A DNA stretch of 64,000 bases from Prochlorococcus sp. AG-402-O21 (GTDB lineage: Bacteria; Cyanobacteriota; Cyanobacteriia; PCC-6307; Cyanobiaceae), in the NCBI GenBank assembly GCA_003216375.1, contig QCIZ01000001.1, forward strand, positions 1-64,000, in the 5' to 3' direction. The translations under genes and the position numbers were made by a program. The notes under the pieces were generated by a model. That model was not told where the DNA came from and ran no database searches. It worked only from the letters and a program-made list of their open reading frames with translations. Below are positions 1-64,000 of this stretch, piece by piece (within the stretch, counting starts at the first letter, position 1; every line of letters starts with the position of its first letter).

Positions 1-234
1 CTGCCGCAGCTTTCTTATCTGCTAAAGCTTTCTTGTCTGCTAAAGCTTTCTTGTCTGCTAAAGCTTTCTTGTCTGCCGCAGCTTTCTTGTCTGCAGCAGC
101 TTTCTTGTCTGCCGCAGCTTTCCTATCTGCCGCAGCTTTCTTGTCTGCAGCAGCTTTCTTGTCTGCAGCAGCTTTCTTCTCTGCTAAAGCTTTCTTCTCT
201 GCTAAAGCTTTCTTCTCTGCTAAAGCTTTCTTCT
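1..234. repeat. 18-bp tandem repeat, 13 copies, continuing past the left edge
   Basis: Thirteen consecutive 18-bp units beginning CTGC and containing GCTTTCTT fill bases 1-234. Variation is grouped: one type carries TAAAGC (Leu codon on the minus strand) and the other carries CGCAGC or AGCAGC (Ala codon). The spacer changes from TTGT to TTCT in the last units. Runs of identical neighbours suggest expansion by slippage or unequal exchange. The period keeps the minus-strand frame intact. Confidence 0.9.
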
Positions 235-286
235 CTGCCTGAGCTGTTTTCGCTTGCACTTTAAATCCAAAATTTTGCCTATTCAA
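1..286 (-). CDS. Lys/Ala-rich hexapeptide-repeat protein, N-terminal part
   Basis: I do not recognise this gene. On the minus strand an open frame runs off the left edge and encodes about 13 copies of a six-residue unit, Ala-(Glu/Asp)-Lys-Lys-Ala-(Ala/Leu), after a short non-repetitive lead that starts MNRQNFGFK. No ATG is available. A TTG at 286-284 follows an AGGA four bases upstream; a GTG at 259-257 is the alternative. The composition predicts a basic alpha-helix or coiled coil, as in TolA-like spacers or histone H1/HC2-like DNA-binding tails. The rest of the protein lies outside the window, so no function is assigned. The opposite frame (Ser-Ala-Lys-Ala-Phe-Leu) is also open, but only because of the 18-bp periodicity. 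Confidence 0.5.
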   Translation of the reverse strand, partial: MNRQNFGFKVQAKTAQAEKKALAEKKALAEKKALAEKKAAADKKAAADKKAAADRKAAADKKAAADKKAAADKKALADKKALADKKALADKKAAA

Positions 287-392
287 GCATCCTGATCACA
301 ATGATTTTAAAAATATTGGCTAGTTGCAATGAAGTAATGCAATAGATTTCTTTTCTTTTGAATTTATAAAGATCTTTTGCTGTAAATAAGAA

Positions 393-481
393 CGGAGAGG
401 GAGGGATTCGAACCCTCGACAGAAGTTACCTCCTGTAACTCCTTAGCAGGGAGCCGCTTTCAACCACTCAGCCACCTCTCC
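393..481 (-). tRNA. tRNA-Ser (GCT)
   Basis: The minus strand folds as a class II tRNA of 89 nt. The acceptor strand GGAGAGG pairs with CCTCTCC, followed by a G discriminator at 393. There is a D-arm, an anticodon loop with GCT between CTCCC and GGGAG-type stem strands, a long variable arm typical of serine tRNAs, and a T-arm with GGTTCGAATCC. CCA is not encoded. Confidence 0.95.
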
Positions 482-541
482 ATTGCCAATACCTTATCAA
501 GTCAACGCTCAAAAAATTTGTATTGTGATCCTCTACAAATT

Positions 542-1750
542 TTAAGCGACCACTCTAGGAAGTCGATTTCTGAAACTGCAAAGAACTTCCCATGGAATTG
601 ATCCAGACAAATCGCACCAATTTTGAGGAGATATGCAAATCTCACCATCTGTTCCAAGAAGTGTTAAAACCTGACCTGTTTTAATATCTGGTTTATCAGT
701 TATGTCAAAGACCATTTGATCCATTGCAATTGCGCCTACTTGAGGGACCAAAACTCCATCTATTGAGGCTGATATTTTTCCAGAAAGAGTCCTGCTTACG
801 CCATCTGCATAGCCAATAGCTACGACAGCAAGCTTACTTTTCCTTTGAGTTTTAAAAATATGTCCATACCCCACTCCAATACCTTTTTCAACATCCCTAA
901 CCAAAGTAACTCTAGCCTTAACTTTCAAGGCTGGGGTAAGGTTCAAATCAGACTCAAAATCATTTGCGGGAAAGTAACCATACAAGCTAAGTCCCACTCG
1001 AACCATATCAAAATGAAGACGACTATCTAAAAGTGTCCCCGCAGAATTAGCTAGGTGTCTGCATAGAATCTTATTTCTTTTGCCTAAATCCTTTAAAACC
1101 TTCTCAAATCTATTTAACTGAATCTGAGTGAAACTTATTTGAGTATTATTTTCTAGATCTTTATCAGCAATTGCCAAATGACTATATATACCTTCTAAGG
1201 ATATATTTTCTAAACAATCAATCTTAGTAATTAATTCTTCAACTTGATTACAATCACAGCCAAGTCTAGCCATGCCCGTGTCAACTTTTAAGTGAATAAC
1301 AAATTTTTTATGATTATTTTCTGCTATATTATTGCAAATTATAGCCTCACGAATTCCGCTAATCGTGGGAATAAGATCCCAGCAAAAAGAAGCATAAAGT
1401 TCTTCTGCATTTATTAGATTTCCAAGAATCAATATATGACACTTCAAGCCAGCATTTCTTAACTGAATCCCCTCTTCTAATGTTGCTACTCCGAGACAAT
1501 CAGCTCCTCCAATTAAAGCAGCTTTTGCAACAGTCTCTGCACCATGTCCGTACCCATCAGCTTTGACTACTGCCATTAATAAACAATCTGTGCCAATAAA
1601 GTTTTTCAAAACTCTTGAATTATTTTCAATAACTTTCGAATCGACCTCAACCCATGCACGACTTCGAGGATCAGGATTCAACACATTTTTAGTTATCCCA
1701 CCAAAAGTGAACGATCTTTCTCTTTTATTGATCTTTGACATACTCGACAT
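542..1750 (-). CDS. alr: Alanine racemase
   Basis: This PLP enzyme interconverts L- and D-alanine for peptidoglycan synthesis. The PLP-binding lysine is in VVKADGYGHG near residue 63. The second catalytic residue is the tyrosine of GVGYGHIF, and the family motif RVGLSLYGYF is present. About 402 residues from the start chosen here, slightly longer than the usual 360-380. The frame stays open to 1825, but that start would overlap the divergent HNH gene. The ATG at 1750, or the one at 1741, leaves room for a shared promoter region. No sign of damage. Confidence 0.93.
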   Translation of the reverse strand: MSSMSKINKRERSFTFGGITKNVLNPDPRSRAWVEVDSKVIENNSRVLKNFIGTDCLLMAVVKADGYGHGAETVAKAALIGGADCLGVATLEEGIQLRNAGLKCHILILGNLINAEELYASFCWDLIPTISGIREAIICNNIAENNHKKFVIHLKVDTGMARLGCDCNQVEELITKIDCLENISLEGIYSHLAIADKDLENNTQISFTQIQLNRFEKVLKDLGKRNKILCRHLANSAGTLLDSRLHFDMVRVGLSLYGYFPANDFESDLNLTPALKVKARVTLVRDVEKGIGVGYGHIFKTQRKSKLAVVAIGYADGVSRTLSGKISASIDGVLVPQVGAIAMDQMVFDITDKPDIKTGQVLTLLGTDGEICISPQNWCDLSGSIPWEVLCSFRNRLPRVVA

Positions 1751-1823
1751 GTAATCAATGTAATAAGGGAAACTACAACAAGGCTCCAATGGCACTAGCA
1801 TGCCGCTTAAATAGCTTGCTTGC

Positions 1824-2330
1824 ATGGCTCAAGTTCTTGTTCTAAACGCTTCCTATGAGCCATTGAACATCACTTCATGGCGTCGCGCGACTGTTTTAAT
1901 GCTTAAAGGCAAGGCTGAAAGTCTTGAAGAAGATGCTTCACACAATATTAGGCAAGATGTCAAAGCCCCTACTGTAATAAGATTAAGACAATTTATTAGA
2001 GTTCCATATCGAGATATTCCTCTTTCTAGAAAAAATATATTTCAAAGAGATGATAACTGTTGTCAATATTGTGGTCAAAAAAACAAGAAACTCTCAATTG
2101 ACCATGTTTTACCACGTAGTAGAGGAGGAACCGACAATTGGGAGAATGTGATTACCGCGTGTCTTCAATGCAACGTTATGAAGGGGAATAGAACTCCTGA
2201 TGAGGCAAAGATGCCACTGAAAACAAAACCCTATAAACCTTTAAATAACATGAGTTTTGAAACTACAAAACAAATTCATTCTGGTCGCCATAAAGAATGG
2301 AGTAAATATGTAATTGGATGGGTAGCGTAA
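1824..2330 (+). CDS. Stand-alone HNH endonuclease-family protein
   Basis: A 168-residue protein with a C-terminal HNH domain. It has paired cysteines CQYCG (Cys80/Cys83), the core SIDHVLPRSRGG with Asp93-His94, and the second pair CLQC (Cys113/Cys116), which together form a zinc-bound beta-beta-alpha metal fold. The N-terminal 70 residues (LVLNASYEPLN and following) are the conserved lead of a cyanobacterial and bacterial HNH family of unknown role. No restriction-methylation partner or intron lies nearby. It is divergent from alr and ends 6 nt from the convergent prfA. Nuclease activity is a family inference; the physiological substrate is unknown. Confidence 0.85.
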   Translation: MAQVLVLNASYEPLNITSWRRATVLMLKGKAESLEEDASHNIRQDVKAPTVIRLRQFIRVPYRDIPLSRKNIFQRDDNCCQYCGQKNKKLSIDHVLPRSRGGTDNWENVITACLQCNVMKGNRTPDEAKMPLKTKPYKPLNNMSFETTKQIHSGRHKEWSKYVIGWVA

Positions 2331-2336
2331 CTTTTT

Positions 2337-3434
2337 TTAATCTTCAGATTGATTACTAATTTCTTCCATTTGCCTTCTTTGTTCTTCTGCAATACATGCG
2401 TCAATCACATCTTCCAATTGACCTGAAAGAACTTGCTCGAGAGGGAAATTAACTCCTAATCGATGATCAGTTGTTCGATTATCTTTGTAGTTATATGTCC
2501 TAATTTTTTCACTTCTATCACCTGTGCCAACCTGAGACAATCGCGCAGATCTTTCCTTTGCATTAGCCTCTGCTATTTCTAATTCTAATAATTTAGCTCT
2601 TAAAATCTCCATTGCTCTTTCTCTATTTTGCATTTGAGAACGTTCCTGCGTACAAAAAACTCTTATACCTGAGGGCTTGTGAAATAAATCAATAGCTGTT
2701 TCTACTTTATTTACATTTTGCCCTCCAGCACCACCTGATCTTGCCGTACTTATTTCTAGGTCAGTAGATTCTATTTTCACCTCTACTGGATCAGCTTCTG
2801 GCATTACAGCAACAGTTGCAGTAGAGGTATGTACTCTTCCTTGAGATTCAGTTGAAGGAACTCTTTGAACCCTATGAACACCTGCTTCAAATTTTAATTG
2901 GCTGTAAACAGACTCTCCTTTGACTGAGATAATCATTTCACGAAAGCCACCCATATCAGCTTCTGTTGAACTTATGGGTTTTACATTCCATCCAAGTTTT
3001 TGACCATATCTCTCATACATTCTTGCTAAATCGCCAGCCCATAAACAAGCTTCATTTCCTCCTGCTCCAGCTCTTATTTCAAGCATCACACTTCTTTCAT
3101 CTCTTGGATCTTTGGGCAAAAGAGCCAAAGTCAACTTTTGAATTAATTCATTTTTTGAGAGTTCGAGATTTTGGAGTTCTTCTCTAGCTAAAAGTTCCAT
3201 CTCTTTATCATCTTTGCTTTCTTTTACTAATCCTTTAGCTTCTAGACACTCTTTTTCTATTATCTGGAGGTTTAAGTAATCATTAACCAAAGGCTCTAAA
3301 CGGGATCTTTCTCTCGCAATTGTCTCTAATTGTTTTGGATCTGAAGCAACATCTGGATCAGCTAATTGCAACTCCAAGTTTTGAAAACTACTTTTAGCTG
3401 TTTCTAGTCGTTTAATTAGGGTTGAAGAATCCAT
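2337..3434 (-). CDS. prfA: Peptide chain release factor 1
   Basis: RF1 reads UAA and UAG stop codons and triggers peptide release. It has 365 residues, the normal family length. The catalytic GGQ lies in [17 protein letters not shown], and the stop-codon recognition loop is in [14 protein letters not shown] (a PxT-type tripeptide, here PST, which marks RF1 rather than RF2). An N-terminal helical domain precedes them. It is the last gene of the rplM-rpsI-rpmE-prfA run, 35 nt after rpmE, an arrangement that groups translation genes. Confidence 0.97.
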
Positions 3435-3469
3435 TCTTTTTATTCCCTAAATCTTTAGATCAAACGCTA

Positions 3470-3730
3470 TCAACTTTCTTTTTTTTCTTCTGAAGATTTA
3501 TCTTTTTGTTCACTTGAATCCGATGGAGCCATACCATATTTTTTCATAAATCTATCTACTCTTCCTTCCGTATCTAAAATCTTTTGAGTCCCGGTGAAGA
3601 AAGGATGATTTCCACTCCAAACATCAACCTGAATTTCAGGCTGAGTAGCACCTGTTGTCATGACAACCTCTCCATTACAAATAACTTTTGCTTCTGGATA
3701 CCAAGTTGGATGTATGTCTGATTTAGGCAT
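3470..3730 (-). CDS. rpmE: Ribosomal protein bL31, zinc-free form
   Basis: Large-subunit protein of 86 residues. The start is placed at MPKSDIHPTWYPEA (ATG at 3730), because the upstream extension of the frame to 3814 only overlaps rpsI and has no family counterpart. Family marks are VICNGEVVMTTG and NHPFFTGTQKILDTEGRVDRF. The zinc-binding CxxC seen in C+ forms before HPF is replaced by WSGN, and only one cysteine remains, so this is a C-minus type. The tail is rich in Lys, Glu and Ser. Confidence 0.95.
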   Translation of the reverse strand: MPKSDIHPTWYPEAKVICNGEVVMTTGATQPEIQVDVWSGNHPFFTGTQKILDTEGRVDRFMKKYGMAPSDSSEQKDKSSEEKKES

Positions 3731-3767
3731 GATTAGAAAAGAGCAAGATTTTAGATGAAAAGGAAAA

Positions 3768-4175
3768 TTATCTCTTTGAGAATTGTGGAGCTTTACGAGC
3801 TTTTTTGAGACCATATTTGCGTCTTTCTTTTGCTCTAGGATCTCGACTAAGGTGACCCTCTACTTTCAAAGGCTTACGGTTATCAAGTGATAAGTCACAT
3901 AAAGCCCTAGCAGCACCCTGCTTTATGGCATCAGACTGACCAGTCAATCCTCCACCATAGACATTAACTAAAACGTCATATGATTCACTCAATCCTAAAG
4001 TTTTCAAAGGAGCTTTAACAGCAGATATGTAAGCAGGATTAAAATTCAAGTAATGGTCACCAGGGCGACCATTGATGATTATTTCGCCTTTTCCGGGAGT
4101 TAATCTAACTCTGGCTACGGATGTCTTACGTCTACCAGTTCCCCAGTAAACTACCTTGTTTGTGGAACTAGTCAT
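3768..4175 (-). CDS. rpsI: Ribosomal protein uS9
   Basis: Small-subunit protein of 135 residues. Its Lys/Arg-rich C-terminal tail ([12 protein letters not shown]) reaches the P-site tRNA in the ribosome. Recognised by [14 protein letters not shown] at the N terminus and [20 protein letters not shown] in the middle. Its ATG overlaps the rplM stop by 4 nt, so the two are translationally coupled; the L13-S9 pair is conserved across bacteria. Confidence 0.98.
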
Positions 4176-4624
4176 TTCGTAACAGATTCAGAATTGAGAG
4201 AAAGAATTTTAGGTTCTTGCGCTGAATGAGGATGATCAGAGCCTTTATAAACTTTGAGTTTCGTAAATAATTGCCTTCCTAATCTTGTGTGAGGCAGCAT
4301 TCCTTTAATTGCCTTTTCAACTATTCTCTCAGGGATTCTAGATTGAAGAGCCTTAAAGGTTTCAACTTTCATACCACCTGGACGTCCGGAATGTCTGCGG
4401 TAAAGCTTTTGATCTGATTTTTTGCCGGTTACTTTGATCTTTTCAGCATTGACGACAATAACAAAATCTCCAGTATCTAAGTGAGGAGTAAAATTTGGCT
4501 TTGTCTTACCCCTTAAGACACTAGCAACTTCAGTTGCTAGTCGACCAAGAGTCTGATTCTCTGCATCCACCAGAAACCACTGGCGATCTATTGAATCCGG
4601 CGATGGAACTGATGTTTTGTTCAT
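4172..4624 (-). CDS. rplM: Ribosomal protein uL13
   Basis: Large-subunit assembly protein of 150 residues. Recognised by [21 protein letters not shown], the core [18 protein letters not shown] and the family block [14 protein letters not shown]. First gene of the rplM-rpsI-rpmE-prfA set. A 189-nt gap separates it from truA and could hold its own promoter; a TATTAT at 4668-4673 (minus strand) sits 19 nt from a TTGACT, which is suggestive but not convincing. Confidence 0.98.
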
Positions 4625-4813
4625 TTTCCCTGAACACCTTTAACACTGAATAAGCATTATCGATTTGATAATACTGTTTAAGGAAGTTATCAAGTCAATA
4701 AATTGATCTGATTCTTCAGAAGATTGATTCTACACTTTCATGGCTTAAAACTGGCCTTTTTGTTCGTATAAAATTTAAATTACTGATTTAAGAAATGCCC
4801 AAATTTTAATTTA

Positions 4814-5656
4814 TTAATCTTGGATTCTTTTAACACTTTTTGACGATTCAAACATTGGGAGAGAAAAGCTTGGAAAAGTGTCAAAACTTTTCTCTTTTGA
4901 AAAGATCTTGTCCTCATAACCAACTCTTATCAAACACAAACCATGAGGAGGTGCAGCCTCTTTAACCTCAGAGCGCAAACCCTTTCTCCATCTATATCTA
5001 AATTTTTCTAAAGAAAGTCGTTTTTCTCCAACAGCAACTAATTGGCCCATCAAAAGCCTGACCATCCCATACAAAAAGCCACTAGCCTGAATCTCAACTG
5101 TGACTATATCCCCATCACGGGAAATCGAAACATCTTGCACTGTGGTCAATGAATTACTTCTATTGCTTCCAGCTTTTTGAAAAGCTGCAAAATCATGTAA
5201 ACCTAACAAATCATTTAGAGCATGCTTCATTAAATTGATATCCAGTATAAATCTATATTTATGCCAACTTATATTTTGAAGAAAAAGATTTGGATAGGAA
5301 CCATTAAAAATAGAATATCTATACCTTCTATATTTTGCCGAATAGCAAGCATGCCAATCACTTGGAACACTTACTGCTTCAAGAACTTTAATGGATGCTG
5401 GCAGCCTGCCATTCAAGGCTGATGCCCATTTATGAATAGGAATTGGTCCAGAGCAATCAAAATGAACAACTTGTCCAGAAGCATGAACTCCTGCATCAGT
5501 TCTGCCTGCTGCTATTGCCTTGACTGGTCTGATTGGATCAAGTTCTGAAATTTTCTCTTCTAAAGTTCCTTGAACAGTTATTGAATCTTTTTGATTTTGC
5601 CAGCCTCTAAAACCTGATCCATCGTATTGAATAACAAGAGCAATTCTTTTCGTCAA
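4814..5656 (-). CDS. truA: tRNA pseudouridine synthase A
   Basis: Converts uridines 38-40 of the tRNA anticodon arm to pseudouridine. It has 280 residues. The catalytic aspartate is in [15 protein letters not shown], and the family opening [13 protein letters not shown] and the late motif [13 protein letters not shown] are present. It sits directly downstream of rplQ, the usual position in cyanobacteria, and ends the long ribosomal series before a 157-nt or larger gap. The C-terminal 30 residues are Ser/Phe-rich and poorly conserved. Confidence 0.96.
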
Positions 5657-5707
5657 ATTTAACTAAGAAGAAAAAATCTTGATTTACTTTTTTGCAGAAT
5701 AATGAAT

Positions 5708-6058
5708 CTATACAAGCTCAACAATCGCCATTTCTGAATTATCACCGCGTCTTGGAGTGGTTCTCACGATTCTTGTATAGCCACCTTCTCTATCACCGTA
5801 TCGCTCTTGGGCCTTTTCAAAAAGTGCATGAACTAATTGCTTATCGTATACATATCCAATAGCTCTTCTTCTTGAAGACAGACTGCCATCCTTAGCTAAT
5901 GTAATCATTCTCTCAGTTTCATTTCTCAAAGCTTTAGCTCTTGCTTTCGTTGTTGTAACTCTACCTTCACGAATTAGTTGAGTAGTTAATCCTCTTAACA
6001 GTGCCTTCCTTTGATCTGCAGGGAGACTCAGTTGTGGAATTCGACGTTGATGACGCAT
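5708..6058 (-). CDS. rplQ: Ribosomal protein bL17
   Basis: Large-subunit protein of 116 residues placed near the exit tunnel. Recognised by [38 protein letters not shown] and the C-terminal block [20 protein letters not shown]. It follows rpoA by 39 nt, the standard bacterial order rpsM-rpsK-rpoA-rplQ with rpsD missing. Confidence 0.98.
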
Positions 6059-6097
6059 TGTATTAGCCTTGAGATGTGATAGTAATAAAACTGAAAG

Positions 6098-7036
6098 TCA
6101 TGCAGAAGTTCTACTTTGTGGAATAGAAATTCCAATTCTCTCTAGAGCTTCAATAACTTCATCAGCAGATTTAGAACCGAAGTTCTTAATTTCCAATAAA
6201 TCCTCATAACTGAAACCCATCAGATCTGAAACAGAGTTCACTTGGGCACGTTTTAGGCAGTTATAAGCTCTTACAGACAAGTTTAACTCCTCGAGGGGGA
6301 TTTGGGCTTCAGCTGCTGGCTCTGGCTCTTCAGGAATCTCTTCTACCATTGAGACAGTGGCAAGAGGTTGAAAAAGTTCGATTAATTGATTCGCAGCTTC
6401 GGCCAATGCATCGTCTGGAGATGTGGATCCATCAGTGACCAACTCCATTTTTAATCTTTCTCTAGTTGATCCCCCCTCAGCTACAGCGGTTTCATCAATA
6501 GTAAAATTAACTCTATTTATAGGCATAAATACAGCATCTATTTGAAGCAAATCAATCGCGCTTGTCTCTTCATTTCTTCTATCAACTGGTCGATATCCAA
6601 CACCTCTTTCTACATGTATTTCTAGTTCTAAGTTATGCCCCTCCTGAACTGTTGCGATTGGGCGATCACCATCAACAACTTCAACTTGTGATGAGAACTG
6701 AATATCCTTTGCTTTAACTTCAGCTGGGCCTGTCACAACAAGCCTTCCTATCTCAAGCTCTGGACTGCGACTATCAACTGAAATTTGTTTACAATTCAGC
6801 AGTATGTCTAATACGTCTTCTCTTACACCAGGAATTGTTGCATATTCATGATTAACACCTGCAATCCTTACAGCAGTAACTGCACTGCCTTCGAGTCCGC
6901 CCATTAACACCCTGCGAAGGGAATTACCCAAAGTTGTTGCTTGGCCTCTATCAAGAGGTCCGATTAGGAAGACGCCTGTTTGGGAACGATCATTGGCAAC
7001 TTGATGGTCGATCCTGTCTATCTGGTATTGCAACAC
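6098..7036 (-). CDS. rpoA: RNA polymerase alpha subunit
   Basis: Scaffold of the RNA polymerase core and target for upstream DNA and activators, 312 residues. The N-terminal assembly domain (about 1-230) shows [20 protein letters not shown]. An acidic linker ([14 protein letters not shown]) leads to the C-terminal domain (about 250-305), with [20 protein letters not shown] and the helix-hairpin-helix [17 protein letters not shown]. It is cotranscribed with ribosomal genes, which balances transcription and translation machinery. Confidence 0.98.
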
Positions 7037-7086
7037 GGTCTAATGCGATGTGGAAAAAAAGAAAAGTTCACTCAAGTGAATAGATT

Positions 7087-7479
7087 TTAAACGCGTCTGC
7101 GCTTAGGCCTCCTACAACCATTATGAGGAAGAGGAGTGACATCTCTGATCAAAGTAATTTCAAGACCAGCTACTTGCAACGCTCTTATTGCGGTTTCACG
7201 ACCTGAGCCTGGTCCTCTTACAAGAACTTCTATTTGACGCATTCCTTGCTCTAAGGCCCTTCGGGCCGCAACTTCAGCAGCGGTCTGAGCAGCAAAAGGA
7301 GTACCTTTTCGAGCTCCTTTGAATCCGCTTGCTCCAGCTGATGACCAGGAAATGACTTCACCAGAGGTATCAGTAATTGAGACAATAGTGTTATTGAAGG
7401 TACTTTGAATATGCACAACTCCATTTGGAACGTTGCGCTTTGACTTCTTAGAACCGGTTTTCTTTGAGGGTGTAGCCAT
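7087..7479 (-). CDS. rpsK: Ribosomal protein uS11
   Basis: Small-subunit platform protein of 130 residues. Recognised by [39 protein letters not shown] and the C-terminal rRNA-contact block [19 protein letters not shown]. It lies 64 nt after rpsM and 50 nt before rpoA. Confidence 0.98.
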
Positions 7480-7543
7480 TAGGCTGTGCTTTATTTAATA
7501 AAGATTAAGTAAATTACCAGTTGGTAACAGGAGTCTTAAGAAA

Positions 7544-7909
7544 TTATTTCTTTCTTCCTGCAACAGTTTTTCTAGCTCCTCTGCGTGTACGAGCGTTAGT
7601 TCTTGTTCGTTGTCCACGAACAGGAAGGCTCATTCGATGCCTGCGTCCACGGACACATCCAATATCTTGAAGTCTTTTAAGCGCCATTCCTTCCTGGCGC
7701 CTTAAATCTCCTTCAAGAGTGAATTCTTCAGTAACAGCTCTGAGCTTCTGAATATCACTATCATCTAAATCCTTTACACGAACATCAGGATTAACTCCTG
7801 ATTTTTCAAGGATAGCCTGGGCTCTGGTTAAACCAATGCCGTAGATGTAAGTAAGGGCAACTTCTACACGCTTTTCGCGAGGTATGTCGATGCCTGAAAT
7901 CCGTGCCAC
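7544..7909 (-). CDS. rpsM: Ribosomal protein uS13
   Basis: Small-subunit head protein of 121 residues that contacts P-site tRNA through its basic tail and forms inter-subunit bridges. Recognised by [32 protein letters not shown] and the end block [20 protein letters not shown]. It follows rpmJ after about 110 nt. Confidence 0.98.
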
Positions 7910-8019
7910 TTAGGGATAAATCGAAGAGGACAATGAAAATCATCATAAATTAATGATGACCGTTGTAGAAAAAAGCAAACGAAATAATTAATCGTTAAGA
8001 CTTCTTCAAAAGTCAGGAA

Positions 8020-8136
8020 TCAGCCCTGACGCTGCTTGTTACGAGGCCTTTTCTTGTTGATCACATAGATTCGGCCTCTACGCCTCACGATCTGATCGTC
8101 AGGACTGATTTTTTTGACTGAGGATCTAACCTTCAT
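8020..8136 (-). CDS. rpmJ: Ribosomal protein bL36, zinc-free form
   Basis: A 38-residue protein found by translating the gap between adk and rpsM. It starts [15 protein letters not shown] and ends KPRNKQRQG-like (RPRNKQRQG). The three cysteines and histidine that hold zinc in C+ forms are replaced (ISPDDQ and INKKRPRNK), so this copy needs no zinc. Its position between adk and rpsM matches other bacteria, where infA usually lies next to it; infA is not here. Confidence 0.96.
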
Positions 8137-8180
8137 TTGGTGAGACTCTCCTATTTCCAAACTATAAGTTTACTACATCG

Positions 8181-8729
8181 TCAGCCTAAAGATTTCTCAA
8201 TGCATGAAAACACAACATCTATGTCAGCATTACCTTCTATCTCCTCAAGAATACCTTCCTTCTTATACAAATCAATTAAGGGAGAAGTTTTTTCTCTATA
8301 AATTTCGAGTCTATTTTTTATGACTTGTTGATTATCATCCTTCCTTCCTCTTTCTAAAAGTCTTTTAATTAAATAATCGTCGGCGCATTTTATTAGTACG
8401 ACTGCTTCTAAAGGTTGATTTATTTTTTCTAAAAGACTTTTTAGAGAATTCGCTTGATTGACATTCCTAGGGAAACCATCAAGCAACCAACCTTCATTAA
8501 TATTTTCCAATCTTCCTTCAACAATTGAGAGAACCAATTCATCACTTACTAATTCTCCTTTATTCATAACCTCCTCAGCTTTAAGACCTAAAACGGATCC
8601 AGAAGAGACTTCATCTCTAAGTAAATCTCCAGTTGAAAGATGATCTAATCCATACTTCTTGCAAAAAAGATTTGCTTGCGTCCCTTTACCCGCGCCAGGG
8701 GGACCAAGGAAGAGTAATTTCTTTTTCAT
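8181..8729 (-). CDS. adk: Adenylate kinase, short form
   Basis: Transfers phosphate between ATP and AMP to give 2 ADP. It has 182 residues, shorter than the 214-residue type because the LID insertion is reduced and no zinc cysteines are present. The P-loop is GPPGAGKGTQ near residue 9, and the AMP-site motifs HLSTGDLLRDE and DGFPRN are present. It lies 25 nt from secY in the ribosomal operon, a common location. Confidence 0.97.
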   Translation of the reverse strand: MKKKLLFLGPPGAGKGTQANLFCKKYGLDHLSTGDLLRDEVSSGSVLGLKAEEVMNKGELVSDELVLSIVEGRLENINEGWLLDGFPRNVNQANSLKSLLEKINQPLEAVVLIKCADDYLIKRLLERGRKDDNQQVIKNRLEIYREKTSPLIDLYKKEGILEEIEGNADIDVVFSCIEKSLG

Positions 8730-8754
8730 TTAAATAAAAATCATAGTAAAGATT

Positions 8755-10074
8755 TTATTGACGTACTAATCCTTCATATCTTTGAGAAATTACATAAGTC
8801 TGAATCTGCTTAGATGTATCAATTGCAACTCCTACCAAAATTAATAATGAAGTTGCTCCAAGGCCTTGAAAAGTTTGCACATTAGTTGCTCTCTCTACTG
8901 CAGCAGGGACAATGGCAACTGATCCAAGAAATAATCCACCTAGTAAAGTGAGTCGATTTTGAACACCTGAAAGATAATTAGCAGTGGGACCTCCAGGCCT
9001 TACGCCTGGAATTGCTACACCACCCTTTTTTAAATTAGAAGCAATATCTATTGGATTAATTGTTAAAGAAGCATAAAAATAAGCAAAACCCAAAATCAAT
9101 GCAAAAAAGGTAATTGCATATGGCCATGGGTTGGATGAACCTGGATTAAGTGAACTAGCAGCCTTAATAAGTAAAGGATTTTGAGTGAAATTTGCGATTG
9201 TTATTGGAAGGAAAATCAATGCAGATGCAAAAATTATGGGCATAACGCCACCAGCATTTAACTTAAGGGGTAAATAACTTTGCCTACTTGGCAAAAGTGC
9301 TGTTCCTCCCATTTGGCTTTTTGCACTTACGATTGGAATCCTTCTAGCACCTTCTTGAACAAAAATAATACCCACAATAGTAATTAAAAAAACTATCAAA
9401 AGAATTATTATCCCAAGAACGTCGGCTCTATCTCCGGTTTGAGCTTTTTCAATAGTAGAGCTAAGTGCCTTAGGCAAAGTCGCAACAATATTCAAGAAAA
9501 TAACTAAAGAAGCCCCTTGGCCGATACCTTTCTCAGTAATAATCTCACTAAGCCACATGACTATCATAGATCCAGTGACTAATGCCAAGGATGTTTGAAT
9601 AACAAATTCAGTTTCGCCAAGACCTTCGACTGCATACTGTCTAAGAATCAAAGCAAAAACTGTGCTTTGAACCAATCCCCACCCCAAGGCTACATATCTA
9701 GTAATTTGAGCAATCTTCCTTCTTCCGGCCTCCCCTTCATTTTTCTGTAGATCTTCCAATTGCGGTAAAGAGGCAGTAAGCAATTGAATAATTATTGAAG
9801 CATTAATAAAAGGAAGAATACCTAGTGCAAAAATACCCAAAGTTGAGATTCCGCCACCTGTGAAAATATCAAGAAATCCAATCAATTGCCCCCCCTGATC
9901 AATAAAAGTTTTAAAAGCCTCTCTATCTATTCCAGGCATAGGAATATAAATTCCTAACCGAACTATTAACAATAGACCTAGGGTAGTTAAGACTCTTCCC
10001 CTAAGCTCTTCATTACTAAAAAGCTGAGTGATTACTTCACCTGCGCTTGGGTTTCGACCACGACTTATTAACAT
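8755..10074 (-). CDS. secY: Preprotein translocase channel subunit SecY
   Basis: Membrane channel of the Sec pathway serving the plasma and thylakoid membranes. It has 439 residues with about ten hydrophobic helices. The N-terminal signature is GLLLIVRLGIYIPMPGID, the cytoplasmic loop has EGARRIPI, and the late loop is GVRPGGPTANYL. It sits between rplO and adk, the usual bacterial order. Confidence 0.98.
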   Translation of the reverse strand: MLISRGRNPSAGEVITQLFSNEELRGRVLTTLGLLLIVRLGIYIPMPGIDREAFKTFIDQGGQLIGFLDIFTGGGISTLGIFALGILPFINASIIIQLLTASLPQLEDLQKNEGEAGRRKIAQITRYVALGWGLVQSTVFALILRQYAVEGLGETEFVIQTSLALVTGSMIVMWLSEIITEKGIGQGASLVIFLNIVATLPKALSSTIEKAQTGDRADVLGIIILLIVFLITIVGIIFVQEGARRIPIVSAKSQMGGTALLPSRQSYLPLKLNAGGVMPIIFASALIFLPITIANFTQNPLLIKAASSLNPGSSNPWPYAITFFALILGFAYFYASLTINPIDIASNLKKGGVAIPGVRPGGPTANYLSGVQNRLTLLGGLFLGSVAIVPAAVERATNVQTFQGLGATSLLILVGVAIDTSKQIQTYVISQRYEGLVRQ

Positions 10075-10133
10075 TTAATAAGGATAATTTATTAGAGGCT
10101 AATGTATAAAATCAAATTTTTGATATGGGGAAG

Positions 10134-10586
10134 TTAGTTATATATCTCACATTTACCGCCGACCTCCTCAATTTTCTTTTTGGCGGATGTTGTGAAAGCA
10201 GCAGCTTGAACAGTCAATTTAACTTCTAATTTACCGTTGCCAAGAATTTTTAGAGGATTTTTTGGTTTTGTCAAGATACCCTCCTTGACCAATGAATCAA
10301 GATTAACAACAGATCCCTCTTTCAATTCATTCAAACTGGAAACATTGAGGACGGTAAAATTTTTCTGATTGACTATAGGAAAATGCTTTAATTTTGGAAC
10401 TCTTCTATACAAAGGCATCTGACCACCCTCAAAGCCTGGGCGAGTAGGTCTGCCTGATCGAGATTTTTGCCCCCTCATCCCAAAACCGCAACTAGCGCCT
10501 TGGCCAGCAGCTATACCTCGACCTTTACGCATTTTTTTACGTCTAGATCCTTGATTTGACTGAAGAGATTCTAATTTAATAGTCAT
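10134..10586 (-). CDS. rplO: Ribosomal protein uL15
   Basis: Large-subunit assembly protein of 150 residues. Recognised by [21 protein letters not shown], the Gly/Arg-rich [20 protein letters not shown], and the C-terminal [20 protein letters not shown]. Its start lies 5 nt after the rpsE stop. The gene for uL30 (rpmD), which separates rpsE and rplO in many bacteria, is absent, as is normal in cyanobacteria. Confidence 0.97.
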
Positions 10587-10591
10587 GATTT

Positions 10592-11218
10592 TTAAGAATA
10601 AATCTGCTCAAGTGAAATCCCGCGCTCTTTTGCTGTGGCTTTATGAGTTCTTAACTCACTTAAAGCAACCATTGCAGCACGAGCATTATTGAGAGGGGTC
10701 TTACTACCTAATCTCTTAGCAAGGACATTTTTAATTCCAGCCAACTCTAAGACAGTACGAATTGACCCGCCCGCGATTACACCTGTTCCAGGCGCTGCAG
10801 GACGAATTAATACACTCGCTGCTCCATCTCTACCATTAGAGAGAGTTGGAATAGAGCTATTTCGTGTTAAAGGAACACGAACTAAATGTTTTTTCCCATC
10901 AGCAACTCCTTTTCGAACAGCACCAATAACATCTCCAGCTTTCCCAACCCCAACCCCAACTTGTCCTTTTTCATTTCCTACTACAACTATTGCCCTAAAA
11001 CTCATTTTCTTTCCACCTTTGACAGTTTTAGAAACCCTTCTGATTTGGACAACACGTTCTTGCCATTCAGAGTCTCTTTCTTGCCCTCTTCTATCTCTTC
11101 TCCCTCCGCGTTTCTCGCCACGATTTCGACGATTATCCTGCCTACCATCTGCGGCAGGAGGGGAATCTGATGATCCTGAGGTTCTTTTACTTGAGGGCTG
11201 GTTTTTAGAGTCTGTCAT
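10592..11218 (-). CDS. rpsE: Ribosomal protein uS5
   Basis: Small-subunit protein important for decoding accuracy, 208 residues. The first 50 or so residues are a low-complexity Ser/Arg/Gly-rich extension typical of picocyanobacteria. The double-stranded RNA-binding domain ([21 protein letters not shown]) is followed by the second domain with [24 protein letters not shown]. It lies between rplR and rplO. Confidence 0.97.
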
Positions 11219-11232
11219 TGTTAAAGCAATAA

Positions 11233-11601
11233 TTAAAAGTTCAAGCCTGCCACTCTGGCAGCTTCGGCTAGAGCTTTAACCCTGCCATGATAGATGTTTC
11301 CACCTCTGTCAAAGATAACTTGTTTGATGCCTTTTGATAAAGCTTTTTTTGCAACAAGCTCTCCGACCGCTGTAGAAGCATCGCAACTTGCAGCATTAGA
11401 TTTCAAAGAAGCTTTTAAGTCTTTGTCTAAGGTTGATGCAGCACATATAGTGCTTTGGGCATCATCATCTATTATTTGAGCATAGATGTGGTTATTAGAA
11501 CGAAAAACAGCAAGTCTTGGTCGAGCTTCTGTTCCGCTTAAGTTTCTCCTCAAGCGTTTATGTCTTTTTTGTGTCTGTTGTTTTCTTGAGAGTTTTGACA
11601 T
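11233..11601 (-). CDS. rplR: Ribosomal protein uL18
   Basis: 5S rRNA-binding large-subunit protein of 122 residues. Recognised by [25 protein letters not shown] and the end block [28 protein letters not shown]. It lies between rplF and rpsE in the spc-type order. Confidence 0.98.
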
Positions 11602-11634
11602 GGCTAAAAAATTTTTAAAAACAAATAAGCAAGA

Positions 11635-12174
11635 TTAAGCTTTGCCAGACTTACCAGCTTTTCTAATTATGTGTTCTCCTTCATATTTGATTCCCTTGCC
11701 TTTATAGGGTTCTGGAGGCCTAATTGCTCTTATTTTGGCAGCTTCATTGCCAACTAATTCTTTATCAGGTCCAGTTACTATCACATTTGTATTATTTTCA
11801 ACTTTAAAAGTTATGCCTTCAGGAGGAACAACTTCAACAGGATGACTATAACCGGCACTAACAACAAGAGTTTTTCCTTTTACTTGAGCTCTTGAGCCAA
11901 CACCAACAATCTCAAGTTTTTTTGTAAAACCATTACTAACTCCCTCAACCATATTTGCCACAAGAGATCTACATAGCCCATGCATTTCCCTGGACTGTCT
12001 CTTTTCGTTTATTGGTTTAACAACAATGGTTTTGTCATCTTTGCTAAGGCTTACTCCATCAGGAAGAGTTCGATGCAGTTCACCTTTTGGACCTTTAACA
12101 GTGATAGAAAGTCCTTCAAGTTTTACATCTACCTTTTCAGGAAGGGAGATTGGTTTTTTTCCAGTACGAGACAT
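11635..12174 (-). CDS. rplF: Ribosomal protein uL6
   Basis: Large-subunit protein of 179 residues near the factor-binding site. Recognised by [34 protein letters not shown], and the signature [21 protein letters not shown] at the C terminus. Two L6 repeats are visible, about 10-80 and 85-165. Confidence 0.98.
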
Positions 12175-12191
12175 AATAAATACCTAATCAA

Positions 12192-12593
12192 TCAACAGAC
12201 ATAGCAGAGGACTTCTCCTCCAACACCTTGTTTGCGAGCATCACGATCACTCATGACTCCCTTAGAGGTAGAGATTATTGCAACTCCAAGACCTCCTAAA
12301 ACTTTTGGTAATCCTCGAGTATTTTTATAAATCCTCAATCCTGGTTTACTCACTCGCTGCATTGAACGAATAATGGGTGAGCGATGCTTACCAGTGTATT
12401 TCAACCCAAGAATGAGCTGCTTTCGAAAGCCTTCTCCTTCTTCATTGATTTCTGCAATAAATCCCTCACGCTGAAGCACCTTAGCGATACTAAGAGACAT
12501 TCTTGAAGCAGGGACTTTGGTTTGTTCATGACGTTTTTCACTTGCATTTCGTATGCGAGTGAGCATGTCTGAAATTGGATCGTGGTTGGCCAT
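12192..12593 (-). CDS. rpsH: Ribosomal protein uS8
   Basis: Small-subunit assembly protein of 133 residues that binds helix 21 of 16S rRNA. Recognised by [20 protein letters not shown] and the C-terminal [30 protein letters not shown]. It follows rplE directly; rpsN, which often lies between them, is not here. Confidence 0.98.
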
Positions 12594-12612
12594 AGTATTT
12601 AGCTAATCAAAC

Positions 12613-13152
12613 TCATTTTTTACGGAAGGGCATTCCCATTTCACTAAGAAGAGCCTTACCTTGCTCATCAGAGGAAGCACTGGTCACAATTGTGATATCC
12701 ATGCCTCTAATGGTGTCGACTTTGTCAAAAGTAATCTCAGGGAAAATAAGTTGTTCTTTGACTCCAATGGTGTAATTTCCTCGGCCATCAAAGCTTTTTG
12801 GACTGACGCCACGAAAATCTCTGATTCTTGGAAGTGCCAGATTTATGAACCTTTCCAAGAATGCATACATGCGATCACCTCTAAGTGTGACTGCGCAACC
12901 AATAGGCATTCCTTGTCTGATTTTGAAAGTAGCAATTGCTTTCTTAGCTCTTGTCACAAGAGCTTTTTGCCCCGAGATTGTTGCCATTTCCTTTAGAGAG
13001 GCTTCTAAAGCTTTTGAATTCGTTGCGGCTTCACCAAGACCTCTATTTAAAGTGACCTTCTGCACTTTAGGAACTTGATGAACATTTTTCAGACCAAGAT
13101 CTTTTAAAAGCTTTGGTCTAATTGTCTCTCGATAGCGGGTTTTTAGTGACAT
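12613..13152 (-). CDS. rplE: Ribosomal protein uL5
   Basis: 5S rRNA-binding protein of 179 residues that contacts the P-site tRNA. Recognised by [16 protein letters not shown], the basic run [19 protein letters not shown] and [24 protein letters not shown]. It is 89 nt downstream of rplX, one of the longer gaps in the operon. Confidence 0.98.
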
Positions 13153-13241
13153 TGTTGGAAAGGATTTAATTCTGGTCTTGGTCAGAATTCAATTGGGAAA
13201 AGAAAGTCTGCTTTAGTTAATTCAGACAAAGGAATAGTGAA

Positions 13242-13598
13242 TTAATCAATTAATTCCCCAGTCTTTTTTAATCGTCGTTTCTTTGATCCGTCTTTATCTA
13301 CAAAAATTTCAACCTTACTAGCAACTTTCTCTTTAGTTGAGTAGATCATTACATTTGAGGCATGCAAGGAAAATTCTTTGGTCTCTATTCGACCAGTTTC
13401 TCCTTCCTGTGAGGGTTTTACATGCTTTGTTCTTTGGTTAATTCCTTGTACTAAAACTCTATTTTCATAGGGAAGTGTTTTAAGGACTTCACCGGTTTTA
13501 CCCTTGTCCTTTCCAGAAATAATCTGAACTGTATCTCCTTTGCGGATCTTCATTTTGATCCGATCAGCAGGAGCTTTGGATTTGTTAATTGCTGGCAT
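13242..13598 (-). CDS. rplX: Ribosomal protein uL24
   Basis: Early 50S assembly initiator of 118 residues with an N-terminal KOW motif ([24 protein letters not shown]), then [20 protein letters not shown]. The basic C-terminal tail ends [13 protein letters not shown]. It starts 2 nt after the rplN stop. Confidence 0.98.
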
Positions 13599-13600
13599 GA

Positions 13601-13966
13601 CTAAATAACCTCCGGAGCTAAAGAGACAATTTTAGTGAAGTTGCGCTCTCTTAATTCTCGTGCGACGGGACCAAACACCCTAGTGCCTCTTGGGTTTTGA
13701 TCATCATTGATAAGAACAGCAGCGTTGTCATCAAAGCGAATTGAATTTCCAGTCTCTCTACGCATTGTTGCTCTAGTACGAACAACAACCGCTTTAACGA
13801 CATCTGATTTTTTGACTCCCATATTAGGCATCGCATCTTTAACAGAAGCAACAATCACATCTCCTACGTGGGCATAACGACGATTAGAACCCAAGACCCT
13901 AATACATTGCAAACGCTTGGCGCCACTGTTATCTGCAACGGTTAAGAATGTTTCTTGCTGAATCAT
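13601..13966 (-). CDS. rplN: Ribosomal protein uL14
   Basis: Large-subunit protein of 121 residues forming inter-subunit bridges. Recognised by [20 protein letters not shown], the core [15 protein letters not shown], and [21 protein letters not shown]. Its start overlaps the rpsQ stop by 4 nt. Confidence 0.98.
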
Positions 13967-14229
13967 TTTGCAGCCTCCTTAGATTTCATACCCTGAACGA
14001 GAACATCTGTAACCGTCCATCGTTTGTGAGCGCTCATTGGAGGAGACTCTTTAATACGAACTCTGTCTCCCACTTTGCAATGGTTTTCTTCATCATGAGC
14101 TTTATATCTAGTCGTACGACTAATAATTTTTTGGTAGATAGGATGTGGAAATCTATTTTCCACAGCCACAACTACTGTTTTTTGCATTTTGTCACTGACA
14201 ACAGTGCCGACCATTTCCTTAAGTGCCAT
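13963..14229 (-). CDS. rpsQ: Ribosomal protein uS17
   Basis: Small-subunit protein of 88 residues, OB fold. Recognised by [28 protein letters not shown]-like [21 protein letters not shown] and [14 protein letters not shown]. It is overlapped by rplN and lies 10 nt after rpmC. Confidence 0.98.
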
Positions 14230-14239
14230 AACTAAAAAA

Positions 14240-14452
14240 TCAAGATGATGTGTTGGAGCGGCTTCGCTCGTTAGAAACCGTTAAAAGTTGAGCCAATTCG
14301 GTTCGTGCCTCTTTGAAACGGTGAGTTTTCGCTAGCTGTCTAGTGGCTTGCTTAAAACGAAGATCAAAAAGTTCTTTACGAAGATTTTCAATCTTTTCTG
14401 ATATCTCGGAATCAGAGAGATTCCTTACATCTTTCGTAGTTGTTTTGCTCAT
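14240..14452 (-). CDS. rpmC: Ribosomal protein uL29
   Basis: A 70-residue two-helix protein at the peptide exit site. Recognised by [22 protein letters not shown] and [22 protein letters not shown]. It overlaps the rplP stop by 4 nt, in the universal order rplP-rpmC-rpsQ. Confidence 0.97.
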
Positions 14453-14934
14453 GATGATGACTCCGAATCATCTGCTTTAACTGGCGTTTTAGCAGGTTTA
14501 TAATTTCCCTTATTGAGATCTTCCTCTAGGGAAATAAATTTTGTTTTTACTGGCAGCTTGTATTGAGCAAGACGCATTGCCTCTTTTGCAATTTCCTCTG
14601 TAATTTCGTCACCACCCATTTCAAATAAAATTCGACCAGGCTTAACAACTGCAACCCAAAATTCTGGGTTACCTTTACCAGATCCCATTCTTGTCTCGGC
14701 AGGCCTCATCGTTACAGGCTTATCAGGGAAAATACGAATCCAAATTTGTCCTCCCCTTTTTACATAACGAGTCATAGCTCGTCTGCTTGCCTCGATTTGT
14801 CTTGAGGTAACCCAACCACAATCTTGAGCTTGCAATGCAAACTGACCAAAAGCGATTTTGTTACCTCTAGTAGCAACGCCGCGCATACGGCCTCTCTGTT
14901 GTTTGCGAAATTTGGTTCTTTTGGGACTAAGCAT
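14449..14934 (-). CDS. rplP: Ribosomal protein uL16
   Basis: Large-subunit protein of 161 residues near the A site. Recognised by [39 protein letters not shown] and [19 protein letters not shown]. The last 20 residues are a short Lys/Asp/Ser extension beyond the usual 140 residues. Confidence 0.98.
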
Positions 14935-14946
14935 GATTAAAACTCC

Positions 14947-15681
14947 TTATTTAGCTTCATTAGAACGATCCTCAAATTGTTGAGGTCTTCGATTCCCCCT
15001 ATTGCGTCTAGGAGTAGAACCAACAGGTAATGGCTGTTCTTCTTTAGGAAGAACTTCTCCTTTAAAAACCCATACTTTGATTCCTAAAACGCCATAGGTT
15101 GTACTAGCAACTTTGGTTGCATAATCAATTTCTGCTCTCAAAGTGTGGAGAGGGACTCTTCCTTCTCGTGTCCATTCAGAACGTGCTATTTCAGCACCAT
15201 TCAACCTTCCGCCTACTTGTATTTTAAGACCTAAGACACCAGCTCTTTGTGCTCTTTGAACAGCCATTCGAATAGTCCGTCTAAAGGCAACACGCTTTTC
15301 TAGTTGCTGAGCAATATATTCAGCAAGCAGATAAGCATCTGCATCAACTTTTTCTACTTCAACAACATTAATACGTACTTGTCTATTTCTGTCACCGATT
15401 GTTTTTTGAATACCAGATCTGAGTTCTTCAATACCACTTCCCTGCCTACCAACAATTACTCCTGGCCTAGCAGTTTTTAATTCGACCTCAAGCTGATCTG
15501 CTTTTCGAGCAATCAATACATCACTTATCCCTGCTGCTCCATACTTTTTCTTGATGAAAGTACGGATCCGATCATCTTCTTGGAGTAGTAAAGGATAAGT
15601 CTTACTTGGTGCATACCATTTAGAACGATGCTCTTGGGTGATGCCAAGCCTAATTCCAGTGGGGTGAATTTTATGTCCCAT
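14947..15681 (-). CDS. rpsC: Ribosomal protein uS3
   Basis: Small-subunit head protein at the mRNA entrance, 244 residues. Recognised by [21 protein letters not shown], a KH domain (about 40-110) with [15 protein letters not shown], and the C-terminal domain with [20 protein letters not shown]. Its first base overlaps the last base of rplV. Confidence 0.98.
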
Positions 15682-16061
15682 CAGTCTGAGTCCTCAGAAT
15701 TGGTTGATTGAGTGGCCGAAACAGCAATGCTGATATGGCATGTCTGCTTTTTAATTGCAAATGCTCTGCCCTGAGCCCTAGGCCTATAACGTTTCATTGG
15801 TGGTCCCATATCAGCAGTAGCAGTGCTAATCACCAGCGAAGAAGGTTCAAGACCAAGATTGTTTTCTGCATTCGCAACAGCTGATCGCAATACTTTTGTT
15901 ATTGGCTCAGTTGATCGATAAGGCATGAATTCAAGCATGATCAAAGCATCCCTATAAGTTCTTCCTCGTATTTGATCAAGAACCCGTCGAACTTTTGAAG
16001 CTGATCCGCGAATATAACGCCCATGTGCCTGGGCTGTCGTTTTGGTAGATGAATTATTCAT
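15681..16061 (-). CDS. rplV: Ribosomal protein uL22
   Basis: Large-subunit protein of 126 residues lining the exit tunnel. Recognised by [23 protein letters not shown]-like [36 protein letters not shown] and the tunnel hairpin [20 protein letters not shown]. Confidence 0.98.
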
Positions 16062-16063
16062 GA

Positions 16064-16339
16064 TTAGCGTGTTCCTTTTTTATCTCTGATGTGACCTCTG
16101 TAGGTTCGAGTTGGTGCAAACTCTCCTAACTTGTGTCCAACCATTTGCTCAGTTATGAAAACAGGTATGTGACTCTTTCCATTGTGAACAGCAATTGTAT
16201 GGCCAATCATCATTGGCAGAATTGTTGAGGCTCGGGACCATGTTTTGATGACGGCTTTATCGTCATTGGAGTTTTGCTTCTCGATTTTACGAAGCAAACT
16301 GTCTGAAATAAATGGCCCTTTTTTTAGTGAACGTCCCAT
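16064..16339 (-). CDS. rpsS: Ribosomal protein uS19
   Basis: Small-subunit head protein of 91 residues. Recognised by [40 protein letters not shown] and [18 protein letters not shown]. It lies between rplB (35 nt) and rplV. Confidence 0.98.
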
Positions 16340-16374
16340 AACGGTTTAAAAGAATTGGTAAAGAAAGATAGAAA

Positions 16375-17238
16375 TCATGAATCGCGACCTCCTCTACTCC
16401 GTTTAGATACCTTGCGTCGTTTTCGAAGAACGTACTTATTACTAGGCTTATTCTTCTTCCTGGTTTTCAAACCAAGAGCAGCTTTACCCCATGGCGTAAC
16501 AGGACCAGCTCGTCCAACTGGTGCCTTACCTTCTCCTCCTCCATGTGGGTGATCACATGGATTCATAACACTTCCTCTAACTTGAGGTCGCCTACCTAGC
16601 CACCTTCTTCTCCCAGCCTTTCCAAGGCTTGTATTTCTAATTTCAGAATTTCCCACCTCTCCAAGTGTTGCGTAGCATTCTTTTCTGACTAAACGAACCT
16701 CAGTAGAGGGTAATTTCAACGCAACATAATCTCCTTCTTTAGCCATAACTTGAGCACTAGCTCCAGCTGTACGAACCATCTGTCCTCCTCGACCGGGGTA
16801 CAGTTCAACACAATGAACGCTGGAACCTAAAGGCATTGAGGAAAGAGGTAAGGCATTACCGGTTTCAATTGGTGCCTCTGGGCCTGAAATAACTTCTTGA
16901 CCAATCGTTATGCCTGCAGGCGCAAGAATATATCTCTTTTCACCATCAGAGTAAAAGAGTAAAGCAAGTCTTGCATTGCGATGAGGGTCATAATGTATGG
17001 CCGAAACTTTGGCCGAAACACCATGCTTATTTCGACGAAAATCAACAATCCTATATAACCTTTTGTGCCCGCCACCTCGATGACGACACGTAATTACTCC
17101 TCGGTTGTTGCGTCCTTTCTTTTGATGTTTTGATACGACAAGTGAGCGCTCAGGCTTATTAGATGTAACTTCACTAAAGTCAGTTACGACTCTTGTACGA
17201 GTGCCTGGTGTGTAAGGTTTGAAACTTCTTATTGCCAT
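16375..17238 (-). CDS. rplB: Ribosomal protein uL2
   Basis: Large-subunit protein near the peptidyl transferase centre, 287 residues. Recognised by [41 protein letters not shown] and the invariant C-terminal block [20 protein letters not shown], whose histidine is highly conserved. The tail is strongly basic. Confidence 0.98.
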
Positions 17239-17242
17239 TGTT

Positions 17243-17554
17243 TTAAGCCTCCTCTGATTCTGGGAACAACTGGATGGTGTTGCCTTCTGCTAAGCGAACC
17301 ACAGCCTTTTTAACTTGTGGCCTCTTTCCAGAAAATCTACCAACTCTCCTACTTTTCCTTGGAGGATTCATAGTGCTAATACCAAGAACCTTGACATCAA
17401 ACATTTTCTCTACAGCAGCTTTTATATCAGGCTTAGCTGCTCTTGGATCGACTTCAAAAGTGTACTGATTTAAATCCAAAGCTTTTGTAGCCTTCTCAGT
17501 TATTAAGGGACGCTTAATAACATCAGTAAGTCGTTTATCAAAAAATTTAGTCAT
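17243..17554 (-). CDS. rplW: Ribosomal protein uL23
   Basis: Exit-site protein and docking point for trigger factor and SRP, 103 residues. The start is [13 protein letters not shown] at 17554: a GGAGGT sits just upstream on the minus strand, and the longer frame to 17593 lies within rplD. Recognised by [20 protein letters not shown]. It overlaps the rplD end by 8 nt. Confidence 0.97.
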
Positions 17555-18182
17555 TACCGTATACCTCCTTAATGGTTGATAATGCGTCTTCACCTATTAC
17601 CAACGAATTGGCATTCAGAAGGTCAAACACATTTAATTGATCAGCAGCAATAAGCTTGATTTTTTCTAAGTTTCTAATTGAGCGCTTAATAATTTCAGAA
17701 GGATGATTGAGAATAATAAGAATTTTGCCATCAGAATCAATTCCAACTCGCTTGAGTACGGCAACAATTTCACTTGTCTTAGGTACTTCAAGTTTTGAGC
17801 CAAAGTCTTTAATTATTTTTACATCTGAAATTCTACTCATTAGAGCAGTGCGAAGAGCTAATCTTCGTTCCTTCCTATTCATTTCCAAGTTATATTTCCG
17901 AGGCTTAGGGCCGAAAATTACTCCACCCCCTGGGCGAAGAGGCGTTCTAATTGAACCTTGCCTTGCTCTACCAGTACCCTTTTGCTTATAGGGTTTTCTA
18001 CCGCCGCCTCGAACCTCAGACCTAGTTAAGGAACTTGCAGTCCCTTGGCGGCTGTGAGCTTGCTGGCGCAAAACAGCGCGATGTAATAGATCTGCTGCAG
18101 ATGATTCCTTGGCAGTTTTCAAATCAATTGATGATTCGCCAGTCTCTTTGCCTTGCCAATCAAGAACAGTACAGTTAGCCAT
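17547..18182 (-). CDS. rplD: Ribosomal protein uL4
   Basis: Exit-tunnel protein, 211 residues. Two in-frame ATGs are adjacent (18185 and 18182); I use the second, and both overlap the rplC stop. Recognised by [38 protein letters not shown] in pieces, notably [19 protein letters not shown] and [20 protein letters not shown]. Confidence 0.97.
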
Positions 18183-18838
18183 CATTTACCTCCTTGGTGG
18201 GTAGAGACGCCAACTCTTTTGGCAGGTCTTATGTTTAGAAGAGATCCAGGCTTACCTGGAACAGATCCCTTTACTACTAGTAAATTGTGATCAGTATCTA
18301 TCTTTAGAATTTCTAGGCCTCTCGTAGTAACTTTTTTACCACCCATGCGACCAGCCATCCGCTTACCGGGATAAACACGCCCAGGAGTGGTTCCAGCTCC
18401 TGTTGAACCTGGTAATCGATGATTTTTTGAACCGTGGCTCATAGGACCTCGGCTAAACCCATGTCGCTTTTGATAACCAGCGAATCCTCTACCCATTGTG
18501 TCTCCGCTCACATCAACCTTTTGACCTGTTTTGAAATCATCGACTGTTATTGAAGCTCCAAGTTCAAATTCACCAGAATTTTCAACTCGGTACTCTCGAA
18601 GATGACGCAAAAGGTCATCTCCTGATTTTGCAAGATGACCTTTTGAAGGCTTATTGATAAGTTTTTCGCGAATTAATTGAAAGCCTATTTGCACAGAAGC
18701 ATAGCCATCTGTATCGGCAGACTTCAATTGAGTGATTCGACAGGGACCCGCTTCGATCAAAGTGACTGGAACGGCTCTGCCTTCATCATCGAAGAGTTGG
18801 GACATACCCAACTTCTTACCTAAGATTCCTAAAGACAT
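18182..18838 (-). CDS. rplC: Ribosomal protein uL3
   Basis: Large-subunit assembly initiator, 218 residues. Recognised by [41 protein letters not shown] and [20 protein letters not shown]. It is the first gene of this ribosomal series. rpsJ, which precedes it in many bacteria, is absent, in line with cyanobacteria, where rpsJ sits with the tuf genes. No clear Shine-Dalgarno sequence precedes its ATG. Confidence 0.98.
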
Positions 18839-19207
18839 TGATTTAAAAAAACGCCAGCTAAAAGGTCTATCTATTCGAAGAAAGACTTAGATCTGAATTA
18901 AATCGCCTATCTAGCCAAAAAAGTTGAAATTAATTGAAGTTCAATTTATTTGGAAAATGCTAGCGATCATCAGCTGGCTGAGACTTTTCTAAACTTCTAA
19001 CAAAGTTCAAATAGTATCTCGACAGAAGGAAATAAATTCTTCTGTACTGGCCAAAAAGACTAAACGCAAACGCTCAGTCTGCTCAAGCATCTAGAGGCCC
19101 GGCTAGCGGGCGGGCATAGAAAAGCTTTAGCAACTTATAAGATTACACTATTAAGGTCAATTTTGTGTGATGCTTCAATTGAACAAGATAAAGAATTTGA
19201 TTTAAGA
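18839..19207. other. Divergent intergenic region between rplC and ndhN
   Basis: A 369-bp non-coding stretch that must hold the promoter of the ribosomal operon (leftward) and that of ndhN-ldpA (rightward). I could not pick convincing -35/-10 pairs. It contains a GC-rich hairpin (GCCCG at 19097-19101 with CGGGC at 19107-19111, five-base loop) in otherwise AT-rich DNA. No run of T follows on either strand, so it is not a plain intrinsic terminator. It could be part of a 5' leader or attenuator. Confidence 0.6.
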
Positions 19208-19672
19208 ATGCCTTTATTACTCTCTGGTCAGAAATTTCGCACTGATCTTGAATCATTTGGTTGTCTTGCCATCCTTAGTCCATTAGAAGGAGGAGCGGAA
19301 ACTCGTTTACTTCGAAGACTTAGAGCTAGCGGGTATCAAACACAGATAACTTCCGCTAGAGGATTAGGAGATCCAGTTGTCTTTCTTACACAATTACATG
19401 GAATCAGACCACCACATTTAGGACATCAAAATGTTGGGAGAAATGGGGCCTTAGGTGAAGTTCAACAAGTTATTCCTCAATTAAATGAATTGTTAGTCGA
19501 AGATAAACCCTTGGTCCTATGGCTATTAGAGGGTCAAGTTTTATCCAAGTCAGAACTATTAGCAATAAATAATCTGTGCCAAAAAGAACCTCGAATCAAA
19601 ATTGTTATTGAGATGGGAGGGGCTCGAAGTATTCAATGGCAACCATTAAATGAATTTATCAATAGAGATTAG
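19208..19672 (+). CDS. ndhN: NAD(P)H-quinone oxidoreductase (NDH-1) subunit N
   Basis: Peripheral-arm subunit specific to the cyanobacterial and plastid NDH-1 complex in thylakoid membranes, which works in respiration and cyclic electron flow. It has 154 residues from [16 protein letters not shown]; the frame extends upstream to 19163, but family members start near this point. Recognised by [45 protein letters not shown]. It is followed by ldpA after 12 nt. Confidence 0.93.
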
Positions 19673-19684
19673 AACTTCATCAAA

Positions 19685-20707
19685 GTGATTACTCAAAATT
19701 CGATTTGCAATTCTGAAGCTCTCAAAAAAGGTAACTGGGTAAAATTAATTTGTGGCGCAAGTAATCAAGACTTACCTTCAATAACTGACCTTTGCTCAAT
19801 TTATGGAGCTGCAGGGGTGCATTGCATTGACCTCGCTGCTGACGAAGCTGTTATCCATGCAGCTCGCGATGCTATTGATTGGGTTTTCACAACTTATGGA
19901 AAAAAACCTTGGCTGATGATCAGCTTAAGTGATGGAAAAGATGCGCATTTTCGCAAAGCTTGGTTTAATCCAGACCTATGTCCTTCGAATTGCTCAAGAC
20001 CCTGTCAAAGCATTTGTCCAGCTCATGCGATTGAAAAAGAAGGTGGTGTAAAGGCTAATAAATGCTATGGATGTGGCCGATGTATTGATACATGCCCATT
20101 AGGAATCATTCAAGAAAAGGATCGAAGATTAACTCTGAAAGATTTTGCTCCATTATTAACAACTATCAGACCGGATGCAGTAGAAATTCATACTGCTCCA
20201 GGAAGAGGAAAAGAATTTGAACAAACAGTCAAGGAAATTTTTAAAGTCGATGTGCAATTAAAGCGACTATCTGTCAGTTGCGGCTTACAAGGGCATGGAG
20301 TGAACCATGAAAAATTATCAGAAGAACTTTGGCTACGACATAAATTCCTAAGAATGCATAATCAAAAACCTCTTTGGCAACTTGATGGGCGCAGGATGAG
20401 TGGAGATCTTGGAGCAGGTGCGGCCAAGATTGCCGTAAAACTTTGGGAAAGAATACGCCCAATAGCACCACCAGGTCCCTTGCAACTTGCAGGAGGGACT
20501 AATGAATCGACCATCAAGTACCTCCCAGAGACCAATGGACCTGACGGAGTTGCTTTTGGAGGTAAAGCAAGAAAAATAATCCAACCATGGTTAGAGGAGG
20601 CTCAACGCAAACAAATTAGTCTTAGAGATTGGCCAGAGGGGTGGGAAGCAGCTCTTTCAGAAGCAAAAAAGCTAGTAAATCCTTGGCTCACAAGAAAATC
20701 TTCATAA
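19685..20707 (+). CDS. ldpA: LdpA-like iron-sulfur protein (circadian clock input)
   Basis: A 340-residue protein with two ferredoxin-type cysteine clusters: CPSNCSRPCQSICP (about residues 98-111) and CYGCGRCIDTCP (about 127-138). In Synechococcus elongatus, LdpA binds Fe-S clusters and relays light or redox state to the circadian clock; assignment here rests on the cysteine pattern, length and position next to ndhN. The start is GTG at 19685. Prochlorococcus lacks kaiA, so the role in an hourglass-type clock may differ. Confidence 0.85.
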   Translation: MITQNSICNSEALKKGNWVKLICGASNQDLPSITDLCSIYGAAGVHCIDLAADEAVIHAARDAIDWVFTTYGKKPWLMISLSDGKDAHFRKAWFNPDLCPSNCSRPCQSICPAHAIEKEGGVKANKCYGCGRCIDTCPLGIIQEKDRRLTLKDFAPLLTTIRPDAVEIHTAPGRGKEFEQTVKEIFKVDVQLKRLSVSCGLQGHGVNHEKLSEELWLRHKFLRMHNQKPLWQLDGRRMSGDLGAGAAKIAVKLWERIRPIAPPGPLQLAGGTNESTIKYLPETNGPDGVAFGGKARKIIQPWLEEAQRKQISLRDWPEGWEAALSEAKKLVNPWLTRKSS

Positions 20708-20888
20708 TTGAATGTTCCTAACCAAATCAGTCATACAAAAGCATCACTGAGGTTTTATTAAGAAGAAATTTTCCGATTAACTAAAAAAAGCTTGATAAGG
20801 ACATGACAGGATTGAATCAAATATGCAATTATTTAAGAGAAAGATCCCAAATCTGTGGCTATCAATTGCAAACATAGATCTGGAACAA

Positions 20889-20960
20889 TGGGCCGTCGCC
20901 AAGTGGTAAGGCATCGGGTTTTGGTCTCGACATTCCTAGGTTCGAATCCTAGCGGCCCAG
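20889..20960 (+). tRNA. tRNA-Gln (TTG)
   Basis: A 72-nt cloverleaf. The acceptor TGGGCCG pairs with CGGCCCA, followed by a G discriminator. The D-loop is AAGTGGTAAGGC, the anticodon loop has TTG within GTTTTGGTC, and the T-arm contains GGTTCGAATCC. It lies 13 nt upstream of a GTG-started HAD gene on the same strand. CCA is not encoded. Confidence 0.95.
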
Positions 20961-20973
20961 TTTTGAACTTTTA

Positions 20974-21753
20974 GTGAGAGAAGAACCGTTACTTATTCTT
21001 GATTTTGATGGTGTCATAGTTGACGGAATTCAGGAGTATTGGGCAAGTTCTCGTCAAACTTGTCTAAATATCATTTCTGCTAAAGAAAAAGAAATTATTT
21101 CTCTTCCTAGAGAGATTCCCTCAGCTTTTAAGACCATGAGACCCTGGGTTCATCATGGTTGGGAAATGGTTATCTTGGCCGCTGAATGTTCTGATAAAAC
21201 TAGTAAATTAAATTTAAAAGGTATTGAAAATTTCTCAAGCAATTATTCAATAGAATGCTCTTTAGCACTTGAGAAATGGGGTTGGACGCCTTCTCAATTA
21301 CAAGAAGCTTTAAATCAAACTCGAAGAGAAGCAATATCAAATAATTTCAATCAATGGTTAAATTATCATCAGCCCTTTCCTTTAGTTATTCAACATCTCA
21401 AGACACTTGAAAAGGAAGACATTGAATTTGCTGTTTTAACAACAAAAAGTATTGAGTTCACAAAAAAACTTTTGAATTGTTTCAACCTTCAACCCAACCT
21501 TGTTTTTGGTCACGAATCAGGAAGCAAAATCGATGTTTTGAACCAACTCTTGCATAAAAGAATAATTAGAGGGTTTATTGAAGATCGCAGAACTACCTTA
21601 GAAAAAGTCTTGGAAGATCCAAACTTAAAATCTATCCCTTGTTACTTAGCAAGCTGGGGATACTTAAAACCTCAAGATCGAAACAATCTTCCTTCTGGTA
21701 TCAAATTATTAAATTTAGAAACTTTAAGAGAACCTATTTCGAACTGGTCTTGA
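20974..21753 (+). CDS. HAD-superfamily hydrolase
   Basis: A 259-residue haloacid-dehalogenase-like hydrolase, probably a small-molecule phosphatase. Motif I is ILDFDGVIVDG with nucleophile Asp10 and Asp12. Motif II is the LTTKS region and motif III is FIEDRRTTLEKV near residue 207. An alpha-helical cap lies between motifs I and II. The start codon is GTG, 13 nt after tRNA-Gln, so it may be read through from the tRNA transcript. Substrate unknown; conserved among picocyanobacteria as far as I recall. Confidence 0.8.
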   Translation: MREEPLLILDFDGVIVDGIQEYWASSRQTCLNIISAKEKEIISLPREIPSAFKTMRPWVHHGWEMVILAAECSDKTSKLNLKGIENFSSNYSIECSLALEKWGWTPSQLQEALNQTRREAISNNFNQWLNYHQPFPLVIQHLKTLEKEDIEFAVLTTKSIEFTKKLLNCFNLQPNLVFGHESGSKIDVLNQLLHKRIIRGFIEDRRTTLEKVLEDPNLKSIPCYLASWGYLKPQDRNNLPSGIKLLNLETLREPISNWS

Positions 21754-21761
21754 CTAAATAG

Positions 21762-21775
21762 CGTACGTCTGTACT
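21762..21775 (+). promoter_or_regulatory. Candidate LexA (SOS) operator upstream of recA
   Basis: The sequence CGTACGTCTGTACT matches the cyanobacterial LexA consensus RGTACNNNDGTWCB at 13 of 14 positions; only the first purine differs. It lies about 90 bp upstream of the recA start and 9 bp after the preceding stop codon, where an operator overlapping the recA promoter would be expected. Confidence 0.65.
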
Positions 21776-21865
21776 ATCGGTTTAATTGCTATTCGTTGAG
21801 GACCTGAGTACTTAATCATCAATCCCAACGTCTATTGTTTTCCCTCTGAATTAAAGTTATTTGTC

Positions 21866-22999
21866 ATGTCAAACGAAGGTAAGTCACTCCAATCAGCTGA
21901 ATCTAAGAAAATAGACGCAAAATCTGGAGAAAAAGAAAAAGCATTAAGCTTAGTGGTTGGGCAAATAGAACGCAATTTTGGGAAAGGTTCGATCATGCGT
22001 CTTGGAGACGCCTCAAAAATGCGAGTAGAAACTATATCTACGGGTGCTTTAACTCTTGATTTAGCTCTAGGTGGCGGCTATCCCAAAGGACGTGTAATTG
22101 AAGTTTATGGTCCCGAAAGTTCTGGGAAAACAACGCTGACATTACATGCCATAGCAGAGATCCAACGTAACGGCGGAGTGGCTGCATTTGTAGATGCAGA
22201 ACATGCTCTTGATCCAGTCTATGCAGCTTCTCTTGGCGTTGATGTAGAGAATCTTCTCGTATCTCAACCCGATACTGGAGAGATGGCATTGGAAATCGTT
22301 GACCAACTTATTAGATCTGCTGCAGTCGATCTAGTTGTTGTTGATTCCGTCGCTGCACTTACACCCCGTTCAGAGATAGAAGGAGAAATGGGTGATCATT
22401 CAGTAGGAGCACAAGCTCGTCTAATGAGTCAAGCAATGAGAAAAATTACTGGAAACATTGGCAAGTCAGGTTGCACAGTAATTTTCTTGAATCAATTACG
22501 TCTAAAAATTGGTATTACATATGGGAATCCAGAAACAACAACTGGTGGAAACGCTCTTAAATTTTATGCCTCTGTAAGATTAGATATTCGTCGTATTCAA
22601 ACGTTAAAGAGAGGAACTGAAGAATATGGAATTCGTGCAAAAGTGAAAGTCGCAAAAAACAAAGTTGCACCTCCATTTCGAATAGCCGAATTTGATATTC
22701 TTTTTGGAAAAGGAATTAGTACTCTTGGTTGTCTTCTTGATTTAGCCGATGAGACTAATGTTGTTACTCGTAAAGGAGCTTGGTATAGCTACGAAGGTGA
22801 CAATATCGGGCAAGGACGAGACAATACCATTACTTGGCTTGAACAAAATCCTGAATCAAAAGAAATAATTGAAAAATTAGTTAAAGAAAAATTAACTGAG
22901 GGCTCAGAAGTAAGTGCTAACTCAATGAGACCATTAGCCGCAGCTGCTCGACATGCTTCAACACGACCAAACCTAAGCCAAGTTTCAGCGAACGGTTAA
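21866..22999 (+). CDS. recA: Recombinase RecA
   Basis: DNA strand-exchange ATPase and co-protease for LexA cleavage, 377 residues. Walker A is [10 protein letters not shown] at 82-91. Walker B is [10 protein letters not shown], the L1/L2 DNA-binding loops surround [15 protein letters not shown] and [17 protein letters not shown]. The N-terminal 25 residues and the C-terminal Ala/Ser-rich tail are variable as usual. A LexA-like box sits upstream, consistent with SOS control. Confidence 0.98.
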
Positions 23000-23020
23000 A
23001 GGGAAAAAATATATTTGGCT

Positions 23021-23260
23021 TTATCTAATATCTGCAGGAATCCACCACCCTGCAGCAGGTCCAATAAAGCGAACAATGATCCAAAGAATAACCAAAGCAG
23101 CAATACCTACCCATCCCGCACGAATGCTTAATTGTATAAATTGATCTCTTTGCGCTTGCGTGACAGGGAACCAAGAGACAATGCGAGGTGACTCATTCCT
23201 AGAATTTTTCTTACTACGAGGTTTTAAGCCTTGTTCAGATCTTCGGCGTGCTTCTCCCAT
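23021..23260 (-). CDS. Small membrane protein, DUF2839-like
   Basis: A 79-residue protein starting MGEARRRSEQGLKPRSKK, with a basic cytoplasmic N terminus and one hydrophobic helix (about residues 50-70, VGIAALVILWIIVRFIG). It resembles the cyanobacterial DUF2839 family, of unknown function. Convergent with recA (21 nt apart). The family call is from memory of the N-terminal pattern and carries moderate certainty. Confidence 0.7.
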   Translation of the reverse strand: MGEARRRSEQGLKPRSKKNSRNESPRIVSWFPVTQAQRDQFIQLSIRAGWVGIAALVILWIIVRFIGPAAGWWIPADIR

Positions 23261-23298
23261 TCTAAAAAAACAATATTTTTTAATCTAAGAGATTGATT

Positions 23299-24747
23299 TT
23301 AATAAGGCAATAAACGCTCTAAAGCGACCCATGGTTCAAGAGCCTCGAATATTAGTTTTCCCCAACTTCTATAGTGCATGCGGCCGTCAAGTATGGCAAC
23401 TCGAGTATCTTTACCCCTAATAATTGCAAGCGATTGAAGAAGGGTAGCAAGGGTTTCTGGAAAAAGGAATTCTCGAAACCAGTCACGACCTTGATGCTTA
23501 AGCATTTCAACTTTAGCGGCTATCCAGGGTGACTCTAAAGTCGGCAATGGAATTACTGGGAAAATCAATTGATCTGGTATTGGCAAATTGTACTGATTAA
23601 TAATCCACCAATTACAGCTACAACAAATAATCCCATTAGTTTCAATATTAGTAGTTTCATGAACGACTCTCAATCCAAATTCTCCAGCCAATTCACTAGT
23701 TATCTGAAGTCGTAATTGCAAATCATCTACTAAAACAATAGTTGGATGAGTACGACCAAGAATTAATCTTTGACACTGTCTTATAATATGGCGATAAAAA
23801 TGAGACGTATTTGGTAAAGGTTGTCTTTTAGGGACAAATAAAGGAGTAGGTTCTTGATCAAATTTATTTCCTAAATGCACCTTTACATCGAAAGTAAATT
23901 GTGTTTTATTTAAATCTAAAAAGAAAGAATCACTTTGATCTGAGTTATTCAGCATCAAAAAAGAATTTTTTGATAGCAGACCTGAGAGAGTTTGCAAAGG
24001 CAGCAAAGGCTGAATATACCAATCCCAACTAAGTTTTCGATTATCTAGTTTCGCCCATGTTACCCATTCATTGTTGACGATATTAAGAGCTCGTTTCCAA
24101 GGCATTGCCGAAGGCAAGTCATCTTTGAGAATTTCTTTTAATGATAAAAGTTCCCTATATTCAATTCTTATGACAGCATCAGAACTTACAGAATGACTGA
24201 AAAGACTTTGACTTAGACGCTCATGGACTTCAATAATTGGAGCTTCAAAACGTGCGTGAGAAGCAATTAAATCTTCCCAATCTTTTGGAGTTATTTTTAT
24301 AGACATAGATTCTCTAAGCTCACTAGAAATAAACTCAGATTCAGGAAATATTAGTTGGCGATTGTTTAACAAATCTTTTTCATTCGCAGAAACAAGATCT
24401 TGGTATCTTAGAACCCAAACTTTTTTATCTGAGGGAGTTAATTCAATTCCTTCTACATAATCGAAATCTAATCGACTAGATCTTAACTTTGGCAATTCCA
24501 CTTCAAACAAGTGTCGATATTGTCTCTTTGAAAGAACAAGAGCAATATTATTATTATGCAAACAAAGTGGAATCAAAAGGCCAGGCCACCAAAAATTTCT
24601 ACTGTCACTTGATAGCTGAATAAAAGTATTATCTTTACGACTTAAGCTTCTAGATATCAATCTTGTTAGAGTCAAATTATGAGGCCATAGAGCAAGATTC
24701 TGTTGATAGTATTTTTTCAGATGTTTATGTGAATTCACCTCAAGCAT
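23299..24747 (-). CDS. Degenerate DinG-like helicase-related protein
   Basis: A 482-residue protein I recognise only in part. The C-terminal segment AILDGRMHYRSWGKLIFEAL resembles the closing motif of XPD/DinG helicases (lDpR...YG). IVLVDDLQLRLQITSELAGEFGLRV resembles the preceding helicase-C strand. No P-loop or DEAH box is visible, and the iron-sulfur cysteines of DinG are absent, so helicase activity is doubtful. It may be a lineage-specific, catalytically dead derivative. It is divergent from tyrA. Confidence 0.5.
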   Translation of the reverse strand: MLEVNSHKHLKKYYQQNLALWPHNLTLTRLISRSLSRKDNTFIQLSSDSRNFWWPGLLIPLCLHNNNIALVLSKRQYRHLFEVELPKLRSSRLDFDYVEGIELTPSDKKVWVLRYQDLVSANEKDLLNNRQLIFPESEFISSELRESMSIKITPKDWEDLIASHARFEAPIIEVHERLSQSLFSHSVSSDAVIRIEYRELLSLKEILKDDLPSAMPWKRALNIVNNEWVTWAKLDNRKLSWDWYIQPLLPLQTLSGLLSKNSFLMLNNSDQSDSFFLDLNKTQFTFDVKVHLGNKFDQEPTPLFVPKRQPLPNTSHFYRHIIRQCQRLILGRTHPTIVLVDDLQLRLQITSELAGEFGLRVVHETTNIETNGIICCSCNWWIINQYNLPIPDQLIFPVIPLPTLESPWIAAKVEMLKHQGRDWFREFLFPETLATLLQSLAIIRGKDTRVAILDGRMHYRSWGKLIFEALEPWVALERLLPY

Positions 24748-24820
24748 TAGTAGTACCTTTTATCAATAAATTCTTTTAATCATGTTGCCCTATCAATAAA
24801 GATATAGAACAATACTATTT

Positions 24821-25681
24821 ATGGAGCTTAAAACAAAACCCTCTGAAAATATTGGAATTGTTGGATTAGGTCTAATTGGAGGATCCTTAGGCTTAGATCT
24901 CCAAAAGCTTGGGTATACAGTTTATGGGATTACTCATCGAGAAAAAACTGCACAAAAAGCCAGAGCAAGAAAACTAGCCCAAATTGTGAGTACCGATCCA
25001 AGTGTATTAAACAATTGTTCTCTCATTTATATTGCTTTACCACTTGAGCAGCTACTAAATCCTTCAACAGCTTTAGTTAATTCCATTCCTAGAAATTCTG
25101 TTGTTACTGATGTTGGATCTGTAAAAGTCCCTATTTTAAATACTTGGAACAAGCTACATCGACGTTTTGTAGCTAGTCATCCGATGACAGGGACGGAGGA
25201 ATCTGGCGTGAACGCAGGTCGACATAATTTATTTAAAAATAAGCCATGGGTCGTAACCCCAAGCAAAGAAACTGATCAAAAAGCCCTCGACATAGTGCAC
25301 AAAATTGCTTTATCACTTGGGAGTCAATGGATAAGCTCTGAAGCTCAAACACATGATGAAGCTGTTGGCTTGATTTCACATTTACCAGTTCTAATTAGCG
25401 CGGCATTGCTCCAAACACTAACTACAGATGTAAAGCCTTCCTTATATTCACTTGCAAAAAGTATCGCATCCACTGGATTTACTGATACATCTAGGATAGG
25501 AGGTGGCAACCCAGAGCTAGGCGTCTCTATGGCAAAATTTAACAAAAAAAATATAGAGAGACATTTGGCCTCTTATAGACATTCTCTAGATCTTTTTGAA
25601 AAATATTTACTTGAAGAGAACTGGAGTGAACTTGAAAAAATACTAATCAATACTCAGAAAGAAAGACAAAATTTTATGTAA
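24821..25681 (+). CDS. tyrA: Prephenate/arogenate dehydrogenase
   Basis: Oxidative decarboxylation step of tyrosine synthesis; in cyanobacteria usually arogenate with NADP. It has 286 residues with an N-terminal Rossmann motif GIVGLGLIGGSLGLDL (12-27). Substrate-side marks are SHPMTGTEESGVNAG and the helix with DEAVGLISHLPVLISAALL containing the conserved histidine. It ends 6 nt from the convergent crtD-like gene. Confidence 0.93.
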   Translation: MELKTKPSENIGIVGLGLIGGSLGLDLQKLGYTVYGITHREKTAQKARARKLAQIVSTDPSVLNNCSLIYIALPLEQLLNPSTALVNSIPRNSVVTDVGSVKVPILNTWNKLHRRFVASHPMTGTEESGVNAGRHNLFKNKPWVVTPSKETDQKALDIVHKIALSLGSQWISSEAQTHDEAVGLISHLPVLISAALLQTLTTDVKPSLYSLAKSIASTGFTDTSRIGGGNPELGVSMAKFNKKNIERHLASYRHSLDLFEKYLLEENWSELEKILINTQKERQNFM

Positions 25682-25687
25682 AACCTA

Positions 25688-27205
25688 CTAATTAGAAACA
25701 GGGATATTCAAATATCTCCCTTTACATTCCATTAGTTGTCTGACAACCATCATCGCTGATTGGCTGACGCCAGCTGTACCTTCACCGGGATAAATTGAAT
25801 CTCCACAAAGCCATAAACCTCTGAGAGGGGTTCTACTTGACAAGCCAAAAGGGCCAAATTGATCTGGATGTTGACCAAGGCCACCGACTATGCCACCAGG
25901 ACGGCCTGTCCACTTTTCAAAGCTTCTTGGGGTTGAAAGTTCTTGATGATCCCAACTCGTCTCTAGCAAATCAAACTTTTTATTTAAAATACTTCTAATC
26001 TGTTTTGATATAATATTTTTTTTTCTTGCATAGGATTGACTATCTAGGTTAGACCATTGATCAATATCAACAAATATACTTGCAATTAAAGTAGCCATTC
26101 CAGCTGGTGCACGCTGATCATCTTCCATGCTTATAGAAATAAATAAAGAGCCAAAATTCTCATCGAAGATTTGCATATGCCCTGGACAATCAACTGGCAA
26201 GTCAGAACGATGGAGAGCTCCGTAAAATACAAGAGCACCACTGGGCTTAGGTAATTTTTTTATAGTTTCCCGATAAGTTGTGGATAAACCTCCATCAATA
26301 GGAATTAAATCTAAAAGAGATTGAGGAGGCAAGCTAAAAACAATATCTGATGCTTTTAGCTGTATCAAATTCTTTCTTCTATCAATTACATTGACATCAA
26401 AAATATTTAATTTTTTTTTATTTAATATTTTGGTCACTCTATGACCAATCAAAAGGCTTCCACCATCACTCAAAAAACTATCTTTCAACAAATCGCTAAG
26501 AATTTGCATTGATCCATGAAGATGCCATAGACCTCTGGGGGATTGGGCCATTTGCAGAACAGTTGCACCGTATAAAGCTGCCGTTCTACTTGATGGCTCT
26601 TGAGAGTAAAGTTTTAATTGAAGATCTAGAAAACTTCGTAGACGTCTATCTTTGTGACAACCAGTTATTATAAGCAAGTCTGCAATAGTCAACTTACTCA
26701 ACAAACCTGTTAAAAGATTTGAAGGACGTATGGCTCTAATGAATTGACTTAAATCCCAAAAATTTCTTACAGGAAGTATTGGATCTCTTTCTACAAATCC
26801 CCAGTTACTTTCGTGAATTTTTGAACACAATGACCAGAAGATTTCACTCCCAGGGAACTGTTCTTGTCTTTCTTTCTGCCACCTCAATGGATCATGCCAA
26901 AGATTAATTGGCCTGCTCCCATCACCAAGTACAACTGAACACCCAGGATCTAAAATTTTCGCATCAGGTAAAGGAATATCTAAATAATTAAACAAACGAT
27001 GATGAATTCCTCCCCTCTCAAGGCCTGCAACTTGAGTAGCCCCTACATCAAAGGTATAAGAACCTCTTTTAAAAGTTCCTGCACAACCACCTAATTGACT
27101 ATGTGCTTCTACCAAAGTTACCTTGTAACCTTCTTTGGCGAGAAGAGCAGCTCCTGTTAAGCCAGCTATCCCTCCCCCTACAACAATGATAGATTCTTCA
27201 GACAT
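25688..27205 (-). CDS. CrtD-like carotenoid desaturase/isomerase family flavoprotein
   Basis: A 505-residue FAD enzyme of the CrtI/CrtH/CrtD superfamily. The dinucleotide-binding motif is [19 protein letters not shown] near residue 9, followed by [13 protein letters not shown]. The C-terminal FAD motif is [24 protein letters not shown]. Length and sequence suggest CrtD (C-3',4' desaturase) rather than CrtH or the plant-type desaturases. The substrate in Prochlorococcus, which is not known to make myxol glycosides, is uncertain. Confidence 0.7.
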
Positions 27206-27233
27206 AAAAAATTGTCAAGCGAGAATACGGTGA

Positions 27234-28121
27234 ATGGAGGAATTAATCCAAAAGGCTCTTTCCAGTTCAAATAAAGTAAGCCAAAACTCATTAATAGAAA
27301 AAATAAGTCCGGTAGGCGGGGGTTGTATCCATAAAGCTTGGTGCATTGATTTCCAAAATGACAAGAGAGTTTTTGCCAAATCAAATCACATTGACAATAT
27401 TAATATGTTTAAGTTCGAACGTGAGTGTCTTTCCATTCTAAAAAAATTTGCTAATAGATCGTATATCTGGGTTCCTGAAACACTTGACCTCATAAGTTAT
27501 CAAAATATATCTATACTTTTTTTAGAATGGATAGATCTCAGACAAAACCAACAAAATCTCCTTGGGAAAGGCTTAGCACTACTGCACAAATCCTCGAGTG
27601 AATGGAGCCAAAAAAATTTCGGATGGGAAAAAGAAGGTTTTATAGGTTCTAACACTCAAAGAAGAGGGTGGGAAAGTAACTGGGGCGAATTCTTTGCCAA
27701 TTATCGTCTTAGGCCACAACTTATACAAGCAAAAGCATGGGGGGTTAGAGTTGAAGATTATGAGGATGTTTTAAAATATTTAAGCTCATATCTAAATAAT
27801 CATCAACCAAAAATCTCAATAGTGCATGGTGATCTATGGTCAGGTAATTGTGGAAGTACTAAAAATGGTTTAGGAAGTCTTTATGACCCTGCTTCTTATT
27901 GGGCTGACAGAGAAGTTGATATTTCAATGACTAAATTATTTGGTGGTTTTAATGAAGAATTTTATAAAGGTTACGAAGAGATTTGGCCACTAGATAAATT
28001 TTCAAAAGATAGAACTGATATTTATAATCTTTACCATTTTCTTAACCATGCAAATATGTTTGGTGGATCATACAAAGAAAGTTCATTGAAAATATTAAAA
28101 GATCTGAGATCTCGTGTTTAA
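27234..28121 (+). CDS. Fructosamine kinase family protein
   Basis: A 295-residue kinase of the aminoglycoside-phosphotransferase fold. The catalytic loop is IVHGDLWSGN (HGD at 198-200), and the metal-binding motif is LYDPASYWADREVD. The N-terminal GGGCIHKAW replaces the usual Gly-rich loop. Family members phosphorylate ketosamines on glycated proteins or small molecules, allowing deglycation. It is divergent from the crtD-like gene (28 nt) and its 3' end lies inside a strong terminator hairpin. Confidence 0.88.
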   Translation: MEELIQKALSSSNKVSQNSLIEKISPVGGGCIHKAWCIDFQNDKRVFAKSNHIDNINMFKFERECLSILKKFANRSYIWVPETLDLISYQNISILFLEWIDLRQNQQNLLGKGLALLHKSSSEWSQKNFGWEKEGFIGSNTQRRGWESNWGEFFANYRLRPQLIQAKAWGVRVEDYEDVLKYLSSYLNNHQPKISIVHGDLWSGNCGSTKNGLGSLYDPASYWADREVDISMTKLFGGFNEEFYKGYEEIWPLDKFSKDRTDIYNLYHFLNHANMFGGSYKESSLKILKDLRSRV

Positions 28122-28139
28122 CGAAACCTCAGATCTTTT
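28097..28139. terminator. Bidirectional intrinsic terminator
   Basis: Perfect 12-bp arms AAAAGATCTGAG (28097-28108) and CTCAGATCTTTT (28128-28139) flank a 19-nt loop that contains an extra inner TCGT/ACGA stem. T-rich sequence follows on the plus strand (TTTTGTTCTTTTC) and on the minus strand (TTTTAATATTTTC). It separates the convergent fructosamine kinase and CAAD-protein genes. The left arm lies inside the kinase coding sequence. Confidence 0.88.
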
Positions 28140-28156
28140 GTTCTTTTCTTATTTAT

Positions 28157-28519
28157 TTATCCTAGATACTCTTTTTTAAGATTTTGAACTTTATCAAAAA
28201 CGGCTGTTCTTTTTTCACTTGTAGTTAAATTTTGCCAACTCCACTGGCCTAAAACTACTATTCCAAGAAGTTCTAGTAAACCGGGGAGAATTGGGAAGAA
28301 ATTAACTGTATCAATAACAACCTTGATTAATACTTGAGCAAGCACAACCACAGCAATGATTCCTGCGGCCTTGCCATACTTACCCATCTGGGTCCAATCA
28401 ATTTTGCTCAATGATTCATTAACTTTCCCCATTACATCACTGTAACGTTCCGAAAAATTAACACCTTCAGTTTTCCCTCCCTTTGATTCATCTTTAGAAT
28501 CAGGATTTACATCAGACAT
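28157..28519 (-). CDS. CAAD-domain (CURT1-like) membrane protein
   Basis: A 120-residue protein. A charged, disordered N terminus (about 1-50) is followed by two hydrophobic helices (AAGIIAVVVLAQVLIKVVIDTV in part, then PILPGLLELLGIVVLGQW) and a C-terminal amphipathic helix after SWQNLTTSEKR. This is the layout of the CAAD/CURT1 family, which shapes thylakoid curvature in cyanobacteria and plastids and is also appended to some aminoacyl-tRNA synthetases. An ATG 6 nt upstream is an alternative start. Confidence 0.85.
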   Translation of the reverse strand: MSDVNPDSKDESKGGKTEGVNFSERYSDVMGKVNESLSKIDWTQMGKYGKAAGIIAVVVLAQVLIKVVIDTVNFFPILPGLLELLGIVVLGQWSWQNLTTSEKRTAVFDKVQNLKKEYLG

Positions 28520-28642
28520 GAACACAAGCGACTAAGCAGATATGGACCGAGCGTATCGAATTAATTTGATAAATGCCATAGGCTTTATAGAGATAAGTCC
28601 GAACCAAAATAGAGAGGATGCCGAATCAAATGACTTTTTCTT

Positions 28643-29152
28643 ATGAAAATTCCCAAATATATTGAGTTCCATAACGAGACAAATTATGTTCTCTGTAGAT
28701 TTTTAAAGGCAGCGGAGCCAGCAGAAGGCTGCGCTATATTAATAGGTCAGAAAAAAACCTCCACAACAGATAAAAAAAATTTTTGGAAAGTAACGCACAT
28801 ATGGAATTGTCGTAATATATGGGGGCAACCAGAATCGCAATTAATTGATCAGAAGATAAAAGTTTTTTCTAATCAAAAAAATATTCAACTATCAAAAAAT
28901 ACTCGTTTTGAAATAGACGCTAAAGATCAAATTGCATCTCAAAAATGGTCAAGAGAGAATGGTCTAGAAGTTTTATGCTGTGCTCACTCTCATCCTTCAG
29001 GTGAAAACAAACCGTCAGAAATAGATTTATTATTACACCAATCTCCTGGTCTTATGGTTATTTCAAATAAGTATGGAGACTTAAAGGCATGGTGGATCAC
29101 AAATAAATTAAACTTTCATAACGTGAAAATTGAAATTTTTTCTTTAACGTAA
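28643..29152 (+). CDS. JAMM/MPN+ metalloprotease
   Basis: A 169-residue zinc isopeptidase-like protein. The JAMM signature is complete: Glu28 in AEGCAILIG, then HSHPSG (His115, His117) and Asp128 in PSEIDLL. Bacterial homologues release ubiquitin-like sulfur carriers (ThiS, MoaD, CysO) from adducts or trim their C termini. It is followed 23 nt later by a ThiF/rhodanese protein on the same strand, which supports a sulfur-carrier role. No ThiS or MoaD gene is in the window. Confidence 0.88.
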   Translation: MKIPKYIEFHNETNYVLCRFLKAAEPAEGCAILIGQKKTSTTDKKNFWKVTHIWNCRNIWGQPESQLIDQKIKVFSNQKNIQLSKNTRFEIDAKDQIASQKWSRENGLEVLCCAHSHPSGENKPSEIDLLLHQSPGLMVISNKYGDLKAWWITNKLNFHNVKIEIFSLT

Positions 29153-29175
29153 ATTAATCAAGAAAGATTTGATTC

Positions 29176-30324
29176 ATGGAGCAAAGCCAGAATGAAGCAA
29201 ATTTAAATCTCGATGAACTTGCTAGGTATGCAAGACACATAAGTCTTCCTGAAATAGGTATCACAGGGCAAAAAAAATTGAAGACAAGCTCAGTTGCTTG
29301 CATTGGGACAGGAGGACTTGGATCTCCACTTTTAATTTATCTTGCTGCAGCTGGAATTGGACGTATCGGAATAGTTGATTTTGATGTAGTTGAATACTCA
29401 AATTTACAAAGGCAAATCATTCATACTACAAATTCAATAGGTCTATTAAAAACAGATTCTGCCAAACAACACATACTTAAAATAAATCCTTCTTGTCAAG
29501 TTGATTTATTCAATCAAAAGCTAACTAGTTGTAATGCTTTGGAGATACTTAGAACTTATGACGTGATATGTGATTGTTCGGACAATTTCCCCACTCGCTA
29601 TCTAATTAATGATGCTTGCATAATACTGAAGAAGCCTAATATATATGGTTCAATTGCAAGGTTCGAAGGTCAGGTAAGTGTATTTAATTTAAAGGAAGAT
29701 AGTCCTAACTATCGAGATCTTATTCCAACACCACCTCCACAAGAGTTAATTCCGTCATGCTCTGAAGCTGGTGTCATGGGAATTCTGCCAGGAATTATAG
29801 GTACAATTCAAGCAGCAGAAGCCATAAAAATAATCACTAATATTGGGTTTCCACTAAACGGAAGGATACTCATTTTTAATGCATTAAAGATGAGCTTTAA
29901 AGAGCTAACATTGAAATCCAGTCCAGAGAATAGAAATATCAGTAAACTAATAGATTATACAAGCTTTTGTGCAGAAGTTAAAGTCAAAAATGAGGTCGAT
30001 TTAAATATAAAAAGTATTTCAGTTAAGGAATTAAAGACACTTCTTGGTCAAGCATCTAAAGAAACATTATTAATAGATGTTCGCAATCAAATTGAGCATA
30101 ATGAATGTTCCATTTCAGGCTCAAGGCTCATACCCCTTAATACTATTGAAAGTGGGGAATCCATCAATGAAATTAAAGTTCTTGCCGCACAAAAGAATCT
30201 TTATGTATTTTGTAAAAGTGGAAAAAGATCATTGCGAGCATTAAGGCTTTTAAAAAAGCGTGGAATTCAAGGTACAAATATTGAAGGAGGTATTGAAGCC
30301 TGGAATAAAGAAAATATTAATTAG
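29176..30324 (+). CDS. ThiF/MoeB-type adenylyltransferase with C-terminal rhodanese domain
   Basis: A 382-residue E1-like enzyme that would adenylate the C terminus of a ubiquitin-like sulfur carrier and then pass sulfur to it. ThiF domain about 10-250: nucleotide loop GTGGLGSPL (45-53), DFDVVEYSNLQRQ (68-80) and Cys195 in SCSEAGVMG. Rhodanese domain about 280-380 with active-site loop CKSGKRS (Cys346). The CYRC zinc pair of E. coli MoeB is replaced by NYRD, so at most part of the zinc site remains. It resembles MOCS3/Uba4. Confidence 0.9.
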   Translation: MEQSQNEANLNLDELARYARHISLPEIGITGQKKLKTSSVACIGTGGLGSPLLIYLAAAGIGRIGIVDFDVVEYSNLQRQIIHTTNSIGLLKTDSAKQHILKINPSCQVDLFNQKLTSCNALEILRTYDVICDCSDNFPTRYLINDACIILKKPNIYGSIARFEGQVSVFNLKEDSPNYRDLIPTPPPQELIPSCSEAGVMGILPGIIGTIQAAEAIKIITNIGFPLNGRILIFNALKMSFKELTLKSSPENRNISKLIDYTSFCAEVKVKNEVDLNIKSISVKELKTLLGQASKETLLIDVRNQIEHNECSISGSRLIPLNTIESGESINEIKVLAAQKNLYVFCKSGKRSLRALRLLKKRGIQGTNIEGGIEAWNKENIN

Positions 30325-30326
30325 AG

Positions 30327-31478
30327 CTAATAATCTACTCCCCTCTTTAAATCAACTCCTTTTTCTGCATAGTGCTTATGACAAACCATCTCAGAATGAA
30401 CACTTGCTAAATCAAAATATATAGGTTGGTTTTTACATCTCCCTGTAATAATCACTTCAGTCTCTGAGGGCTTCCGCAACAATGTTTGAACAATAGGCTC
30501 AACTGGTAGGAGTTCCAAATCAACGGTTGGATTTAACTCATCCAAAATCACAGTCTTATAAAGACCACTGGAAATCGCTGCCCTTGCAATTTCCCATGCT
30601 CTTTCAGCTTCTACATAATCAATAGGCTTTTGCTGGCCCCTCCAAACGATCGCATCTCTACCAGATCGAAGATGGTCTACTAAATGAGGATAACTTTCTC
30701 GAAGAGCTGCAATTGCAGCATCCTCTGTGTAACCACTACCACCCTTAAGCCATTGCAAAATTAATACACGATGACTTTTGTCCTGACTAATTCCTCTGCC
30801 AATAGCTTGTAAAGCTTTACCCAAAGCACTAGTTGATTTGCCTTTTCCTTCCCCGGTATATATTTCAATTCCGCCAATATTATTCTCAAAAGGGGTTGCC
30901 TCGTTATTAATCTCAGGGCGTCTGTGAGCTCTCATTTCAGAATGAAGTTCCGCAACTTTAATTAGAGGGTTTGGTGCAGCTCTTCCAGTGACGATAATTT
31001 CCATACCGTTTGGTCTTGCAGTAAGTGTTTTAACAACTTCTTCAACAGGCAATAATCCCAAATCCAAAACAGGGTTCAATTCGTCTAGAACAACAACTGA
31101 ATACAGGGCACTAGCAATTGCCCCCTTTGCTATGTCCCATCCTCTTTGAGCTTCCTGATAATCAAATTTAGTAGATTGATCGGCGTTAAAAAATTCACCC
31201 CTGCCAGTCCTAACTTGATCAATCAGGTGAGGGAAGCCTTGCTGCAATGCATCAATTGCTGCATCTTCGTCATAAGAGCGACCAGGTCCTTTCAAAAATC
31301 TAAGAAGTAATACACGTGTTTGTCTTTTCTCACATATACCCAGACCTATAGTTCGCAAAACCACCCCCAAAGCTGCTTGGCTCTTACCTTTCCCTTCTCC
31401 GTCATAAACATGTAATTGTCCGTGACTACGTTCCTGGCTTTCCGATGCTGTCGTAATTCCTATACCGTTTGATACCAC
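30327..31478 (-). CDS. cobO: Duplicated cob(I)yrinic acid a,c-diamide adenosyltransferase
   Basis: A 383-residue protein made of two tandem CobO/BtuR domains. Domain one (about 20-190) has P-loop GEGKGKSQ at 27-34 and VVVLDELNPVLDLGLLPVEEV. Domain two (about 203-375) has P-loop GEGKGKST at 209-216 and TVILDELNPTVDLELLPVEPI. CobO attaches the 5'-deoxyadenosyl group to corrinoids. Both copies keep the ATP motifs, so this is a fused dimer rather than one active and one dead half. Convergent with the rhodanese gene, 2 nt apart. No cobalamin riboswitch was seen upstream. Confidence 0.92.
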   Translation of the reverse strand: MVSNGIGITTASESQERSHGQLHVYDGEGKGKSQAALGVVLRTIGLGICEKRQTRVLLLRFLKGPGRSYDEDAAIDALQQGFPHLIDQVRTGRGEFFNADQSTKFDYQEAQRGWDIAKGAIASALYSVVVLDELNPVLDLGLLPVEEVVKTLTARPNGMEIIVTGRAAPNPLIKVAELHSEMRAHRRPEINNEATPFENNIGGIEIYTGEGKGKSTSALGKALQAIGRGISQDKSHRVLILQWLKGGSGYTEDAAIAALRESYPHLVDHLRSGRDAIVWRGQQKPIDYVEAERAWEIARAAISSGLYKTVILDELNPTVDLELLPVEPIVQTLLRKPSETEVIITGRCKNQPIYFDLASVHSEMVCHKHYAEKGVDLKRGVDY

Positions 31479-31611
31479 GATCGATAACTCTGCTTCTTAT
31501 GTATGCAACTTAACTTCTTCTCCATTAGACGTCATAGAATATGCAAAATACATACAAAGATAAAAGAGTTTAGAAATTTGAATTCAACCAAATTAATGAT
31601 CTTTTAGAAAA

Positions 31612-32457
31612 GTGTTTTTTAGTCAACTGGAATCTTTAACTGAATCAGAACTGGAGCAATTAAAATTGTTGAGAGAGTTTATTAAAGATATCAATACGGC
31701 TTGTGTTGCATTCTCTGGGGGCGTTGATAGTTCTTTAGTAGCAACAATCGCTCAAGAACAACTAAGTTCAAAAGCCTTTGCTGTTACAGGTGTCTCTCCT
31801 TCCTTAGCCCCATATTTACTCAAGCAAGCTCGTCTTCAAGCAGCTTGGATTGGTATTCGTCATGAAGAATGCAAAACCAATGAAATCAATGAGCCAAATT
31901 ACTTTAAAAATCCTGAAAATAGATGCTTTGCGTGCAAACAAGAATTGCACAAGCATTTAAATCAAATATCTAAAAGATTCCATAATGCTCAAGTGCTTGA
32001 TGGAGTTAATTATGACGACCTTCAGGACTATAGACCAGGCATTAAGGCATCTAATCAAGCAGGAGTAATATCACCTTTGGCCGAATTGAAAATAGATAAA
32101 AAATCAATTCGTTCGATTTCCAAATCATTAGGGTTACCTTGGTGGGATAAACCTGCTCAACCATGCTTAGCCTCTCGCATTCCTTTTGGAGAAGAAATCA
32201 GTTCAAAAAGGCTTGAACAAATTGCCTTAGCAGAAGAATGGATTATTAATCAAGGTTTTTCTAAAGTACGTGTAAGAAGTCAGGGCCTATCAGCCAGAAT
32301 CGAATTACCCGCAAATGAAATAAATAACTTTCTGAAAATTATTGAAAGGAATCAATTAATTGAATATTTCTTATCTTTAGGTTTTCATTCCATTAGCTTA
32401 GATCTAGAGGGTTTGATTAGTGGGAAACTTACTAGAGATATAAAGAAGAGCACTTAA
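31612..32457 (+). CDS. LarE-like ATP-dependent sulfur-insertion protein
   Basis: A 281-residue PP-loop ATPase. The SGGVDSS loop at 35-41 and the pattern RCFACK (Cys105, Cys108) plus PCLASRIPFG (Cys185) match the LarE family, which adds sulfur in making the nickel-pincer cofactor of lactate racemase. Three cysteines in these places are associated with [4Fe-4S]-type LarE proteins that are not consumed, unlike single-cysteine sacrificial types; this is inference. larA, larB and larC are not in the window. The start is GTG. Confidence 0.8.
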   Translation: MFFSQLESLTESELEQLKLLREFIKDINTACVAFSGGVDSSLVATIAQEQLSSKAFAVTGVSPSLAPYLLKQARLQAAWIGIRHEECKTNEINEPNYFKNPENRCFACKQELHKHLNQISKRFHNAQVLDGVNYDDLQDYRPGIKASNQAGVISPLAELKIDKKSIRSISKSLGLPWWDKPAQPCLASRIPFGEEISSKRLEQIALAEEWIINQGFSKVRVRSQGLSARIELPANEINNFLKIIERNQLIEYFLSLGFHSISLDLEGLISGKLTRDIKKST

Positions 32458-32510
32458 AGATAAACTTTATATCAAAATGGTTTTGGAATTACTTTAATTG
32501 TGGATTGTAT

Positions 32511-32978
32511 TTAGGGTTTACGATGCAAAGCTTGGATTCCTGAAGGAATCTCTCTCGCGATATTTTTAAAAGAGCAATTCTTAGCCAAAAAATCTTTAAA
32601 AAGTAACTTACAAGCCTTTTCAGGCATCGTATGGTCACCACAAGTGAATACATCAATGGCTGCATAACCAATTTCGGGCCATGTATGTATTGATATATGA
32701 GACTCAGCCAATAAAGCCAGTCCTGTAACCCCCTGAGGTTTAAAACTATGTGTTACCAAATTTATGAGTGTTGCACCAGCAACTTTGGCCGATGATGTAA
32801 TAGTTGTCCTTATAAAAGCTTCATCATTAAGCTTCGCATGATCACATTGGTAAAGTTCAAGTATGCAGTGCCTACCTATATTCTCACTAGAATTAATATT
32901 TATAGTTTCGATATCCTTTGACTCCAAAGAGTCATTCCATCCAGGATTTGGATGCAATTCTGGGAAAAAAGGTTCCAT
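32511..32978 (-). CDS. speD: S-adenosylmethionine decarboxylase proenzyme
   Basis: Makes decarboxylated SAM for spermidine synthesis. It has 155 residues and self-cleaves at Glu92-Ser93 within [14 protein letters not shown], giving a pyruvoyl cofactor on the alpha chain. His95 and Cys113 (VFTCGDH) are the conserved processing and catalytic residues. The N-terminal 30 residues are longer than in the small class Ib enzymes of about 125 residues. It lies 43 nt downstream of recF. Confidence 0.95.
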
Positions 32979-33021
32979 AATCTATCCAAAAAATCATTTC
33001 CACAATAACCGACCAATAGTT

Positions 33022-34122
33022 TTAAGAAAAAGAATCTAATTGCATTAATTGTGAGTTTTGTACCCATTCACCTTCAAAAGATTCTAAATGTGTTGCACTG
33101 ATTAAACACTGATGTTTCTCACCAACAGCATCTAAAAGCAATAATTGTCGTTTTGGATCCAACTCAGCCAAAACATCATCTAAAAGCAAAATTGGAGATT
33201 TGCCATAAACCGTTTTAATTAATTCTAATTCTGCCAATTTCAAAGCCAGCACAATAGTCCTCTGCTGCCCAGCAGACCCAAACCGTCTAGCATCTACCCC
33301 ATTTACTAAAAACTTTACATCATCACGATGAGGACCCACTCGACAATTACCCGTAATCTCTTCCTCAGACCTCATTTCTAAAAGTTGACGTTCAATATTC
33401 TCCCTCCAAAGCCTTTCACTCTCTTCACCTTCAAGTTTACTACCCGGTAAATATTTGATATTCAGATTCTCCTTACTATTACTTAAATGTTCTTGCCAGC
33501 TTGAAGCTAATGGAAGTAGACGATCTAAAATACGCCTACGTCTTCTATGAATTCTTGTGCTTACCAAAGCCATTTGCATATCATAAGAATCTAATAAGGT
33601 ATTTTGATCCTTGTTCGATTGAATACTTAAATTGCGCCAAAGCTGACTTCTTTGCCGAAGCAATCTGGAAAACCTTCCAATCAAATCAGAATAAATAGGC
33701 TCTAGTTGTTGAACAATTCTATCCAGCCAATGTCTTCTAAGAGCAGGTTCTCCTCTAATTAGTTCTAGATCAAGAGCACTAAAACCTACACTTCTTATCG
33801 GTCCAATCAAATCAATTTGACGAGTTAAAAGTTTCTCATTTTTATAAGCTTTTCTCCCACCTTTTCTATTTAATTCTAAAGAAACTTTTTGATCATCTTC
33901 AATCATCGCAGATACGCAAGCCTGATCTTGGTTCCAATAAATTAAATCCTGGTTTCGATTAGATCGATGAGAACGTAAACTTGATAGAAGCTCTACGGAT
34001 TCAAGAAGATTAGATTTACCAACTCCATTTTGACCTATTATTATCAACCGATTTTCAGTTAACTCAAACTGAAAACATCGATAATTTCGAAAATTATTAA
34101 GTTCTAACTGGTGAAGTTGAAT
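33022..34122 (-). CDS. recF: DNA replication and repair protein RecF
   Basis: ABC-type ATPase that helps load RecA at gaps. Walker A is GQNGVGKSN; the signature and Walker B region is [16 protein letters not shown]. The nearest standard start (TTG at 34047) would remove the family N terminus, because the frame upstream reads [16 protein letters not shown], which is typical RecF. That sequence begins right after an in-frame TAA, and the only plausible start is ATT at 34122-34120. With it the protein has 366 residues, the usual length. Either an ATT start or an upstream change is implied. Confidence 0.9.
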
Positions 34123-34200
34123 GTTTCTTTATGGAAATTGTATGTAAGCTAATTTTAATGAGGTCTCAGTATTTGGCCTTTTTTATAACAACCCATTTTT

Positions 34201-34274
34201 GGGCATGTAGCTCAGTTGGATAGAGCATCAGATTCCGGTTCTGAGAGTCGGGGGTTCGAGTCCCTCCATGCTCG
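34201..34274 (+). tRNA. tRNA-Arg (CCG)
   Basis: A 74-nt cloverleaf. The acceptor GGGCATG pairs with CATGCTC (one G-U), with a G discriminator. The D-arm is GCTCAGTTGGATAGAGC, the anticodon stem TCAGA/TCTGA holds loop TTCCGGT with CCG, and the T-arm has GGTTCGAGTCC. CCA is not encoded. It lies between divergent recF and a convergent GNAT gene. Confidence 0.95.
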
Positions 34275-34288
34275 TAAAATTAATTTTT

Positions 34289-34741
34289 TCAAAGTCTAAA
34301 TCCCATTGTTTTGATTCCATTTGGATCTAATAAAAATCCATTAGCTTTTAATGGATTAATTGAAATTAATGGAGCAGCAACTGAAATACTACAGCCAGGC
34401 AACTCCCGTCTAATAATTTCAATTGCTTTAAAAACCATAATAGACATGTAGGTTTCTTGTTGATCCCCAGGCTCTGCCGCTAAATCCCACAAATTTGCAT
34501 TTAAACCTTTATCGCTAGTCACACGAACAAAACCTACAAGGTTATAAGAAGTCTTTTCAAGGAGAGTTAAATAAAAATCAGACTTTTTCAAAGCTAATTC
34601 TAACTTCCTTGGTTGATGAGTATCTTGATTACATCTTGATAAGAGACTATTTATTTTACGAACAGAAACGAGTTCACTCCGAAGCAGAACGAAGCCCTCA
34701 GGCATTTGAGGACATTTATTTCCTGAATTTAACCCAAGCAT
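34289..34741 (-). CDS. GNAT-family N-acetyltransferase
   Basis: A 150-residue protein with a GNAT-like fold: N-terminal LLRSELVSVRKINSLL, central strand YNLVGFVRVTSDKGLNANLWDLAAEPGDQQ, then the acetyl-CoA-binding helix region ETYMSIMVFKAIEIIRRELPGCSI and the end KANGFLLDPNGIKTMGFRL. The usual Q/RxxGxG/A loop is weakly conserved. The substrate is unknown. It starts 1 nt after the ppc stop, so it is probably the last gene of the psaD-trpE-gshA-ppc run. Confidence 0.8.
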   Translation of the reverse strand: MLGLNSGNKCPQMPEGFVLLRSELVSVRKINSLLSRCNQDTHQPRKLELALKKSDFYLTLLEKTSYNLVGFVRVTSDKGLNANLWDLAAEPGDQQETYMSIMVFKAIEIIRRELPGCSISVAAPLISINPLKANGFLLDPNGIKTMGFRL

Positions 34742-34742
34742 G

Positions 34743-37727
34743 TCATCCTGTGTTTCTCATTCCTGCAGCAATGCCATTGATAGTCAATAATGCTCCTCGC
34801 AATAACTCACTACGGCTATATGTACGTGAACCTTGACTAGAGTCAACAGTCAAATCTTCACTAATTGGTGGTTGACGATTCTGATCTCTTAATCTCTTAA
34901 GAAGAGCGACTTGCAGGAATCCTAAGGGAACAATGGTCCTATTTCTCAGATTTACAGACAATTGCAAAGCAGGGTCTGCACTTAAAAGTTTTGACTTATC
35001 AGTAATTTCTAAAATTAATTTTTTAGTCAAGTTATATTCACTTGAGATAATCTCAAAAATTGCAGCAAATGCATCGCGATTATCATTGCCACCTAAACTA
35101 ACCATATAGTGGTGGGCAACATCCAAATCAACTTTCGAAAGTGTCATCTCTACTTTAGATATCAACATTCTAAAGAATGGCCATCTTTGATTCAACATTC
35201 TCAACATCTCCATTTGATGGGGGTCTGTATTTAGTTCAGTAGATAAAGCTGTGCCAACCCCAAACCAACTTGGCAAGAGGAAGCGGCTTTGAGTCCAACC
35301 AAAGACCCATGGAATCGCACGAAGACTGGATAAATCTTTTGCACCACTTTTTCTTCGAGCAGGACGACTAGAAATTTGTAACTTACTGATTTCTTCTATT
35401 GGAGTAACTACCTGAAAAAATTGAACCAAATCTGGATTATCATGAACTAAAGCTCGGTAATGCTCCCTTGAACGGGCGGCAAGTCTGGTCATCAATTCAT
35501 TCCAACTTGGCGTAGCATCTAATTTATTTGTAACTAAGCTATTTTGAAGGACAGCCGTAGTTACAGTTTCAAGATTATATAAAGCTAACTCTGGAAGGCT
35601 ATATTTTGAGGCAAGAACTTCCCCTTGCTCTGTTATCTTTATGCGGCCTTGAAGCGTGCCGCTTGGTTGAGCCAAAATTGCTTGATAAGCTGGTCCACCG
35701 CCTCTCCCAACAGAGCCTCCCCTACCATGGAAAATCCGTAATGCTATTCCTTGTCTACTAGCCAGATCTTGAAGTGCTATTTGGGCCTTATGAATTTCCC
35801 AATTACTTGAAAGAAAACCAGAATCCTTATTACTATCAGAATATCCAAGCATAAGTTCCTGAAGCGGTTGGTTTTTCTCTCCTACTCGTGGAAGTAATTT
35901 GCGATAAACATCTTTCTGGAGCAACGACTCCATTACAGCAGGAGCATGCTGTAAATCCTCAACCGTTTCAAATAATGGAACAACAAGAAAATCAGTAGCT
36001 CCTAAAGTTGGATCAATCAACCCTGACTCTTTTGCTAAAAGTAGAACTTCTAATAAATCTGATGCTGTATGGCTCATTGAAATTACATATGAGCGACATA
36101 TACGAGTACCAAATTCTCTCTGAAGCCTATGAAGCATATGAAAAACTGAGATAGTTTCTTGAGTACTTTGAGACCACTCAAAAGCAGGAGGAATCAGCGG
36201 TCTCCGAGTATTTAATTCCTTCATTAACCAAGTGACTCGTTGATCCTCACACATCGCTCCATATGACTCAGGCAGATCTAAATAGCGAGTGAGTTCATCC
36301 AAAGCATCACAATGTCGAGTACTTTCTTGCCTAATGTCTAAACTTGCCAAAGAGAAGCCAAAGATATGAACTTGATTTAATAATGTATCTAAAGGCTCAC
36401 ATGAAAGGTCCGTGCTAACTAGACTATTCCTAATAAGCTCTAATTCATTCTTAAACTCATCTACAGACCTATAGTGAAAAAAATCATCAAAACTATTATT
36501 TGTAGACATTAAAGGCTTTCCTTCGGGTGAGAATTGCCATCCAGCATCGGCAAGCTGCTTATTACGTAGTTGAGTAAGTCTTAACCTCTCAAGTGTATAG
36601 CTAAGCTTCAAGCGATAAGGTTCTAATCGGTATCTCGCAGCTCTTTCCTCGTAGACCTCAGGGAAACGAACTCTATCCATCTCCAACGACTCTAACAAAG
36701 GAGAACTTACTTGACTCCATTGCATAGATATACTCAATTGGTCTCTAAGCTCTTGAACTGAGGCAATATATCTATCTAACATTAATTGTCTTTGATAGCA
36801 TGCAGTTCTCCATGTGATTTCAGGAGTAACAGACGGGTTACCATCTCGATCTGAACCCACCCACGAACCAAATGTACAAAAAGCTTCATTAGGAATCTCT
36901 ACATCTGGATAACTTGAAGCTAATGCAGTAGTCAATCTTCTCCTCAATTGGGGCATAGCATCAAACAAAACCTGCTGAAAGTAATGAAGTGCATAGTCAA
37001 CTTCATCAAGAACAGTCGGTTTAAATTGATGAAGCTCATCAGTTCTCCACCAAAGTCTTATCTCCTCCTCTAATTGCAACCTGAAAATCTCCTTCTCAGA
37101 TTCGGAAATTAAGCTATTAGATTGAAGTTGTTGCAAAAGAGTTGCGACTCTACGTTGCTTGTGTCTAACAGTATGTCTAACTATTTCAGTTGGATGAGCT
37201 GTAAAGACCAGACGAATATCCATTTGCCTCATCAGAGCATCAAGTTGAGCTGGAGGGACATTCAGACGACGTAATCGCTCAAACAATTGTCTAAAAGTTG
37301 CTGGCGCAGTCTGACTCGCTAAAGCTGGAGCAAATGGATCTATTTTGTAATTGACATTGTCTAACTTCCCTTTTTTCATGCTTTCTAAATAACTATCTTC
37401 TTCTATACGTTGCTCAAGAATATTTACTAACTGAAAATAAAGTGAGAAAGCCCTAGCAGCAGATATAGCCTCAGCTAAATCCATTTCTGTAATTAACTGG
37501 ACTATTGCCTGAGAAGAATTATCTTTATTTGACTTGCCAGGGTCACTTAATTGTTTTAAACGCAATAATCGGTCTGTTTGATTAGGAGGACATTCACTTT
37601 TGAGAACTGTTTTCCAAAGATCCTCAACTAGTTCAAGCCTTTGTTGCAATAAATATCCAGGATCTTGATCCTCAACACATACTGTCGAGTGATTAGAGAT
37701 ATTTTCGTTAGAAGGATTTTTCAACAT
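34743..37727 (-). CDS. ppc: Phosphoenolpyruvate carboxylase
   Basis: Fixes bicarbonate onto PEP to give oxaloacetate, the anaplerotic feed of amino acid synthesis. About 994 residues from the ATG used here; a GTG at 37763, overlapping the gshA stop, gives 1006. The catalytic His is in [20 protein letters not shown], the second signature is [15 protein letters not shown], and the C terminus is the invariant RNTG. The plant-type phosphorylation serine near the N terminus is not evident, as in other cyanobacteria. Confidence 0.97.
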
Positions 37728-37762
37728 AAACCTATTATGAGGCAGTTCTCCCGACTTAGTCA

Positions 37763-38902
37763 CTAATAGGTTGATTTCAATTGAATGAAATTAGTCTCTT
37801 CTCGTTCCATTTCACTAATGCCTTTCTGGAGCAAAGACTGAATTGAGACGCCTTTGGAATAAGAATTCAGCCATATCATAGATTGATTTCCTTTGCTCAA
37901 AACAGATCCGATAGGTTGCAATAACTCAAACATATCAAGCTCCTTAGCCAAAGGAGTTACATCTAACAGAAGTTCATTTATCCACTCACGACAGGTTATT
38001 TTTTTTCCACTTTTCCAATGAGATAGATTTCCATCCAGACTATATTTAGCTGCAATCAAATCATTTTCATCTGCCAATCGAGCCAATTCTTTTGGTTTTT
38101 TAGAGCTCGCTTCCATGGGATCATATTTTTTTATATTGTTTTTAAGATTAATAATTCTTAGTTCAAGTAGTGCTGTAATTGCCAAGAGCAAATCAACATT
38201 ACTGACTAAATCGCATATCCTTATCTCTAATCGATTTAAAACATGAGGTCTTTCAGGACCATTTGGCCTTACTGATGTCCACAAATGTCTTTCATTTTGC
38301 ATATTGCCCATAGCTAGTTGATCTTCAACCCATGACACATAGTGTCCATGATCCACAAACATAGGCACGTTCAAAGGTGTCTTAGGGAATTGAACCCATC
38401 TTTGAGAATGTGCTCCAGTAGCATTTCCTCCTAAGAAAGGAGAACTAGCGCTTAATGCCAAAAATAATGATGCCTCACATCTAACCAAACGAAGGGCCGA
38501 GAAAAGTAAGGATAAATTTTCAATACCTAAATTGATATGAATACTTGCTGTTACAACTTTTGTTCCATAATTTTTTTCTATATAAGAGTGATAGGGGTTT
38601 TCCACTTCTGACCTTTCAAATTTTGTTGTATTACCAAGACTTAGTGTGCTCCCAGGAAGAATTGTCAGTTTTTTGGAATCAAGCCATTTCCTAAGTTTTA
38701 TTCTTGGTAGTAGGAGAGCATGTTTTAAGACTGCATATCTTTGATCTGGGATAGTTATGTACTCAAGATTTCTTTGATCCGGCTCTTTGACAAAATCTGA
38801 TAGATATTTAGTAATAGAAGATGCAACTCCTACATTTTCACCAGCGAATGTGCCAGTGAAAAGCTCCACTTCAAACCCCTTTAAAAGCATAAAGTTGGTC
38901 AT
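37763..38902 (-). CDS. gshA: Glutamate-cysteine ligase, cyanobacterial type
   Basis: First step of glutathione synthesis. A 379-residue protein of the cyanobacterial GshA family, recognised by [65 protein letters not shown] and [14 protein letters not shown], which resemble the plant/alphaproteobacterial ligase core. Its start overlaps the trpE stop by 4 nt and its stop overlaps the ppc region, so the genes are coupled. Confidence 0.9.
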
Positions 38903-40419
38903 AAATCAGGAGCTTCTAAGCAAGCTAAAGCAGTGAACATACCTTTCGCTTTATTTAAAGTTTCTTGATACTCACTAGAAGGTATAGAATCTGCGACTAC
39001 TCCTGCCCCAGCTTGAACTTGAACAGTAAAGTCATTTTTATTTTTCCTACGAACAACCATTGTTCTGATAGTAATAGCTGTATTCAATGCTCCGTTTAAA
39101 TCCATAGAGCCATAAACACCGGAATAAGGCCCCCTACGTTGTTTTTCTAATTGATTGATTAGTTGCATCGCTCTTATCTTTGGGGCTCCACTTACAGTTC
39201 CAGCGGGGAAAGAAGCAATTAACAAATCCCAGACATCATTTCCTTTTTTTAAAGTACCTTCAACCTCACTGACTATGTGCATTACATGCGAATACTTTTC
39301 TATAACCATTAATTCTTTTACAAAAACACTACCAGGGGTGCAAACTCGGCCTAAATCATTTCGACCTAAATCTACTAGCATCACATGCTCAGCTCTTTCT
39401 TTTGGATCTTTTAAAAGATCTTTCTCTAGAGTTGCATCTTCCATATCATTTTTACCTCTTGGACGTGTACCAGCAATTGGTCTCAAACTTGCTTGAATGC
39501 CCTTTTCTGTTTGTTGGGTCTTAACCATTACCTCTGGGCTAGAACCAATAAGTTGCCACTCTCCAAAATCAAAAAACGCCATAAATGGAGAGGGATTTAC
39601 CATCCGCAAGCTCCGATACAACTCAAAAGGTTTTTGTGGGACAGTCGACTCCAATTTTTGACTAATAACCAACTGAAAAACATCACCTTTTTCAATAAAT
39701 TCTTTTGCTGATTTCACACTATTCTCAAAGTAAGTTTTTGAAGTTTTATAAGTCATATCAAGAGATCTATTAGAATTTTCATTCCACTTTAAAGACTTCA
39801 CTGGTTTTAGAGGCGAAGCCATTAAATCTTGAAGTTGATTTATTTGTTCACAGGCGATTTCATAAGCTTGCCCAGGAGAAACTCCATCACTTAAATCTCC
39901 ATATGCCACAGCTGTTATTAAACGTTTGACTTGATCAAAAATAAGAATTTTGTCCATAAACATCCAAATACCATCGGGCAAGTCTTGATCCGAAAATTCA
40001 AAGGTGGGTACTGAGGGCTCAATCCATTGAATTAGTTCATAGCCCCACATTCCAAAAAGTTGCCCTAGTTGCGGCAATCCAGGCAAAGAAACAGATTTAT
40101 AAGGTTTAAGCATTTTTCTGAGTATTTCAATTGGATTGCCATAAAACTTTTCTTGTTTTCCGTTTCTCCAAAATCTAGTCAATTCATTACCACTAACTGT
40201 CGCCTTCCAGAGAGGATCTGATGCAACCACACTCCACCTACCAATAGTTTCTCCTCCTTCAACTGATTCAAGCAATACTCCTGGAGGGCTGTCGTTACCA
40301 ACTTTAAGCCAGGTTGTAAGAGGGGTTTCCAAATCTGCTGGCCAACTTTTTGCCAAAGGAATATAGTTTGCCCCGCTGGACGCAGATAGAAGAAATTGTT
40401 CCTTATCTAAACTAAGCAT
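38899..40419 (-). CDS. trpE: Anthranilate synthase component I
   Basis: Converts chorismate to anthranilate, with ammonia from TrpG. It has 506 residues from MLSLDKEQF; a GTG/ATG-type extension to 40440 (MGCHYAV) is less likely. The feedback tryptophan-binding motif LLES is intact in GVLLESVEGGETIGRW. The chorismate-enzyme block covers SPFMAFFDFGEWQLIGSSPE, PIAGTRPRG, and the end GAGVVADSIPSSEY. The gene follows psaD by about 60 nt on the same strand. trpG is elsewhere. Confidence 0.95.
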   Translation of the reverse strand: MLSLDKEQFLLSASSGANYIPLAKSWPADLETPLTTWLKVGNDSPPGVLLESVEGGETIGRWSVVASDPLWKATVSGNELTRFWRNGKQEKFYGNPIEILRKMLKPYKSVSLPGLPQLGQLFGMWGYELIQWIEPSVPTFEFSDQDLPDGIWMFMDKILIFDQVKRLITAVAYGDLSDGVSPGQAYEIACEQINQLQDLMASPLKPVKSLKWNENSNRSLDMTYKTSKTYFENSVKSAKEFIEKGDVFQLVISQKLESTVPQKPFELYRSLRMVNPSPFMAFFDFGEWQLIGSSPEVMVKTQQTEKGIQASLRPIAGTRPRGKNDMEDATLEKDLLKDPKERAEHVMLVDLGRNDLGRVCTPGSVFVKELMVIEKYSHVMHIVSEVEGTLKKGNDVWDLLIASFPAGTVSGAPKIRAMQLINQLEKQRRGPYSGVYGSMDLNGALNTAITIRTMVVRRKNKNDFTVQVQAGAGVVADSIPSSEYQETLNKAKGMFTALACLEAPDL

Positions 40420-40480
40420 GACTGCATAATGGCAGCCCAATATATATATTTAAAGGGGTCAATAGTTTAAATCAAATGAG

Positions 40481-40906
40481 TCATGCATCGTAAGTGTTTT
40501 TTCCGCTAAACTTCAAGCTTGCTGGATTAGGATTTTCTCCAATCCGTCTATTATTGTAGCCTTCTTTTAGCCTCCCTTCATTGGGCTTCTCAGAGAAAAC
40601 ACCATCTTTTGGGAAAAGTAATTCTCTATCTCCTCCAGGATAAATTCTATATATTTTACTTGTTTCAATTCTTGGCTTAAATCCTCTTAATTGAGTATTC
40701 AAAGCAAAACACTGTTCTTTTCTAGCAAAATACATAAGATTATCACCTTCATGCATTACGGCAGCTCCTCCAGTTGGAAGTTCAAAAACTTCCGACGTTT
40801 TACTTGTCCATGTAATTGCATATTTTTCTTCGGTTTCAGCCGAGTTCAATAGCCCACCGGTGCTACCAATATGCTTTGGAAGTGTTCCAGGTAATACTTC
40901 GGTCAT
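40481..40906 (-). CDS. psaD: Photosystem I reaction centre subunit II
   Basis: Stromal-side PSI subunit that docks ferredoxin, 141 residues. Recognised by [38 protein letters not shown], of which [16 protein letters not shown] is diagnostic, and by the C-terminal part [21 protein letters not shown]. The gene is a marker for oxygenic phototrophs. It heads the psaD-trpE-gshA-ppc series; its promoter must lie in the 96-nt gap to the histidine-kinase-like gene. Confidence 0.97.
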
Positions 40907-41002
40907 GCTTTCAATTAAATCAACTTATTCTTTATATTTTCAAATTAGCACTTTATTTTATGCCTTTTGATACATTTCACATCAACTTCACACGCGTCAA
41001 CA

Positions 41003-42394
41003 TTAATCAAGAAGATCAAATTCTTTCAATTGTGAAATAGGAAAAAATATTGTAATTCCTTTATCTCGCCTATTCGTAAGACGACCACCAAGACTTTTCA
41101 AAAGCCTTTGCGTTGCAGCCTGACTAAGCTGCAAATTACCTGTGGATGGATTCCAACTAAGTACTGGTCCAATTTCTTCATTCGAAACACTTTCTGAGAT
41201 TTTAGAATGAGTAGCTGTGGAAAGTTGAGTTAAAATCTGAAGTTTTACTCTTTGCCCAGCTGGCCTTAATTTCAAAGTTAATTCCCCGCCCGTTTGCAAT
41301 CCACGACTGTTACGGTCAATTAGACCTGTCAGCATTAATTCAAGCCCTTCAGAATCACTCAAAACTTTTGGTAAATCTGGTGTGATGTCAAGAATAAGTT
41401 TCAAACCTTTTCGCTCTAACTGATTACTCCAAACCGGATATAGGCTTGTGAGCATTTTCCCTAAATCAGTTAAAGCCAAATTTGTTTTCTCTGGCTTGCT
41501 TCTCTCTAACTCCACTGCATTAAAAATCAAACCAAAACGATCAATTTGTTCTGTACATTCAATATCTATTTGCTTTAAACGCGTTTCAACGACTTTAGGT
41601 AAATCTTGCTTTCTTAAAAGAGATCTTATTAAAGTTCTTATAGTCGCCAATGGAGTTCTAATTTCATGTGTTAAAGCCTCTAGTAAGGAAATTTCACTAT
41701 TTTTTGAACTTGATTTGTGATCATTAATTAAATTATCTGGCAAAGTTTGAATATTCAAACTTGGTGCAATATCTGCGAGACGTTGAGATAGTAGAGGCCA
41801 AAATACTTTAGATAAATCATCATTAGTTTTTAGCTGACCCATTTCTCCTAGTGCGTTTCGGAGATTATTTGCTTGTTCAACATTTTCTCTATTCAATCTA
41901 TTATCGAGTAATGTCAAAAGATCACTCAAAGTCTCAGGATCACTTCGCATCAATAATTTTCTCTCCTGACAGTTACCTTCCAGAGCTAAAGCAATTTGAA
42001 TTTCAGGAGTAATTACTATTAGCAAAGGATCGTTTCCATCTTCCTCAAGAAGAGTCAAGCGCTCATAGCCTGAAGAATTATTATGGAAATCCATCGAAAC
42101 TGATTGACTTGGAGGCAACATCCCTATGGAAGGGTTTTTAAGGTTTAATAAATCCTTAGGCGCCCAAACCCATCCTTGAAATTTCTTGAGTAATTTAGGT
42201 TCGTATAATGCTGGCAAAGGTGAAGACATCCATAAACCTCTTGTAAGGTTCATTGGCAACAAAATATCTGACTGAAGAGTATCTAGAGCTGCCCACCACA
42301 TTCTCCTTACTGCAGATTCACTGCATGTGGCATGAGGTACACCTTCAGCCATTCTTTTTTGTAAAGCTTGAATAGTAATTAGAGGTGTTTTCAC
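41003..42394 (-). CDS. Soluble histidine kinase-like protein, degenerate ATPase domain
   Basis: A 463-residue protein with no membrane segment. The N-terminal 230 residues form a GAF-like sensory region of unclear type. The phosphoacceptor motif is LTHEIRTPLATI with His243. The following ATPase domain is poor: where an N box is expected it reads LMLTGLIDRNSRGL, and no clear GxG box is present. It may be an inactive or cross-acting kinase. The start is GTG with GGAGG five bases upstream. No response regulator is adjacent. Confidence 0.75.
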   Translation of the reverse strand: MKTPLITIQALQKRMAEGVPHATCSESAVRRMWWAALDTLQSDILLPMNLTRGLWMSSPLPALYEPKLLKKFQGWVWAPKDLLNLKNPSIGMLPPSQSVSMDFHNNSSGYERLTLLEEDGNDPLLIVITPEIQIALALEGNCQERKLLMRSDPETLSDLLTLLDNRLNRENVEQANNLRNALGEMGQLKTNDDLSKVFWPLLSQRLADIAPSLNIQTLPDNLINDHKSSSKNSEISLLEALTHEIRTPLATIRTLIRSLLRKQDLPKVVETRLKQIDIECTEQIDRFGLIFNAVELERSKPEKTNLALTDLGKMLTSLYPVWSNQLERKGLKLILDITPDLPKVLSDSEGLELMLTGLIDRNSRGLQTGGELTLKLRPAGQRVKLQILTQLSTATHSKISESVSNEEIGPVLSWNPSTGNLQLSQAATQRLLKSLGGRLTNRRDKGITIFFPISQLKEFDLLD

Positions 42395-42828
42395 GAAAAC
42401 CTCCCAACCTCATACCAACCTTTAAATCCAATTGAGTGATCAGATTTTAAAGGGTGAAAAATCATAAAAAGTGGAGTTGCAACTCATGAAGGTTCTTAAA
42501 ATGACTATTGTGAAATAGTTAGTTTGAGAATTCCTCAGTAAATCTATTTAATAAATAAAGTTTTTCTGAACAAATTAAGTTCATGGGAGCTAATTCGTCT
42601 ATGAGTCAGGATTTAAAAGGGAGGAATAACTCCTTTAGATTCCAACAAATTTAACAATAACTAATTCAATGAAACTAATGTTTAATCTTGAAGTGAGGAT
42701 TCCTTCCTTTACATAGATGCAAAAACTTAACCTCAAGATGGTATTTAGAGGTTAGATCATACTGAGACTCAAAGATCTTTTGTTACTCAACAAATACATC
42801 CACACATAGAATCGGCAGAAATGACTAG
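42395..42828. other. 434-bp intergenic region between the kinase-like gene and rodA
   Basis: No convincing open frame on either strand. Both flanking genes are on the minus strand, so this holds at least the kinase-like gene promoter. It contains a short hairpin (AAAGGGAG with CTCCTTT around 42617-42640) with no following T run. It is long for this compact genome and could hold a small RNA; nothing recognisable (Yfr1, Yfr2, tmRNA) was seen. Confidence 0.5.
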
Positions 42829-44103
42829 TTAAAGATTTTTTCTTATTGACTGCCCTCGTCTTGAGACAGATAAACAAAAGCCCAGACTTATAAAATTAAC
42901 AAATAACGCAGTTCTGCCATAGCTCATAAAAGGTAATGGGATGCCAGTAACAGGACCTAAGCCAATAGTCATAAATATATTCACCATGATTTGAAAGATA
43001 AACATTGAAGCTATTCCAATAACAACTAAAGATTCAAAATCAGTACGTGCATCAATAGCTATCTTGATTAATCGAAAAACTAAAATAAAAAATAAAAAAA
43101 TTACTAATAAAGTTCCTATAAAACCTGTCTCTTCTCCAAGAGCACTAAAAATGAAATCAGTATGTTGTTCTGGGATGAATTTTAATTTAGTTAATTGACC
43201 TTGCATAAGACCTGATCCAATCAATCCTCCTGACCCAATGCCTATTTTACTTTGAAGCATATGATATCCACCACCCAAAGGATCTTGGCCAGGATCAAGA
43301 AAAATGATTAGTCTATCTCTTTGATAATCTCTTAAAACAGTTTCCCAAAACCAAGGAGTAATTTTTGCTATTGATGAATGAAAAAAGATAGAAAATAATG
43401 TTAGTAATTTTTTTGGATTTGGCAAAGATTTATAAGATAAAAAACCAATTATTGGAATCCAAATAAAAAGTCCAAATTTATATAAGTATGAAAGTAATCC
43501 TGTAACCAAAGTCGCGAAAACAATAAATGCCCATTCATATGGCATTCCTGACCAATACAACATTCCAAGAAGTATGGCTCCAAAAACAAGAGATGTTCCT
43601 AGATCGGGTTGTATAAAAACTAAAATCCAAGGCAAGAATGAAACTAAGAAAGGTTTAATTAAATGAGATAAATCAGAAAACCTTTTGCGATCCAATATAG
43701 AAGCCAAGGCAAGTATTAAGATTAATTTTGCAAACTCCGATGGCTGAACATACAATCCAGCAAAGCTCAACCATCTTTGTGCTCCTAAGGCAGAAGTACC
43801 ACTAAAATTCACATACAATAGTGTTAAAATAGTGAAAAAATATATTGGTATAATGTATTTTCTTAAATCCTGTAAAGGGACTTGAGCTAAAACATAAACA
43901 ATTAACGATCCTAAATAAGCAATAATTGCATGTTGATACCAATCTGCAATTCCAAGATTTCTTTGAGTGCTTGCAATTAACAAACAAGATAAATGTACTA
44001 AAATAAAAGGTACTATCCAAATTACAAAATCTATATCTTTCCGATTTTGTTTGTTTCTAACTATTTTTAAATTAGATATTTTATATCGACCAAAGCCCAT
44101 CAT
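42829..44103 (-). CDS. rodA: Rod-shape/peptidoglycan polymerase RodA (SEDS family)
   Basis: Membrane glycosyltransferase that polymerises lipid II for cell wall elongation. It has 424 residues and about ten transmembrane helices. SEDS motifs: GAQRWLSFAGLYVQPSEFAKL, FIQPDLGTSLVFG, HTDFIFSALGEETGFIG and the end GLGPVTGIPLPFMSYGRTALF. RodA is preferred over FtsW from the motif details and position next to mrp. The two-M start leaves one codon of doubt. Confidence 0.92.
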   Translation of the reverse strand: MMGFGRYKISNLKIVRNKQNRKDIDFVIWIVPFILVHLSCLLIASTQRNLGIADWYQHAIIAYLGSLIVYVLAQVPLQDLRKYIIPIYFFTILTLLYVNFSGTSALGAQRWLSFAGLYVQPSEFAKLILILALASILDRKRFSDLSHLIKPFLVSFLPWILVFIQPDLGTSLVFGAILLGMLYWSGMPYEWAFIVFATLVTGLLSYLYKFGLFIWIPIIGFLSYKSLPNPKKLLTLFSIFFHSSIAKITPWFWETVLRDYQRDRLIIFLDPGQDPLGGGYHMLQSKIGIGSGGLIGSGLMQGQLTKLKFIPEQHTDFIFSALGEETGFIGTLLVIFLFFILVFRLIKIAIDARTDFESLVVIGIASMFIFQIMVNIFMTIGLGPVTGIPLPFMSYGRTALFVNFISLGFCLSVSRRGQSIRKNL

Positions 44104-44112
44104 TACTTTTAA

Positions 44113-45198
44113 TCACTGTTTAACACATAATGCATTACATAGAGTTCCCGCAAGTTCTAAAAATACTTTTGCTGTTAGTGAATCTGGAGATGTATGAACG
44201 ACTGGCAGATCCTTGCCTGTACCAGAATAGTTATCTGATTCTATTGGTATCTGCGAAAGTAAGGGGACATTATTCTCTTTGGCTAATTGATTACCTCCTC
44301 CTGAACCAAAAATCTCATATGATTTTTGCGGTTGATCCGGAGGAATAAAATAGGTCATATTTTCTATCACCCCGAGTACGGGAATATTCATTTGTTTAAA
44401 CATTGCCAACCCCCTTCTTGAGTCTTGAAGCGATACATTTTGTGGAGTTGTAACTATTATTACACCTGCCATAGGAACTGCCTGAGCCAAAGAAAGTTGA
44501 GCATCTCCTGTCCCGGGAGGAAGATCTACGATTAAAAAATCACGTTCACCCCAGGAAGCTTGATACAAGAATTGTCGGATAATGCCATTAAGCATTGGGC
44601 CACGCCAAATCACTGGCTGATTTTGATCAATTAATAATCCCATTGAAACCATTCCAATTCCGCACGTTTCAATGGGAATAATCTTTTGCTCTGCACCCGA
44701 TCCACTGACTTCAGGAGTTATTTCGCTAACACCAAGCATATAAGGCGTATTTGGTCCATAGATATCAGCATCGAGCAAGCCAACCTTAAAACCCTTTTTA
44801 CTAAGTGCACAAGCTAAATTTACGGCAACAGTACTTTTACCGACACCACCCTTACCACTACTTATAGCGATAACATTTTTTACTTTTGGTATTGGAGTTA
44901 ATCCCTGAGATTGCCCACCATGCCCGGCTTGACCAATAGGAGACTCCTCAGAGGGAGATGAATCACCTATCTCAATTTGAACTTCTTCTATATCGTCCAG
45001 CGAATTAATGCTCTCCCTTATATCATTAGCCATTTGACTTCTTTGCTCTATAGCAAAATTGGGGAGAGTCAGTCTTACAACAACTTTCGGTGGCTTTATA
45101 GAAACTACTTCGAGCCATCCAAGTTCAACAATAGACCGTTGACTTCCGACATCTTGGATTGAATTAAAAGCTTTTAAAACCTTCTCGTTGGTTTTCAT
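44113..45198 (-). CDS. mrp: Mrp/ApbC-type P-loop ATPase (Fe-S cluster carrier)
   Basis: A 361-residue protein. The N-terminal DUF59/MIP18-like domain (about 10-85) is followed by an Mrp ATPase domain with deviant Walker A ISSGKGGVGKSTVAVNLA, DADIYGPNTPYMLG and VDLPPGTGDAQL. The CxxC that bridges a cluster in many Mrp proteins is missing: the region after ENMTYF reads IPPDQPQKSY. It probably acts in Fe-S cluster handling, as its cyanobacterial relatives are thought to. Confidence 0.92.
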   Translation of the reverse strand: MKTNEKVLKAFNSIQDVGSQRSIVELGWLEVVSIKPPKVVVRLTLPNFAIEQRSQMANDIRESINSLDDIEEVQIEIGDSSPSEESPIGQAGHGGQSQGLTPIPKVKNVIAISSGKGGVGKSTVAVNLACALSKKGFKVGLLDADIYGPNTPYMLGVSEITPEVSGSGAEQKIIPIETCGIGMVSMGLLIDQNQPVIWRGPMLNGIIRQFLYQASWGERDFLIVDLPPGTGDAQLSLAQAVPMAGVIIVTTPQNVSLQDSRRGLAMFKQMNIPVLGVIENMTYFIPPDQPQKSYEIFGSGGGNQLAKENNVPLLSQIPIESDNYSGTGKDLPVVHTSPDSLTAKVFLELAGTLCNALCVKQ

Positions 45199-45377
45199 TC
45201 TTAATTTCTATTACTTATGATGATAGTAAAAAAATTGACAAATATTCCACCTCATTATCCAATGATATTCGCTTTAGTAATAAGTAAAAAATAGTCGCAA
45301 TACAAACTTTTCCAATATTGATGTGAAATTTGCATCATTTGAAAGTATTTTTTTAGAGAAAGCAAAATAGAATTAAT

Positions 45378-46424
45378 TTGTCCTCCTCACAAGACCAAGC
45401 CAATTTACCGGCAGAAAACTCAAGAGATCGAGCCAAAAAGCTTGTTCTAGGGCTTCAAGATGAAATTTGCGCTGGCTTGGAGACTATTGATGGAGAAGGC
45501 AAATTCCTAGAAGAATCTTGGGAGAGGCCAGAGGGTGGCGGGGGACGTTCAAGAGTATTAAAAGATGGAAAAATCTTTGAACAGGGAGGAGTGAATTTTT
45601 CTGAAGTACATGGCAAAGAACTTCCACCCTCAATTATTAGCCAAAGGCCCGAAGCAAAAGGTCACTCTTGGTTTGCGACAGGAACCTCCATGGTACTTCA
45701 CCCCAAAAGCCCCTACATACCAACTGTTCATCTTAATTACAGATATTTCGAAGCAGGTCCTGTTTGGTGGTTTGGGGGAGGGGCAGATTTAACCCCTTTC
45801 TATCCATATCTATCTGATACGCGTCATTTTCATTCATGCCATAAAGCTGCATGTGACACAATTGACGAAGATCTTCACAAAGTCTTCAAACCATGGTGTG
45901 ATGAATATTTTTTCCTCAAACATCGAAATGAGACAAGAGGAGTTGGAGGTATTTTTTATGACTATCAAGATGGATCAGGTTTGCTTTATAAAGGACAAAA
46001 TGCCAATGGGAAGGCCTCGAACATTTCAAAAGAACTAGGGAAATATTCTTTGAATTGGGAAAATCTTTTTTCACTTGCGAAAGCATGCGGGCAGGCATTT
46101 TTGCCCTCCTATGAGCCAATAATCAACAAGCGAAAAAATCAAAGCTTTTCAACAAAAGAAAGAGAATTTCAACTTTATAGGCGAGGAAGATATGCTGAGT
46201 TCAATTTGGTATGGGATAGAGGGACAATTTTTGGATTACAAACGAATGGAAGAACGGAGTCCATATTGATGTCATTACCGCCCTTGGCGAGATGGGAGTA
46301 TGGATATAAGCCTGAAAAAAATTCACGTGAGGCACTTTTAACAGATTTATTTACTAAACCTCAAGATTGGTTTACAGATAAAACACTTGAAGAGAGGTGT
46401 CTACCTCATCAAGCATTGGATTAG
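45378..46424 (+). CDS. hemF: Coproporphyrinogen III oxidase, aerobic
   Basis: Oxygen-dependent step of haem and chlorophyll synthesis. It has 348 residues from a TTG start at 45378. Family blocks are [58 protein letters not shown] and [27 protein letters not shown]. No better ATG lies in this frame before the GGGRSR block. Divergent from mrp. Confidence 0.96.
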
Positions 46425-46435
46425 GTAATACACTT

Positions 46436-47191
46436 CTAAATTATTCCATTCAAAAAAGCCTGAACTATTTCATTTGCTAGAAGATTTATTGTTCTTTGCC
46501 TAGTTTTTAAATTCCTGAGATTTTTTTCTAGCAAACCCTCTAATTTCCCAATTTCAAGAATCCTTATTTGCCTTCTTGGAGCACCTAAACCCCCTCTAAA
46601 TAAAACAGGAAACCGTCCAAATCTTCTTGCGATTGACTCGTCTATTTTATTTGGCATCTCAGCGAAAGAAGGGATCAAACCTGAACCAACTCCATACTTA
46701 CCGTATGCATCAAAATGAAGCTCAATTGCGTAGCCACCACGTTTGGCAAATTTCCGACCTACTGACCAATTCGTCCTTGGATCATTAGCGTCATCTATAT
46801 TTCTTATTCCTGGATCATAAGAGCTAATATTTAAACCTTTGTTTTTGCCAAGTTTAACAATTGATTTTTGTAATTTTAAATTCCAAAAAAGTTCATCACT
46901 AATTTCAGGATGCATTGGATTCAAACCATACTTATCAACAGCTTCTCCAGGAGTACCAGCACCAGACAATCCCTGAGAATCTGCATGGCCGGCTAATATT
47001 AAAATTGGGATATTTTTATCTACATCTTTAGTCCCAACCCAAGTCGCAGGAAGATTTGAACCTTCGCCAATGAGTAGCTCTAGATCGTCAGTAAACTTTA
47101 AATTTCTAGTGTAATAAAGTTGTGAAAAAGCATAAAAAATAGTAAAAAATACTATAAAATTTAAACCTTTTAATCCTTGTTTTCTCTCCAC
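46436..47191 (-). CDS. Membrane-anchored N-acetylmuramoyl-L-alanine amidase-like protein
   Basis: A 251-residue protein with an N-terminal hydrophobic anchor (about 10-27), so the body is extracytoplasmic. It carries a pattern like the zinc amidases: His69 in ILILAGHADSQG, Glu157 and His159 in AIELHFDAYG, and Glu213 in ILEIGKLEGL. Spacing between the first and second ligands is larger than in typical Amidase_3 proteins. Convergent with hemF. Cell wall hydrolysis or remodelling is an inference; I would not name a gene. Confidence 0.55.
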   Translation of the reverse strand: MERKQGLKGLNFIVFFTIFYAFSQLYYTRNLKFTDDLELLIGEGSNLPATWVGTKDVDKNIPILILAGHADSQGLSGAGTPGEAVDKYGLNPMHPEISDELFWNLKLQKSIVKLGKNKGLNISSYDPGIRNIDDANDPRTNWSVGRKFAKRGGYAIELHFDAYGKYGVGSGLIPSFAEMPNKIDESIARRFGRFPVLFRGGLGAPRRQIRILEIGKLEGLLEKNLRNLKTRQRTINLLANEIVQAFLNGII

Positions 47192-47200
47192 AACTAGAAA

Positions 47201-47758
47201 TTAAATTGGAGAAGACAGTAGAGAATTTTCACTACTAAGCTTAAGACTTTCAGATAATTCCAACTGAATTGCTATCAGCTCATCGCGATGAGCTTTGATT
47301 CGTAAAATACTGCTATCAGATAAATCTGGACTTAATAACTTAACTTCTAATGATTCCTCCCTCTTGGATTTAACACGGTAAACCATTCCAGCTAGAGGCG
47401 CACCAATTGCAGCCAATAGTAAAGGCCACCAACTCAAAGAGGGGTAAAGCTGAATCAAAACAAGACCCAAACAAGCAGAACCGAGTCCTCCAAGGCAAGA
47501 CAAAAAGATCACCAAAAATTTACTAGAAGCAACATTGCCATTAAAGATCAACAATTTCTCTTCTACATTTCCTCCATTGTTTGTCCAACCACGTTCTTCT
47601 AACCAAAAACTAATTCCTTTCAAAACTTCCAGAGGAGGTAAAGGAGACTTAACATCTACAATTGTAGTGCGATCCTTGCTTGCAGCTCGCAGAAAAAACC
47701 CCAAACCTATCGCTAATAAGATAGTGAGAAATAAAGTTGAGGAGAATGCAGTTTGCAT
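47201..47758 (-). CDS. CCB2/CCB4-like cytochrome b6f haem-assembly factor
   Basis: A 185-residue membrane protein with an N-terminal helix (LFLTILLAIGLGFFLRAASKD) and a helical hairpin (VIFLSCLGGLGSACLGLVLIQLYPSLSWWPLLLAAIGAPLAG in two segments). The order and the PPLEVLKGISFWLEERGWTN segment resemble cyanobacterial proteins grouped with CCB2/CCB4 (DUF2930), which attach haem c-i to cytochrome b6. It is the upstream partner of the amidase-like gene, 9 nt away. Confidence 0.7.
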   Translation of the reverse strand: MQTAFSSTLFLTILLAIGLGFFLRAASKDRTTIVDVKSPLPPLEVLKGISFWLEERGWTNNGGNVEEKLLIFNGNVASSKFLVIFLSCLGGLGSACLGLVLIQLYPSLSWWPLLLAAIGAPLAGMVYRVKSKREESLEVKLLSPDLSDSSILRIKAHRDELIAIQLELSESLKLSSENSLLSSPI

Positions 47759-47942
47759 CTCAAAAATACGATCCTTTTAAGTTTAATTGTTATGGGAAAG
47801 ATGGCTACAAAAGAGAGCTAAAAAAATCAAAAGATATTAGAAAAAATAAAATCGTTGAGTTTGCCGAATATGTGATCATTCAAGGTATTAGAATTTGATC
47901 ATAAAAAAATCACTGATTAATTAAATTTCCACTGAGTTTATT

Positions 47943-48587
47943 ATGCCGAAAAAACTTGACGTACCTTCGACTTTCAAGATCTTTGATAAAGATATAGATA
48001 ATGAAACTGAAATTGCCTTAAGCTCATCTTTAGCGTTAGCAGTTGATACAGAAGCCATGGGATTAATTCATGGTAGAGACAGGCTATGTTTAATACAAAT
48101 ATGTGATGAGTTAGATAATGTTTTTTGTGTTCGTATAGAAAAAAATCAACATTCAGCTCCAAACTTAAAATCTATTCTTGAGAAGAAAACAATTGAAAAA
48201 GTCTTTCATTTTGCAAGATTTGATGTCGCTGCTTTAGCAAGTAATCTAAATATTGACGTTAATCCGATTTTTTGTACAAAAATTGCAAGTAAACTTGGTA
48301 GAACTTACAGCCCAAGGCATGGATTAAAAGAAGTAGTTATGGAAACTGTTGGAGTTGAATTAGATAAGCAAGCTCAAAGCAGTGACTGGGGAAAGGTTGG
48401 TGATCTGACTCAACAACAACTAATCTATGCGTCAAATGATGTTAGATATTTACTAGGGGCAAAACACAAACTTGAAGAGATGTTGAAACGTGAAGAAAGA
48501 TGGGAATTAGCACAAAAATGTTTCCAATGTGTACCAATTTTTTCCGAGCTTGATAGAAGAAGATTTACAAATATTTTTGACCACTAG
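47943..48587 (+). CDS. RNase D-family 3'-5' exonuclease
   Basis: A 214-residue DEDD exonuclease without HRDC domains. Exo motifs: VDTEAMGL (motif I), HFARFDVAAL (motif II) and YASNDVRYLL (motif III, YxxxD form). It is about half the length of E. coli RNase D, as in cyanobacteria and alphaproteobacteria. Likely trims tRNA or small-RNA 3' ends. Convergent with the next small gene. Confidence 0.9.
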   Translation: MPKKLDVPSTFKIFDKDIDNETEIALSSSLALAVDTEAMGLIHGRDRLCLIQICDELDNVFCVRIEKNQHSAPNLKSILEKKTIEKVFHFARFDVAALASNLNIDVNPIFCTKIASKLGRTYSPRHGLKEVVMETVGVELDKQAQSSDWGKVGDLTQQQLIYASNDVRYLLGAKHKLEEMLKREERWELAQKCFQCVPIFSELDRRRFTNIFDH

Positions 48588-48608
48588 TTTTTTCAAACCA
48601 AAGGACAA

Positions 48609-48878
48609 TTAGTCCTCAAGCATAAAATTTTCCTCTTCTTTTAGAGCCTTCAATAAGTGATCAAAAGAGGCAGAGGCAGATACACTTTGTTTTTGATCCT
48701 CATTAAGAGTTTTATCGAGGATCTTTTGAGCAATTTCTTTTCTTGATTGCAAATCTTTTTTCCCTTCCTTAGCTGCCGCGACCTCTACTTTTCTTCGAGC
48801 GGCTGAAATACTAATACTTAAAGAGGATGCCAATTGAGCACAAATTTTAAGATAATGATGATCTTCAATTAGAGGCAT
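48609..48878 (-). CDS. Conserved 89-residue protein of unknown function
   Basis: I do not recognise a family. The protein is helical with an HTH-like start, LKICAQLASSLSISISAARRKVEVAAAKEG, and ends in an acidic stretch (KALKEEENFMLED). Length, start position and codon use look like a genuine gene. It sits between the RNase D-like gene (21 nt, convergent) and the LpxB-related gene. A role in DNA or RNA binding is possible but unsupported. Confidence 0.7.
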   Translation of the reverse strand: MPLIEDHHYLKICAQLASSLSISISAARRKVEVAAAKEGKKDLQSRKEIAQKILDKTLNEDQKQSVSASASFDHLLKALKEEENFMLED

Positions 48879-48935
48879 ATGCTTTAGTTTGAATAGAAAA
48901 TCTTCATAAAAAATCTTCTATTAGATTACACCTCA

Positions 48936-50156
48936 CTATGAACGCTGGGACAAGTGAGTAGAAATAATAAGGGCTAGAGATTGACTGCCACCTACCTCGC
49001 CCATCCTTTTAGATCCTCTTAAACCAATAGCGTATCTATCAAAATCAGAATTCAATAAAAACTCAACTCGTTTTGCGAGAGCTTGATAACCTTTTGCAAT
49101 AGCTACAGCTCCTCCCAATAAACGACTTTGACGCTTAGCAAAATTGAAATTAAATTGAGGTCCTTTTCCAGGTAAGGAGACACATGGGATACCTAAACCT
49201 ACCAATTGTTCAGTAGCTGTTCCTGCATTCGCTACTCCTACTTCTCCCCAATTAGCCCAAGAAGAGAATTGATTAAAGCCAATTAATATAAGTAAGGATT
49301 TTTTTTTCCATATTTCCGAAACCCCTAATTCATCTATTGATTCATAAGTTGATTTAAAACCTAAGTCAATTAATATCAATTTTATTGTTTTACTCATTGA
49401 AGAAGAATTTAAAGGCAAAAAGACTACCAAGGGAGAGGAATGTTGAATAAGTTGAATTGCAATTAAAAGTTTTTTAAAATTCTGATAAGCCTCAGGTAAA
49501 CGACTTCCACATAACAAAATCAAACGTCTATATCTTTCAAAATTTTTAGGAAATTCTTTCTTCGCCAAACCATCCATCATCGGATTCCCAGGGGCAACTG
49601 CTGCGACTCTGTGATTCCTTAAACCTCTTGCAGTGATTTTGTCTCTTACTGCAACCATTTTACAACGACTAGATCGCATCAACCAATATTCCCATGGATC
49701 CCACTCTGTTCCTTTTAATCGATGATAAATATCACTCAAGGAGAATCTTGGTCCACTTGACCATGTGTAATCACTTTTAGGAGTGCCAATAAAAAAATAA
49801 TCTGCACCACTAGCCCATGCAAAAAGAAGAGGTAATAAATCTCCAACTGCAACAATAATTCTTCCCTCTCTCGCTGATCTATGAATAAAAGCCCATTGCC
49901 TCCAAAGGCTCCAAATTAATCCAGCTTGTAAATCTAAAATTAGTCCACTAAGACTCTGATTACTAAATCCACCGCTTGGTAAAAATGTTGAGCGACCAAT
50001 CTTGGTAAGCCAGCCATCTTTTATGAGCTTTTTAAACACTTTTCCTTCTCCAACCATTGGGAGCACTTCCTGGGAAACATCCGGATTAATTTTGTGAAGT
50101 GCCTCCATGATTTGGCAGGCAATCGTATCTTCTCCATGTCCATTACAAAGAAACAA
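48936..50156 (-). CDS. Lipid-A-disaccharide synthase-related protein
   Basis: A GT19/LpxB-like glycosyltransferase fold, about 406 residues from a TTG at 50156. Marks are LFLCNGHGEDTIACQIMEAL at the start, DYFFIGTPKSDY, VAAVAPGNPMMDGL, and ANAGTATEQLVGLGIPCVSLPGKGPQF in the C-terminal donor domain. Cyanobacteria carry this family beside, or in place of, true LpxB. The frame is open to 50360, but that extension reads through the antisense of tRNA-Cys and is not real. A family member normally starts one or two residues before LFLSNGHGED. Confidence 0.82.
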   Translation of the reverse strand: MFLCNGHGEDTIACQIMEALHKINPDVSQEVLPMVGEGKVFKKLIKDGWLTKIGRSTFLPSGGFSNQSLSGLILDLQAGLIWSLWRQWAFIHRSAREGRIIVAVGDLLPLLFAWASGADYFFIGTPKSDYTWSSGPRFSLSDIYHRLKGTEWDPWEYWLMRSSRCKMVAVRDKITARGLRNHRVAAVAPGNPMMDGLAKKEFPKNFERYRRLILLCGSRLPEAYQNFKKLLIAIQLIQHSSPLVVFLPLNSSSMSKTIKLILIDLGFKSTYESIDELGVSEIWKKKSLLILIGFNQFSSWANWGEVGVANAGTATEQLVGLGIPCVSLPGKGPQFNFNFAKRQSRLLGGAVAIAKGYQALAKRVEFLLNSDFDRYAIGLRGSKRMGEVGGSQSLALIISTHLSQRS

Positions 50157-50213
50157 AAGTTTTTGTTCAGCTTGGCTGATACGATTTGAATTGGAAATGA
50201 AGATTTCATTTTC

Positions 50214-50284
50214 GGCGGCATGGCCAAGTGGTAAGGCAGAGGATTGCAAATCCTTTATCCCCAGTTCGAATCTGGGTGCCGCCT
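50214..50284 (+). tRNA. tRNA-Cys (GCA)
   Basis: A 71-nt cloverleaf. The acceptor GGCGGCA pairs with TGCCGCC, with the U discriminator typical of cysteine tRNA. The anticodon GCA lies in GGATTGCAAATCC, and the T-arm has AGTTCGAATCT. It is 57 nt from the LpxB-related start on the other strand and precedes a lineage-variable patch. CCA is not encoded. Confidence 0.95.
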
Positions 50285-50587
50285 TTATTAATTTACGCTT
50301 TATTTCCCTGAGAACCCTTCCCAGTACTATGCTCCATGTGTAGCGAGTAGCAAGTTTCAAGAAGGATCAGAAATTGATAAGTTGATTTTGTTTCCCGATC
50401 GAAATATTGATCATTTTTACCGTCAGTCTTTAAAAGAACCACTAATGAAAAGCTGGTAGCCAATCAAAAATACCAACTATTTAGATATATCATATGTTCA
50501 TATCTTTATTTAGTATTTCATTCGTTTAAAAAGTAGAAAGTAATATTAGTCATGAACTAATATTAAACTCAATTAGAAATAATAACA
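50285..50587. other. 303-bp intergenic region after tRNA-Cys
   Basis: No gene is visible. The last 130 bp are very AT-rich and contain two inverted repeats: AGATAT/ATATCT around 50473-50496, and a perfect 10-bp pair at 50541-50565. This is the promoter region of the following small gene. Confidence 0.6.
50541..50565 (+). promoter_or_regulatory. Perfect palindrome upstream of a small HTH-like gene
   Basis: TAATATTAGT (50541-50550), a 5-nt spacer CATGA, and ACTAATATTA (50556-50565) form a perfect 10-bp inverted repeat, 22 bp before the GTG start. It could be an operator for an autoregulator or a short mRNA hairpin. The long exact match is unlikely by chance even in AT-rich DNA. Confidence 0.55.
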
Positions 50588-51019
50588 GTGACTGATCAAA
50601 TTGAATTCAGTTCTTTTTTTAGATTATTAAATTCAATAAAAGAGGGAGACTCGGAAAAAATATCTTTATTAGATGAACAAATTAGTGAATTTAAAAATGG
50701 TGTCAATTCTAAAAATTTTCTAGAAGAGTTGGGAGCTATTTATCTTTCAGTAGGTGTCACAGAGTTATATAATTTTACCAATCAAAAGGATCTAAAATCT
50801 ATCGGCCTAATAGATAAAGAAGAATGGGAAAGTTTATCTGAAAAAAATCAACAGGAGCTACCCGTCTACCTTGCTAATAAAATGATTGAGTACATTAAAG
50901 AAAACAAAAAAGTGAAAGAAATTTCCAAGAAGTGGAATGTTAGAGAAGGTGAAATTAGAAAGCACATAACAAAAATGGCAAGGTATATTACTGAGGGGAT
51001 AATTGATGTGATTGAATAA
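50588..51019 (+). CDS. Hypothetical 143-residue protein with HTH-like C terminus
   Basis: I do not recognise this protein. It starts with GTG after the palindrome. It is acidic and helical in the first 100 residues; the segment VKEISKKWNVREGEIRKHITKM (about 109-130) looks like a helix-turn-helix (EISKKWNVREGEIRKHI). Very AT-rich, with Lys/Ile/Asn-rich composition unlike the core genes around it. It may be a small regulator specific to some strains. Function unassigned. Confidence 0.6.
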   Translation: MTDQIEFSSFFRLLNSIKEGDSEKISLLDEQISEFKNGVNSKNFLEELGAIYLSVGVTELYNFTNQKDLKSIGLIDKEEWESLSEKNQQELPVYLANKMIEYIKENKKVKEISKKWNVREGEIRKHITKMARYITEGIIDVIE

Positions 51020-51102
51020 ATTAATAATTAAAAATCAAACTTAATATTTTGAGATTAATAATTTACTTTAAAATTCTGCTATCTAAATAAAAAATTTCAA
51101 AG

Positions 51103-51282
51103 TTAATATTCATTGTCTGCAACGCAAATCCCAAGGCATCTTATACCGTTACTTGCTGTTCTACCACAATGATTACATAGTACCTTTTCAATTTTATTAT
51201 CTCCTAAATTGTCTTTTTGACTTTCTTGATTACTATTATTTTTTTCCAAAGAAAAATCTTTTAATGCGTTTAATTTATTCAT
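51103..51282 (-). CDS. 59-residue four-cysteine zinc-ribbon-like protein
   Basis: Found by translating the gap by hand. ATG at 51282, stop at 51103-51105. The C-terminal part CNHCGRTASNGIRCLGICVADN has Cys36, Cys39, Cys49 and Cys53 (CX2C-X9-CX3C), a likely metal site. The N-terminal 30 residues are Asn/Lys/Ser-rich and probably disordered. I recall similar short proteins in Prochlorococcus without a known role. Divergent from the aldo/keto reductase (48 nt). Confidence 0.75.
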   Translation of the reverse strand: MNKLNALKDFSLEKNNSNQESQKDNLGDNKIEKVLCNHCGRTASNGIRCLGICVADNEY

Positions 51283-51330
51283 GTAAGATAACTATAATAG
51301 ACTTTTGAGTTAAATAAAAAAAATGAAGTC

Positions 51331-52302
51331 ATGAATAAGAAAAAAATTGGCATTGGCATGGGCACTTGGGCATGGGGAAATAAATTGGTATGGGGCTACA
51401 AGCCTGAAACAGATGATATTTTACTTAAAAAAACTTTTTTTGATGCGATTGATGGCGGATTAGATCTTGTTGATACTGCAGATTCATATGGCACAGGAAA
51501 CTTATTTGGTCAAAGCGAAAAGCTTATTGGCAATTTCCTTGAAGAATTACCAAAAAGAAAACTCAAAAAAATCACAATTGCAACAAAACTCGCCCCCTTC
51601 CCCTGGCGAATTGGTCGCAATGGCTTCAATCATGCTTTTCAAGAAAGTAATAAGCGGCTTAGAGGACATATAAAAAGAGCACAACTTCACTGGAGTACTT
51701 CTCGTTATGCACCTTGGCAAGAAGAACAATTACTAAATGGCCTGGGAGATTTATACGAAAAAGGTTTAATTAAAGAAATTGGGCTATCTAATACTGGTCC
51801 AAAAAGACTATGTTTTTTGTATCAAAAGCTTAAAGAACGAGGAATTAAAATTACTAGTATCCAGATGCAATTTTCATTATTAACTAAACCAACTTTAGAA
51901 GATGAAAAAATTAAAAATTTATGTATTGAGCACAATATAGAATATTTAGCTTATAGTCCACTTGCATTGGGAATACTAGCTATTAAGCCTAATAAGTCTC
52001 CTAAACCTAAAACATTCTTACGACAAAAATTATTTCAAAATATTCTCCCAAAAACCATAGAATTGAGAAAATTACTAACTAATATTGGCGAAAAGTATTC
52101 AGCCTCCCAGGCACAAGTCGCATTGAATTGGATAAGATCTCATGGAGCTAAACCAATAGTTGGGATTCGCAATCCCTTACAAGCTAAAGATGCGATTTCA
52201 GCACTTAACTGGTCTTTAACAAAAAGAGATAAAGAAAGACTGGATTTTTACAGGAATAGTTGCCTCGCTAATATGCCTCAAAATCCTTTTACTAGTCCAT
52301 AA
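51331..52302 (+). CDS. Aldo/keto reductase
   Basis: A 323-residue TIM-barrel oxidoreductase. Catalytic tetrad: Asp and Tyr in LVDTADSYGTG, Lys in TIATKLAPFPW, and the His of AQLHW. The cofactor-binding end is KPIVGIRNPLQAKDAISALNW, which suggests NADPH use. The substrate cannot be told from the sequence. Convergent with the next gene (6 nt). Confidence 0.92.
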   Translation: MNKKKIGIGMGTWAWGNKLVWGYKPETDDILLKKTFFDAIDGGLDLVDTADSYGTGNLFGQSEKLIGNFLEELPKRKLKKITIATKLAPFPWRIGRNGFNHAFQESNKRLRGHIKRAQLHWSTSRYAPWQEEQLLNGLGDLYEKGLIKEIGLSNTGPKRLCFLYQKLKERGIKITSIQMQFSLLTKPTLEDEKIKNLCIEHNIEYLAYSPLALGILAIKPNKSPKPKTFLRQKLFQNILPKTIELRKLLTNIGEKYSASQAQVALNWIRSHGAKPIVGIRNPLQAKDAISALNWSLTKRDKERLDFYRNSCLANMPQNPFTSP

Positions 52303-52308
52303 TCCAAA

Positions 52309-52941
52309 TTAAGTATCAGGACTGACAATAACCTTCATTGAATCTGAAGAGGTTGGAAGAGTAATAACTTTTGCTGGTGGAATTGGCTGTGTATTTGAAG
52401 TTTTTTCAATTATTTCTTTATCAGACTCTTTTTCATCTTTAGCGCAAGCTTCTAATGCTTCTCTCAACAAAGAGTCAAAAGTAGCACCTGGCAATCTATG
52501 CCTAGCGACCTCAAGGAATGTGAGTGGTAAAGACTCTGATGCTGCATCTTTTAATGCAGGATTATTTTTTCGATGCTCTTGTTCATCTTGAATTGCTCGA
52601 ATAAATCTAAGCGTTACTTCATGCTTAGTAGAAGCTTTAATCAAAGTGTCGTTATCTCTTTGTCCATTAGTTGCTTCTTGTTCTAGATCATTAATTCTGC
52701 TCTCTAAACTGGTTAGCACTTCATCAGCTTCTTTACCAATATGAGAGAGTTGTCCATCAGACAAGTTTGGCAAATCAGCCACATATACTTTCCCATGATC
52801 TCTGAGAGTTAGGAAAGTTGGTCTTGGGCCTCCATTTTGTCTCATACCAGATTCAGATTGTCCACCTAAAGGCTTTCTAGGTGGTGTTGGACCTGCAGAA
52901 CTTCTCCTACGCGTAAGACGCTGTTGATTTTCAAAAGGCAT
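52309..52941 (-). CDS. Picocyanobacterial hypothetical protein, 210 residues
   Basis: I do not recognise a domain. The N-terminal 45 residues are low complexity, rich in Arg, Pro, Ser and Gly. The middle has FLTLRDHGKVYVADLPNLSDGQLSHIGKEADEVLTSLESRI, then a coiled-coil-like helical stretch up to about residue 115 and an acidic tail. GC content is a little higher than that of the neighbouring small genes. The gene looks genuine from its open frame and clean start. Confidence 0.7.
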   Translation of the reverse strand: MPFENQQRLTRRRSSAGPTPPRKPLGGQSESGMRQNGGPRPTFLTLRDHGKVYVADLPNLSDGQLSHIGKEADEVLTSLESRINDLEQEATNGQRDNDTLIKASTKHEVTLRFIRAIQDEQEHRKNNPALKDAASESLPLTFLEVARHRLPGATFDSLLREALEACAKDEKESDKEIIEKTSNTQPIPPAKVITLPTSSDSMKVIVSPDT

Positions 52942-53102
52942 AGAGCTTAGAACTAATTAAGATCTGACTTCGCATTACCCGAACTAATATCCGGCTAGCG
53001 TTTTTTTTACATCTTACTGTTTTTTTACCGATATAGAAAATCTTTTTTAACCTTAATTTAAGGTATTCGAAAAATCGGAATGGAGAATTTATAAACCTAT
53101 GC

Positions 53103-54152
53103 TTAATACCCTAAGCCAGGTATTCCTAATATATCGACATGCTTTGGATTATTCGGACTTTCAACAACTTTACCAATATTCCAAGCTTGAAAATCATTTT
53201 TAGTACATATTTCTAAAGCAGAATTCACTACATTTTTAGGAACAATTAAACAAAAACCTATACCCATATTAAAAGTATTCCAAAGATCGATCTCAGGAAT
53301 ATCACCAGCATTTTGTAACCAATAAAATATTTCAGATCTTTCCCAACTAGTTATATCTATTTGAGGTAATAATCCAGCAGGGAAAACTCTAGGAAGATTT
53401 TCTGGCAATCCTCCACCAGTTATATGAGTCATTCCATGAATTGGTAAATTTTCACCCAACAATTGCTCAACAAGTTGAGCATAGATTGCAGTTGGTTTAA
53501 GCAAAGATTTAATCAAGTTACTTTGATTGTCCCCATAAAGAGTATTTTGATCCGCATTAGCCATCGAAAGCACTTTACGAACAAGACTAAAACCGTTGCT
53601 ATGAACCCCATTACTTTTAATCCCAATAATTTGATCATCAGAATTAATTTTTGTACCACTAATTAAATGCTTATTTTCAACAATACCAACGCAAAATCCT
53701 GCCAGGTCATATCTTCCCTTAGGATAAAAGCCAGGCATTTCAGCAGTTTCACCGCCCAAAAGAGAACAATCAGATTGCCTACATCCGTCAGCAATTCCCT
53801 CTATTACTTCGGCTAAAGCATCTGGAGTTAAAGTGCCGCTTGCAATGTAATCAAGAAAAAATAAAGGTCTAGCACCATTAGTTATTACATCATTTACGCA
53901 CATTGCAACTAAATCAATTCCAACTCCAAAATGGAAGCCATATTGCTGAGCTAGTTCTAATTTTGTACCAACTCCATCTGTCCCCGCTACCAATACAGGA
54001 CTTTCATAGCCTTTTGGAATTTTTATACATCCTCCAAAGCCTCCTAACCCTCCAATCACTTCACTTTTGTGAGTTTTTTCAACGCATGATTTAATTCTCT
54101 CCACAAAGGCTCTTCCAGCAGTAACATCAACTCCCGCAGTTTTGTAATCCAT
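53103..54152 (-). CDS. purM: Phosphoribosylformylglycinamidine cyclo-ligase
   Basis: Fifth step of purine synthesis (AIR synthetase), 349 residues. Recognised by [69 protein letters not shown] and [15 protein letters not shown]. Divergent from panC-cmk (108 nt). Confidence 0.97.
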
Positions 54153-54260
54153 CAGTAAAAAGCTTTCTTTTTCAAAAGATATGAACCCTCATATGAAATC
54201 CATATGGGATCAGTATGCAATTAACCTATTTCATTTCAATCATAAGTTGATGAAATTAAT

Positions 54261-55826
54261 TTGTTTACCAACATAGTGGGACAAAAAATCTTCCAAACTA
54301 ATGCTCAATTAAAAGATTGGCTTAGTGACCAAAATTCAACAATAATTTTCATCCCTACTATGGGAGGACTTCACCCTGGGCACCAATATTTAATTCAGAA
54401 AGCTAAAGAAAGGAAAACAAACACAAACCAAATTATTCTTGTAAGTATTTTTGTAAATCCATTGCAATTTTGCAAAGGTGAAGACTTCAAAAAATATCCC
54501 AGAAATATAAACAGAGATGCTGAATTAGCATTTATTGCAGGAGCAGATGCAATTTGGGTTCCAGATTATTTTGAGGTTTTTCCTGGAGGAGAAGATTCGC
54601 ATTTCAAAATTCAAGTTCCTGAAACATTACACAATCAATTATGTGGTGTTGAAAGGAAAGGACATTTTGATGGAGTCGCAACCGTTATTATTCGCCTGAT
54701 CAAAATCATCCAACCAGAGAAACTAATTCTAGGAGAAAAAGATTGGCAACAATTAATTATCATTAGAAAACTATTTCAAGAACTCTCTATACCAATAAGA
54801 ATTGAATCCTTTGCAACACAAAGAGATCAAAGTGGATTTGCTTATAGTTCAAGAAATACTTATCTAAGCGATTCTGAAAGAGTGAATGCTCAGGCTTTAC
54901 CCAATGTAATTCAAGATGCTAAAAATATTTTTTCTAAAGAAAAGATAATCAGTCTCAAAAAGATCGAGTCCAAGCTTAAACACAGCAATTTAGAAATCGA
55001 ATACATCAAAATTGTAGATGCATTTTCATTGGAAGAAAAAGAGAATATAAAAGGTATATGTCTTTTAGCCGCAGCGGTAAGATGTGGATCTACAAGACTC
55101 ATTGATCACACTTTTCTTATGCATCGGAAACCGATTATTGCAATTGATGGCCCAGCTGGTGCTGGCAAAAGCACAGTAACTAAAGAATTTGCAAAGAGAC
55201 TTGGTTTTATTTATTTAGATACTGGTGCAATGTATCGAGCAGTAACTTGGTTAATACTCCATAATTCGATTGATCCAAGTAACCAAGTTGAAATTAAAGA
55301 TATCTTAAAAGATGCAAAATTAGAATTTCAAAACTCAAATTTAGATGAACAGAAAATATTCATTAATAATACTGATGTAACAGAGAAAATACGATCTCCA
55401 AAAGTTACTTCAATAGTTTCTGAAATTGCCAAACAACAATTTGTAAGAGAGTTACTTACAACAAAACAACAAGTTATTGGAGATAGCGGAGGTTTAATTG
55501 CTGAAGGAAGAGATATAGGCACAGCTGTATTCCCAGATGCAGATGTAAAAATCTTTCTGACAGCCACTCCAAAAGAAAGAGCAAAACGAAGGTCTCTGGA
55601 CTTAGAAAAAAGAGGTTATCAATATACAAGTATTGAAGATCTTGAAAAAGAAATTAAGGAAAGAGATAAAAAAGATAGCGAAAGAAAAATCGCCCCCTTA
55701 AAAAAGGCTCAAGATGCAATAGAACTAGTTACTGATGGACTAAATATTGAAGATGTATTAACAGAAATGACTTATATTTTTAGATCAAAGATTCCAGAAG
55801 AAATCTGGCCAACCCCTAATCTATAA
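54261..55826 (+). CDS. panC/cmk: Bifunctional pantoate--beta-alanine ligase / cytidylate kinase
   Basis: A 521-residue fusion. PanC part about 25-285: PTMGGLHPGHQYLI, FVNPLQF, and RDQSGFAYSSRNTYLS, for pantothenate and CoA. Cytidylate kinase part about 291-513: P-loop GPAGAGKS (297-304), LDTGAMYRAVTW, EGRDIGTAVFPDA, for CMP and dCMP. The fusion is standard for cyanobacteria. The start is TTG at 54261. Its 3' end overlaps the convergent phosphatase by 11 nt. Confidence 0.96.
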   Translation: MFTNIVGQKIFQTNAQLKDWLSDQNSTIIFIPTMGGLHPGHQYLIQKAKERKTNTNQIILVSIFVNPLQFCKGEDFKKYPRNINRDAELAFIAGADAIWVPDYFEVFPGGEDSHFKIQVPETLHNQLCGVERKGHFDGVATVIIRLIKIIQPEKLILGEKDWQQLIIIRKLFQELSIPIRIESFATQRDQSGFAYSSRNTYLSDSERVNAQALPNVIQDAKNIFSKEKIISLKKIESKLKHSNLEIEYIKIVDAFSLEEKENIKGICLLAAAVRCGSTRLIDHTFLMHRKPIIAIDGPAGAGKSTVTKEFAKRLGFIYLDTGAMYRAVTWLILHNSIDPSNQVEIKDILKDAKLEFQNSNLDEQKIFINNTDVTEKIRSPKVTSIVSEIAKQQFVRELLTTKQQVIGDSGGLIAEGRDIGTAVFPDADVKIFLTATPKERAKRRSLDLEKRGYQYTSIEDLEKEIKERDKKDSERKIAPLKKAQDAIELVTDGLNIEDVLTEMTYIFRSKIPEEIWPTPNL

Positions 55827-56289
55827 GACTATCTATTAATTCATCAATAGCATCATCCAATAGGTCTAGAACATTCTCGAAGCCATTTTGACCTCCATAA
55901 TAAGGATCAGGAACTTCATCGAATTGTGATTTTTTAGAGTAACTTAAAATAAGTTTTATTTTAGAATTAATAGGATAGGTATTATCTTTAATTAATGATT
56001 TAACAGCATTAAGATTATCTTTATCCATAACAAGAATATGATCAAATTCATATAAATCATTGTGGTCGATTTTTCTTGATCTACTTGTAAGTTCTATTCC
56101 TCTTGATAATGCTGCTTCACGCATTCTTCGATCTGCCAGATTTCCAACATGCCAACCACCAGTTCCTGCAGAATCAACAACAAAAAGATTTTCTAACTCT
56201 CTATCTTTAATTTTTTTCTTAAAGATTCCTTCAGCTGCTGGTGAACGACAAATATTCCCCAAACAAACAAATAGAATTTTTTTTACCAT
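55816..56289 (-). CDS. Low-molecular-weight protein tyrosine phosphatase
   Basis: A 157-residue phosphatase. The P-loop VCLGNICRS gives Cys9-X5-Arg15, and the general-acid Asp is in EVPDPYYGG. Full family length. Possible targets include tyrosine kinases of polysaccharide export, but none is in the window. Convergent 3' overlap with panC-cmk; it follows pebB by 18 nt, so it may be read with the bilin genes. Confidence 0.93.
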   Translation of the reverse strand: MVKKILFVCLGNICRSPAAEGIFKKKIKDRELENLFVVDSAGTGGWHVGNLADRRMREAALSRGIELTSRSRKIDHNDLYEFDHILVMDKDNLNAVKSLIKDNTYPINSKIKLILSYSKKSQFDEVPDPYYGGQNGFENVLDLLDDAIDELIDSLID

Positions 56290-56307
56290 TAAAAAAATGT
56301 ATATACT

Positions 56308-57084
56308 TTATTGTAAATCAAAAAGAATATTATTTATATAGTTTTCAGCCCAAATGTGACCAAAAAAACCTTTTAACATTCCTTTTGCAGGATCTTTTTC
56401 AGCTCTATATCGCATATATTTTTTCTGACCATTTAGTAGATTTGAAGATCTTTCTGGTGAAATCCTCTTTGCATTAGTCACTAAATCCAAGAAATAATTC
56501 AAATACTCATCAAAAGCTGGTTTAATAACCTGATTAATTAATTTATCACCATCTTCACCTAGAGGGATTCTAGTCCAAAGGAAACCTGGAGAAAAATATT
56601 TTTTAGCCTCCGATGGTATCTCTCCACCTGAAGGAAGTTTAGATTGCCAATTAGCGTGTATAGATTTTAATTTCTCCAAAACATATTTAGTATGAATCAG
56701 ATCATCTTTTAATGCAGGTTGAAGATCTAATGCAATAAGATGTCCACTAGGAAGTGTTACAAAATCGGCTCCAAAAAAAGGTAAATCATAATTATTGAAA
56801 GGTGAAATTACCAAATTCATTACAGAGGTGATTTCTCCAGCTTGTAAGCAAGCGCATCTAGCCTGACGTATTTTTTCTGTCTTTAAACCCCATGTTTCCA
56901 AAATAACTTTTTTAGGATTAGAACTTGAACCAAAAAAAGATTCTCTAAAAAGAAAATCATTCTCTATTGGATAAGGGCTAGATTGAAAAATAGAAAAACC
57001 ATTAATAGTTTTATCTAGAAAATAAGTCCAACGCCAATTACGAATTGAAATAGGATCAAGACTATTATTTCGGTTGCTTTTCAT
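56308..57084 (-). CDS. pebB: Phycoerythrobilin:ferredoxin oxidoreductase
   Basis: Reduces 15,16-dihydrobiliverdin to phycoerythrobilin with ferredoxin. It has 258 residues of the ferredoxin-dependent bilin reductase family. Recognised by ILETWGLKTEKIRQARCAC, VISPFNNYDLPFFGADFVTL (active-site aspartates), and the end RYRAEKDPAKGMLKGFFGHIWAENYI. It lies 7 nt after pebA, which supports channelling of the intermediate between them. Confidence 0.94.
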   Translation of the reverse strand: MKSNRNNSLDPISIRNWRWTYFLDKTINGFSIFQSSPYPIENDFLFRESFFGSSSNPKKVILETWGLKTEKIRQARCACLQAGEITSVMNLVISPFNNYDLPFFGADFVTLPSGHLIALDLQPALKDDLIHTKYVLEKLKSIHANWQSKLPSGGEIPSEAKKYFSPGFLWTRIPLGEDGDKLINQVIKPAFDEYLNYFLDLVTNAKRISPERSSNLLNGQKKYMRYRAEKDPAKGMLKGFFGHIWAENYINNILFDLQ

Positions 57085-57091
57085 TTAGAAA

Positions 57092-57814
57092 CTAAAATAA
57101 AGAATTAATGTTTTCTAGGCTTAAGGGAAATAAAAACTCCTTCATATATTTCTCTGACCATTCTTTACCAAAAAAGGCAGAAAATAAACTATGAGCAGGG
57201 TCTTTTTCAGCACTATATTTATCATAATCTATATGTAATAAGCTGACCTCTTGAGATTTAATATGGTTTTCATTAGCTTTAGATAAATCAAGATTTAACC
57301 AATAATTTTTCAGAAAAGAGCTAAAAACCTTTGGTAAAATATTTTCCGCTTCAAAACTACCACCTTTGCAAAATAGAGCCCATGGAGAAAAGTACTTGCT
57401 TGGATCATATATATTACTTTTCATATCAGAATTAAACTCATTAAAACATTTTTTTAGGCTTTTTAAGCCATCAAAGTATCTATCAAAATATTCTTTATCT
57501 TGAACAAGAGGCTGAAAATCCAGAATAGCAACTAGCTTTTGTTTTTTTTCAAACCACAAAATATCAATACCCATAATTGGCATATCATTTTGATAATGCG
57601 GATAAGCAACTGAATTTAATACTTGAAGACGATTACCTGCGTCAAATCTGGTGACTCTCCATCTTCGAAATTCAGGGACATCCCATAACCAGCTATTCAG
57701 TTTATAATTTCCTTTTTTAGAAACACGTTCACAAAATTCATTCGGAACAGTCAATTTTTTACCGCCATGTTCAAGAATATTTTTTGTTAACTCACCTAAA
57801 AGTTCATCAAACAT
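57092..57814 (-). CDS. pebA: 15,16-dihydrobiliverdin:ferredoxin oxidoreductase
   Basis: First reduction of biliverdin IX-alpha toward phycoerythrobilin, 240 residues. Recognised by WDVPEFRRWRVTRFDAG, VAYPHYQNDMPIMGIDILWF with the catalytic aspartate region, FDRYFDGLKSLKKCF, and YSAEKDPAHSLFSAFFGKEW. A strong Shine-Dalgarno AAGGAGGT at 57823-57830 lies 8 nt before the ATG, much better than those of most genes here, suggesting high translation. Heads the pebA-pebB pair. Confidence 0.94.
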   Translation of the reverse strand: MFDELLGELTKNILEHGGKKLTVPNEFCERVSKKGNYKLNSWLWDVPEFRRWRVTRFDAGNRLQVLNSVAYPHYQNDMPIMGIDILWFEKKQKLVAILDFQPLVQDKEYFDRYFDGLKSLKKCFNEFNSDMKSNIYDPSKYFSPWALFCKGGSFEAENILPKVFSSFLKNYWLNLDLSKANENHIKSQEVSLLHIDYDKYSAEKDPAHSLFSAFFGKEWSEKYMKEFLFPLSLENINSLF

Positions 57815-57974
57815 ATACAGTTACCTCCTTGGAGAGTTTAATAATCTACTCTCGCTTAAAGTGCTTGAATTAGTTAAAAAGAATAAATACAAACCTTTTT
57901 TCTATACTATTATAGACATCTTAATAGAGACTGAATATAAATAAAGAAATAGTCTTTAGAAAATTTTAATTTCA

Positions 57975-58682
57975 TTACTCTGTACTACCTTTTCGCTTTT
58001 TATTTGTAAAAAATCTAAATAAAACTTTCCCTATAGCAGCAATTAAATTTCCCTCTAATTCATTAAAAATATCCATATTGTATTTAAAAGATCTATTAGC
58101 CTCTTCTATAATTGAATCTGCTATCTTTTGATCAATCGGAAGATTATCTAAAGTATTTCTATAATTAATTTTAAATTCTTTTTCATCGGTTATTTCCTCA
58201 AAAATATAAAAGCTAAGTCCTTCATCCCCAGGTAGATTCATAGCTTTTTTAGTGATAGTTTTCAAAAGCTGTCCCCCAGACAAGTCACCTATATATCTGC
58301 TGTAATGATGCCCAATTAAAAGTTCAGGATTATCTTTGGCGATTTCTCTAATTCTTGCTTCATATTCAAGAGCTGGCTTAGAGGGTTTTACCAATTCAGA
58401 CCAATTACTACCAAAATAATATGACAAATCTTGTTCTAATTTTTCCTTACGAAAAAGCTCTTTAAATCCAATTGGAGAAATTATCGGATGCGAGTTTTTA
58501 CAAAGTTTTTCTATCTCTTCCTCCATCGCAGAGTAAACGAAATATAAATCAGCTAATAAATTTCTGTATGAGGACTGATCAACCACTCCCTTCAGGAAAC
58601 AACTTATAAAACCTGTATTTTCAGCCATCGTATGAGACTTTTTAGTCCCTTCACGAAGTTGCCTAGCCAAGGCTACTGCCAT
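57975..58682 (-). CDS. ho1: Heme oxygenase
   Basis: Opens haem to biliverdin IX-alpha, the substrate for PebA. It has 235 residues. The proximal haem ligand is His17 in TKKSHTMAENTGF, and the distal helix motif is YSRYIGDLSGGQLL. It precedes pebA by 160 nt in the same direction, so haem to phycoerythrobilin can be done by these three genes. Divergent from icd. Confidence 0.95.
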   Translation of the reverse strand: MAVALARQLREGTKKSHTMAENTGFISCFLKGVVDQSSYRNLLADLYFVYSAMEEEIEKLCKNSHPIISPIGFKELFRKEKLEQDLSYYFGSNWSELVKPSKPALEYEARIREIAKDNPELLIGHHYSRYIGDLSGGQLLKTITKKAMNLPGDEGLSFYIFEEITDEKEFKINYRNTLDNLPIDQKIADSIIEEANRSFKYNMDIFNELEGNLIAAIGKVLFRFFTNKKRKGSTE

Positions 58683-58761
58683 GAGTTCAAAATCATTTAA
58701 TCAAAACTTACCACTTAGACATAAGCTCAACATTAGATCAATTAATCGCTGAATAAAAATT

Positions 58762-60186
58762 ATGGCAAATTTTGAAAAGCTCACTGCACCATCAGAGGGG
58801 CAAAAAATTACTTTTGTTGATGGGAACCCAGTAGTTCCAGACCATCCAATTATTCCATTTATCAGAGGTGATGGAACAGGAATAGATATTTGGCCAGCCA
58901 CACAATTAGTAATCGATAAAGCTATTGAAAAAGCTTATGGTAAAAATCGATCCATTGAATGGTTCAAAATCTATGCAGGTGATGAAGCTTGTGACTTATA
59001 TGGAACTTATCAATACTTACCAAAAGATACTCTCGAGGCGATACGAACTTTCGGGATAGCAATCAAAGGACCTTTAACCACCCCTGTAGGCGGAGGGATT
59101 AGATCTTTAAACGTATCTCTAAGACAGATTTTTGATCTATATTCATGCGTTAGACCCTGCAAATATTATGAAGGGACACCAAGCCCTCATAAAAAGCCGC
59201 AAGATTTAGATGTAATTGTTTATCGAGAAAATACTGAAGATATTTATATGGGTATTGAATGGGAATCTGATGATCCTGAATGCATCAAGTTGATTGATCA
59301 ACTGAATAATGAAATAATTCCAGCCAGCCAAAAACTAAAAAACAGGAAGATTCCAAGCGGAGCAGGAATTGGAATTAAACCAGTGAGCAAGAGTGGTAGT
59401 CAAAGACATATCAGACGTGCAATTAAACATGCACTCACCCTTGAAGGGAGCAAAAGACATGTGACCTTAGTTCACAAGGGCAACATTATGAAATTCACCG
59501 AAGGGGCTTTCAGAGATTGGGGATACGAATTAGCAACAACGGAATTCAGGAATGAATGCGTAACTGAGAGAGAAAGTTGGATTTTAGATAATGTAGAAAA
59601 AAATCCTCGCATCTCCTATGAGGAGAATGCTGAGTTGATTGATCCAGGTTATTCATCTTTAACAGAAGAAAAAAAGAAAGCTATTTGTGATGAGGTTTGT
59701 TCAGTTCTTACAAGCATTGGAAGTAGTCATGGCAGTGAAAAATGGAAGGATATGGTGATGGTTGATGACCGAATAGCAGATAGTATTTTTCAACAAATTC
59801 AAACTCGTCCTCAAGAGTATTCCATACTTGCAACTCTCAATCTAAATGGTGATTACATATCAGATGCTGCCGCTGCAATTGTTGGTGGACTGGGAATGGC
59901 ACCAGGTGCAAACATTGGAGATAAAGCAGCTATTTTCGAGGCCACCCATGGAACAGCTCCGAAGCATGCAGGTTTGGACAGAATAAATCCAGGTTCAGTA
60001 ATCCTAAGCGGAGTAATGATGCTGGAATATTTAGGTTGGAATGAAGCAGCAAAATTAATTACAAATGGATTAAGCAAGTCTATTTCAGATAAACAAGTTA
60101 CTTATGACCTTGCAAGATTAATGGAACCACGCGTAGAACCTCTTAGTTGTAGTGATTTTGCTAAATCAATTGTTGAAAGATTTTAA
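58762..60186 (+). CDS. icd: Isocitrate dehydrogenase, NADP-dependent
   Basis: Produces 2-oxoglutarate, the carbon skeleton for ammonium assimilation. It has 474 residues, longer than E. coli Icd (416), as in other cyanobacteria. Recognised by IPFIRGDGTGIDIWPATQ, GGGIRSLNVSLRQIFDLYSCVRP (phosphoryl/isocitrate site), VYRENTEDIYMGIEWE, NLNGDYISDAAAAIVGGLGMAPG and ATHGTAPKHAG. No clear NtcA box is visible in the short upstream gap. Confidence 0.96.
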   Translation: MANFEKLTAPSEGQKITFVDGNPVVPDHPIIPFIRGDGTGIDIWPATQLVIDKAIEKAYGKNRSIEWFKIYAGDEACDLYGTYQYLPKDTLEAIRTFGIAIKGPLTTPVGGGIRSLNVSLRQIFDLYSCVRPCKYYEGTPSPHKKPQDLDVIVYRENTEDIYMGIEWESDDPECIKLIDQLNNEIIPASQKLKNRKIPSGAGIGIKPVSKSGSQRHIRRAIKHALTLEGSKRHVTLVHKGNIMKFTEGAFRDWGYELATTEFRNECVTERESWILDNVEKNPRISYEENAELIDPGYSSLTEEKKKAICDEVCSVLTSIGSSHGSEKWKDMVMVDDRIADSIFQQIQTRPQEYSILATLNLNGDYISDAAAAIVGGLGMAPGANIGDKAAIFEATHGTAPKHAGLDRINPGSVILSGVMMLEYLGWNEAAKLITNGLSKSISDKQVTYDLARLMEPRVEPLSCSDFAKSIVERF

Positions 60187-60215
60187 CTAAAATTTTTTTT
60201 AGAATCTTATAGAAA

Positions 60216-61568
60216 TTAAGAATCAAACTCCATCAATCTAAATGATTCTAGAAGTGTTTTTTCATTACCTAGATTCCCTGGGAAAGTAACCACTGGCAAA
60301 TTATTTTGATCAGAACTACTCTGTACTATAGACAAGCCTGGTAATATTTGACCTTTTAAAATTACTTGATTAAAATTTAATCCTCTTTGAAGTAGAAGTT
60401 GTGTTGTAATACCTCCTTTACTAATAATATATCCGAATTTATTACTTATTTTCCCAACTAAGATTGCCATAAACTCAGCCAATTCAAGCCCATACTTCAT
60501 TCTTGTAGAGTGAGATGAAAATTGCATCTCTTCACGAGTTGTATATAAAACAGGTATTTTTTTTGTATACAAAATATTATCTATTTTCGATAATATTTTA
60601 TCCTCCAAATCTAAAATTAGATTTTTACAATCTTCTGAAGTGAAAATATCAGCTAATTTACTGACAGGTATTTCCAAACCTTTACAGGAATTATCTTTCA
60701 ATAAAAAATCTAGTTGAGCTGTCGCTAATTTCACATGGGAACCGACCATTATCAAACCTGGTTTATATTTAAACTGATTATTTTTAGATTTCAAAGATAC
60801 TAAATCTGCAGTACTTTTAGGGTTAATTGGTAATCCAGATAAAGAATTAATAAAGCTTGCTGCTGTTCTGAAAAGAAATCTTTTCTCTTTAGAAACAACT
60901 TTAATCGCTCTAGCAAGTGTTTCTAAATGATATGGTAATTTAGCATCCACGACTACTGAAATATTATTTTCCAATTGAGACAAAAAGCTTAAAAGAGATA
61001 TAAAACCTTCTTCATTATTAAAAGCGATTTCTAATTGTTTAATTTCTACATGCAAGATTTTTTCCGCCTGAATCTTTCCAAAACTTTTTTCTTCAATCCA
61101 TTTAGCTAAATCACTTGTAGAAAAACCAAAAACACTATCACGACCAAAATCAGTTCTGTGGACAGGTATCCCATTTAGATAATGAATACCTTTTTCAGTT
61201 GTTCTACCACCTTCCAAAAAAGCTGGAATATGAAATGTTGCATGAAATGGTCCTAATTCCTCAGCAAGAATTGCAGGCTCCAAAACACCATGACCACGCA
61301 ATGTTGAATCACCTCTACTGATATAAAAATAATCTTCTTTAGAATATCCTTGTATTAAAAAAAACTTCTTAATAGATGAACATATTGCTCTAGTTTTCTC
61401 AACAGCCAAATCAGACGACAAAGATCTTGTGTTCGCAAGTATAAATATCAAAGGTGAAGGCTGTTTAAATGCTTTCTCTAGAGTTTGCTCATCCCAATTT
61501 AATAATAATGGGCATCCATAAACAGTTTGAGATCCAGTTGGATCATCATCAAAAATAATTATTTTCAT
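60216..61568 (-). CDS. Four-carbon acid sugar kinase family protein (DUF1537)
   Basis: A 450-residue protein of the YgbK/DtnK/OtnK family, in which characterised members phosphorylate threonate, erythronate or 2-oxo-tetronate at the 4-OH. The N-terminal motif is FDDDPTGSQTVYG (Asp7-Asp9), with SRGDSTLRGHGVLE. The C-terminal nucleotide-binding part has SKGGITTQLLLQ and LPVVTFPGNLGNE. It lies 30 nt from the hydroxy-acid oxidase gene, on the same strand and just downstream. The true substrate is unknown. Lys/Ser-rich and AT-rich. Confidence 0.88.
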   Translation of the reverse strand: MKIIIFDDDPTGSQTVYGCPLLLNWDEQTLEKAFKQPSPLIFILANTRSLSSDLAVEKTRAICSSIKKFFLIQGYSKEDYFYISRGDSTLRGHGVLEPAILAEELGPFHATFHIPAFLEGGRTTEKGIHYLNGIPVHRTDFGRDSVFGFSTSDLAKWIEEKSFGKIQAEKILHVEIKQLEIAFNNEEGFISLLSFLSQLENNISVVVDAKLPYHLETLARAIKVVSKEKRFLFRTAASFINSLSGLPINPKSTADLVSLKSKNNQFKYKPGLIMVGSHVKLATAQLDFLLKDNSCKGLEIPVSKLADIFTSEDCKNLILDLEDKILSKIDNILYTKKIPVLYTTREEMQFSSHSTRMKYGLELAEFMAILVGKISNKFGYIISKGGITTQLLLQRGLNFNQVILKGQILPGLSIVQSSSDQNNLPVVTFPGNLGNEKTLLESFRLMEFDS

Positions 61569-61598
61569 AGAAAATTAATCTCTTATTCAATCAAAGAT

Positions 61599-62783
61599 TT
61601 ATTCAAATCTCTCCCAACTTTCAGGGACTTGAATATAAGATTTATTCAAATCGGCAACAGATCCACAGCCCAATAGTTTCATTGTTCTGATTATGTCTGT
61701 TTGAAGAATTTCTATAGCTCTGGCAACGCCTTTGCCTCCCGCAGCAGCAAGTCCATAAGCATATGCTCTACCTATCAAAACCCCTTTTGCCCCAAGACAT
61801 AATGCTTTAACGACATCACTACCACTGCGAATACCTCCATCTAATAACACATCTATTTTTCCATTGACTGCAGCTAAAATTTCAGGCAAAACACGTATCG
61901 TGGGAGCAACGCTATCAAGTTGCCTGGCTCCATGATTAGAAATAACAATTGCATCAGCACCTAGCTCGGCCGCTTTTTTTGCGTCATCACCAATATGTAT
62001 ACCTTTAACAATAATTTTTCCACCCCACGCCTCGCGTATCCATTTAAGATCCTCCCAAGTAACAACTGATTGCTCTAAAGCAGGACCAATTGCCGTATAG
62101 CCCATAGGGCCATCATCTAATTGCACATTCGGAAAACTCATTAAACCTCCATCACTTAACCATTGAGTCAACCAACATGGTTTAACTAATATTTGAGGAA
62201 TATAAGGAAGCATCTCAAAAGGATTCCTCGACAAAAGCTGTTGGGTTCCAGATCGCATATCTCTTTCCCTTAAGCCAGATACAGGTGTATCAATTGTTAC
62301 AACTATTGCTGAGAATCCTGCCTTTTTGGCTCTAGCAATTGTTTTCAGCGCGACTTCTTTACCGCCTAGCAAATAAAGCTGATACCAAGCTGGCCCGCTT
62401 GTAGCAGCTTTAACATCTTCTAATAAACAACCTGAAAGAGTAGATAAGGTATATCCAGTTCCAGCTTTTCCTGCCTCTCTAGCTGCAACAACTTCTCCCT
62501 TTGGATAGAACATCCTGCTACTCCCTACTGGTCCCAACAAAAAAGGAAGTTGAAATTTCTGATCTAAAACAGATATTCCAAGATCACACGATGGAACAGA
62601 GACTGCACATCTAGGACGAAATAAAATTTCATTATATGCGTTGCAATTTTGTGAAAGTGTTTGTTCTCTATCTGCACCGCTATCTATATAGTTAAAAACC
62701 ATTGCCGGTAGACGATTTTTAGCTCTTGACCTTAGGTCGTCAATATTAAGTACTCCTGGAGAGGAAACATCTGCTCCTAACAT
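61599..62783 (-). CDS. FMN-dependent 2-hydroxy-acid oxidase/dehydrogenase
   Basis: A 394-residue TIM-barrel flavoprotein of the glycolate oxidase/LldD family. FMN and substrate residues: YTLSTLSGC, WYQLYL, TIDTPVSGLRERDMR, and the catalytic SNHGARQLDS with His284 and Arg287. Glycolate, lactate or a sugar acid are all possible substrates. Cotranscription with an acid-sugar kinase favours a 2-hydroxy sugar acid over glycolate. Its start has a 146-nt AT-rich region upstream. Confidence 0.88.
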   Translation of the reverse strand: MLGADVSSPGVLNIDDLRSRAKNRLPAMVFNYIDSGADREQTLSQNCNAYNEILFRPRCAVSVPSCDLGISVLDQKFQLPFLLGPVGSSRMFYPKGEVVAAREAGKAGTGYTLSTLSGCLLEDVKAATSGPAWYQLYLLGGKEVALKTIARAKKAGFSAIVVTIDTPVSGLRERDMRSGTQQLLSRNPFEMLPYIPQILVKPCWLTQWLSDGGLMSFPNVQLDDGPMGYTAIGPALEQSVVTWEDLKWIREAWGGKIIVKGIHIGDDAKKAAELGADAIVISNHGARQLDSVAPTIRVLPEILAAVNGKIDVLLDGGIRSGSDVVKALCLGAKGVLIGRAYAYGLAAAGGKGVARAIEILQTDIIRTMKLLGCGSVADLNKSYIQVPESWERFE

Positions 62784-62929
62784 TATTCATCACAAATTCA
62801 TGAATAATGAATCTATAATATATTGATCGTAGATGCAAAAACTAACAAAATATTGAAATATTTGTCATACAAAAAGCTATAAATTGAATTTAATTAGTGA
62901 CAAATTATAATACTCAAAAACTTAACTAA

Positions 62930-63787
62930 CTAAAAAGAATTATGCTTAAAAGTAGTATGTAATTGAATATATTCTTCTGGTTTAATTTCGAGTTTTCTAT
63001 CTCCAGTGACCAATGAATTCCTTGGGCTAGTCCAAGGCTCAAGGCAAACCATTTGCCTTGGAGGATCAGTCCATATTACTGATGTATCCATTGGCTCTTG
63101 ATAAATTAATTCAATTACATTCCTAGATAAACTATCGAAAAGCTTAACCGAGGAAGAAGGATAAGAGAGAAAATCGACTCCTTTAGCTAAAATTCTAATT
63201 TGATCAGATGCATTAGTAACTTTCATATTTGTTTGATCAATACATTTTTCAGGTAATCCATCTATCTTTATTTTTTGCAAATTTGAAACTTGAAAATATG
63301 GATGCAGGCCAAAGCTAAAAGGCATAGAATCGTTACTCTGATTATAAATTTTCACCGATATTTGAAGACTTTTTTCTTTCAATTTAACATCCATGATAAG
63401 GGTGAAAAAGAAAGGAAATTGTGAACGTGAGCAATCAGTTTCAATAAGCTTTAGCCTGATTCCTGATTTATCTTCAATTAAACTAATTGACCAAGGTAAA
63501 TCTCTTGCAAAACCATGCTGTTTTAATAAATACTTCTTACCAGCTATTGAATAGTCTTCAGATAAATCACCGCATATGGGGAAAAGTATAGGTATTCCTC
63601 CTCTTATACTTTTATCTTTATCTAAAAAACGTTCTAAATCAAAATATAAAAGATCTTTCCCTTCGCTTTGCCATTCAGTAACCAACCCCCCTCTTTCAGG
63701 GACAATTCTTATTAATGAATCAAATTCAGTATTTTTATATTCCCAGTGAGAATAGGGATTTTTCTTTTTTGTGAAACTGACGGACAT
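62930..63787 (-). CDS. Aldose 1-epimerase / hexose-6-phosphate mutarotase-like protein
   Basis: A 285-residue beta-sandwich of the galactose-mutarotase superfamily. Recognised by RGGIPILFPICGDLSEDYS, KQHGFARDLPWS with the first catalytic histidine, and FGLHPYF with the second. RGGIP and HGFAR resemble YeaD-type glucose-6-phosphate epimerases. The acid following at GDRKLEIKPEE probably carries the general base. It is 3 nt downstream of the partial hydrolase gene. Confidence 0.85.
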   Translation of the reverse strand: MSVSFTKKKNPYSHWEYKNTEFDSLIRIVPERGGLVTEWQSEGKDLLYFDLERFLDKDKSIRGGIPILFPICGDLSEDYSIAGKKYLLKQHGFARDLPWSISLIEDKSGIRLKLIETDCSRSQFPFFFTLIMDVKLKEKSLQISVKIYNQSNDSMPFSFGLHPYFQVSNLQKIKIDGLPEKCIDQTNMKVTNASDQIRILAKGVDFLSYPSSSVKLFDSLSRNVIELIYQEPMDTSVIWTDPPRQMVCLEPWTSPRNSLVTGDRKLEIKPEEYIQLHTTFKHNSF

Positions 63788-63790
63788 CGA

Positions 63791-64000
63791 TTAAAGCTGG
63801 TCAATCCATTCTAAAAGAGCGGAATTAACCTGATCAGGGACTTCATCATGTGGACAATGGCCAGCATCTAAAACAACTTCTTTTGTATTTTCAGGGGTGT
63901 GTTTTTTATAAGTAGCTCTTTTACCAGGTGCATTCATCCAAGGATCTCGATTCCCCCAGAGCAATAGTAATGGAGACTTTAACTGAGCAAACAACTCATC
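63791..64000 (-). CDS. Alpha/beta hydrolase, C-terminal part
   Basis: The frame runs off the right edge; about 70 C-terminal residues are visible. LLLLWGNRDPWM holds the aspartate and DAGHCPHDEVPDQV the histidine of an alpha/beta-hydrolase triad; the nucleophile lies outside. The WGNRDPW pattern is common in the cyanobacterial and plastid proteins related to haloalkane dehalogenases and epoxide hydrolases. It is coupled to the epimerase-like gene. Confidence 0.8.
   Translation of the reverse strand, partial: DELFAQLKSPLLLLWGNRDPWMNAPGKRATYKKHTPENTKEVVLDAGHCPHDEVPDQVNSALLEWIDQL

Follow-up and report, generated by a model that had tools for sequence, protein, structure and literature searches.

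The locus lies in a window of 64,000 nt, which is the whole stretch of DNA analysed here, and comprises a tRNA-Cys gene, an AT-rich intergenic stretch carrying a perfect inverted repeat, and a small gene of 143 codons that begins with GTG (Table 1). An earlier note on this DNA had described an exact 10-bp inverted repeat with a 5-nt spacer, 22 bp ahead of the gene, and this arrangement is present as described: all 10 of the 10 arm positions pair, and the start codon follows 22 nt past the end of the repeat. The small gene converges on a gene for a 59-aa zinc-ribbon-like protein, which carries the pattern CNHCGR...RCLGIC and has no Pfam match. On the minus strand, a mechanically called open reading frame of 474 aa (48936-50360) runs through the tRNA-Cys in antisense and probably begins, in reality, closer to 50224.

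Table 1. Features of the tRNA-Cys locus, in window coordinates.
Feature	Position	Strand	Remarks
tRNA-Cys (GCA)	50214..50284	+	Integration site of islands in congeners, as the aligned repeats indicate
Empty attachment-like site: tRNA-Cys 3' end plus ~77 nt	50263..50361	+	Stretch directly repeated around congener inserts; a neighbour lying outside the gene
Conserved block TTTCATTCGTTTAAAAAGTA, just upstream of the palindrome	50516..50535	+	Possible core promoter; congeners have TTTCATTACAATTAAATAG instead
Perfect palindrome TAATATTAGT-CATGA-ACTAATATTA	50541..50565	.	In 4/31 congeners examined (one clade), one per genome
Spacer and right arm (CATGAACTAATATTAA)	50551..50566	+	Half kept genus-wide as ATGAATTAATATTAA; most other congeners pair it downstream, TTAATAT-N5-ATATTAA
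Gene of 143-aa all-helical protein, subfamily A, low-light Prochlorococcus family without Pfam/NCBIfam name	50588..51019	+	GTG start
HTH-like segment, codons 105-134	50900..50989	+	Low-confidence helices 106-116 and 120-142; invariant Trp116
Convergent gene of 59-aa zinc-ribbon-like protein	51103..51282	-	Adjoins the family gene in several genera

The protein belongs to a nameless family, as had been claimed: it matches no family of Pfam, NCBIfam or PHROGs at curated cut-offs, and a search of phage records found no protein related to it. Within the genus, the gene is present as a single copy in each of the 17 genomes that are near-complete and low in contamination, and in 35 of 41 genomes when incomplete ones are counted. 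Among the four closest genomes, 90, 92 and 66% of first, second and third codon positions are invariant, which indicates that the gene is under purifying selection. The family occurs in 34 of the 59 genera sampled of the taxonomic family, and when 271 near-complete genomes of the order were searched with a profile, no members came up outside those types of genera. The homologues, about 100 in number, divide into two main groups, A (to which this gene belongs) and B, and many genomes have both. The window is from a Prochlorococcus genome, and the related records bear the name Prochlorococcus sp.; we take G002, G050 and G110 to be strains NATL2A, SS120 and MIT9313, from which it follows that the genus of the window is presumably the low-light I clade, and we likewise take the genus of G057 (genomes of 1.5-1.7 Mb) to be the high-light clade. 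In 200 genomes of this presumed high-light genus there was no credible match to the family; two weak matches (E 0.002-0.004) lie inside a 1169-aa open reading frame and were rejected. Two near-complete genomes of another genus, g32, also lack the family and a third has it, so that not all small-genome relatives are without it. A nameless family that is found in many low-light lineages and that the high-light genus apparently lacks is a candidate lineage marker.

The surroundings of the gene are also stable. At the congener loci checked, tRNA-Cys flanks it on one side, and on the other come the convergent zinc-ribbon-like gene, a gene for an aldo/keto reductase and one more conserved gene. This second flank still has the zinc-ribbon-like gene and purM/panC in several genera besides this one, where tRNA-Cys, if seen, is 2-4 kb away. 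The block 3' of tRNA-Cys is duplicated in several congeners, and the aligned copies define a direct repeat of ~99 bp (the tRNA 3' end plus ~77 nt) that flanks inserts between tRNA-Cys and the family gene. The left copy includes a whole tRNA-Cys, and the right copy, nearer to the family gene, is a decayed remnant; the offset between copies is ~0.5 kb at L164, 1.0 kb at L161, 2.8 kb at L162, 10 kb at L159 and 12.8 kb at L158. The two largest inserts (L158 and L159) encode an integrase-type protein of 454 or 464 aa, with no match in Pfam, PHROGs or the PDB, together with a serine recombinase, and that of L158 also encodes a complete type I restriction system. Islands with a novel picocyanobacterial tyrosine integrase at tRNA-Cys or tRNA-Phe have been described (PMC10187409); the text of that paper, as searched, gives these tRNAs as the probable sites and does not use the word 'attachment'. 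The two inserts resemble these islands in combining a large integrase-type gene with a small serine recombinase and, in one case, type I restriction, and the 454/464-aa protein is tentatively placed in the published integrase family by its size, its context and an HxxR...Y motif seen by eye. The window differs in that its gene is chromosomal flank outside the element and its site is empty.

Judging from these repeats, elements in the relatives do integrate at tRNA-Cys, and the gene sits just outside the empty site of the window. The earlier remark that no att repeat is present is thus true of the window, but congeners do have att-like repeats at this tRNA. The accompanying hint that the gene itself had been acquired here with a mobile element fares worse, and we regard such an origin as extremely improbable. 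That the tRNA receives insertions in congeners speaks for it, but the gene is in every near-complete genome of the genus, follows one tree within the genus, keeps its purM/panC-side neighbours across several genera, and lies outside the bounding repeats at all occupied sites examined; an acquired-island identity was therefore rejected. By distribution and context, the gene is instead a fixed, vertically inherited, long-standing resident of low-light Prochlorococcus. The bounded att-like site makes insertion and excision of the published islands directly testable. Inside the repeat, a 43-nt block after tRNA-Cys (50318-50360) is 93-96% conserved in congeners and contains the tandem pair GTAGCGA-GTAGCAA, possibly an arm site for an integrase.

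Perfect inverted repeats with arms of at least 10 bp and spacers of at most 10 nt number 5 in the window, compared with a mean of 1.4 (range 0-5) in 20 simulations of it, and the probability of at least one such repeat in the AT-rich intergenic stretch of the palindrome is ~0.01. The sequence statistics on their own therefore give only moderate support to the palindrome and are not compelling. The four further repeats of this kind, also with short spacers, are at 4520-4541, 41743-41762, 60571-60599 and 62781-62809. More copies of the palindrome itself, which the earlier note had proposed to look for, did not appear: the window genome has none besides this site at up to 2 mismatches, and at 3 mismatches there are 3 sites genome-wide against 2 for a reversed-pattern control. 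The DNA upstream of the gene has no relative in phage records.

We compared the upstream regions of 31 genomes of the genus, namely the window genome, its 3 closest relatives and 27 other congeners. The palindrome is confined to the window genome and the closest relatives (G032, G026 and G027), which together form one clade (bootstrap/SH-aLRT 95/91), and each of the four has a single site, at this gene; an outer-arm mismatch in two of them cuts the arms to 8 bp. The protein is thus kept across the genus without the palindrome, which is the outcome that the earlier note had itself named as counting against its reading, and the palindrome appears to be a recent local feature. Within its clade, the arms are invariant at 19 of 20 positions, the spacer at 3 of 5, and the adjoining intergenic stretches at 40 of 68 and 14 of 22, so that the arms look constrained; this invariance of the arms beside a variable spacer adds weight to the palindrome beyond the statistics. 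The block just upstream is conserved among the four genomes as well, the other 27 congeners having a different block in common, and a scan of it (50516-50535) for promoter consensus gave no match.

The left arm is absent from the other 27 congeners, and the right half largely persists in them. The best-conserved inverted repeat in the region of these 27 is TTAATAT-N5-ATATTAA, about one arm further downstream, with a mean complementarity of 90%; it sits on the same half-site as the palindrome and has the same 5-nt spacing. G002, G005 and G007 have an exact copy of it at this gene and few or no others elsewhere in their genomes. Across the genus, then, it is a single half-site that is shared, and most members build an inverted repeat on it other than the palindrome: the half-site is ancestral, whereas its partner depends on the clade. 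The order of the tree points weakly to TTATNAT-N5-ATAATAA as the older form and to one compensated change, which is a single event. These patterns could be read as operator turnover within the genus, in which a regulator specific to low-light Prochlorococcus would keep one half-site in its own putative promoter and, in one clade, the partner would have changed sides at unchanged spacing, from the downstream position (TTAATAT-N5-ATATTAA) to the upstream one (TAATATTAGT-N5-ACTAATATTA); taken as a whole, this history is improbable.

The same half-site also admits an explanation in which the palindrome arose incidentally. In the ancestor of the four genomes, template switching would have copied the ancestral half-site into a perfect repeat, the half-site being a -10-like AT-rich element or part of a leader, with no dedicated binding protein and with a gene product that acts through protein contacts. 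An ancestral right half joined in one clade only by a new and exactly complementary left arm is what such copying would leave, and the window's surplus of inverted repeats over expectation fits it too, but near-invariant arms around a variable spacer are unexpected for a neutral by-product; we consider this a real possibility without favouring it strongly. The arm constraint would also suit an operator of some other regulator in the cell, of which the gene is merely a target. That is unlikely, a global regulator usually having several sites and the genome holding no second good copy. For TTTCATTACA we considered an RpaB/HLR1-type site, which we do not claim. Less likely still, the repeat would act in the 5' leader as an RNA hairpin and adjust translation or the stability of the mRNA: taken in isolation it folds at -6.2 kcal/mol, and a hairpin is predicted in all four genomes, but its stability exceeds that of shuffled sequences by 1.5-1.8 s.d. 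in three of them and is no better in the fourth, and it corresponds to no Rfam family, tRNA being the sole Rfam match near the gene.

Whether the protein could bind DNA depends on its C terminus, which the earlier note had likened to a helix-turn-helix (HTH). Searched as a profile, the last 59 residues of subfamily A match PF0095, a transcription factor from Pyrococcus furiosus (PDB 2quf, 2qlz; Pfam PF22315), with a whole-chain E of 1.7e-4 against 2quf and a best-domain i-E of 0.043, aligning to two HTH-like segments of PF0095. The likeness covers the C-terminal 28 residues of the window protein; the HTH stretch alone aligns, and no counterpart was found for the N-terminal 80 residues. Weak Pfam matches of the same segment are enriched in HTH families and include HTH_40 (E 0.0023-0.0064, below the curated cut-off), PF0095-like_C, GerE and CENP-B_N, and for PF22315 the window protein scores 14.5 bits where the curated cut-off is 27. 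AlphaFold places a tight turn between the two C-terminal helices, at a pLDDT of only 53 with an alignment of 20 close congeners and 48 with the sequence alone, values too low for either model to be used, and a Foldseek search of the former model against the PDB gave nothing better than E 3.9. Some HTH signal stands, borderline to moderate, and none of it reaches a curated cut-off. When homologues are divided into A and B by sequence pattern rather than by tree, the mean charge of the putative recognition helix is +1.8 for A but -3.1 for B. Members of subfamily A could well bind DNA through a mildly basic HTH-like C terminus, and subfamily B probably does not do so through this helix; its acidity argues against DNA binding across the family. 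The weak HTH evidence counts in favour of both template switching and a foreign regulator, and the acidic helix of subfamily B in favour of the former.

A constrained cis-element upstream of the gene is likely, and autoregulation by the gene product is plausible but unproven. The earlier reading of the locus as that of an autoregulated DNA-binding protein stays a reasonable hypothesis, since the layout is real, the arms look constrained and there is some HTH signal, although the palindrome that it was built on is restricted to 4 of 31 genomes. In the form that we tentatively prefer, the element would be built on the half-site TTAATATTAA or CTAATATTAA, completed in the clade of the window by the perfect upstream arm and in most other congeners by the downstream arm ATATTAA. 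The gene product, for which we infer an HTH fold, would bind it as a dimer, in the promoter or 5' leader, and so limit its own expression. A private operator of this kind agrees with the occurrence of one site in each genome, with constrained arms, with the signs of an HTH and with the common half-site. Against it stand the restriction of the palindrome to one clade of four genomes, the domain i-E of 0.043, the failure of all family matches to reach curated cut-offs, the unusable structure models, the acidic helix of subfamily B, and the ease with which AT-only inverted repeats arise in AT-rich DNA; we rank it no higher than template switching. Small autoregulated HTH repressors as a class offer the nearest parallel, with a palindrome near the start of the gene, an HTH-like C terminus and one site per genome. 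The present case departs from them in that its HTH is weakly supported, its DNA binding is putative and its palindrome is limited to one clade, and the protein matches no named repressor family at curated cut-offs.

Prochlorococcus is described as having few regulatory proteins (PMC2518516), and a nameless low-light family that is possibly a small regulator would be of interest in this setting. Several genomes have tandem or adjacent copies of the family, and the loci of subfamily B, with its strongly acidic C-terminal helix, include L112, L097, L081 and L086. What the locus offers is an orphan, lineage-bound gene with a clade-specific palindrome; its interest is otherwise modest.
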